Positions 1 through 39,224 of a stretch of DNA of 39,224 bases are shown piece by piece. Location of the stretch: assembly GCA_009886125.1 (NCBI GenBank), contig VFJK01000096.1:1-39224 (forward strand). Reading direction: 5' to 3'. Under the pieces are notes generated by a model that worked only from the letters and a program-made list of their open reading frames with translations, did not search any database and had not been told where the DNA came from. The position numbers and the translations under genes were made by a program. This DNA is from Geobacter sp. Its GTDB lineage: Bacteria; Desulfobacterota; Desulfuromonadia; Geobacterales; DSM-12255. Each line of letters opens with the position of its first letter. The stretch's first letter is position 1.

Positions 1-357
1 CTGTGAGACAAGCTTGAGCGTTTCAACTTCTATACCTTTAGAAGCACTGACGATCAAAGAATCTGAGGAGATATGGGGAATCGCTTCTTTCAAAACATGT
101 CGGAGGACCTGGGAAGGAACGACAAAAAGGATAAGATGCTTGTTGCTGACCGCGTCTACAAGCGAGCCGGTATACGCAAGGTTACCGGAAAGAGCAATCC
201 CTTTGAGGTAGATGCTGTTTTCATGCCGGCTCTCCATCTCGGCGACCAGCTCTTGTTCGTATGCCCAAAGAGTTACCGTATGCCCTTTTTTTGCAAGCAT
301 ATCTGCCAGCGTCGTGCCCCAGCTCCCTGCACCTATGACCCCAATTGACTTGTTCAT
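1..357 (-). CDS. gpsA: Glycerol-3-phosphate dehydrogenase [NAD(P)+], N-terminal part
   Basis: This gene runs off the left edge, so only the first 119 codons are present. The product reduces dihydroxyacetone phosphate to sn-glycerol-3-phosphate in the cytoplasm, supplying the backbone for phospholipids. The start region reads MNKSIGVIGAGSWGTTLA, with the GxGxxG dinucleotide-binding turn (GAGSWG) of the Rossmann fold. Further on, LILFVVPSQVLR and IVSASKGIE match conserved family stretches. A GAGGT ribosome-binding sequence lies about nine bases upstream of the ATG. It follows the HEAT-repeat gene on the same strand after about 70 bases and may be cotranscribed with it. The frame is open to the window edge with no sign of damage. 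Confidence 0.93.
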   Translation of the reverse strand, partial: MNKSIGVIGAGSWGTTLADMLAKKGHTVTLWAYEQELVAEMESRHENSIYLKGIALSGNLAYTGSLVDAVSNKHLILFVVPSQVLRHVLKEAIPHISSDSLIVSASKGIEVETLKLVSQ

Positions 358-427
358 AACTCATTTACCTCTGATTGATCCGCTTGCAAATACTCCACAG
401 AGGCGTATATCCGAGAAATACCGGTGC

Positions 428-1984
428 TCATTCCCAATCTTCCTCAGGGAAGTCCCTCAGATCATACCCCTCTTCCAGCGCCTCCCGTGCAACTATCATG
501 CTCTCCATGGCAAAGCGTCGGAGAAACGGATGAAGGTGGCACGGCATGGAAAACTGCTTGATGCTCGCTGCTGCGGCAACTGCTGCTTTCACCAGTTCGC
601 CGTCGACTCCATTACGGGCCAGAAAATCTGCATTAAGATATAAACGTCGGGAGACATCTTCAAGAATCGGCTTCAGCTCCTCTCTGCAAAGGCTCTCTAT
701 CAAACGTTCCAGAGCAGTTGCCAGCGCCTTTTCTGAAGAGACCTTTTCCAGCCGCATCCACTCCTCGGCGATCTCATACACTCTGCAGCTTTCAAGACTC
801 CAGCCTGCAAAAAACTCATCTTCAAATAACTGTGCTGAAAGGGCAAGCAGCGAAGGAGTTACCTTTACCGTCCACTTCAATGAAGGGAGTTCGTAAGCAG
901 CAGGAATTATCTCTTCAGGAGCAAATAATCTCCGCCTCAATAGAAACTCCGGCGGCAGAGGATATCCTCCTTCTCTGTTTTTGAACAGAGCATCGGAAAG
1001 CAGCGCAAGGACATACTCAGGGTCAACAGATTCGATCAGCTCCTGACCTGTCCTCTCAAGCGCTCGCTCAGCATACTTCTCGACACTCTCTCCAGACTCT
1101 CCCCAAACGCTTTTAACCCCTTCCAGATCATGTATCTGGAAATCTACTGAGTCGAGCCGGTCATCATCCTGCCATCTTGTGATCCAGATATGACGATAAC
1201 CGTTACCATCAACCGGCCCCGCATAAGCTGAATGAAAAGGTTTCCTCTTGACAATCGACACATTCCCTTCCGGGTAAATTCCCAGGAAAGAAAGTCTTCT
1301 GATGTTCTGATCAATCAGTTGTTGATGTTGATTTGCTGTATATTGGCGGAATTGCGTAAGAAGGGATGCTGCCTCCGGAAATCTGACCCGGCCTATCGCG
1401 GTTATAACCTCTTTGACAACTTCAGCGTCATAATGCCAGAGAAGAAGTCCGAGCGGCTCAAGAACTCTTTTGTCCGGGATTCTGGCAAGCTCGAGCAAAA
1501 AGGAGCGCTTGGTCTCGCTGGGCATGTAGGCAAAATCCTCTAAGAAAAAAAGGAGCCCATCATCCCCGGTCTCGATTATCTGCGGGAACATTTCAGTAAC
1601 TGGGATGGAACTCCCCGAAAAAAGGATCGAGAACGGCGCCACCGACATATCTATCCCGCAATCTTCCAGGGCTGCCATTATTGCCGTCTTACCCTCGATC
1701 TCCAGATCCCGTCTTTTCAGTGCGATCTGGATGATCTGGTCAAGCCAATATCTATCGTCTATAAAATCAAGAAGGTATGTATATTTTGAAACCAGGGTAC
1801 CGCTTTTTTCCTGCCAGAGTCTTCGCAGAATCGGCTGAACAGCCGAGCGCCCGGCTGTCTTCAGCTTATTACCGATCTCATCCATTTCGGCGTAGGTTAT
1901 ATTCTCCTTCTTCAGCTTTTCCAAAAGCTGGAGAACTCCCTGCCGCGACTTGAAACTCCTGTCGATTTTCCGGTGGTTTTCCAT
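428..1984 (-). CDS. HEAT-repeat protein of unknown function
   Basis: This 518-residue, probably cytoplasmic protein has no signal peptide or membrane segment. Residues around 135-240 show paired amphipathic helices typical of HEAT/PBS-lyase-like repeats, for example a stretch with RVLEPLGLLL followed by EVVKEVITAIGRVRFPEAASLL. Such repeats form protein-binding solenoids, so a scaffold role is possible, but no catalytic motif is visible. The start lies 46 bases after the gyrA stop on the same strand, so it probably belongs to the gyrase transcription unit. I recall a HEAT-repeat gene beside gyrA in Geobacter relatives, from memory only. The ribosome-binding sequence before the ATG is weak. Function unknown. 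Confidence 0.75.
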   Translation of the reverse strand: MENHRKIDRSFKSRQGVLQLLEKLKKENITYAEMDEIGNKLKTAGRSAVQPILRRLWQEKSGTLVSKYTYLLDFIDDRYWLDQIIQIALKRRDLEIEGKTAIMAALEDCGIDMSVAPFSILFSGSSIPVTEMFPQIIETGDDGLLFFLEDFAYMPSETKRSFLLELARIPDKRVLEPLGLLLWHYDAEVVKEVITAIGRVRFPEAASLLTQFRQYTANQHQQLIDQNIRRLSFLGIYPEGNVSIVKRKPFHSAYAGPVDGNGYRHIWITRWQDDDRLDSVDFQIHDLEGVKSVWGESGESVEKYAERALERTGQELIESVDPEYVLALLSDALFKNREGGYPLPPEFLLRRRLFAPEEIIPAAYELPSLKWTVKVTPSLLALSAQLFEDEFFAGWSLESCRVYEIAEEWMRLEKVSSEKALATALERLIESLCREELKPILEDVSRRLYLNADFLARNGVDGELVKAAVAAAASIKQFSMPCHLHPFLRRFAMESMIVAREALEEGYDLRDFPEEDWE

Positions 1985-2030
1985 AGTCTGCCACTCTTTA
2001 CTTCCAGTCAGATCACGTGTCGCAAAGAAG

Positions 2031-4607
2031 TTACTCTTCGCCCTCGTCTGCTATGAGTTCAGCTTCAGGAATTTCCTCTGTGAAATCGTCTTCAGTACCA
2101 TCTTCCGGCTCATCTTTTTCAGCCAGTTTCGCAACTGCGACGATCCGCTCTTCGGTCTCGGTCACCATCAAGCGGACACCTTGCGTGTTTCTCCCGATGA
2201 TTGAGAAACCCGAAACCGGAACCCGAAGGATTTTCCCCTGATCACTGATCAGCATAAGATCGTTCTCGTCGGTCACCTGTTTGATATTGACGACACAGCC
2301 GTTTCTGTCGGTTGTTTTGATTGTTATAACACCTTTGCCGCCTCGGCTCTGCGCACGATACTCACCGAGCTCGGTCCGTTTGCCGAAACCGTTTTCAGTG
2401 ACCGTGAAGATCGTGGAGCCGGAAAGCTCGTTTATTATCTCCATGCCGATCACCACATCATCATCTTCCAGAGTCATGCCGCGAACGCCACGGGTAACTC
2501 TCCCCTGAGGCCTCGCATCCTCCTCACGGAAACGTATCGATTTCCCGTTTTTCGACGCAAGCAGCACGTCCTGTTTACCATCGGTAAGGGAGACTTCTAT
2601 CAGCTTGTCCCCTACATCAAGGTTTACCGCGAGAATCCCCCCGACTCTGGGATGAGAGTACTCAAGAAGAGGTGTCTTTTTAACGACCCCTTGCCGGGTC
2701 GCCATCATTATGAATTTGTCATCACTGAACTCCCTGACAGAAAGGATCGCTGTTATCTTCTCATCCTGAGAAAGATTCAGCAGGTTCACTATTGCTTTAC
2801 CACGGGTCGCACGCCCCCCCTCAGGGAGTTCGTAGACTTTCAGCCAGTAAACCTTTCCTGCATCAGTAAAAAAGAGGAGGTAGTCTTTCGTCGAAGCGAT
2901 GAAGAGATGCACCACGAAATCCTCATCTTTTGTCTTGATGCCGGTCTTCCCTTTGCCGCCACGTCTCTGTGCCCGGTAGAGAGAGACAGCACTCCGCTTG
3001 ATATAGCCGGTATGAGTGATATTGACCACCATATCCTCTTCGACTATTGTGTCTTCGAGGGTTATCTCTGCGGTCTGGGCGATAATTTCGGTGCGGCGGG
3101 GATCGCCGAACTTGTCCTTGACCTCCAGCAGCTCGCCCTTGACGATTGCGAGAATCTCCGTCTCCGAACCCAGAATCTCTTTCAACCGGCCGATAATACG
3201 TAGCATCTCCAGGTATTCATCGATGATTTTTTCCCGCTCAAGACCGGTAAGCCGGTGCAGACGCATGTCCAGAATCGCCTGGGCCTGAATATCTGAAAGA
3301 CGGGTTGCATCGCTGTATCCCGCCGGAGCAGCGATGTCAAACTTCTTCAGCCAGGCCGGATCAGCGAATTTACCTTCAATCAAACCTTCTTTTGCTTCCG
3401 CCGGATTTGTTGAGGCACGAATCAGTTCGATGACCGCGTCGAGCCAGTCAAGCGCTATTTTGAGACCTTCAAGGATATGGGCCCTGGCTTCTGCCTTTTT
3501 CAGCTCGAAGACCGTTCGTCGGGTGACGATCTCACGGCGGTGGTCAATGAAGTGGCGAATCGTCTCTTTGAGAGTGAGTACCTTGGGGCGGTTGCTGACA
3601 ATGGCCAGCATAATGATGCCGAAAGAGCACTGCATCTGGGTCTGCTTGTAGAGGTGGTTTAGGAGAACCTGAGGATTTTCATCCTTTTTCAGTTCAATGA
3701 CAATCCTCATCCCGTCCCGGTCGGATTCGTCACGCAGATCGGAGATACCTTCGATCTTTTTCTCCTTTACCAGCTCGGCGATCTTTTCAATCAGCCGCGC
3801 CTTGTTTACCTGATATGGAATCTCGGTAACGATTATCGATTCCCGCTCGCTTTTCTTCTGCTTTTCAACCCTGGCGCGGGCTCTCATCTGAATAATACCG
3901 CGACCGGTTCTATACGCAGAAACAATGCCGTCACAGCCGTAAATGAAACCGGCTGTGGGGAAGTCGGGCCCGGGAATGAAAGTCATCAGCTCTTCCAGGG
4001 TGATGGCCGGATTGTCAATGGTAGCAATAACGCCGTCTACGACTTCGCGCAAATTGTGGGGAGGGATATTGGTGGCCATACCGACAGCTATGCCCGAAGA
4101 GCCGTTGACAAGCAGATTCGGTATCTTGGCAGGAAGAACCAGCGGCTCCTGAAGGGAGTCATCATAGTTCGACCCCATCTCGACGGTTTCCTTGTCCAGA
4201 TCGACCAGCATCTCGTGAGCCAGTTTCGACATTCTGATCTCGGTGTAACGCATCGCAGCAGGTGAATCACCGTCAACCGAACCGAAGTTACCCTGTCCAT
4301 CCACCATAGGATAGCGCAGGGAAAAGTCCTGGGCCATCCGGACGATGGTGTCGTAGGCAGCGGTATCACCATGAGGATGGTATTTACCGATAACATCACC
4401 GACAACGCGGGCCGACTTCTTATACGGCTTGTTGTAGTCGTTTCCCATGTCGTACATGGCATAGAGGCAACGCCGGTGAACCGGCTTGAAACCGTCACGT
4501 ACATCCGGCAGAGCCCGGCCGATAATGACCGACATGGCGTAGTCCATATAGGACTTTTTCATCTCATCTTCAATGTTTACCGCTATCTTGTTTGTCTCGT
4601 TGAGCAT
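2031..4607 (-). CDS. gyrA: DNA gyrase subunit A
   Basis: GyrA is the DNA-breaking and rejoining subunit of gyrase, which introduces negative supercoils using ATP hydrolysed by GyrB. At 858 residues it has family length. The N-terminal [15 protein letters not shown] and the active-site AMRYTEIRM (Tyr121) are clear. The quinolone-determining segment reads [10 protein letters not shown], with Thr where E. coli has Ser83 and Asp kept at the Asp87 position. The beta-pinwheel C-terminal domain contains the GyrA box QRRGGKG, needed for DNA wrapping, plus a degenerate repeat (QSRGGKG). The protein ends in an acidic tail. It lies 83 bases downstream of gyrB on the same strand. Confidence 0.98.
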
Positions 4608-4690
4608 CTGTTTTCCTTGACCATTTTAATGCAGGAAGTCCATTGTGTGCCTCTTAACCGTGCTGGCACGTAAGTTACTCCTGCTTGAAA

Positions 4691-7081
<2,391 letters not shown>

Positions 7082-8182
7082 CTAAACAATGCGACCATCT
7101 TCAACCAGAAAAGAAGCACGTTGTGTGCTGCCTGAAAGTGGTATTGAAGCCGGGTCTGTAGTTGTAATAAATACCTGAATGTTTCTGCCGGTCAAAAAGT
7201 CCAGTAGATGTTGAATCCTGTTACTGTCTAACTCTGCTGTCATGTCATCAAGGAGCAGGATAGGCAATCTGCCGGATGTTTCATTTAAAAGCTCTATCTC
7301 GGCCATTTTAAGAGCCATCACAAAGCTTTTCTGTTGGCCCTGCGAACCGTGTTCCCGAATAGGTCTGTCATTAAGGAAAAATTCCAGATCATCTCTTTGA
7401 GGGCCTACGACTGTTGCGCATCTGTCTCTTTCAATGCGACTACTGGCGTTTAAAGCTCTGAAGAGTTCGTCACGAATCTCGGAAAGAGAAAAGCGGGAAT
7501 CATAAGAAGGGTTATGATAGCACAGCCTGGCTAATTCGTCACTACCTGAGATATTTTTATAGTAGATTGAAAATGGTTCGGCCAGCTCTCTGATGAAAGC
7601 CGACCTCTTATGAATAAGTCGTGCTCCAGTATTGGCAAGTTGATCTGTCCAGGCTTCAATCCCGGCGTAATTACGTAGCTTTAAAAGCTGATTTCTCTGT
7701 TTAAGAACCCTGTAGTAATCATGGTAAATCTTCAGGTAGCCAGGATCACTGCAGAAAACGGCTCTGTCAAGATAGCGTCTTCTCTGCTCCGGAGATCCGT
7801 TAATCATTACCATCTCTTCCGGTGAAAAGGCCACTACAGAGAGCAGGTGGCAGTAATCAACGGCACGGGCAGATGATTTGCCGTCTATCTTCAATATTTT
7901 GCTGCTGTTATCAAATGAAATTGAAAGGTCATTTTGCAGTTCATTGTCAATGATCGAGCATCTCAGGTGAGCTGTAACTTCATCCCAGTCAATCATATCT
8001 TTCTGTTTGGCATGCCTGAAGGATTTCAGCGTACCTAGAAAAAAGATCGCTTCGAGGTAATTAGTCTTCCCCTGTCCATTTTTTCCGTAAAAAATATTAA
8101 AGCGGTTATCGAAATGTAACTCCGACCGTCTTATATTTCTAAAAAAATTTATAGTTAGATTATTTAAAAGCATATCCGACAT
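7082..8182 (-). CDS. recF: DNA replication and repair protein RecF
   Basis: RecF is an SMC-like ATPase that helps load RecA at single-stranded gaps with RecO and RecR. The protein has the Walker A motif FYGKNGQGKT near residues 31-40, a signature-like SHGQGQQKS-type stretch (GSQGQQKSFVMALK), and the Walker B motif ILLLDDMTAELD followed by FITTTD. I place the start at the ATG at 8182 (MSDMLLNNL); the ATG at 8173 is equally family-like. A longer frame opens at 8206, but that ATG lies in the loop of a strong hairpin (8188-8228), which argues against it. It sits between dnaN and gyrB on the same strand. Confidence 0.95.
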   Translation of the reverse strand: MSDMLLNNLTINFFRNIRRSELHFDNRFNIFYGKNGQGKTNYLEAIFFLGTLKSFRHAKQKDMIDWDEVTAHLRCSIIDNELQNDLSISFDNSSKILKIDGKSSARAVDYCHLLSVVAFSPEEMVMINGSPEQRRRYLDRAVFCSDPGYLKIYHDYYRVLKQRNQLLKLRNYAGIEAWTDQLANTGARLIHKRSAFIRELAEPFSIYYKNISGSDELARLCYHNPSYDSRFSLSEIRDELFRALNASSRIERDRCATVVGPQRDDLEFFLNDRPIREHGSQGQQKSFVMALKMAEIELLNETSGRLPILLLDDMTAELDSNRIQHLLDFLTGRNIQVFITTTDPASIPLSGSTQRASFLVEDGRIV

Positions 8183-8187
8183 AATGC

Positions 8188-8228
8188 GAAAGGCCGCTCT
8201 TTTCATATAGGGAAATGAGAGGCCTTTC
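8188..8228 (-). other. Inverted repeat (hairpin) between dnaN and recF
   Basis: Arms at 8188-8199 (GAAAGGCCGCTC) and 8217-8228 (GAGAGGCCTTTC) pair in 11 of 12 positions around a 17-base loop. It lies in the dnaN-recF gap, just ahead of the recF start at 8182. No T-run follows on the minus strand, so it does not look like an intrinsic terminator. It could be an mRNA processing or stabilising structure, or limit recF translation. Confidence 0.7.
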
Positions 8229-8256
8229 TATTGGTTTAATATGATAACTTTTCGTT

Positions 8257-9375
8257 TTATAGACGCATTGGCATTATGACTGCCAATAAATCTTCAGAAC
8301 CGGCCTGTTTTAATATTGCCGGGGACATTTCATCTCTCAGTAAGAGTATCACTTCATCGTCAGTAATTATATTGAGAACATCTATCAGGTATCTTGCGTT
8401 GAAGCGGGTAGTTATCTTTTCACCGCTATAATGCACCTCAAGCTCTTCACGGGCCTCGCCCAGCTCAGGATTACTGGATGAAATCTCCATAGAATCATTC
8501 GTTATCTCAAATTTTATACCTTTGAATTTTTCACTGGATAGAATTGCCATCCGTTTCAGTGAATGAAGAAAAATCTCTTTTTTTACCTTTATCTCCCTGT
8601 TGTTACCAACTGGCACTACCCTGGTATAATCCGGGAATTCTCCATCCACAAGTCGCATTACAACGGTACTGTTCCCTTTGATCACTGCTGCACTGTTTTC
8701 AATGAAACCAAGTTTAAAATCACCTTCTTCTTCATCACATAGTTTTTTCAGTTCCAAAATACCTTTTTTGGGGAAAATAACCCCTTTCTCAAGACTTTCA
8801 ATATCAGAACCGTCTATATTATTTTCGGAAATTGAAAGTCTGTGCCCGTCCGTCGCAACAAGCACCAGTCTATGACCTTCCGGACTTTCATTTATCTTGA
8901 ACAATATTCCATTAAGATTGTATTTTGTTTCATCGTGACAAATGGCATACGAAGTTTGTTCAATCATTTTAGCTAATTTAGAAGAGTCGAGAGTCAAAAA
9001 ACCACTTTCATTTATTTTTGGAAAAAACGGAAACTCGTCTGGAGAAAGGCCGACTATGCTGAATTTGGCCTTTCCACAAGTTATTTCAACCCAATCATTT
9101 TCTTTTGTAATCAGTCTAACCGGTTCTTCAGGTAGCTCCCTTATTATTTCATACAGTTTTTTTGCTGACAATGTTATGCGACCATCCTGGATGACTTTTG
9201 CCTGATAGCTGCTTTTCATTCCAACTTCCAGATCAGTGGCTATAAAGGTGAGCACGTTATCGGCCGCTTCAATAAGGACATTTGAAAGAATCGGCATAGT
9301 GTTTCGTCTTTCTACGATTCCTTGGATTTTTTGTAGTGCTTTGACGAAAGCATCTTTTTCAATGGTAAATTCCAT
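8257..9375 (-). CDS. dnaN: DNA polymerase III sliding clamp, beta subunit
   Basis: DnaN forms the ring that holds DNA polymerase III on its template and also serves repair enzymes and the regulatory inactivation of DnaA. The 372-residue length is usual for the family. It starts MEFTIEKDAFVKALQ and contains FIATDLEVGM and VATDGHRLS, conserved in domains 1 and 2, and ends with IMPMRL, the clamp C-terminus that lies by the hydrophobic partner-binding pocket. It is the second gene of the dnaA-dnaN-recF-gyrB-gyrA series. The gap between dnaA and dnaN is 216 bases and carries DnaA boxes and a DnaA-trio tract, so dnaN expression may be tied to origin occupancy. Confidence 0.98.
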   Translation of the reverse strand: MEFTIEKDAFVKALQKIQGIVERRNTMPILSNVLIEAADNVLTFIATDLEVGMKSSYQAKVIQDGRITLSAKKLYEIIRELPEEPVRLITKENDWVEITCGKAKFSIVGLSPDEFPFFPKINESGFLTLDSSKLAKMIEQTSYAICHDETKYNLNGILFKINESPEGHRLVLVATDGHRLSISENNIDGSDIESLEKGVIFPKKGILELKKLCDEEEGDFKLGFIENSAAVIKGNSTVVMRLVDGEFPDYTRVVPVGNNREIKVKKEIFLHSLKRMAILSSEKFKGIKFEITNDSMEISSSNPELGEAREELEVHYSGEKITTRFNARYLIDVLNIITDDEVILLLRDEMSPAILKQAGSEDLLAVIMPMRL

Positions 9376-9417
9376 GATACCCCCTGTTTCTATTTCTATT
9401 TATATTAAATAAAAGAT

Positions 9418-9435
9418 TAGTAGCAGTAGTAATAG
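9418..9435 (+). other. DnaA-trio tract
   Basis: Six consecutive triplets read TAG TAG CAG TAG TAA TAG on the plus strand, immediately followed by AGCC and the DnaA box TGTTGAAAA (9440-9448). The known trio consensus is 3'-GAT-5' repeated away from a DnaA box across a GC spacer, and both phase and direction match here. An AT-rich stretch adjoins the tract at 9391-9417. Confidence 0.75.
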
Positions 9436-9570
9436 AGCCTGTTGAAAACAGTAAAAACACTATAACCATTCGAAAATACTGATAATAAAGGTGTTAATAA
9501 GTCTGTGTTTGTATTGTTGGTGAACTAATTTTTTGCACAGGTAGAAAAATTTTTCAACAGGCAAAATGAA

Positions 9571-9579
9571 TTATCAACA
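9571..9579 (+). promoter_or_regulatory. DnaA box between dnaA and dnaN
   Basis: TTATCAACA is an accepted strong variant of the DnaA box TTATCCACA and is identical to both boxes of the palindrome upstream of dnaA (11064-11085). It lies 12 bases beyond the dnaA stop codon. Confidence 0.7.
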
Positions 9580-9591
9580 TGATTTAAGGTA

Positions 9592-10938
9592 TCAACTTAA
9601 CAGCTTTCGCTTAATTGCTTCATAACTATTTAATATATCAGGCTTGTCCTGCATTACAGAACTGATTTTCTTAACTGCATAGATAACAGTCGAGTGGTCT
9701 TTGCCGCCGAATTTCTCTCCGATTTCAGGGTAAGATGCTTTTGTCAGCTCTCTGGATATAAAAATTGCTATCTGTCTGGGGATGACAAATGTCCTGAGCC
9801 TTTTTTCGGATTTAAGATCTGAAACTTTGAGTTTAAAATGATCGGCGACATGCTTTTGAATTGATTCGATACTGATTTCTTTGCTTTTGTCGACAATGAT
9901 ATCTTTCAAAATATCTTTTGCCATGGCGAGATTTATCTTATTTTTTGTCAGGCTCGCATATGCACCGATCCGAATGAGCATTCCCTCTATTTCCCTGATA
10001 TTACTTGCGCTGCTGGAACCGATAAGTAGTGCAACATCATCAGGAAGGTCTATTTTGTTTAATTCAGCTTTTTTCTTGAGGATGGCAACTTTTGTTTCGA
10101 CATCCGGTGGCTGAATATCGGCAATAAGGCCCCATTCAAATCTTGACCTGAGGCGTTCTTCCAGGCCAGGTATATCTTTCGGGAATTTATCAGATGTGAT
10201 TACTATCTGTTTGTGCGACTCGTAAAGTGCATTAAATGTATGAAAGAACTCAACCTCAGTTGCTTCACGACCCGCCATGAACTGGATGTCGTCTATAAGA
10301 AGAAGATCGGTTTTTCTGAATTTTGAGCGGAAATCCTCCATTTTCTTATGTCTGATACAGTTAATCATCTCATTCATAAAGGTTTCAGAGGTGTAGTAGC
10401 ATATTTTGGCATCAGGATTTCTGCTGAGAATCTGGTTACCTATCGCAACCATAAGATGAGTCTTGCCGAGACCCGTTCCGCCGTAGATGAAAAGAGGGTT
10501 ATATTTGTGAGCAGGTGCATCAGCAACTGCCTGTGATGCTGCATGAGCAAATTCATTGCTTGTTCCGCATACAAAAGTGTCGAAGGTGTATCTCGAATTC
10601 AGCAAAGTTGTAAATGTTGCACTCTTGCCTTTGTCAGGAGGTGAAAATTCAGCCCTGCTTTCTTGAAAAGAGTCCGGATTTTTCTCAGGCTCAGCAAAAG
10701 AATCCGCCACATTTAATTCGACTTCGATCGCATCGTTGGTCAGCCCCAGGATGACATCTTTGATAAGAGAAATGTACCTGTCTTTTATCTCCTTTTTATG
10801 AAACTCTGTTGGAACCTCCAGGATGAATGAAGATTCATCCGAGTCAATAAATCGTATCGGTTTTATCCAGGTTCGGTAAGTCTGCGGTGTAAGAACCTGC
10901 TCAATTTTCTGCTTGGCTTCGTTCCATATAAGTTTCAT
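9592..10938 (-). CDS. dnaA: Chromosomal replication initiator protein DnaA
   Basis: DnaA binds its boxes at oriC, oligomerises with ATP and opens the duplex. The 448-residue protein has domain I at the N-terminus (MKLIWNEAKQKIEQ), a variable linker around residues 78-112, and the AAA+ domain III with Walker A GGTGLGKT (153-160), Walker B LLIDDIQF and the box VII region ASNIREIEGMLIRI. Domain IV carries the DNA-binding signature KDHSTVIYAVKKI near the C-terminus. The gene heads the dnaA-dnaN-recF-gyrB-gyrA series. Boxes on both sides suggest autoregulation as well as origin function. Confidence 0.99.
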   Translation of the reverse strand: MKLIWNEAKQKIEQVLTPQTYRTWIKPIRFIDSDESSFILEVPTEFHKKEIKDRYISLIKDVILGLTNDAIEVELNVADSFAEPEKNPDSFQESRAEFSPPDKGKSATFTTLLNSRYTFDTFVCGTSNEFAHAASQAVADAPAHKYNPLFIYGGTGLGKTHLMVAIGNQILSRNPDAKICYYTSETFMNEMINCIRHKKMEDFRSKFRKTDLLLIDDIQFMAGREATEVEFFHTFNALYESHKQIVITSDKFPKDIPGLEERLRSRFEWGLIADIQPPDVETKVAILKKKAELNKIDLPDDVALLIGSSSASNIREIEGMLIRIGAYASLTKNKINLAMAKDILKDIIVDKSKEISIESIQKHVADHFKLKVSDLKSEKRLRTFVIPRQIAIFISRELTKASYPEIGEKFGGKDHSTVIYAVKKISSVMQDKPDILNSYEAIKRKLLS

Positions 10939-11063
10939 GTTGATACCTGATTTCCATTTTTAGGGAGCTAGACAATCCAATTATTTTTCAGTTGAAATTT
11001 ATGCCTGAAATTCGAATTTATGCTTTCAGAGCCTGCCTTTCCATTTGAGTAGTTATGAACAGG

Positions 11064-11085
11064 GTTATCAACATGTGTTGATAAC
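11064..11085. promoter_or_regulatory. Palindromic pair of DnaA boxes
   Basis: GTTATCAACA (11064-11073) and TGTTGATAAC (11076-11085) are exact inverted copies separated by two bases, giving two exact TTATCAACA boxes head to head. A one-mismatch box, TTATGAACA, lies just outside at 11053-11061. The site could serve as origin recognition and as the operator for dnaA autoregulation. Confidence 0.8.
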
Positions 11086-11215
11086 TCAGTAATATAAAAA
11101 TAGTAAGTCATATCATATAAATACATTAGCACATGCTGACGGATTGGGCTTAAGACCCTAGCAGAGAGACTGTCTATTTGCAAGGGCATTTTTCATGCAT
11201 GGAATAAAATAGTTA

Positions 11216-11245
11216 TTGACAATGAGGTGCTGTTATGAGTAAAAA
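11216..11245 (+). promoter_or_regulatory. Possible sigma70 promoter for rpmH operon
   Basis: An exact TTGACA (-35) at 11216-11221 is followed after 18 bases by TAAAAA at 11240-11245 as a weak -10. It lies about 45 bases upstream of rpmH, on the edge of the origin region. Confidence 0.4.
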
Positions 11246-11288
11246 TCTTCTTTCACGCATCAATCGATTTTGAATTATGGAGTAATAT

Positions 11289-11438
11289 ATGAAAAGGACT
11301 TTTCAACCGAGTAATATTTCGAGAAAGCGTACACACGGGTTTCTTGTTCGTATGGCAACCAAGAATGGCCGTCTTGTTATCAAGCGTAGAAGGGCAAAGG
11401 GGAGAAAGCGCCTCTCGGTTTCAATAGCGGCTAAATAA
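11289..11438 (+). CDS. rpmH: 50S ribosomal protein L34
   Basis: L34 is a small, very basic protein of the large ribosomal subunit. The 49-residue reading frame starts [18 protein letters not shown] and ends with a run of arginines and lysines, the near-invariant L34 pattern (FQPS...R.R.HGF..RM.TK.GR.V...RR.KGR..L). A GGAG ribosome-binding sequence lies six bases before the ATG. It is the first gene of the rightward cluster and is followed after 18 bases by rnpA, the classic rpmH-rnpA pair next to oriC. Length and sequence are complete. Confidence 0.97.
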
Positions 11439-11456
11439 TTTATCCGGGTTTGACTC

Positions 11457-11804
11457 ATGCCCACTTTTGATAAGTCCGCTCGGCTTCGTAAGCGTAGTGA
11501 GTTTATGATGCTTGCCGCAAGTGGTAAAAAATGCGGCGCGCCGCATTTTATTGTGATAACTAGTGTTCCGGCGTTTTTATGGTCCAGGCTCGGCATTACT
11601 GTAAGTAGAAAAGTGGGTAATGCCGTTATCCGTAACAGGATAAAACGTCACATTAGAGAGTTTTACCGAAACAACAAGAGTTTGTTTCCTTTGGCTGACT
11701 ACAACATCATTGCCCGTAGTGGAGCATCTCATCTCGATTATTCCGCACTCTGCCAGGAACTCGCCAATGCACTCAGCAGAATTGGCCAGAAGAGCAGCCA
11801 TTAG
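11457..11804 (+). CDS. rnpA: Ribonuclease P protein component
   Basis: RnpA is the protein subunit of RNase P, which trims the 5' leaders of tRNA precursors; it binds the leader and stabilises the catalytic RNA. The 115-residue basic protein contains [22 protein letters not shown], which includes the RNR motif diagnostic of the family, and a conserved N-terminal phenylalanine patch ([12 protein letters not shown]). The start ATG has only a weak ribosome-binding sequence, so translation may be coupled to rpmH. The 3' end overlaps yidD by 38 bases in another frame, a common arrangement. Confidence 0.95.
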
Positions 11805-12006
11805 GCTTGCAGTCGCTACGCTACGCTTTTATCAGAGGTTTCTTTCGCCTTATACTGGAACGTCCTGCCGATTTTATCCCTCCTGTTCAGAATATTCAAT
11901 TCGCTCATTAGAGAAACACGGTCTTTTTCTGGGCTTTTTCAAGACAGTATTGCGCCTTGCTAAATGTCATCCCCTTCATCCAGGTGGGTATGACCCTGTA
12001 CATTGA
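11767..12006 (+). CDS. yidD: Membrane protein insertion efficiency factor YidD
   Basis: YidD is a small inner-membrane-associated protein thought to assist YidC in inserting proteins. The 79-residue product has the hallmark core [20 protein letters not shown], followed by SEYS and [12 protein letters not shown], with the three conserved cysteines (residues 34, 40 and 67). I chose the ATG at 11767 because AGGA at 11755-11758 lies eight bases upstream; an ATG at 11710 in the same frame would add 19 residues unlike the family. It sits between rnpA and yidC, as in most bacteria. Confidence 0.93.
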
Positions 12007-12022
12007 TTAATTCGGAGGCTTT

Positions 12023-13621
12023 ATGGAAAAGAGAGTTCTAATTGCAGTTCTGCTGTCTATAGCAGTTATGTATGGCTACACAATGATTTTCCCCCAGCAA
12101 AAAACGATTCCGCAGAAGGAAGAAGTTTCGAAATCTGATATCAAGGTGACGTCGCCGAATGTTTCTATAACTACCCCAGAGATTGTTGCCGCGACACTGG
12201 CCTTGCCTGTTTCAACCCTGGCTGTAAAGGATATTACCGTTGAAAATGATGTATTTATCGTCGTGATTGCAGCGCAAAATGGCGCAATTAAGAAGCTCTC
12301 ACTCAAGAAATATAAGGATCTTGCCGGTTCCAAAGGGACACCGATAGTTCTGATAAAAGATGACAATCAGAGCCCATTAACCATGGTAAGCAGTTATCCT
12401 GGCTTTTCTCCAGAAAGCGATTTCTTCTTCTCTTCAAATATCGAGCAGGCTAACATTTCCGGTTCTGAGACAAAATCAATTGATCTTTCTGCGAAAACAT
12501 CGAACGGACTTCTCCTTAAAAAAACGTATACTTTTACCGGTAACAGCTACTCTATCGCTCTTGCCAGTTCTGTTACAAATATATCCTCCCCTCCCCTGAC
12601 TGGACAAATACAGTTAACCCTCAGAAACCCATCTGTAAAACCAAAGGATGATGATGGCAGATTTGAAGTCTTTGGTCCTGTAACACTTTCAGATTCTGGC
12701 ATTACATTTGACACTATTGCCGATCTTGGCAAGACTGAAAAAATTTATGATAAAGGGGTAAAATGGAGCGGTTTTGGAGATAAGTATTTTCTTAATGCGG
12801 TAGTGTCGGGAGGCAGCGACCCCTCGGCCCTCTCTTTAAAGGATTCTAAAGGGGTCCTGCTCCAGAGGTTTTCTTCCCCGAAATTAACATTAAATCAAGG
12901 CCAGGCCTGTAGCACTACCCAGAACCTCTTTTTCGGTCCAAAGGATCTTGACATTCTTAAGGCTCAAGGTGTTCAGCTCGATGGGGCTATTGATCTTGGC
13001 TGGTTTTCTGCGATTGCGAAACCATTGCTGCATTCGTTAAAGCTGTTTTATGGCTACCTTCACAACTATGGCCTTGCGATCATCGTCATTACCGTCATTC
13101 TGAAGATACTTTTCTTTCCGCTTACTCACAAGAGTTACAAGTCGATGAAGGAAATGCAGAAGCTTCAGCCGAAGATGCAGGAGCTTAAAGACAAGTTCAA
13201 AGATGATCGAGACGGCCTTAACCGCTCTGTTATGGAATTGTACAAGGCTCACAAGGTAAACCCCCTGGGTGGTTGTTTGCCTATGATTGTTCAAATCCCG
13301 GTTTTCTTCGGGCTTTACAAGGCACTGATGTTTTCTATAGAGCTTCGCCATGCGCCTTTTTACTTCTGGCTCCAGGACTTATCCGCTAAGGACCCATATT
13401 ATGTAACGCCGATTATTATGGGCGCTACCATGTTTATTCAGCAGAAAATGACTCCTACAAACATGGATCCTATCCAGGCAAAGATGATGTTGGCGCTCCC
13501 TGTAGTGTTTACTTTCATGTTTCTTAATTTCCCTTCCGGGCTCGTTCTCTACTGGCTCGTAAATAATATACTGACTATTGCCCAGCAGGCTTATATTAAC
13601 AAGACCCTTAAAGAGACTTGA
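12023..13621 (+). CDS. yidC: Membrane protein insertase YidC
   Basis: YidC inserts and folds inner-membrane proteins alone or with SecYEG. The 532-residue protein has the Gram-negative layout: an N-terminal membrane segment (RVLIAVLLSIAVMYGYTMIF), a large periplasmic beta-sandwich domain (about 60-320), then the conserved five-helix core. Landmarks in the core are YGLAIIVITVILKILFFPLT, with the conserved arginine-type groove region after it, the cytoplasmic hairpin KEMQKLQPKMQELKDKFKDD, and NPLGGCLPMIVQIPVFFGLY. GGAGG lies before the ATG. No jag/khpB gene follows; mnmE begins seven bases after the stop. Confidence 0.97.
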   Translation: MEKRVLIAVLLSIAVMYGYTMIFPQQKTIPQKEEVSKSDIKVTSPNVSITTPEIVAATLALPVSTLAVKDITVENDVFIVVIAAQNGAIKKLSLKKYKDLAGSKGTPIVLIKDDNQSPLTMVSSYPGFSPESDFFFSSNIEQANISGSETKSIDLSAKTSNGLLLKKTYTFTGNSYSIALASSVTNISSPPLTGQIQLTLRNPSVKPKDDDGRFEVFGPVTLSDSGITFDTIADLGKTEKIYDKGVKWSGFGDKYFLNAVVSGGSDPSALSLKDSKGVLLQRFSSPKLTLNQGQACSTTQNLFFGPKDLDILKAQGVQLDGAIDLGWFSAIAKPLLHSLKLFYGYLHNYGLAIIVITVILKILFFPLTHKSYKSMKEMQKLQPKMQELKDKFKDDRDGLNRSVMELYKAHKVNPLGGCLPMIVQIPVFFGLYKALMFSIELRHAPFYFWLQDLSAKDPYYVTPIIMGATMFIQQKMTPTNMDPIQAKMMLALPVVFTFMFLNFPSGLVLYWLVNNILTIAQQAYINKTLKET

Positions 13622-13628
13622 TATTGCC

Positions 13629-14999
13629 ATGTATGTCGAAGACACAATAGCGGCTGTCAGTACTCCCTGTGGCGAAGGCGGGATAGCCATTATCAGGATT
13701 AGCGGATCTGATTCACTTCGCATCCTTGATTCTTTATACAGACCTTCACGTGACGGTGGCTTTGATAGCCACCGTTTTTATTATGGCTCTGTTATTGATC
13801 CCGCAACCGGGTCTCTTCTTGATGAAGTCATGTCAGTGTATATGAGAGCTCCGAAGACGTATACTCGCGAAGATGTCGTTGAAATACACTGCCACGGTGG
13901 GACCCTGGTTGTTCAGCTTGTTCTCGCAGCGGTCCTTGCCTCTGGTGCCCGGCTTGCCGAGCCTGGCGAATTCACTAAAAGAGCATTTTTGAACGGCAGG
14001 CTGGATCTTGTTCAGGCTGAAGCTACTATTGAGATAATAAGGTCGAAAACTACAGCGGCAGTCTCCCTTGCACAGCACCATAGGGAAGGGCTTCTCTCTT
14101 CCAGATTATATGAGATCCGTGACTCCCTCCGACATATACTTGCTCTTCTTGAGGCTTATATAGATTTTCCTGATGAAGATCTTGGCGAAGCTGATTCATC
14201 CCTTGTAATACAGCTTTCCGAATCCGCGTTAGCTAATGCCTCAGGATTGCTAGATTCCTACATGGAGGGAAAAGTTTTAAGAGATGGCATTTCGGTGATA
14301 ATTGCCGGCAAGCCAAATGTCGGCAAGTCAAGTCTTCTTAACACCTTGTTATCGGAGAAGAGGGCAATTGTCACTTCAATCCCCGGAACAACCAGGGATA
14401 TTATAGAAGAGGTTGTCAATATCCGCGGGCTTCCGGTAACATTACTTGATACTGCAGGCATATGTCTGAGCGATGATCCCGTAGAGAGTGAGGGGATAAC
14501 CCGCGCTCGCAACAGGATACCGACTGCGGATCTTGTCATACTTCTGCTGGATGCCTCTCGACCTTTTGATCATGATGATATTCTTTCTTTTGAAGCCGTT
14601 GGCGACACTCCTCATATAGTCGTTGTAAACAAAGATGACCTTTTGAGCGGCCTGGTGATCCCCGATTGCTACCAGCCCGCGAACCTTTATTTTATCTCTA
14701 CCTTGACGGGTGAAGGGGTTGATCCTTTAAAAGAAGGCATTGCCAATCTCTTTCTTCACGGAAAGCTTACAGATAATCGCGATCTGGTGCTTCTTTCTGA
14801 CGCTCGACACCGTGACGCTCTCTTGAAAGTTGTTAAGTCGTTGTCGGCTTTTGTTGATTCGTTCGTTGCTGCTCCTTCTTTTGAGTTGCTCGCCATTGAT
14901 TTAAGGGATGCACTTGATGCTTTAGGCCAGATTACCGGTGAAACAACTCCCGACGACATTCTGGACCTTGTTTTCAGTAAATTCTGCATTGGAAAGTAG
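13629..14999 (+). CDS. mnmE: tRNA modification GTPase MnmE
   Basis: MnmE works with MnmG to add the 5-aminomethyl or carboxymethylaminomethyl group to wobble uridine 34 of certain tRNAs. The 456-residue protein has the formyl-THF-binding N-terminal domain (MYVEDTIAAVSTPCGEGGIA), a helical domain, and an inserted G domain with G1 GKPNVGKSS (227-235), the DTAG G3 motif and NKDD G4. It ends in FCIGK, whose cysteine is the conserved C-terminal catalytic residue. The start at 13629 matches the family; an in-frame upstream ATG at 13578 lies inside yidC. Confidence 0.97.
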   Translation: MYVEDTIAAVSTPCGEGGIAIIRISGSDSLRILDSLYRPSRDGGFDSHRFYYGSVIDPATGSLLDEVMSVYMRAPKTYTREDVVEIHCHGGTLVVQLVLAAVLASGARLAEPGEFTKRAFLNGRLDLVQAEATIEIIRSKTTAAVSLAQHHREGLLSSRLYEIRDSLRHILALLEAYIDFPDEDLGEADSSLVIQLSESALANASGLLDSYMEGKVLRDGISVIIAGKPNVGKSSLLNTLLSEKRAIVTSIPGTTRDIIEEVVNIRGLPVTLLDTAGICLSDDPVESEGITRARNRIPTADLVILLLDASRPFDHDDILSFEAVGDTPHIVVVNKDDLLSGLVIPDCYQPANLYFISTLTGEGVDPLKEGIANLFLHGKLTDNRDLVLLSDARHRDALLKVVKSLSAFVDSFVAAPSFELLAIDLRDALDALGQITGETTPDDILDLVFSKFCIGK

Positions 15000-15001
15000 G
15001 G

Positions 15002-15017
15002 TGTTCCACGTGGAACA
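15002..15017. promoter_or_regulatory. parS centromere site (ParB binding)
   Basis: The 16-base palindrome TGTTCCACGTGGAACA matches the ParB site consensus TGTTNCACGTGNAACA at every fixed position. It lies in the mnmE-mnmG gap three bases after the mnmE stop, about 4-5.6 kb from the probable origin, where chromosomal parS sites usually cluster. parA and parB themselves are not in this window. Confidence 0.9.
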
Positions 15018-15098
15018 ATCTTCTCAAGCCCTGCAATCATTAGCTGTCAGCGTTGTATACAGTATATTTAGCCTGAGGTCTGTGAAACGGTGGTTGCC

Positions 15099-16973
15099 AT
15101 GATTCAATATGACATAATGTATGATGTGATAGTCGTTGGCGGGGGGCATGCTGGCTGTGAGGCGTCTCTTGCTGCAGCACGCATGGGGTGCAAGACCCTG
15201 CTTCTGAGTATTAATCTTGACGCGATCGCGCTCATGTCTTGTAACCCGGCTATTGGCGGTCAGGCAAAAGGGCATATTGTAAGAGAGATAGATGCGCTCG
15301 GCGGCGAAATGGGTAAAAATATCGATGCAACCGGAATTCAGTTCAGAATCCTGAATACAAGAAAGGGCCCGGCTGTAAGGGCCTCCAGGGCGCAGGCAGA
15401 TAAGCAACAATACCGGCTCAGGATGAAGAGGGTGCTGGAGAGGGAAAAGAACCTTGATCTGAAGCAAGGTGAAGTTACTGCTCTTTATCTGGAGGAAGGG
15501 ACCGTTAAGGGCGTAGACACAAGGGCGAATGTCAGATTCCTCGCGAAAACGGTTGTGCTTACGACAGGCACTTTCATGCGCGGGCTTATTCATATCGGAC
15601 TGACAAGCTATCCGGGAGGAAGAGCCGGTGATATCCCGTCAATCGGACTATCAGACCAGCTAAGGGAGATCGGATTCAATGTCGGCCGGCTTAAAACCGG
15701 AACACCGGCAAGGTTGGATGGCCGAACAATCAACTTCAGTTGTCTTGAGCAGCAGTGTGGAGACATAAAACCACAACCATTCTCGTTCTCGACAGTAAGT
15801 ATTGATCGGGAGCAGCTTCCCTGCTATATCGCTTATACAAATCCTCAGAGCCACGATATAATAAGAAAAGGACTTGACAGATCACCTCTCTACGCCGGTA
15901 TCATCGAGGGTGTCGGGCCGAGATACTGTCCTTCGATAGAAGACAAGGTGGTTCGTTTCCCTGAGAAGGAGCGGCATCAGAGTTTTCTGGAGCCTGAAGG
16001 TTCAGATACTGTCGAATATTACCCCTCAGGGCTTTCGATGTCGCTTCCTATCGATGTTCAGTGGGCCTTTTACAGAAGCATGAAAGGGTTTGAACGGGTA
16101 GAGATCATGCGGCCTGCATATGCAATTGAGTATGATTACGTTGACCCGATTCAACTGCATGCATCACTTGAAACAAAAATAGTGAAACACCTATTCCATG
16201 CGGGTCAGATAAACGGTACATCCGGATATGAAGAAGCCGCAGGGCAGGGTATTATTGCAGGAATAAACGCAGCGCTACGTGTTCTGGGAAAAGAAAGCAT
16301 TATTCTTGATAGAAGTGAAGCATATATAGGGGTGATGATAGATGACCTTGTTACAATGGGGACTAAAGAGCCATATAGAATGTTTACTTCAAGGGCTGAG
16401 TACCGGCTTCTTCTCAGAGAGGATAATGCTGATCTTCGCCTGAGAGATAAAGGGTTTGAGCTTGGGCTTGTATCGGCTAATGAATATATGCTCTTTGTTA
16501 AAAAAAGAGAGATGATTAAAAGCAGCCTGGAAAAAATAAAGCAGCAGAAGCTGTTCAAGTCAACTGCAAGCCCGGATTTTCTGGCCAGGCATGAGCTCGG
16601 AGATATCCAGAACTCGATTACATTTGAGCAACTCCTGAAGCGCCCATCCTTTTCATATGAAGAGCTTGGAGCCCTTGACCCGTCGTATCTGGACACACCG
16701 GCAGACGTTCGTGATCAGGTTGAAATACAAGTAAGATATGCCGGTTATATAGATCGACAGCATGATCAGATCAAGAAAATGGAAAAGATGGAGTCAACGA
16801 GAATCCCGGGAGAATTTGCGTATAAAGATGTCGGTGGAATTACTGCAGAGGTAAGGGAAAAGCTTGAAAAGTTCAGGCCGGATACTCTTGGGCAGGCTTC
16901 AAGGATTCAGGGGGTGACACCAGCGGCGATGGCAGTTTTATCGATCGCTCTGAAGAGTCGGGAGCAGAATTGA
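15099..16973 (+). CDS. mnmG: tRNA uridine 5-carboxymethylaminomethyl modification enzyme MnmG
   Basis: MnmG (GidA) is the FAD- and NADH-dependent partner of MnmE in wobble-uridine modification. It opens with the FAD-binding motif YDVIVVGGGHAGCEASLAAA and has the family signatures CNPAIGGQAKGHIVREIDALGG and GPAVRASRAQADK, followed by GRLKTGTPARL. The helical C-terminal domain (from about residue 550) ends with the conserved GVTPAAMAVL. I take the ATG at 15099, five bases after GGTGG; a GTG at 15090 or the ATG at 15117 are alternatives. It overlaps rsmG by four bases. Confidence 0.96.
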   Translation: MIQYDIMYDVIVVGGGHAGCEASLAAARMGCKTLLLSINLDAIALMSCNPAIGGQAKGHIVREIDALGGEMGKNIDATGIQFRILNTRKGPAVRASRAQADKQQYRLRMKRVLEREKNLDLKQGEVTALYLEEGTVKGVDTRANVRFLAKTVVLTTGTFMRGLIHIGLTSYPGGRAGDIPSIGLSDQLREIGFNVGRLKTGTPARLDGRTINFSCLEQQCGDIKPQPFSFSTVSIDREQLPCYIAYTNPQSHDIIRKGLDRSPLYAGIIEGVGPRYCPSIEDKVVRFPEKERHQSFLEPEGSDTVEYYPSGLSMSLPIDVQWAFYRSMKGFERVEIMRPAYAIEYDYVDPIQLHASLETKIVKHLFHAGQINGTSGYEEAAGQGIIAGINAALRVLGKESIILDRSEAYIGVMIDDLVTMGTKEPYRMFTSRAEYRLLLREDNADLRLRDKGFELGLVSANEYMLFVKKREMIKSSLEKIKQQKLFKSTASPDFLARHELGDIQNSITFEQLLKRPSFSYEELGALDPSYLDTPADVRDQVEIQVRYAGYIDRQHDQIKKMEKMESTRIPGEFAYKDVGGITAEVREKLEKFRPDTLGQASRIQGVTPAAMAVLSIALKSREQN

Positions 16974-17623
16974 CTGATGAATTGAAAATACTATCTGAAG
17001 GTGCTGAATCCTTAGGGATAATGCTTGACGAATTGCAGGTAAGAAAATTCTCTATTTTGATAACGGAGCTGTCGAAGTGGAACCATAAAGTAAACCTGAC
17101 AGCAATCAGGGACTCAAAAGAGATTGTCGTAAAGCATTTACTTGACTCTCTGACACTTCCTGCTTACGTAACTATGAACGGGAGCCTGTTGGATATCGGA
17201 TCCGGGGGAGGCTTCCCGTCTATTCCCGTTTGCATTATCAGGCCGGATCTTTATATTGTCTCTGTCGATGCAGTACAAAAGAAAATCATGTTTCAGAAAC
17301 ATATTGCGCGAACTTTGAACCTTGATAATTTTACCGCAGTTCATGCAAGAGGGGAGTCGCTTTTGGAGGATCGCGGAGAAAGATTCGATTTCGTTGTATC
17401 GAGGGCGTTTTCAAGTTTAAAAAGTTTTGCCGAACTTTCACGGCCGCTACTTGCTGATGATGGTAAAATAGTTGCCATGAAAGGTTCAGGTGGCAAGAGT
17501 GAGGCTCTGGAAGCGGAAGCGACATTAGAGTCGTCAATGATGAAGATTGATCGAGTCATTGAATTCCTGCTTCCAGTTTCAGGCGACAGCCGATCATTGG
17601 TAGTGATCTCTAAAATACAATAG
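16970..17623 (+). CDS. rsmG: 16S rRNA (guanine-N7)-methyltransferase RsmG
   Basis: RsmG (GidB) uses S-adenosylmethionine to methylate N7 of G527 in 16S rRNA. The 217-residue protein has the family N-terminus with KWNHKVNLTAI and KHLLDSLTL, the SAM-binding loop LDIGSGGGFPSIPV, and VVSRAFSSLKSFAELSRPLL further on. The start is TTG at 16970, which overlaps the mnmG stop and has GGAG five bases upstream, so translation is probably coupled. In many genomes parA-parB come next; here there is a 262-base non-coding gap and then hemH. Confidence 0.95.
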   Translation: MTDELKILSEGAESLGIMLDELQVRKFSILITELSKWNHKVNLTAIRDSKEIVVKHLLDSLTLPAYVTMNGSLLDIGSGGGFPSIPVCIIRPDLYIVSVDAVQKKIMFQKHIARTLNLDNFTAVHARGESLLEDRGERFDFVVSRAFSSLKSFAELSRPLLADDGKIVAMKGSGGKSEALEAEATLESSMMKIDRVIEFLLPVSGDSRSLVVISKIQ

Positions 17624-17835
17624 GTGTTCGCGAGCGAATCAATGAAAATGGTTTTAAGTCCATACGCCCTTCAATCGAGCCATATCCGTCTATAATCGCT
17701 GGCCCGGTTACGGGCATGGCAGCACATGCAGCAATGAGATTAAATCGATCCTGGCGCATTTATGGGGGCCTGTAATCTGCCTAATTATTGTGCAGTTGCG
17801 CTTTAACTCAAGTTGTCCGGTGCAAGGAAGTCGAG

Positions 17836-17846
17836 TCTGGTAAAAT
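17836..17846 (+). promoter_or_regulatory. Possible extended -10 promoter for hemH
   Basis: TGGTAAAAT at 17838-17846 fits an extended -10 element (TGn plus a 5/6 match to TATAAT), about 40 bases before the hemH start. No good -35 lies at the usual distance. I recognise nothing else in the rsmG-hemH gap (17624-17885). Confidence 0.3.
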
Positions 17847-17885
17847 AATCAAGGTTACACTGACTGTATAGTGTTGAGGGGTGAT

Positions 17886-18839
17886 ATGACCAGGAAGAGA
17901 GCGGTTCTTCTTTTGCAGATGGGTGGTCCGGATTCGATGGATGCGGTTGAGCCGTTTCTGCTCAACCTGTTTTCTGACAGGGAGATAATAAAAATCGGAC
18001 CGGCCTGGCTTCAGCCGGTTATTGCAAGGCTGATCGTAAAGAGAAGAGCTTCTCATGTCGAGGAGAACTATAGGCAGATCGGTGGCAAGTCACCTCTTCG
18101 GCAGCTTACAGAAGAGCAGGCAGCAAGCCTTGAAAAAGAGCTGGGAAACGGCTATAGATGTTTTGTCGCCATGCGATATTGGCATCCTTCAACGATAGAA
18201 GCGCTTGCTGAAATAAAGAAAGCCGGCATCACTGACGTCACCGCACTTTCTCTGTACCCACACTATTCAAAAGCCACGACAGGTTCAAGCGTAAAAGAGC
18301 TTAAAAGGGTCCTTGCAGAAGCAAGAGTAAGCTTTAATGTTAAATACATAGAGAGTTTCTACAGTAATCCACAGTATATTGAAGCCCTTCAAGACCGGAT
18401 TACAGAAGGGCTTAGCCAATTTCACCCCCTGGCAGATGTCGAACTGCTCTTCTCGGCTCACTCACTTCCGGTTTCATTCATCCAGGACGGGGATCCCTAT
18501 CTGGAGCAGATAGAAGAGAGTGTTAAACTGGTCATGAAGAACTTTGATATTCCACATCACCTTTCATTTCAGTCAAAAGCGGGGCCGGTGAAGTGGCTTG
18601 AGCCGTCAACAGATGAAATGCTGAAAAATCTGGCTCAAAATGGTTCTAAAAACATTCTGGTAGTCCCGCTTTCATTTGTCTCGGACCATATTGAGACTCT
18701 GCATGAAATAGATATCGAATACTCAAAAAAAGCGTGGGATCTTGGTATAACCAGATTCGAGAGGGCTCCCTCCTTGAACAGTTCGCCGAAATTTATTAAG
18801 TGTCTTGCAAATCTCGTTAGAAAAGCCGATGGAGAGTAA
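17886..18839 (+). CDS. hemH: Ferrochelatase (heme synthesis)
   Basis: HemH inserts ferrous iron into a porphyrin at the end of heme synthesis, which a cytochrome-rich Geobacter-like organism needs heavily. The 317-residue protein starts [17 protein letters not shown] and carries the catalytic histidine in SAHSLP (His192) plus the conserved acidic stretch [14 protein letters not shown]. The start is the ATG at 17886, with GAGGGG just upstream. Whether the substrate is protoporphyrin IX or coproporphyrin III cannot be told from sequence alone. The 3' end overlaps a small CxxC protein by 11 bases. Confidence 0.94.
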
Positions 18840-19023
18840 AGACAAAAAGAGGTGTGCCCTCTGCGGAGTACCATTTGATAAAACAGATGCAAGTTCACCG
18901 TTTATTCAAGCAGGTCAATGGCTGGCAGAGGACGTGTGGGAAGACAGCGGAACTATCTGTGATATGTGTCTTGAAAACAGAGGGAGACTGGCAATGATGT
19001 ATCTACACGATAAGAACAGGTAG
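18829..19023 (+). CDS. Small CxxC (zinc-ribbon-like) protein
   Basis: This 64-residue protein begins [16 protein letters not shown] and has a second pair, [10 protein letters not shown], about 35 residues later. Two CxxC knuckles at this spacing suggest one bound metal, probably zinc, in a small ribbon fold. The rest includes a tryptophan-containing acidic stretch ([17 protein letters not shown]). It overlaps the end of hemH by 11 bases with no good ribosome-binding sequence, so translation is probably coupled. A longer frame opens at 18805. Its stop abuts the stop of convergent nadA. I do not recognise the family; a link to heme or iron handling is only suggested by position. Confidence 0.7.
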
Positions 19024-19935
19024 TCAGTCTCTGGGTACAGCGATCATCCTGTCAAGGGCTCTTTTCGCTGGGATTCTTATCCGGTCTGATACGGTAACAA
19101 CAGGTGACATAGTCTCAAGGGCAGACAGAACATCCTCAAGAGAGGTCAGTTTCATATTCGGGCAGATCAGGGCAGGTGATGCCAGGATAAACTCTTTGTC
19201 AGGGCTCTCTTTCTGCAATCTATAAAGAATCCCCGCTTCGGTTCCGATAATAAATCGCTTTACTCCGCTTTTTTTACAGTAGTCATACATCCCTGAAGTA
19301 GAGCATACATGGTCAGCCAGAGCGACTACTGCCGGGTTACATTCCGGGTGACAGATAAAGAGCGCATCAGGATTGCAGCTTTTCAGAGAGGTTACAACAT
19401 CAGGTTTTAATCTCTCGTGCGTCGGGCAGTATCCGTCCCAAAAATGAAATTTCTTGTTGCTGAAACGGGAGACATACTGTCCCAGGTTTCTGTCAGGCGT
19501 AAAGATCACTTCACTGTCAGGAAGTGAATTTACAACTTTGATGGCATTTGCTGATGTACAGCAGATATCACTGACCGCTTTTACCTCAGCAGAGGAGTTG
19601 ACATACGTGACTACCGGCATACCCGGCTTTTCTGACCTGAACCGTACAAGCTCATCTGCCGTGATCATGTCCGCCATTGGACACCCGGCATCCAGGCGAG
19701 GCAGAATAACGGTCTTTTCAGGAGCGAGTATGGCTGCTGATTCAGCCATGAAATGTACCCCGCAGAAAATAATTACATCTTTAGAGGTCCTGGCAGCTTC
19801 CTGGGAGAGCGCCAGCGAGTCGCCGGTAATGTCTGCAATCTCTTGCACTTCGTCTCGCATGTAGTTATGGGCGAGAAGAATGGCATTGCGGGCATCAAGT
19901 AATCTTCGTATCTCCTGTTGTATCGAATCAGACAT
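19024..19935 (-). CDS. nadA: Quinolinate synthase A
   Basis: NadA condenses iminoaspartate with dihydroxyacetone phosphate to quinolinate, an early step of NAD synthesis, using an oxygen-sensitive 4Fe-4S cluster. The protein shows [23 protein letters not shown] near the start, FCGVHFMAE with a cluster cysteine, [10 protein letters not shown], and [11 protein letters not shown] near the end with the last ligand cysteine. I choose the ATG at 19935, five bases after GAGG; the frame extends to a TTG at 19968, but that lies too close to the predicted promoter. It is divergent from tatA and convergent with the small CxxC gene. Confidence 0.95.
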
Positions 19936-19970
19936 CATCGCCTCATGTTCAGGTTGAAAAGTTAGCAAAG

Positions 19971-19999
19971 ATACTAGACAATGTTGACTCTGCTGTCAA
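19971..19999 (-). promoter_or_regulatory. Sigma70-like promoter for nadA
   Basis: On the minus strand TTGACA (19999-19994) is followed after 17 bases by TAGTAT (19976-19971). Transcription would start about 30 bases before the nadA ATG at 19935. Confidence 0.5.
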
Positions 20000-20010
20000 A
20001 TCCTTTGCCA

Positions 20011-20039
20011 TTGACTATACGGCATAAAAACACTATCAT
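20011..20039 (+). promoter_or_regulatory. Sigma70-like promoter for tatA
   Basis: TTGACT (20011-20016), a 17-base spacer and TATCAT (20034-20039) each match consensus in five of six positions. The tat gene starts at 20073. Confidence 0.6.
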
Positions 20040-20072
20040 TTTTCAGATGTAAGGAAGTTCAGGAGGGGACTT

Positions 20073-20354
20073 ATGTTTGGAATCGGAATGCCGGAGATGA
20101 TAGTTATTCTGGTCATAGCTTTAATTGTTATCGGCCCTCAGAAGCTACCTGAGCTTGCAAAATCCCTTGGCAAAGGGCTTGCCGAATTCAAGAAGGCAGC
20201 TGATGATTTCAGGCAAGGGGTTGAGGATGAGGCTAAAGCAAGCGAGGAAAAAGAGCGAAGTGGAACTGCTCTTGAGGTGGCTAAGGAAGAAGCCGGAGAT
20301 GTTAAAGAAAAGATATACGAAAAGAAAAAAGAAGATTCACATATCAAAGGGTAA
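20073..20354 (+). CDS. Twin-arginine translocase subunit, TatA/TatB family
   Basis: This family forms the pore or receptor component of the Tat pathway, which exports folded, often cofactor-bearing proteins. The 93-residue protein has one N-terminal membrane helix ([16 protein letters not shown]), the hinge [16 protein letters not shown], an amphipathic helix ([18 protein letters not shown]) and a charged tail. The Glu near residue 8 and the Gly-Pro hinge with Glu at the start of the helix are compatible with TatB as well as TatA, so I leave the symbol blank. AGGAGG precedes the ATG, and it has its own promoter and terminator. No tatC is in the window. Confidence 0.9.
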
Positions 20355-20399
20355 CTTAAAGAAAAATCCGTACGGAAAAATGGGTTTGCAATTATCAGA

Positions 20400-20422
20400 G
20401 GCGGGGAATCCCCGCCTTTTTT
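20400..20422 (+). terminator. Rho-independent terminator after tatA/B
   Basis: GGCGGGG (20400-20406), loop AAT, CCCCGCC (20410-20416), then six T. The T-run is only on the plus strand. It touches the stop codon of convergent cpoB. Confidence 0.9.
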
Positions 20423-21245
20423 ATTTCTTTCGTACTAACAACTCTTTTGCTGCCGGAATTTCTTCCGACTGAGGGAATTTATCTATAAGCTCTTTTAATA
20501 CAAATTTAGCACTCTTTAAATCACCGAGTTCCCTGAACGACATTGCCTGCTTGAGCATTGCAGCAGAAACCTTTTCCTTCCCCGGGTACTCCTTTATAAC
20601 TCGCTGAAAATCAAGGACCGCCTGCTCATAATTCTTCTCAATATACCATGTCTCGCCAATCCAATATCTAACATTAGGTGAAAGTTTGTGCTCTGGGTAG
20701 GTATCATTGAATTTATTCAGAACATCCCTTGCTTTGCCGGCTTCACCGGATTTAACCAGATCAAGCGCTTGTTTGTAGAGGTTTTCAGCTGATGGAGGGA
20801 CTTCCAAGGATTTAAGTATAGAACTCAATTTATCATTTATCTGTGCCAGATCAGATTCAAGCTTCTTTAGACGTTCATCCATTGCAGACACAGATTTAAA
20901 AGTGTCTTCTTTAAGCAGAGTAATGTCGTCAAAGGGCTTTTTTGCTGCCAGGCCGATATCATCTACTTTCCCCGTCATAACCTGGACATCAATTCTCATC
21001 GCATCAAGGTTTGCCTGCATGTCAGCAGTACCCTTACGGAGAGTTTCAAGGTTTTTGAGGGCTTCCCGTGAGCTTCTTTCTGAGATTTCTTTCGATTCGC
21101 TCTTTACCGAAGAGATGTTTTTCTCAGTAACGTTGAGGCGGTTCTTCAACTCATCAATGTCCTGAAATGCCGAACTCATTTCCCCTTTTGTCGCACAGCC
21201 GGATACGAAGATCAGCATTAGGAAAAACAGTGGAGATAGTTTCAT
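20421..21245 (-). CDS. cpoB: Cell division coordinator CpoB / YbgF-like lipoprotein
   Basis: CpoB links the Tol-Pal machine to septal peptidoglycan synthesis in the periplasm. The 274-residue protein has a signal peptide ending in a lipobox (LIFVSGC), so it is a lipoprotein, unlike the soluble E. coli form. A long coiled-coil region follows (about 25-150), then C-terminal tetratricopeptide-type repeats with YKQALDLVKSGEAGKARDVLNKF, YWIGETWYIEKNYEQAVLDF and the typical PGKEKVSAAMLKQAMSFRELG. It is the last gene of the tol-pal group, separated from pal by a terminator-like hairpin. Confidence 0.88.
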   Translation of the reverse strand: MKLSPLFFLMLIFVSGCATKGEMSSAFQDIDELKNRLNVTEKNISSVKSESKEISERSSREALKNLETLRKGTADMQANLDAMRIDVQVMTGKVDDIGLAAKKPFDDITLLKEDTFKSVSAMDERLKKLESDLAQINDKLSSILKSLEVPPSAENLYKQALDLVKSGEAGKARDVLNKFNDTYPEHKLSPNVRYWIGETWYIEKNYEQAVLDFQRVIKEYPGKEKVSAAMLKQAMSFRELGDLKSAKFVLKELIDKFPQSEEIPAAKELLVRKK

Positions 21246-21277
21246 TGATAATCCTTTCAGATAAGCAGTACCTAATA

Positions 21278-21301
21278 AAAAGGAGCCATACGGCTCCTTT
21301 T
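21278..21301 (-). terminator. Terminator hairpin between pal and cpoB
   Basis: Ten-base arms AAAAGGAGCC (21278-21287) and GGCTCCTTTT (21292-21301) with a four-base loop, with a T-run continuing on the minus strand. It may end much of the pal transcript, with readthrough into cpoB. Confidence 0.75.
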
Positions 21302-21324
21302 CTGAAATGTACGTTTTGGTCCAC

Positions 21325-22026
21325 CTATTTTAGAATAACAAACTCAACTCTTCTGTTTTTGGCCCAACTCACTTCATCGCTTCCGGTTACGAGAGGGCGC
21401 TCTTTGCCATAGCTTATAATAGAGAGCTGTTCAGAGGGGACACCAAGAGTCGACAGATAATCCATAGCCGACTTGGCTCTTTTTTCGCCCAGAGCCAGGT
21501 TATATTCGTCAGAGCCGCGCTCGTCGCAGTGTCCTTCAAGTTTAACCTTCCCCTTGTATTTCTTCAGGAGATAGTCTGCGTTAGTGTAGAGAATATCTCT
21601 GGCAGGCTGGGTTAATGCATAAGAGTCAAAATCGAAATTGATCATTTTCATAGGCGCTTTTGCAGCTTCAGCTTCTCTCTCCGCAGGAGTCATGCTTGCT
21701 GAAGATTTGCCCGCTGAAGCAGCCAAGTCAGCGGCAGCCTTGTCAGCCGCAGCTTTATCGGCGGCAGCCTTGTCAGCGAGAGCTTTATCAGCCGCAGCTT
21801 TATCGGCAATGGCTTTATCAGCCGCAGCTTTAGCGGCGGCAGCCTTATCGGCCGCAGCTTTATCAGCAATAGCTTTATCAGCCGCAGCTTTGTCAGCTGA
21901 AGCTTTCTGGGCAGAAGCCGCAGACGAAAGCCCCTCATCTGGTTTTACCTGATCCTTTGCGCAGCCACTGACAAGCATGATCGGAAATGCAATAACGACA
22001 AACGCTTTGAACAGAAAATTACTCAT
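21325..22026 (-). CDS. pal: Peptidoglycan-associated lipoprotein Pal
   Basis: Pal anchors the outer membrane to peptidoglycan and is the end point of the Tol system during constriction. The 233-residue protein has a lipobox signal (MLVSGC, lipid Cys22). Residues 45-104 form 12 tandem pentapeptide units of the A-x-A-D-K type, probably a long helical spacer. The C-terminal OmpA-like domain has INFDFDSYAL, LEGHCDERGSDEYNLALGEKRA and RRVEFVI, with the diaminopimelate-binding Asp and Arg of that fold. The start at 22026 is supported by AGGGAG six bases upstream; the frame opens further at 22080. The repeat makes it longer than E. coli Pal (173 residues). Confidence 0.95.
   Translation of the reverse strand: MSNFLFKAFVVIAFPIMLVSGCAKDQVKPDEGLSSAASAQKASADKAAADKAIADKAAADKAAAAKAAADKAIADKAAADKALADKAAADKAAADKAAADLAASAGKSSASMTPAEREAEAAKAPMKMINFDFDSYALTQPARDILYTNADYLLKKYKGKVKLEGHCDERGSDEYNLALGEKRAKSAMDYLSTLGVPSEQLSIISYGKERPLVTGSDEVSWAKNRRVEFVILK
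21715..21894 (-). repeat. Tandem 15-bp repeats within pal
   Basis: Twelve consecutive, in-frame, imperfect 15-base units encode DKAAA, DKAIA, DKALA and similar. One unit has Ala for Asp (AKAAA). The low complexity keeps the opposite strand open too. Confidence 0.9.
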
Positions 22027-22131
22027 AAAAACTCCCTTCAGTTGATGTATTCTGAAACAGGTGTAAGCGTGATTATACATATATTTACGACTTTATCAAC
22101 CTATCTCTGAAAGGAAACAGTATTTTACTTG

Positions 22132-23403
22132 CTACCAGCGAGGTGACCATGTTGGATGGGAATCGCCAGATCTGCCGCGGGAAACTTTAGTTTGCCCTGA
22201 ACCGTCAGAGCGCATTACATAGAGTGATTCCGGCCCTTCCCGTTTACTGCTGAAAACAATCAGTCGAGCATCAGGAGACCATCGTGGATGCTCATTACTC
22301 CCTTCGAAAGTTATCTGTTTGTCGTCACTCCCGTCAGGATTGATTAGGTGTATTTGAAAGCTGTTCCCATATTGACGGCTGTAGGCAATTCTGTCCCCTT
22401 TTGGTGACCAGCGAGGGGCCACATTGTACGAGCCGGTTGTTGTAAGCCGTCTGACATCTGTTCCGTCAAATCGCATCACAAATATCTGCGGCTTTCCGAG
22501 CCGGTCTGATACGAATGCTATAAATTTACCGTCCGGGGACCATGTCGGCGAGAGATCGATTGCCGGATTGTTCGACAAGCGGGCAAGAGGCTTCCCTGCT
22601 TTGGTTATGAGATATATCTCCGAGTTGCCGTCTTTGCTCATGGCAAGAGCAACGCGATTCCCTTCAGGAGAAAACGCCCCCGTGATATTTATTCCCGGGG
22701 AGGAAGAGATCCGCGCTTCTGTACCGGTAAAAAGTTCTCGTCGATAGAGATCAGGATTCTGATTTTTGTACGAAGTGAAAATGAGCTCTTTCCCGGATGG
22801 CGAAAAATCCGGATTCAGGTTTATAGAGCCGTTGCTGGTAAGTTTATTGCTGTTATAGCCATCCCAATCCATAAGATAGATCTCTTTGTTCCCGCTTGCA
22901 GTCGAGACATATCCGATTTTACTGGTAAAGGGCCCCCGTTCTCCGGTCAAAGTGTATAAAACTTCGTCCGAAAAAGTATGTGCAGTTTTTCTCAGGTCTT
23001 TTATTGATGAACTGTATCTTTTGGCGAGGAGCTCTTTTCCTGTTGAGATTTCGGTGAGTCGATACTCGAATGTTATGGATGTGGCAGAGAGCCTGTAGCT
23101 TGTTTTCACGAAGAAATCAGCATCAACAGTTTCTTTATTCGTGGCGCTTGCCGATGCTCCTGATGCAGACGGCAGATCAACCAGGCTGAAAATCCCGGTA
23201 ATCCCGAGATCGAGTTTGAATATATCAACAACTTCAGACGCGATTTTCTGGTTCTGGTCTCCTGACAGTGTAAGCGGAGCAAGGATTGCCACTTTCAGTT
23301 GACGGTTTCCCTGTGCCGTGACCCGCAGGAACTCTTCCTGTGAGCAGGTCCCTGCCGGGCAGAGGAGGAATAATATCATGACTGAAAAGAGTGGGATTCT
23401 CAC
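22132..23403 (-). CDS. tolB: Tol-Pal system protein TolB
   Basis: TolB is a periplasmic protein that binds Pal and TolA. The 423-residue product has a signal peptide (MRIPLFSVMILFLLCPAGTC), an N-terminal alpha/beta domain, and a six-bladed propeller with the repeats GNKEIYLMDWDG, FSPSGKELIFTS, WSPDGKFIAFVSDR, RWSPKGDRIAYS and RWSPDARLIVFSS, ending HPTWSPRW. The GTG start overlaps the tolA stop by four bases, showing coupled translation. It precedes pal after a gap of about 105 bases. Confidence 0.97.
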   Translation of the reverse strand: MRIPLFSVMILFLLCPAGTCSQEEFLRVTAQGNRQLKVAILAPLTLSGDQNQKIASEVVDIFKLDLGITGIFSLVDLPSASGASASATNKETVDADFFVKTSYRLSATSITFEYRLTEISTGKELLAKRYSSSIKDLRKTAHTFSDEVLYTLTGERGPFTSKIGYVSTASGNKEIYLMDWDGYNSNKLTSNGSINLNPDFSPSGKELIFTSYKNQNPDLYRRELFTGTEARISSSPGINITGAFSPEGNRVALAMSKDGNSEIYLITKAGKPLARLSNNPAIDLSPTWSPDGKFIAFVSDRLGKPQIFVMRFDGTDVRRLTTTGSYNVAPRWSPKGDRIAYSRQYGNSFQIHLINPDGSDDKQITFEGSNEHPRWSPDARLIVFSSKREGPESLYVMRSDGSGQTKVSRGRSGDSHPTWSPRW

Positions 23404-24152
23404 TTTAATACCTCTTGAGGGCTGAAGACAAAGAGTTTGTCAAAGTCACGCCCTGCCGGGTTAGGAGGGAAGTTTGCCTTTGCTTTTTCAATAGTCCTCA
23501 TTACTGAGTCGTTGAAAAGTTTGTCAGGAGAAGGGCTGAGCATGACGGCTTTAATAAGTTTGCCTCTCTTGTCGATATAAAGATGTACAGCTGCCTCCGG
23601 TTTTTGACTCCGGTAGACAATATTCCCAGCGAGTGCGTCTTTCAGCCTTGACTGAATATATGCCCCATAGTCTGCACCAGTAACTTTGGCTACACCTGCT
23701 CCTCCGGAAGCTTTTTTTGGATCAGCTGCCATTTTCTTGAGAAACTCAAGAGCCTTTGCCTGATGTTTTGCTTCAGAGCTGTATTCAAGACGGTTCATTC
23801 GCTCGGCAAACTCCCTTGCTTCCTGATCTGCATTGCTGGCAGGAGAAACAGCAGAATCAATTGGTTTGAGGGCAGGTTTCCCAGGGATGGCCATTGCTGG
23901 AGCAGGAAGTGTCTTTTGAGCCGTCGCTGTTGAAGGGATTGGTGTTGAGGGCTGTTGCCCCTGAGGTTCAGTCCTGGCGGCTTCAATTGCCGGTAAAGAA
24001 ACTATATCAACATAATAAGGAGTAGCTTCGTGGAGTGCAGATCTGAAAAGATTCGTATTGCTGAAGATGAACAGAGCAAGTAGATGCAGCGACAGGGAGA
24101 GAATGAACATCCATCCTGGATTCTGGTCACGGCGGTCAGCAAATGGGATCAT
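23400..24152 (-). CDS. tolA: TolA / TonB C-terminal domain protein
   Basis: TolA spans the periplasm from TolQR in the inner membrane to TolB and Pal. The 250-residue protein has an N-terminal membrane anchor (MFILSLSLHLLALFIFS), a proline- and alanine-rich linker (about 50-110), a short helical segment, and a C-terminal TonB-like domain (from about 160: YGAYIQSRLKDAL, AAVHLYIDKRGKLIKAVMLSPSPDKLFND). It is shorter than E. coli TolA (421 residues), mainly because the central helical domain is short. It overlaps tolR and tolB by four bases each, which makes TolA more likely than a free TonB. Confidence 0.9.
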   Translation of the reverse strand: MIPFADRRDQNPGWMFILSLSLHLLALFIFSNTNLFRSALHEATPYYVDIVSLPAIEAARTEPQGQQPSTPIPSTATAQKTLPAPAMAIPGKPALKPIDSAVSPASNADQEAREFAERMNRLEYSSEAKHQAKALEFLKKMAADPKKASGGAGVAKVTGADYGAYIQSRLKDALAGNIVYRSQKPEAAVHLYIDKRGKLIKAVMLSPSPDKLFNDSVMRTIEKAKANFPPNPAGRDFDKLFVFSPQEVLK

Positions 24153-24565
24153 TTCGACCCTGCAGGCTCCGTAAGCATTCCGAGTCGTTCGACCCCCGCA
24201 CCCTTGATTTCAGCCATGGTCCGTATTACCTCTCCGTAAGGGACATCTCGATCTGCTTTCAGGAAGACCTCTTTCTTGCTTTTTGAGGCAAAAAGAGCAG
24301 CGAGTTTCGCTTTCAGCTGCCCCTGCGGGATCTCTGCCTTATCGAGAAAAGCACGGCCACTCCTGTCAACAGTCACTATAATCGGTTCATCCTTTACCGT
24401 CATCGCCTTGGCTTCTGTTTTCGGGAGGTTCACCTGCATCCCCTGCTGCATCATCGGCGCGGTTATCATGAATATTACCAGCAGAACCAGCATAACGTCG
24501 ACAAACGGTGTGACGTTAATCTGAGACATCAGCTGTCTGTCATTACTCCGGTTATTGATTTCCAT
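24149..24565 (-). CDS. tolR: Tol-Pal system protein TolR (ExbD family)
   Basis: TolR works with TolQ as the proton-driven motor of the Tol system. The 138-residue protein has the family signature INVTPFVDVMLVLLVIFMIT, a single membrane helix with the essential proton-binding Asp (VDVMLVLL), followed by a periplasmic domain containing VFLKADRDVPYGEVIRTMAEIK. It lies 15 bases after tolQ and overlaps tolA by four bases. ExbD is the alternative, but the tolA-tolB-pal context favours TolR. Confidence 0.95.
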   Translation of the reverse strand: MEINNRSNDRQLMSQINVTPFVDVMLVLLVIFMITAPMMQQGMQVNLPKTEAKAMTVKDEPIIVTVDRSGRAFLDKAEIPQGQLKAKLAALFASKSKKEVFLKADRDVPYGEVIRTMAEIKGAGVERLGMLTEPAGSK

Positions 24566-24580
24566 GGTAGAACTCTCCGC

Positions 24581-25255
24581 CTATTTCTTTGCAAAGGAGC
24601 GTTGGACGATATTGAGGAATTCGGTAGAAAAATTGTCCATTTCAGCGATTAAGACCTTGATTTTGTTCTGGAAGTGATTGAATCCCATTACGGCGGGGAT
24701 GGCAGCGACAAGACCTATGGCTGTCGCAACAAGAGCCTCAGCAATGCCGGGGGCTACAACAGCAAGAGATGCCGAGCCGGTCTCGCCGATCCCTTTGAAG
24801 GCAGTCATAATTCCCCAAACGGTACCGAAAAGGCCGATGAATGGTGCAGTGGACCCTGTTGTTGCAAGAAAGGTCAGATACTTTTCAAGTCGTGTTATCT
24901 CAGAGGTGGTAGCCCTGCGCAGAGCACGCGCTATATTGTCAACCCCGCCAAGTTCAGTACTGATGATATTCGGGTCGCTCTTCTCCTCGACCTTTTCACC
25001 AAGCTTTTTCAGCTCATTGTACCCTTCTGTAAAAAGTATCGTGAGCGGTGAGTTGGCGAATCTGTCAACCTGGGTACTTATCGTATCGAACCGCTTGGTC
25101 TGCCAGAAGAAGGCAAGGAACCGCTCAGACTCCTTGTTTGCTTTATGTACCTGAATCAGTTTGTAGAAGATTATTGCCCATGAGACTACCGAAAAATAGA
25201 TGAGGACGAATAGTACAAGTTTTACAACAATGCCTGTTCCTGCAAAAAGGGACAA
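24581..25255 (-). CDS. tolQ: Tol-Pal system protein TolQ (ExbB/MotA family)
   Basis: TolQ is the inner-membrane channel partner of TolR. The 224-residue protein has three membrane segments: near the N-terminus (VVKLVLFVLIYFSVVSWAII), at about 130-150 (LATTGSTAPFIGLFGTVWGI) and about 165-190 (APGIAEALVATAIGLVAAIPAV). The motifs GSTAPFIGLFGTVWGIM and AEALVATAIGL are the MotA/TolQ/ExbB signature. The start is TTG at 25255, supported by GGAGG seven bases upstream. It heads the coupled tolQ-tolR-tolA-tolB group. Confidence 0.95.
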   Translation of the reverse strand: MSLFAGTGIVVKLVLFVLIYFSVVSWAIIFYKLIQVHKANKESERFLAFFWQTKRFDTISTQVDRFANSPLTILFTEGYNELKKLGEKVEEKSDPNIISTELGGVDNIARALRRATTSEITRLEKYLTFLATTGSTAPFIGLFGTVWGIMTAFKGIGETGSASLAVVAPGIAEALVATAIGLVAAIPAVMGFNHFQNKIKVLIAEMDNFSTEFLNIVQRSFAKK

Positions 25256-25327
25256 TGGAACACCTCCGGGAAGTCATTGGCAAATCAGACTAAATAAATA
25301 TTCCTCTGTAACTATCAAGTCAACTTT

Positions 25328-26107
25328 TTAATAGCACTCAGGTTTTCTGTCTGTAAAGCAGGGGATCTGACTTCGCCATTCATTCATCGTGGAGAAGTCC
25401 AGTATTGCAGTGATGTTCTCAGGTTCGTAGCCTGCTTCAGCAATAACCTCTCCTTTGGGGTCGATAATCATGCTCATGCCGAAGAAATCAAGCTTTCCCA
25501 CCTGGCCGCAGCAGTTTGCAGAAACAAGAAAAAGCTGGTTCTCAATTGCTCTGGCTCTCAGAAGAGTCCGCCAATGTTCCTGCCTTGGTTTCGGCCATTC
25601 GCCAGGGACGACGAGAATCTCTGCCCCTTCTACCGCAAGTCTGCGTGCAAGTTCCGGGAAGCGGAGGTCATAGCAGATGAAAACGCCGAGTTTGCCCACG
25701 GTAGTATCAACCAGCAGCCATGAACTGCCGCTGTCAAAGGAGCGATCCTCCTGCATCAGCGAAAAAAGGTGTATTTTCCTGTATTTCCCCCTCATCTTGC
25801 CATTGTCCAGAACATAAGCGGTATTGTAGACCTTGTCCTCATGCGGTTCGGGCAGAGAGCCGACAATGACCATCCCGTATTTTGCAGAAAGAGATCCGAT
25901 CTCCTCTACAAGGTCACCCGTGTGAGTTGCAAGTTCGTTAAGCTCTTTATAGGCAAAACCTGTCCCCCACATTTCCGGAAGAACGACGAGCTCGACCCCT
26001 TCATCTGCAAGCTTTGCCAGGGCAGAATGGACATAGGTACGATTCGGTTCGATCTCTCCAAGTTTGATGTTGAACTGAATTGAAGCGGCTTTAACCTGAC
26101 GTGACAT
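25328..26107 (-). CDS. Carbon-nitrogen hydrolase (nitrilase superfamily, omega-amidase-like)
   Basis: The 259-residue cytoplasmic enzyme carries the full nitrilase-superfamily catalytic set: Glu45 in LPEMW, Lys111 in KYRKIHLF and Cys145 in ICYDLRFPEL. The closest recognisable type is the omega-amidase/Nit2/YafV group, which hydrolyses alpha-ketoglutaramate or repairs deaminated glutathione, because of the GTGF after the glutamate and the HLF...DLRFPEL spacing. The exact substrate cannot be set from sequence. It lies 72 bases upstream of tolQ on the same strand and is divergent from hemW; no link to Tol function is apparent. Confidence 0.88.
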   Translation of the reverse strand: MSRQVKAASIQFNIKLGEIEPNRTYVHSALAKLADEGVELVVLPEMWGTGFAYKELNELATHTGDLVEEIGSLSAKYGMVIVGSLPEPHEDKVYNTAYVLDNGKMRGKYRKIHLFSLMQEDRSFDSGSSWLLVDTTVGKLGVFICYDLRFPELARRLAVEGAEILVVPGEWPKPRQEHWRTLLRARAIENQLFLVSANCCGQVGKLDFFGMSMIIDPKGEVIAEAGYEPENITAILDFSTMNEWRSQIPCFTDRKPECY

Positions 26108-26184
26108 TTAATCCTCCTTCAATGAAATCGAGGTGTCAGTGTAATTGAAATTGTTATACTATTCAAGCCGAAGACGGAGATCCA

Positions 26185-27321
26185 GTGAAAAGCTCTCTTT
26201 ACATTCACACACCTTTCTGCGTCAGGAAGTGCAGTTACTGCGATTTCAATTCATCGGAAGATCCTGGCATCTCTCTTGATGAATACGTACTGCTCCTGAT
26301 CAACGAGCTCTCTTCAGAGGCAGGCCGGTTCAAAGTCGAATCCGCGCCGACGCTCTACTTCGGGGGCGGGACCCCTTCGCTCCTATCGGCACGGCAGGTC
26401 GCAGCAGTTGTGCAGGTTGTCAGAGAACAGTACGGATTGGAAAAAGATGCCGAGGTCACACTTGAGGTGAATCCGGGGACCGTCACCCCTGAGTTGCTTG
26501 AAGGGTATCTGGCCGGCGGTATAAACAGACTCTCCATAGGAATCCAGTCTTTTCAGGATGATAAATTGAGATCGCTGGGCAGGATTCACACGTCAGAAGA
26601 GGCCAAAGATGCTGTTCGAATGGCCCGCAAGGCCGGCTTCCGCTCTATCGGCATCGACCTGATCAATTCGCTTTCCGGTCAGACCCTGCAGGAGTGGGCA
26701 ACGGAACTGCAGGAAGCGATAGCGTTACAGCCGGATCATATTTCCGCTTACGGGCTGACTGTCGAGGAGGGGACCCCGTTTGGAGCGATGGCGGAACGCG
26801 GAGAGCTCGATCTCCCCGATGAAGAGACGTCAGCGGCGATGTTCGAACTGACGTCATCCTTTCTTAGGAGCAGCGGATATGAACAGTACGAGATCTCCAA
26901 CTTTGCACTGCCTGGCTGCCGTTCCCGTCATAATCAGGGCTACTGGCGAAGGGGAAACTATCTGGGCTTCGGGGCAGGCGCACACTCGTTCAGCCGCGAA
27001 CAGGGCTTCGGGGCCAGATGGGAAAACCCGCAACAGATGTCCGATTATGCCGAGACGGTACGACGCTGCCGCCCGCCGGTTGCGGCGACCCTGTTGCGGC
27101 GTGAAGCGATGGAGGAGTTTTTCTTTTTGGGTCTCCGTTTGCTGGACGGGGTCGATCTGGATGCGTTTAAAATCGAATTCGGGACTCATGCAGAGGAAGA
27201 GTTCCCGGGGGTGATCGAGAGGATGACTGCCAGCGGCCTGCTTGTCAGAGATGGCGGTCAGCTGTGGATGAGTGCGCACGGTCTGATACTTGCAAACCGG
27301 GTTTTGTGCGAATTCCTCTGA
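26185..27321 (+). CDS. hemW: Radical SAM heme chaperone HemW
   Basis: HemW is a radical SAM protein that binds heme and is thought to deliver it to target proteins. The 378-residue protein starts KSSLYIHTPFCVRKCSYCDF with the CxxxCxxC cluster motif followed by Phe, the HemW pattern; true coproporphyrinogen dehydrogenase HemN has a fourth Cys there. YFGGGTPSLL and RLSIGIQSFQ follow, and the C-terminal HemN-like domain begins near residue 280. The start is GTG at 26185 with GGAG upstream. With hemH it is the second heme-related gene here. Confidence 0.93.
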   Translation: MKSSLYIHTPFCVRKCSYCDFNSSEDPGISLDEYVLLLINELSSEAGRFKVESAPTLYFGGGTPSLLSARQVAAVVQVVREQYGLEKDAEVTLEVNPGTVTPELLEGYLAGGINRLSIGIQSFQDDKLRSLGRIHTSEEAKDAVRMARKAGFRSIGIDLINSLSGQTLQEWATELQEAIALQPDHISAYGLTVEEGTPFGAMAERGELDLPDEETSAAMFELTSSFLRSSGYEQYEISNFALPGCRSRHNQGYWRRGNYLGFGAGAHSFSREQGFGARWENPQQMSDYAETVRRCRPPVAATLLRREAMEEFFFLGLRLLDGVDLDAFKIEFGTHAEEEFPGVIERMTASGLLVRDGGQLWMSAHGLILANRVLCEFL

Positions 27322-27457
27322 AAACTCCTGATAACAGCCTTAAATCATTGATTAAATATACTGCGATTGCCTTTGAGGTTATGAGCACGCTCAGACAAAA
27401 TCAAATTAATTTAGCTGGTTAGCCAAACAACAGATTATAAAATACATCAACTAGTGC

Positions 27458-27484
27458 TTGACACAAGCCATTGAATAATTTAAT
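27458..27484 (+). promoter_or_regulatory. Possible promoter upstream of the CsgG-like gene
   Basis: An exact TTGACA at 27458-27463 is followed by TTTAAT at 27479-27484 with a short 15-base spacer. The coding start is at 27533. The hemW-CsgG gap (27322-27532) shows nothing else I recognise. Confidence 0.35.
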
Positions 27485-27532
27485 CCTGTATCCTGATAAA
27501 GTTGTTCGGACACTTCTTTCTGGAAAGGGCCG

Positions 27533-28558
27533 ATGAAAACATTTTCCTTCACTATAATTGCTGTTTTAACTGCCGTACTGGTTCTCTTAAACCCTGCCGG
27601 GTCTCAGGCCGAGTTTACGAAAATCAAGATTGCCGTTCTCGACTTTGAGCAAAAAGGTCGCTTCGAAACTGAAGATATCGGCAAGATGGTTGCCGAATGG
27701 CTGACAACCGATCTCGTTGGAACCGGGCGATTCGATATCATAGAAAGAAAATATCTCGATAAGGTTCTCGCAGAGCAAAAGGTCGGGGTTTCGGGCATTG
27801 TCGATCCGAGCAGCGCTTCCCGGCTTGGTCAGGTTCTTGGCGTTAAGACGATTGTTACCGGCTCGGTGTCGAACTATGGCGGTACTATCGACGTCAATGC
27901 CCGTTTGATAAGTGTCGAGACCGCCTCGATCAGGACGGCGGAGTCGGCCAGCACTGATAACTCAAGGGATTTGCGCAAGCTGGTGACACAGATCTCGGAT
28001 AAGATCATGCAGGCATTCCCTCTCGAAGGTTACGTCATAGACCGGGCAGGAAACAAGGTGATCCTGGATCTGGGGCGAAGGCAGGGTGTTCGTTCGGGGA
28101 TGCGGTTTCTTGCCTATGTGGATGGTGTAACGAGAAAACACCCCAAAACCGGTGAAGTCCTTGATGTAGAGACCATTGAACGTGGAACGCTTGAAATAAA
28201 AGAGGTGAAGGAGAAGACCGCGACCGCAGTCATCGTCAAGGAATCATACACCAATGCCATAGACTCCAAGTGCATGGTACGGGGTTTGATGCGGGATGAA
28301 GAGGAGCGGGTCGAGAATGAGATGCGCATGGACGTTGAGGCTGCCAAAGAACGGGAGCGGGCTGAGAAAAAGATCCGGGACAGGCTGGAGGCCGATAGAA
28401 GGGCTGAAAGGAATAGGGAGGACGCCGAGAGAAGGGCTGAACGGGAAAGGATAGAGGCCGCTGAGAGGCAGGTCCAGTGGGAAAAGGATGAAGTCCTGAG
28501 AGCAGAAGAGAGAAAAGTAAACAAGAAGAAAAAGTTTGCTCCTAATATAAGTTTTTGA
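27533..28558 (+). CDS. CsgG-family secreted protein with charged helical tail
   Basis: The 341-residue protein has a Sec signal peptide (cleavage likely after SQA, residue 26) and no lipobox, unlike curli CsgG. Residues about 30-165 match the CsgG/FlgT-like fold: IKIAVLDFEQKG, AEWLTTDLVGTGRFDIIERKYLDKVLAEQ, and GVKTIVTGSVSNYG. Residues 166-250 look like the C-terminal domain of flagellar FlgT (NKVILDLGRRQGVRSGMRFLAYV). From about 255 a roughly 75-residue stretch is almost entirely Glu, Arg, Lys and Ala and is probably a long charged helix. No curli genes are nearby. Periplasmic or outer-membrane-associated; the specific role is unknown. Confidence 0.8.
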   Translation: MKTFSFTIIAVLTAVLVLLNPAGSQAEFTKIKIAVLDFEQKGRFETEDIGKMVAEWLTTDLVGTGRFDIIERKYLDKVLAEQKVGVSGIVDPSSASRLGQVLGVKTIVTGSVSNYGGTIDVNARLISVETASIRTAESASTDNSRDLRKLVTQISDKIMQAFPLEGYVIDRAGNKVILDLGRRQGVRSGMRFLAYVDGVTRKHPKTGEVLDVETIERGTLEIKEVKEKTATAVIVKESYTNAIDSKCMVRGLMRDEEERVENEMRMDVEAAKERERAEKKIRDRLEADRRAERNREDAERRAERERIEAAERQVQWEKDEVLRAEERKVNKKKKFAPNISF

Positions 28559-28639
28559 CGCTGCTCTTGCAGCAACGAGGTATAACTGCCCGTATCGCTA
28601 ATATTCGTGCTGTAACACTACACTGCTAAGGAGGTTCAC

Positions 28640-29395
28640 ATGAAAAGAAGGATCCTGGGAATTGTTGCTGCTGCAATGCTGGTTTCAACATCGGTCTGCC
28701 ACGCAGCCAGCGAAGATTTTACGTTCGGCGCTGGTATCAAGGGGTGGTACAACAAGATGGAGTTGGCTTTTACTGATACTGCTGGAAACACAAGTAAAGA
28801 CAAGACCAAATACGTCCTCATGGTCGGGCCATCTGTCAAGATGGGCTACAAGGATTTCTTTGCCGGTATAAACTATCTGACCACAACTTCAGACTATGAA
28901 AGGTCTTTTACCGGTACTGGCGCTCGTACATATACGTACGGGCGTAGCGATGCTGATGTGATCCTTGGCTTGAGATTGAATCCCAATTTTGCTATCGTTA
29001 CCGGCTACAAGGGAATATTTTCTGATGTAGATTACACGATTACCGCTACAGGCGCCAAAGTCGGTGAGGCGAAACGGACCATGAACGGTATCCCTCTCGG
29101 ACTCTCCGTTAATGTCAGACCTGTAGAGCGACTGGCGATTTATATGAACGGTGGTTACATATACTTTGATGAAAAAGTCAAGTACAGCGGTTTCACTACC
29201 ACTTATGCTGATGAAAAGTGGGCTTACAATGCCGGCTTTGCCGAGCTCGGAGCTACGGTCAATATCGTCGCCGGTTTGTCAACAAGCCTTGGCTACAAGT
29301 ACCAGAAACTCTTCAACACCAAGAAGCCTACCGGTTACGACAAGAGAGACCAGGCGTACGATGGTGTTACCTTTGCAATTGACTACAATTTTTAA
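28640..29395 (+). CDS. Predicted outer-membrane beta-barrel protein
   Basis: The 251-residue protein has a signal peptide (MKRRILGIVAAAMLVSTSVCHA) and then alternating hydrophobic and polar residues rich in Tyr, Gly and Thr, typical of membrane beta-strands (for example FFAGINYLTTTSDYER, RLAIYMNGGYIYFDEKVKY, LSTSLGYKYQKLF). It ends in Phe (FAIDYNF), the signal recognised by the BAM insertion machinery. I estimate eight to ten strands. A near-perfect AAGGAGG ribosome-binding sequence precedes the ATG. I cannot assign a family or substrate. It follows the CsgG-like gene by 81 bases and ends at a strong terminator. Confidence 0.8.
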   Translation: MKRRILGIVAAAMLVSTSVCHAASEDFTFGAGIKGWYNKMELAFTDTAGNTSKDKTKYVLMVGPSVKMGYKDFFAGINYLTTTSDYERSFTGTGARTYTYGRSDADVILGLRLNPNFAIVTGYKGIFSDVDYTITATGAKVGEAKRTMNGIPLGLSVNVRPVERLAIYMNGGYIYFDEKVKYSGFTTTYADEKWAYNAGFAELGATVNIVAGLSTSLGYKYQKLFNTKKPTGYDKRDQAYDGVTFAIDYNF

Positions 29396-29444
29396 CCAGA
29401 ATACCGTCCTGTAGTTTTACACGGCGGGACATTGCGAAGTTTTT

Positions 29445-29486
29445 ACTGCCATTCATACCTGTCATTCAGGCGTGAATGGCAGTTTT
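29445..29486 (+). terminator. Terminator after the beta-barrel gene
   Basis: Eleven-base arms ACTGCCATTCA (29445-29455) and TGAATGGCAGT (29473-29483) pair perfectly, with a smaller inner stem CCTG/CAGG in the loop, followed by a T-run. Confidence 0.85.
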
Positions 29487-29573
29487 ATTTCCTGTTCCCG
29501 TTGAAGCGGTTGCGGGAGAAGCTGCTGGTGGAGCTTTTCAGGGTGCTGAAAGGGAGAATATTTCACTAACTCC

Positions 29574-29600
29574 TTGACAAAGCGGCCCTCCAGTTATTAC
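29574..29600 (+). promoter_or_regulatory. Promoter of hrcA operon
   Basis: An exact TTGACA at 29574-29579 is followed by TATTAC at 29595-29600 (15-base spacer) as the likeliest -10. The CIRCE operator begins 12 bases further on, so bound HrcA would block transcription. Confidence 0.5.
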
Positions 29601-29611
29601 TTTAGCTACTG

Positions 29612-29638
29612 TTAGCACTCAGTCTTCCGGAGTGCTAA
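29612..29638. promoter_or_regulatory. CIRCE operator (HrcA binding site)
   Basis: TTAGCACTC (29612-29620), nine spacer bases and GAGTGCTAA (29630-29638) match the CIRCE consensus exactly. It lies 23 bases before the hrcA start, indicating autoregulation of the heat-shock cluster by HrcA. Confidence 0.97.
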
Positions 29639-29661
29639 TTTTTTTGAGTACGGAGCTTTTT

Positions 29662-30693
29662 ATGCAGGATGGGATGAAAATCAGAAGCCGGCAGATTCTC
29701 GAAGCGATTATCGAGGATTACATCTGTACGGCCGAGCCTATCGGCAGCAGTTCGATCCGCAACCGTCACGGACTATCGCTCTCAGCAGCTACGATTCGCA
29801 ATGTGATGGCGGATCTTGAGGAGATGGGATATCTGGCTTCACCTCATCCTTCGGCAGGCCGGGTTCCGACTGACAAGGCCTACCGCTTTTATGTAGACTC
29901 TCTTCTGGCAGTCAGATCGGTCGACAGGGGCGAGAGGGATGAGATCCGTCGTCGCTGCTGCGTTGCCGGGAGGGATGTCGATGGTGTTTTTCGCGAGATA
30001 AGCCAGATGCTCTCTTCGGTTTCGCATTATATGGGTATAGTTGCTGCGCCGAGATTCAACGCGAATGTTTTCAGGCAGATGGAGTTCGTCCTTTTGGGCA
30101 GCCGTCGTATCCTTGTCATCCTGATATCACAGAGCGGTACCGTTCAGAACAGGATTATCGAGCTGCATCATGAGATTTCGTCAGAAGAGCTTGTCAGGAT
30201 GGCAAACTACCTGAACGGAATGCTTCAAGGTCTTACCATTTCGCAGGTAAAGAGCAGGATCTTGAAAGAGATGGAGAGCGACAAGGTTCAGTACGACACA
30301 CTCCTTTCAGAAGCACTCCGGCTTTCCCAGCAGGCGCTTGACGATAGCGGCACCGGGCTGTTCATTGAGGGGCAGGCAAATATTTTTGACCTCCCGGAAT
30401 TTGCGGATGCGCAGAGGATGAAAGAGGTTTTCAGAGCGATGGAGCAGAAGAGCCAGCTTCTGGATCTTCTGGACAACTGCCTGAAAGCACCAGGGGTGAA
30501 CATCTTTATCGGTTCAGAATCTCATCTGAACAATATGTCAGGTATGAGCCTGATTACTTCAACGTACGTTTCAGGAAAGAACACCCTTGGAGTTCTTGGC
30601 GTAATAGGTCCTACGCGGATGGGTTACGGCAAAGTCATCCCCATTGTCGATTACACAGCAAAGATGCTTACCAGACTTTTACATGTCGAGTAG
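29662..30693 (+). CDS. hrcA: Heat-inducible transcription repressor HrcA
   Basis: HrcA represses heat-shock genes by binding CIRCE and needs GroEL to stay active, so its release senses misfolded protein. The 343-residue protein begins with a winged-helix domain: RSRQILEAIIEDYICTAEPIGSSSIR and LSAATIRNVMADLEEMGYL, followed by PHPSAGRVPTDKAYRFYVD, both family signatures. The C-terminal part includes GVLGVIGPTRMGYGKVIPIVDYTA. The ATG at 29662 has GGAG six bases upstream; the frame extends to a TTG at 29632, but that lies inside the operator. grpE, dnaK and dnaJ follow. Confidence 0.97.
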   Translation: MQDGMKIRSRQILEAIIEDYICTAEPIGSSSIRNRHGLSLSAATIRNVMADLEEMGYLASPHPSAGRVPTDKAYRFYVDSLLAVRSVDRGERDEIRRRCCVAGRDVDGVFREISQMLSSVSHYMGIVAAPRFNANVFRQMEFVLLGSRRILVILISQSGTVQNRIIELHHEISSEELVRMANYLNGMLQGLTISQVKSRILKEMESDKVQYDTLLSEALRLSQQALDDSGTGLFIEGQANIFDLPEFADAQRMKEVFRAMEQKSQLLDLLDNCLKAPGVNIFIGSESHLNNMSGMSLITSTYVSGKNTLGVLGVIGPTRMGYGKVIPIVDYTAKMLTRLLHVE

Positions 30694-30722
30694 CGCTCTG
30701 ATTCAACAAGGAGTAGATAACC

Positions 30723-31274
30723 GTGGACAAGAAGACTCATAAACATACGGTAGAGAATGAACCGGAAGTAAGCTCCGGGTTTGAAGAGAGTTCACCTGCT
30801 GATGCGCTTGTCGAGCTTGAAGCAAAGCTTGTGGCCAGGGAGACAGAGGCGGCAACAAACTGGGACAAGTTTGTCCGCGAGCGGGCCGATTTGGAGAATT
30901 ACCGTAAACGGACCCAGCGCGAGAAGGAAGAGCTGATTAAATACGGGAATGAGACCTTGCTGATGGAGATCCTCCCGGCATTGGATAATATGGAGCGGGC
31001 TCTCGACCATCTTGACACTGAAAACAGCGACCCTGTTGTTGTCGGTGTGCGGATGACGCTCGACATGCTCGTATCGGCGCTCAAGAAGTTCGGAGTGACG
31101 CCGGTGCCGGCGGAAAAAGGGGGAGAGTTCGACTCATCGCTTCATCAGGCGATGGGGCAGGTCGCTTCTGAATTCCCGGCAAACAGTATTGCGGAGGTAT
31201 TCCAGAAGGGGTATCTGCTGAACGAACGACTGCTCCGCCCGGCAATGGTCATGGTGTCGAAAGGGTGCGAATAG
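30723..31274 (+). CDS. grpE: Heat-shock protein GrpE
   Basis: GrpE is the nucleotide-exchange factor of DnaK. The 183-residue protein has a disordered acidic N-terminus, a long dimer-forming helix (about 25-75, with [22 protein letters not shown]), and a C-terminal beta domain with the signature [12 protein letters not shown] and [21 protein letters not shown]. The start is GTG at 30723, with AAGGAG upstream. It lies 29 bases after hrcA and is presumably under the same CIRCE control. Confidence 0.96.
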
Positions 31275-31409
31275 GAGCGGGTAACGTTTGACAGTATTTT
31301 GAAGAAGTCCGGGGAGACAGTACAGCGCCGGAATTATTTTTGCTGCACCCTTGTTTTTTTATACTTTAATTACTAGGTTTCAAAGAGAACGAATTCAGAG
31401 GAGGAAGCA

Positions 31410-33329
31410 ATGAGTAAAGTAATAGGAATAGACCTCGGAACCACCAACTCCTGTGTAGCGATAATGGAGGGGGGTGAACCGATTGTCATAGCAAACGCTG
31501 AAGGGAGCCGTACGACACCTTCGATGATCGCCGTCACTGAAAGCGGTGAGAGGCTTGTCGGGCAGCAGGCAAAGCGTCAGGCGGTTACAAACCCTGAGAA
31601 CACCCTGTTTTCGATCAAGCGTCTCATCGGCCGCAAGTTCGATACTGAAGCGGTACGCAAGGATATCAAGATATCCCCGTTCAAGATCGTCAAGGCTGAC
31701 AACGGTGATGCCTGGGTAGAAGTGCGCGACAAGAAATACTCTCCGCCTGAGATCTCCGCAATGGTGCTTTTGAAAATGAAGAAGACTGCTGAGGATTACC
31801 TCGGTGAAGAGGTTACTGATGCAGTCATCACTGTTCCGGCATATTTCGACGACTCTCAGCGCCAGGCAACCAAGGATGCCGGCAAGATCGCCGGACTCAA
31901 TGTCCTCCGGATTATCAACGAGCCGACTGCTGCAGCACTTGCATACGGGCTCGACAAGAAGCATGACGAGAAGATCGCAGTATTCGATTTAGGTGGCGGT
32001 ACATTCGACATTTCAATACTCGAACTCGGTGACGGTGTTTTCGAGGTCAAGTCTACCAATGGTGATACCTTTCTTGGTGGCGAGGACTTCGACCAGGTCG
32101 TGATCGACTGGATTGCCGACGAGTTCAAGAAAGATCAGGGAATAGACCTCAGAAGCGACAAGATGGCCCTCCAGAGGCTGAAAGAAGCGGCAGAGAAGGC
32201 GAAGTGCGAGCTTTCGACCTCAGTTGAGACCGACATCAATCTTCCTTTCATCACGGCTGATGCATCCGGCCCCAAGCATCTCAATCTGAAATTCTCCCGC
32301 GCCAAGCTGGAGTCTCTCTGCGCAGAGCTTATCGCCCGGCTTGAAGGGCCATGCCGTTCAGCGCTCAAGGATTCAGGTCTTTCAATATCTGAGATCAACG
32401 AAGTTATTCTTGTCGGTGGTATGACCCGTATGCCTGCAGTGCAGAAGCGGGTTCAGGATATATTCGGGAAAGTCCCTAACCGTGGCGTGAATCCGGATGA
32501 AGTGGTCGCCATCGGGGCTGCAATCCAGGGGGGCGTTCTCAGGGGGGATGTGAAGGATGTACTGCTGCTTGATGTGACACCGCTCTCTCTCGGGATCGAG
32601 ACTCTTGGCAGTGTCATGACCAAGCTCATCGAAAAGAACAGCACCATCCCCTGCCGCAAGTCGCAGGTATTTTCGACTGCAGCAGACAATCAGCCTGCTG
32701 TCAGCGTCCATGTCCTTCAGGGTGAGCGTGAGATGGCAACAGACAACAAGACCCTTGGCAATTTCGAGCTTTCCGGGATTCCATCGGCACCACGAGGGGT
32801 TCCCCAGATCGAGGTCACCTTCGATATCGATGCCAACGGGATTGTTCATGTCTCGGCAAAAGATCTTGGTACCGGCAAAGAGCAGTCGATCCGCATCACA
32901 GCTTCATCAGGTCTTTCCAAAGATGAGATCGACAAGATGGTGAGAGATGCAGAGGCACACTCTTCCGAGGACAAAAAGAAGCGTGAGCTGATCGAGGCTA
33001 AGAATCATGCAGACAGCACAGTTTATCAGACTGAGAAATCGCTCAAGGAGTTTGGCGATAAGATTGATGCTGCCGAAAAGCAGAAGATAGAGGAGAAGCT
33101 TGCCGAGCTGAAGAAGTCTATGGAGGGGAGCGATCCCGAAGAGATGAAGAAGATCGGAGATGAGCTGACACAGGCATCACATAAGCTGGCAGAGGCGGTC
33201 TATGCACAGGCGCAGCAGCCCGGTGCCGGTGCAGAGCAGGCTGGAGCAGCCGGCCATGGCGAAAAGAGCGCCAAACCTGATAACGTCGTCGATGCAGACT
33301 TCGAAGAGGTCAAGGACGAAAAGAAATAA
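31410..33329 (+). CDS. dnaK: Molecular chaperone DnaK (Hsp70)
   Basis: DnaK is the ATP-driven Hsp70 chaperone. The 639-residue protein starts [20 protein letters not shown], with phosphate loop [14 protein letters not shown], the third Hsp70 signature [16 protein letters not shown], and the linker [15 protein letters not shown]. The substrate-binding and helical lid domains follow, and the C-terminus ends [12 protein letters not shown], as in other bacterial DnaK. GAGGAGG lies before the ATG. There is no second CIRCE in the 135-base grpE-dnaK gap, so induction probably comes from the hrcA promoter or an unseen sigma factor site. Confidence 0.99.
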
Positions 33330-33336
33330 GACTTGT

Positions 33337-33357
33337 CAGGCAATTACTGCCTGTTTT
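33337..33357 (+). terminator. First dnaK terminator hairpin
   Basis: CAGGCA (33337-33342), a five-base loop, TGCCTG (33348-33353), then TTTT. It lies eight bases after the dnaK stop. Confidence 0.65.
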
Positions 33358-33375
33358 CATCAATAAAAAAAGCAG

Positions 33376-33409
33376 AGCAGCCTGGCGTGATTGCGCCATG
33401 CTGCTTTTT
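33376..33409 (+). terminator. Second hairpin, before dnaJ
   Basis: AGCAGC and TGGCG (33376-33387, one mismatch between them) pair with CGCCA and GCTGCT (33394-33405) and are followed by TTTT. It ends 15 bases before the dnaJ start and resembles an intrinsic terminator or attenuator. Confidence 0.7.
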
Positions 33410-33423
33410 GCATTACAAAGGAT

Positions 33424-34545
33424 ATGATTTTGGCTGAGAAACGTGATTATTACGAAGTGCTCGGGATACACCGCAATGCGGCTGAAGCCGAGATCAAGAA
33501 GGCTTTCAGAAGGATGGCAGTCCAGCATCATCCGGACAAGAATCCCGGGGATAAGGCAGCAGAAGAGAAGTTCAAAGAGCTTTCCGAAGCGTATGAAGTT
33601 CTCTCGGATCCGCAGAAAAGGGCACAGTATGATCAGTTCGGCCATGCCGGCCTGAATGGTCCCGGCTTCTCTGGTGGCGGTTTTGGTGGCGGTTCACCGT
33701 TCGGCGATATATTCGGCGACATATTCGGCGATATATTCGGCGGCGGCGGTGGTCGGCAGAGGGGGCGAGGAAGAAGAGGCGATGATCTTCAGTATACGCT
33801 CGATATAAGTTTTGAAGAGTCTGCATCAGGTATTGAGAGGCAGATAGACGTCCCCTATGCAAAGCGCTGTACAACATGCAGCGGTAGTGGTGCAAAACCC
33901 GGAACTGAGCCAAAGACATGTCCTGCATGCAAGGGGGCAGGTCAGGTCCGTTTCCAGCAGGGCTTTTTCAGTGTCAGCAAGACCTGCGGTCAGTGCAACG
34001 GAGAGGGCCGCATTATCGATAGTCCCTGTACCGACTGCCGGGGGACAGGCTCAGTTCGGGACAAAAAAAGCATAACGGTAAAAGTCCCACCAGGTGTCGA
34101 GACCGGGGTAAGGCTCAAACTTTCCGGTGAAGGGGGGCAGGGAACGAAAGGGGGAGGAAACGGTGATCTCTACGTCTACATCGAGGTCAGGGAGCACTCT
34201 CTCTTCAGGCGCGAAGGGAACGACGTGATCTGCGAGACACCCATAAGCTTCACCCAGGCGGCTTTGGGGTGCGAATTGGCAATACCGACGCTTGAAGGTA
34301 AAGTTTCGATGAAGATTCCGGAGGGGACGCAGACAGGAAAGGTCTTCAGGCTGCGCGGCAAAGGGATAATCTCACTGCAGGGGTATGGCAAGGGTGACCA
34401 GCTTGTCGTCCTCAGAGTCGAGACCCCGGCAAACCTGAGCAGCAGGCAGAGAGAGCTTCTTGAAGAGTTCGCCCAGATTAGTGGTGAGAATGTAAATCCT
34501 CATCACAACAGTTTCTTCGATAAGGTTAAGGAGATGTTCTCATAA
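33424..34545 (+). CDS. dnaJ: Chaperone protein DnaJ (Hsp40)
   Basis: DnaJ delivers substrates to DnaK and stimulates its ATPase. The 373-residue protein has the J domain with HPD ([11 protein letters not shown]), a Gly/Phe region containing three consecutive GDIF units, four zinc-binding CxxCxGxG repeats ([32 protein letters not shown]), and the C-terminal substrate-binding domain. I give the ATG at 33424; a TTG at 33430 has better spacing from AAAGGA and would give [12 protein letters not shown], so the true start may be six bases later. It is preceded by two hairpins that could lower its expression. Confidence 0.97.
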
Positions 34546-34620
34546 CCACCTTTTAGCAGCTTTTTGAATGGTTTTGAGGCAGCAAGAAACATATAGAAAA
34601 AACAGCTAATTACATATTGA

Positions 34621-34737
34621 CTTCCTACATAATACCCGCTAATCTTTAAGACAGATTAAGCGGGTTTTTTAATTTCCTTCCTACATACTTCATACATAAT
34701 TTAGCCTATACCGTTTTTATGTAGGAAAAGTAGGAAG
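34621..34737. repeat. Cluster of CTTCCTACATAA repeats (probable integrase arm/att sites)
   Basis: The motif occurs in direct orientation at 34621-34632, 34677-34687 and 34688-34699 (one change), and inverted at 34718-34728 and 34730-34737 (partial). All copies lie between dnaJ and the integrase gene. Clustered direct and inverted copies beside a tyrosine integrase are typical of its binding sites at an attachment region. The matching other end is not in the window, so the att core cannot be defined. Confidence 0.65.
34634..34670 (+). terminator. Strong terminator between dnaJ and integrase
   Basis: ACCCGCT-AATCT (34634-34645) pairs with AGATTA-AGCGGGT (34653-34665), with a single bulged base, followed by a run of T to 34670. 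It probably ends the dnaJ transcript, and it lies between the first and second copies of the repeat cluster. Confidence 0.85.
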
Positions 34738-34768
34738 CACCCCGCAACAAAGGACAGGAGGCCACGCC

Positions 34769-36019
34769 ATGAAAACGAAGCTGACAAAGAGCAACATTGA
34801 CAAGCTACCTTTCAGCGATAAGCAGGTTATCTTCTGGGATACCGAGCTTGCAGGTTTTGGCCTCATGATCGGCAAACGCTCAAAGACCTTCTTTGTCCAG
34901 ACTGACATTAAGGACGATACCAAGCCTAAAGGCTGGCGCACAGTCAAGAAAACGCTTGGGAGATATGGCGACATAACACCAGAAAAAGCGCGGTCAATGG
35001 TTAATGGCTCTACTGACAAAGAGGGGGCTTTCGTTCCCGGCGCACGACTTGAACTCAAGCAAGCACCGGCAGCAGATACCGGCGCAACTGTAACGCTTAA
35101 AGAATTGATGGAAGAATGTTTTAGGGAACGGAAACGCAAGGACGGCAAAGACCGGAAAGAAGGGACAATAGACAGCTATAGGCAGGGGATTGAGTTTCAT
35201 TTTCCTGCATGGTTGAATCTTACCCTTGCTGATATTGCGAAGCTTACGCCGGACGTTATTATTGCCCGTCATGAACAGATAAAGGCAGATCGCGGCGAAT
35301 TTGCTGCAAGAAACGCCTTCACATTCCTTTTGCTTGTCGTTAATTACGGGCTTATCAAATATCCGGCAGTATTAACCCGCAATCCTTTCACCGTATTGAC
35401 CAAGAATCAGATGCTTGCTGTTATTAAGGAACGCGATGAAAAGCTAGACGGCAACGACTTCCTGAAATTCTATGCCGGATTGCAGAGATTCAACGACACG
35501 ACCAGAGACGCACTCTTGATAACCTTGTATCATGGTATGCGTAACAATGAAGTAACGTGCCTGAAGTGGGAGCATGTAGACCTTGAGAAAAAAGAAATCC
35601 TTATTCCAGACACCAAGAACCGCAAGGCATTACACGTCCCCATGTCAAGGCAGTCTTATGAAATACTGAAGAGGCGGCAGGAGATGGCTACACCTGATAA
35701 TCAATTTGTTTTCCCTGCTGTCAGTAGTCAGTCAACAACGGGACACGTTGCTTTACACCCGAACACGTTACGATTAGCCACCGGCCTTGATATAACCATC
35801 CATGCACTTAGGCGCACGTTTATAACCATCGGTAGACGGCTAAAGATATTTGAAGATACCGACCGACTGACAAACCATGTTGACGGCAGCGTGACCGGCA
35901 AGCATTACGATGGAACCAATGTTGATGATTTACGTCACCCGCTACAGGTTATCGACAATGAGTTAGAGCGGCTTATGCTGAATGGAGTGGGAGCGAAAAT
36001 TATTCAACTGGCAAGCTGA
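34769..36019 (+). CDS. int: Tyrosine recombinase / phage-type integrase
   Basis: The 416-residue protein has the layout of an element integrase: an N-terminal arm-DNA-binding domain (residues 1-80, with FWDTELAGFGLMIG and TLGRYGDITPEKAR), a SAM-like core-binding domain (about 110-220), and the catalytic domain. Conserved catalytic residues are visible: Arg in YHGMRNNEVTCLKW, Arg in IHALRRTF, a His in LTNHV, and the probable nucleophile Tyr in TGKHYDG. AGGAGG lies eight bases before the ATG. It reads inward from the attachment repeats and marks the left end of an integrative element beside dnaJ. No tRNA is adjacent. Confidence 0.93.
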   Translation: MKTKLTKSNIDKLPFSDKQVIFWDTELAGFGLMIGKRSKTFFVQTDIKDDTKPKGWRTVKKTLGRYGDITPEKARSMVNGSTDKEGAFVPGARLELKQAPAADTGATVTLKELMEECFRERKRKDGKDRKEGTIDSYRQGIEFHFPAWLNLTLADIAKLTPDVIIARHEQIKADRGEFAARNAFTFLLLVVNYGLIKYPAVLTRNPFTVLTKNQMLAVIKERDEKLDGNDFLKFYAGLQRFNDTTRDALLITLYHGMRNNEVTCLKWEHVDLEKKEILIPDTKNRKALHVPMSRQSYEILKRRQEMATPDNQFVFPAVSSQSTTGHVALHPNTLRLATGLDITIHALRRTFITIGRRLKIFEDTDRLTNHVDGSVTGKHYDGTNVDDLRHPLQVIDNELERLMLNGVGAKIIQLAS

Positions 36020-36057
36020 CAGGCTTTGCGGAGATAGCGCGACAGGAGGCTCAACGG

Positions 36058-36507
36058 ATGAAGAAAATTACCTTTAAATCCTTCAGTGAAGAAGGGTTGC
36101 TTGCTAAAGATTGCACTCTTGACTATAAAGCGCAGATGGAAATTTTCTCCCACAGTTTTTTTTGGATACCCCGGATGATAAAATCCGGAGACCTTTATAC
36201 ATTGAACCCTGTGACACTTGACCTTCTAGCAAGCTATATTGAAGGCAAAGTTAAGACTTCAGGCCAATTCAAGAGGCCAGAAGACGATAAGAAAACTTAT
36301 AATATTTGGAAAATCGGCAAGATATACGAAGAGCTAGCAAATAATTTCCCCGATGAAAGACGGCGCTTATTATTCAGGGCTATTTGCGAAAGCAGCGACT
36401 GTAAGCAGCTTAGAGATTCGAGGGGCAAGCCCCTTACTGAGCGTAATATCAGAGAGTATATTGACCAATATGAATTAGAAAGAAGTGAAAAGAATAGACT
36501 CTGTTAA
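36058..36507 (+). CDS. Hypothetical protein of integrative element
   Basis: The 149-residue soluble protein begins MKKITFKSFSEEGLLAKD and is mixed helical with many charged residues. I do not recognise a family. No membrane segment or signal peptide is visible; a region at about 50-70 (NPVTLDLLASYIEGKV) and one at about 85-115 look like amphipathic helices, and the C-terminus (LTERNIREYIDQYELERSEKN) is highly charged. AGGAGG lies nine bases before the ATG. It sits 38 bases after int and probably belongs to the same transcript. Confidence 0.75.
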   Translation: MKKITFKSFSEEGLLAKDCTLDYKAQMEIFSHSFFWIPRMIKSGDLYTLNPVTLDLLASYIEGKVKTSGQFKRPEDDKKTYNIWKIGKIYEELANNFPDERRRLLFRAICESSDCKQLRDSRGKPLTERNIREYIDQYELERSEKNRLC

Positions 36508-36558
36508 ACAGTCCCATATTACTAGTCAGTAATCTGTAAGATTATTTTAACCCTTCTT

Positions 36559-36604
36559 AAAGTCTCCTACCGTGTAGAAAACATACACAAGGGAGGCTTT
36601 TTTT
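36559..36604 (+). promoter_or_regulatory. Hairpin with T-run overlapping the ribosome-binding site of the AlpA-like gene
   Basis: AAAG-T-CTCC (36559-36567) pairs with GGAG-G-CTTT (36592-36600), with an inner stem GTGTA/TACAC (36572-36576 and 36584-36588). A run of T follows to the base before the ATG. The right arm contains the GGAGG ribosome-binding sequence, so folding would hide it; the same shape could also end transcription. Confidence 0.6.
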
Positions 36605-36808
36605 ATGGGGACACTTTTAAACGAAACTCAGGTAGCAGAGATGATCGGCTTAACGGTTCACTGGCTCAGGCGCAAGAGATGGGCAGGCGGCGGTATTCCT
36701 TTTATCAAGATTGCAGAGAATGGCGCTGTCCGTTATCGGCAAGAGGATATTGAGAAATTCGTTAATGCTCGTATTCAGTCAAGCACCTCCGATGTAAGGA
36801 GGGACTAA
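36605..36808 (+). CDS. AlpA/excisionase-like helix-turn-helix protein
   Basis: This 67-residue protein has the pattern of MerR-like excisionase/AlpA regulators: LLNETQVAEMIGLTVHWLRRKRWAGGGIPFIKI followed by a basic VRYRQEDIEKFVNAR. The first two helices form the DNA-binding unit and the wing follows the GGGIPF turn. Such proteins control integrase expression or direct excision. The gene starts right after a hairpin that covers its ribosome-binding site and is followed two bases after its stop by the cysteine-rich ORF. Confidence 0.85.
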   Translation: MGTLLNETQVAEMIGLTVHWLRRKRWAGGGIPFIKIAENGAVRYRQEDIEKFVNARIQSSTSDVRRD

Positions 36809-36810
36809 TT

Positions 36811-37110
36811 ATGGTAAAGGCTATTGAACGAAGAAACCCCTCTGAATATCAGTCAGAAGGGCTTCAGGATACGGCAATTGAACGTATTCTGACTATATCA
36901 CAACCAACCAATTGCAACAATCCGAAATGTACCTGTATTGCTCATTGCTCAAGATGTAATTGCAAGTTGCCACGCATTAACCCCCTGGCTGTTATTGCAC
37001 TCACCCGATACCGTGACGAACTCACCAGCCTTGAGATCACCCGCGAAATATCCGGCCTTGTCGATTGCTGCAATGTAATCCTGATGGCGAACCAAGGGGG
37101 CAGATTATGA
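36811..37110 (+). CDS. Small cysteine-rich hypothetical protein
   Basis: The 99-residue protein has eight cysteines: a central cluster CNNPKCTCIAHCSRCNC at 35-51 (spacing C-x4-C-x-C-x3-C-x2-C-x-C), plus adjacent Cys86 and Cys87. The cluster suggests metal binding. The second half is helical (LAVIALTRYRDELTSLEITREISGLV). AGGAGGG precedes the ATG, and its stop overlaps the next start (ATGA), so translation is coupled to the replication protein. I do not recognise a family; a replication-linked DNA-binding role is an inference from position only. Confidence 0.7.
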   Translation: MVKAIERRNPSEYQSEGLQDTAIERILTISQPTNCNNPKCTCIAHCSRCNCKLPRINPLAVIALTRYRDELTSLEITREISGLVDCCNVILMANQGGRL

Positions 37111-39071
37111 CCCTTCAGGCAGCCTGTAACCAGATCGACATTGAATACAAGGAAGCACCCACAGATGGCAAATGGCACACAACCGCGGTTATCGGCAAGG
37201 GCGGCAAGAATACCGCCGGGAGAATCAAGCTATTTTCAGACGGACAAGGCGGAACCGTTGCCAACTGGACAAGCGGCGAAACGCTAACTTTCTGGAATGA
37301 CGACACCCCGGCGAAACTGACAGCAGAACAGAAACAGGAAAGAGCAGCGCGGATTGCAGCAGCAAAACAGCAAGAGGAAGCAGACAAAGCCGATTGCCGG
37401 AAGAGATCGGCGGAACTCTGGGAACTGGCACGGCAGGAAGTCCCGGCAGATCACAATTATCTGATTAAGAAGCAAGTCAAGCCGTATGGTATCCGCTGGC
37501 AGAAATCAGGTAACTTGCTTGTAATACCTGTTCAAGATATGGCGGGATCTTTTCACGGCTTGCAGTTCATTGTAGTTACCCCTTCACCAGAGGAAGAAAA
37601 CCCCACAGAGACAGCCACAGAGACAACAGTCGAACACAATGCCGACCCATTGACCGCAGCAGTCAACCGCTTGGCTAAACTTCCCCTCCTTAGATATGCA
37701 AAAGAACGTAAAGAGGAAGCAAAGGCGCTTGGGGTGAATGTTGCGGCACTTGACGCGGCGGTTAAAGCCACACGGAAAGAAGAATCAAACACGGCAGATT
37801 TTATTGAGGTTGAACCGTGGGCGGAACCTGTTGACGGCGCGGCACTACTGACAACCATTACCGCAACTATCAGGCGCTTTATTATCTGCGAACCTCAGAC
37901 AGCACAGGCCGTTGCTTTATGGGTTGCTATGACGTGGTTTATTGATGTTGTAGAGGTTGCACCCCTAGCAGTTATCACCGCGCCTGAAAAGCGCTGCGGT
38001 AAATCAATGTTGCTGTTTCTGATAGGGCGGCTTGTTCCACGGCCTCTTATGTCAAGCAGCATATCACCAAGCGCCCTGTTTCGTTCAATCGATGCATGGC
38101 AACCAACTTTATTGATTGATGAGGTTGACGCATGTTTAAAAGACAATGAAGAGCTACGGGGGCTTATTAACTGCGGTCATACCCGTGACAGCGCTTTTAC
38201 AATCCGTTGTGTAGGTGATGACCACACCCCAAAGCGTTTCAACGTCTGGGGAGCAAAGGCGCTTTCTGGTATCGGTCACGTTGCTGATACCCTTATGGAT
38301 AGATCAATCATTCTTGAACTGCGGCGCAAACTTTCCCATGAATCCGTTGACCGTATCCGCCACGCTGAAGCAGATTTATTCATTAACCTATGTTCAAAAC
38401 TGGCACGTTTCGCAGAGGATAACAGCGAAAAGGTACGGCTTGCACGTCCGAGCCTACCCCATAGCCTGAATGACCGCGCACAAGACAACTGGGAGCCATT
38501 GCTTGCTATTGCCACGGTTGCCGGGGGGGAATGGTTCAAGATCGGCACAGCAGCGGCGTTGAAAATCTCCGGGGGTGAAAGTCTCGCCTTGAGTATCGGC
38601 ACTGAATTACTTTCTGATATTCATGAAATCTTTGCACTCAAGAAAGTTGATCGAATCAGCACGGCGGAACTGATAAAGGAACTTGTCACCGATGATGAAA
38701 AGCCGTGGGCAACATATAACCGAGGTTTTCCGATTAAACCCCGGCAGATTGCCACCAAGTTAAAAGGCTACGATATTCACAGTAAGGATATACGGATTAA
38801 TTCTGCAATCCTCAAAGGCTATGACAGCAAGCAATTTGAAGATGCTTTTTTACGTTACGCGACCCCCCCCGAAATAATCCGCAACACGCAACAAACCGCA
38901 CCAGAAGCGGCTTTACCTGTTGCGGATATTACGCAACGTTGCGGCAGTGTTGCGGATAATGTCACCCGCAAACCCGCTACCAGTGCCGATGTAGCGTTGT
39001 TGCGGATAGAACCCCCCTTTCAGACCGATATAATTTTAACTGAATCTGACTTTGAGGGGGTGACTTTATGA
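37107..39071 (+). CDS. DUF3631-type replication ATPase with primase-like N-terminus
   Basis: The 654-residue protein likely drives replication of the element. Residues 105-160 (DHNYLIKKQVKPYGIRW, GNLLVIPVQDMAGSFHGLQFI) resemble the segment that precedes the Toprim domain in plasmid and phage P4-like primases, but no Toprim acidic motifs follow. A low-complexity linker (160-180) leads into the DUF3631 ATPase: P-loop-like PEKRCGKSML (293-302), Walker B LLIDEVDA (335-342), and the conserved CGHTRDSAF and DRSIILELRRK. The ending region KPWATYNRGFPIKPRQIA and ILKGYDSKQFEDAFLRY is the DUF3631 C-terminus. The ATG at 37107 overlaps the previous stop. Confidence 0.82.
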   Translation: MTLQAACNQIDIEYKEAPTDGKWHTTAVIGKGGKNTAGRIKLFSDGQGGTVANWTSGETLTFWNDDTPAKLTAEQKQERAARIAAAKQQEEADKADCRKRSAELWELARQEVPADHNYLIKKQVKPYGIRWQKSGNLLVIPVQDMAGSFHGLQFIVVTPSPEEENPTETATETTVEHNADPLTAAVNRLAKLPLLRYAKERKEEAKALGVNVAALDAAVKATRKEESNTADFIEVEPWAEPVDGAALLTTITATIRRFIICEPQTAQAVALWVAMTWFIDVVEVAPLAVITAPEKRCGKSMLLFLIGRLVPRPLMSSSISPSALFRSIDAWQPTLLIDEVDACLKDNEELRGLINCGHTRDSAFTIRCVGDDHTPKRFNVWGAKALSGIGHVADTLMDRSIILELRRKLSHESVDRIRHAEADLFINLCSKLARFAEDNSEKVRLARPSLPHSLNDRAQDNWEPLLAIATVAGGEWFKIGTAAALKISGGESLALSIGTELLSDIHEIFALKKVDRISTAELIKELVTDDEKPWATYNRGFPIKPRQIATKLKGYDIHSKDIRINSAILKGYDSKQFEDAFLRYATPPEIIRNTQQTAPEAALPVADITQRCGSVADNVTRKPATSADVALLRIEPPFQTDIILTESDFEGVTL

Positions 39072-39224
39072 GAGTAAAAGTTATTGAATCCTTCTCTACT
39101 GCAAAGGGCAACATTCCAACCGGCGCAGTAATCGACATACCGGGAAATATGCTTGAATCTCTCCGGGGGAAAGTCGAACAGCTCCCCTTTAACTCCTCCC
39201 ACTGGCAAGAGGAGATCAAGAGGC
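39068..39224 (+). CDS. Hypothetical protein, N-terminal part (cut by window edge)
   Basis: The ATG at 39068 overlaps the stop of the DUF3631 gene (ATGA) and is preceded by GAGGGGG, so translation is probably coupled. The 52 visible codons encode MRVKVIESFSTAKGNIPTG followed by AVIDIP and LESLRGKVEQLPF. The frame is open to the edge. No family recognised. Confidence 0.65.
   Translation, partial: MRVKVIESFSTAKGNIPTGAVIDIPGNMLESLRGKVEQLPFNSSHWQEEIKR

Follow-up and report, generated by a model that had tools for sequence, protein, structure and literature searches.

The dnaA-dnaN gap of a Geobacterales genome carries, at positions 9391-9448 of the window (the whole 39,224-nucleotide stretch of DNA analysed here), an element that is very probably the basal unwinding system (BUS) of oriC, the module that opens the DNA at the chromosome origin, judging from its sequence and from that of its relatives. 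It is a further instance of the already known DnaA-trio/BUS module class, and it marks the likely melting site of a Geobacterales origin. The layout known from Bacillus subtilis is the rule across Desulfuromonadia, and one sister family appears to have changed the origin triplets together with a DnaA residue predicted to contact them.

The sequence-only reading had taken the host for something like a deltaproteobacterium, and the source genome is indeed a Geobacterales MAG (3.57 Mb in 192 contigs); the closest named relatives of its DnaA are uncultured Geobacter or Geobacteraceae MAGs at ~80% identity. The identities of dnaA, dnaN, recF, gyrB and gyrA were confirmed with NCBIfam, and on the - strand they follow one another in the order dnaA, a 216-bp gap, dnaN, recF, gyrB, gyrA, with rpmH (read by eye), rnpA, yidC and mnmE lying on the + strand, divergent from the dnaA side. 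A 518-aa ORF adjoining gyrA (428-1984, - strand) matches nothing in NCBIfam, and in Pfam only HEAT repeats, below threshold. The coordinates of the features considered below are collected in the table.

Table. Features of the dnaA-dnaN region of the window
Feature	Positions	Strand	Remarks
dnaN	8257..9375	-	TIGR00663
AT-rich flank, from trios toward dnaN	9391..9417		92.6% AT
DnaA-trio array, six in-register triplets	9418..9435	+	direct sequence reading
GC-rich spacer, 4 nt	9436..9439		AGCC on + (GGCT in dnaN sense)
DnaA box of the putative BUS, TTTTCAACA, facing the trios	9440..9448	-	TGTTGAAAA on +; 2 mismatches to TTATCCACA
Weak DnaA box TTATTAACA inside the gap	9492..9500	-	
DnaA box TTTTCAACA, dnaA-proximal	9551..9559	+	orientation opposite to the BUS box
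DnaA box TTATCAACA, dnaA-proximal	9571..9579	+	
dnaA	9592..10938	-	TIGR00362, 448 aa
Codon AAT, DnaA Asn189 (B. subtilis Asn187)	10372..10374	-	alignment
Inverted DnaA box pair TTATCAACA	11065..11084		second box cluster, upstream of dnaA toward rpmH

The positions first proposed for the triplets and the box proved exact on re-reading of the sequence. In dnaN sense the gap runs ...ACTG TTTTCAACA GGCT CTA TTA CTA CTG CTA CTA ATCTTTTATTTAATATAAATAGAAATAG... ATG; the corresponding + strand triplets are TAG (9418), TAG (9421), CAG (9424), TAG (9427), TAA (9430) and TAG (9433), with a central A in all six. The box-proximal trio is the one at 9433-9435 (TAG, that is, 3'-GAT-5'), and TAA, TAG, CAG, TAG and TAG follow it in descending coordinates. 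Under the search rule of PMC8287927, which asks for at least three contiguous 3'-NAN-5' trios no more than 16 bp from a box with at most two mismatches, the window has six trios across a 4-bp spacer. Box and trios are co-oriented, the trio strand runs 3' to 5' away from the box, and AT-rich DNA lies beyond; the flank reaches the AT content given in the table against 72% for the dnaA-dnaN gap and 53% for the window, and is likely the rest of the unwinding element. The surroundings are those of an oriC region, with dnaA next to it, a cumulative GC-skew minimum (shallow, and computed within the window) at 9229, ~200 bp from the array, and a cluster of DnaA boxes, since exact TTWTCMACA boxes number six in the window against 1.5 expected and five of the six fall between 9440 and 11084.

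This arrangement resembles that of B. subtilis oriC incC (DnaA-box#6/7 and trios), which likewise lies between dnaA and dnaN and passes from box through GC-rich spacer, central-A trios (six in the window) and AT-rich DUE to dnaN; the claim that the window has the B. subtilis unwinding layout thus holds for order, orientation, spacing and place alike. There are differences. The window box is TTTTCAACA rather than TTATCCACA, and of the tandem pair only the box nearer the trios is good, its upstream partner (9449-9457) being degenerate with at least five mismatches by eye. Tandem box pairs occur in 57% of predicted BUS and are not required, single-box modules being accepted (PMC8287927). What counts against the BUS reading is that a spacer of 4 nt separates the sole good box of the window from the trios, the usual distance for a sole or better box being 10-13 bp (PMC8287927). 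The occurrence of a BUS in a deltaproteobacterium is itself unsurprising, because such modules have been predicted in 1755 of 2070 bacterial origins (85%; PMC8287927), and in Bdellovibrio bacteriovorus, historically a deltaproteobacterium, unwinding has been measured at an oriC in the dnaA-dnaN gap with four GAT trios (PMC5124646). The Bdellovibrio origin shares with the window its gene context and the placing of the trios by DnaA box 1 after a short GC-rich region; unlike the window, whose six trios are known from sequence, it has four trios and eight boxes, two of them within dnaA (PMC5124646).

The window DnaA aligns end to end with the B. subtilis DnaA of the BUS cryo-EM entry 8btg. Residues are numbered here by the B. 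subtilis DnaA sequence, which agrees with the 8btg alignment. The ISM residues that contact ssDNA are kept in the window DnaA (equivalents of Asn187, Ile190, Ile193, Arg202 and Glu228), which together with the strand polarity adds to the likeness to B. subtilis; unlike B. subtilis, residue 196 is Lys and not Asn. In B. subtilis, DnaA protomers capture two bases of every triplet between them, and the central base makes a bond to Asn187 through its amino group; A or C is accepted at the trio centre and G or T is poor (PMC10721633). By analogy with the work on B. subtilis, H. pylori and Bdellovibrio, we envisage that DnaA would dock on the double-stranded box 9440-9448, and that box-bound DnaA would nucleate an ATP-DnaA filament onto the + strand, growing from 9433 to 9418 by a protomer for each triplet. 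In every triplet two bases would be held between protomers, with the central A bound by the side chain of DnaA Asn189, and the filament would then melt the AT-rich DNA toward dnaN, leading to helicase loading. If homology is a guide, the origin could in this way be placed to within tens of bases.

The sequence-only reading had made its case depend on conservation of the triplets in relatives, and in a comparison set of ~200 genomes the layout recurs in nearly all readable gaps. The Geobacterales dnaA-dnaN gap is mostly 205-234 bp long, with the box and then the triplets ~50-100 bp before dnaN in the relatives examined; the box-then-triplets layout is likewise present in ~60 genomes from other genera across Desulfuromonadia, and in the phylum sample triplets are recognisable in many genomes that keep dnaA adjacent to dnaN. 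The polarity of the trios relative to the box is identical in relatives. A clear array is absent from one Asn genome, L168. Most other relatives have a good upstream tandem box; the degenerate form is that of the window genus and the genomes closest to it (L002-L005). Within the family of the window the arrays are in register in 12 of 12 members, two of them with an interrupting triplet, and a one-base slip is found in none. Such a slip within the array (e.g. CTA T CTA CTA CTA) is carried by 4/4 loci of the neighbouring family f2 and 21/27 of f3 (among them L007, L012, L017 and L034), as well as by 12 of 50 loci in other Desulfuromonadia orders. Because a one-base deletion slows opening in B. 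subtilis (PMC6669920), these conserved slips are a natural oddity.

One sister family, f4 (L037-L056 and L098-L155), which includes Trichlorobacter lovleyi SZ and Pelobacter propionicus DSM 2379, departs from the pattern. Desulfuromonadia outside it have Asn at DnaA 187 and central-A triplets, whereas residue 187 in f4 is Tyr (L140 included) or, in the genus of T. lovleyi and one further species, His. At the homologous site the family reads, in dnaN sense, box-GGAC-CAA CAA C GTA CTA CAA-GG, with a perfect CAA CAA CAA CAA CAA, five in register, in L134, so that its trio strand is 3'-GTT-5' with a central T against 3'-GAT-5' elsewhere. Within 24 nt after the box, canonical triplets number 3-7 and CAA 0-2 in the 94 Asn genomes, and in the 55 Tyr genomes there are 0-3 canonical triplets, with CAA present in every case, 1-5 each; the CAA counts of the two groups differ with a Mann-Whitney p of 4e-26, which, the genomes being related, is not a p for independent events. 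For these counts boxes were chosen by a log-odds picker, with ~20 anchors set by hand and L146, L149, L150, L164 and L168 dropped, and triplets were counted free of register, since the longest run in any register is uninformative when shifted CTACTA frames also read as central A. In the His genomes the arrays (e.g. CTAATAATAATAA) are less clear, as two registers are possible, and a central T appears only if the 4-nt spacer of the others is assumed.

From this covariation we infer, and on balance favour, a code in which DnaA residue 187 would determine the central-base specificity of the origin triplets, the change N187Y/H having accompanied a rewrite from 3'-GAT-5' to 3'-GTT-5' and both having been reversed once. 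A single member of f4 has Asn, L044, from genome G038 (assembly completeness 99%, contamination 1%), and it is there that the reversal is seen. Its array, CTA CTA T CTA CTA CTT, has five canonical central-A triplets against a maximum of three in any Tyr genome. In a DnaA tree built with residue 187 masked, L044 falls within f4 (100/100), within the Tyr clade (100/100) and within a genus-level group (100/99), its exact position inside that group being weakly supported. The only DnaA columns in which it has gone back to the majority of the Asn genomes are 187 and residue 64 of domain I; residue 187 is the sole reversion in the AAA+ domain, and I190V, an f4-wide change at another contact residue, stays.

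A different account of f4, applying to this extension and not to the window, would have its triplets decay after a relocation of the origin or a takeover by some other opening mechanism, with the link to residue 187 a founder effect. N187Y/H does map to a single stem branch of the DnaA tree, where the Tyr/His family has 100/100 support with residue 187 masked, so that most of the correlation amounts to one event, and other domain III columns are also fixed-different in f4. The CAA array, however, is strongly conserved rather than decayed, its second triplet being C-A-A at 83/92/96% across Tyr genomes, and in L044 the return of Asn came with a return of central-A triplets, with I190V and most of the other residues peculiar to f4 left in place. 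Because a canonical box-plus-trio module upstream of dnaA is found in none of 60 Tyr/His genomes, it is unlikely that the origin module has moved to another place beside dnaA in f4. We regard decay with a founder effect as unlikely, though it is the rival that survives best. A DNA-pattern search across 395 phylum genomes matched the Tyr/His motif in DnaA only within f4 (G015, G018, G020 and G025), and none of 16 other motif-matching loci that were checked, a subset of the off-family matches, encodes DnaA. Because the residue-187 code then rests on two independent events, one gain and one reversal, its causal reading is a strong lead, short of proof. Because some Tyr genomes, such as L056, keep several central-A triplets, Tyr may alternatively relax the central-base preference rather than switch it cleanly, with relaxation followed by drift under constraint. 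The Asn genome without a clear array, L168, also counts against the code.

If residue 187 does set the central base, f4 would be a case in which nature has recoded how the initiator reads a single strand. A full-text search of the open-access literature found no report of covariation between residue 187 and the central base. Triplets without a central adenine have been suspected, not shown (PMC8287927), and origin finders that require a central adenine may overlook real modules. The covariation and its paired reversal also bear on how different bacterial DnaAs read different single-stranded origin motifs, a matter in which the reason for the difference between E. coli and T. maritima DnaA has been stated as unresolved (PMC10316083). 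E. coli DnaA needs TTGT and TTATT for recognition of the single-stranded DUE on its T-rich strand (PMC5742627), and its residues at the positions of 187 and 190 are Gln and Val. Its TTGT is similar to the Tyr family's TTG triplets, a suggestive parallel that concerns the variant family only, and the residue-187 code, if true, would perhaps offer a bridge to E. coli-type recognition. The window itself is of the Asn/central-A type, and E. coli oriC differs from it in lying away from dnaA and in using IHF and a DnaA oligomerization region.

The same covariation bears on whether the triplets of the window are merely an easily melted, AT-rich DUE whose sequence DnaA does not read. The region is AT-rich, and in T. 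maritima the annotated DnaA-trio adjacent to the box plays only a supporting part, and the TAG repeats that are essential stand at a greater distance (PMC10316083). Against this, CAA and CTA are equal in AT content, yet each is kept in step with DnaA residue 187, and trio mutants matched in composition fail in B. subtilis (PMC6669920); we thus consider a plain DUE quite improbable, and prefer triplets read by DnaA. As for a chance run of triplets in AT-rich intergenic DNA, with origin function elsewhere in the dnaA region, a gap of this AT content does give 52 five-trio matches among 20,000 two-strand shuffles, but the idea is hardly credible when six strict triplets arise in 2 of 20,000 dinucleotide-shuffled versions of the 216-bp gap and a TTWTCMACA box with at least four strict trios within 16 bp in 0 of 20,000, when in relatives the strict pattern ([CT]T[AG])x6 does not occur in 1.40 Mb (both strands) of sequence beyond the dnaA-dnaN gap, when place and orientation are constant in relatives across the class, and when the rpmH-dnaA gap of the window holds no trio array. 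Across both strands of the window the same strict pattern has a single occurrence, the array itself.

An alternative or second trio module upstream of dnaA was also considered and set aside, a box with four trios being absent there in the 91 genomes scored. Three f4 genomes have an extra dnaA-like gene on another contig (L156, G060:C86; L157, G094:C26; L158, G073:C218), with a dnaN-like start near that of L158; these may be mobile copies or contamination. In L034 (G016) and L042 (G025) the dnaA-dnaN gap is longer, at 537 and 431 bp, and in both the box-triplet module still lies beside dnaN.
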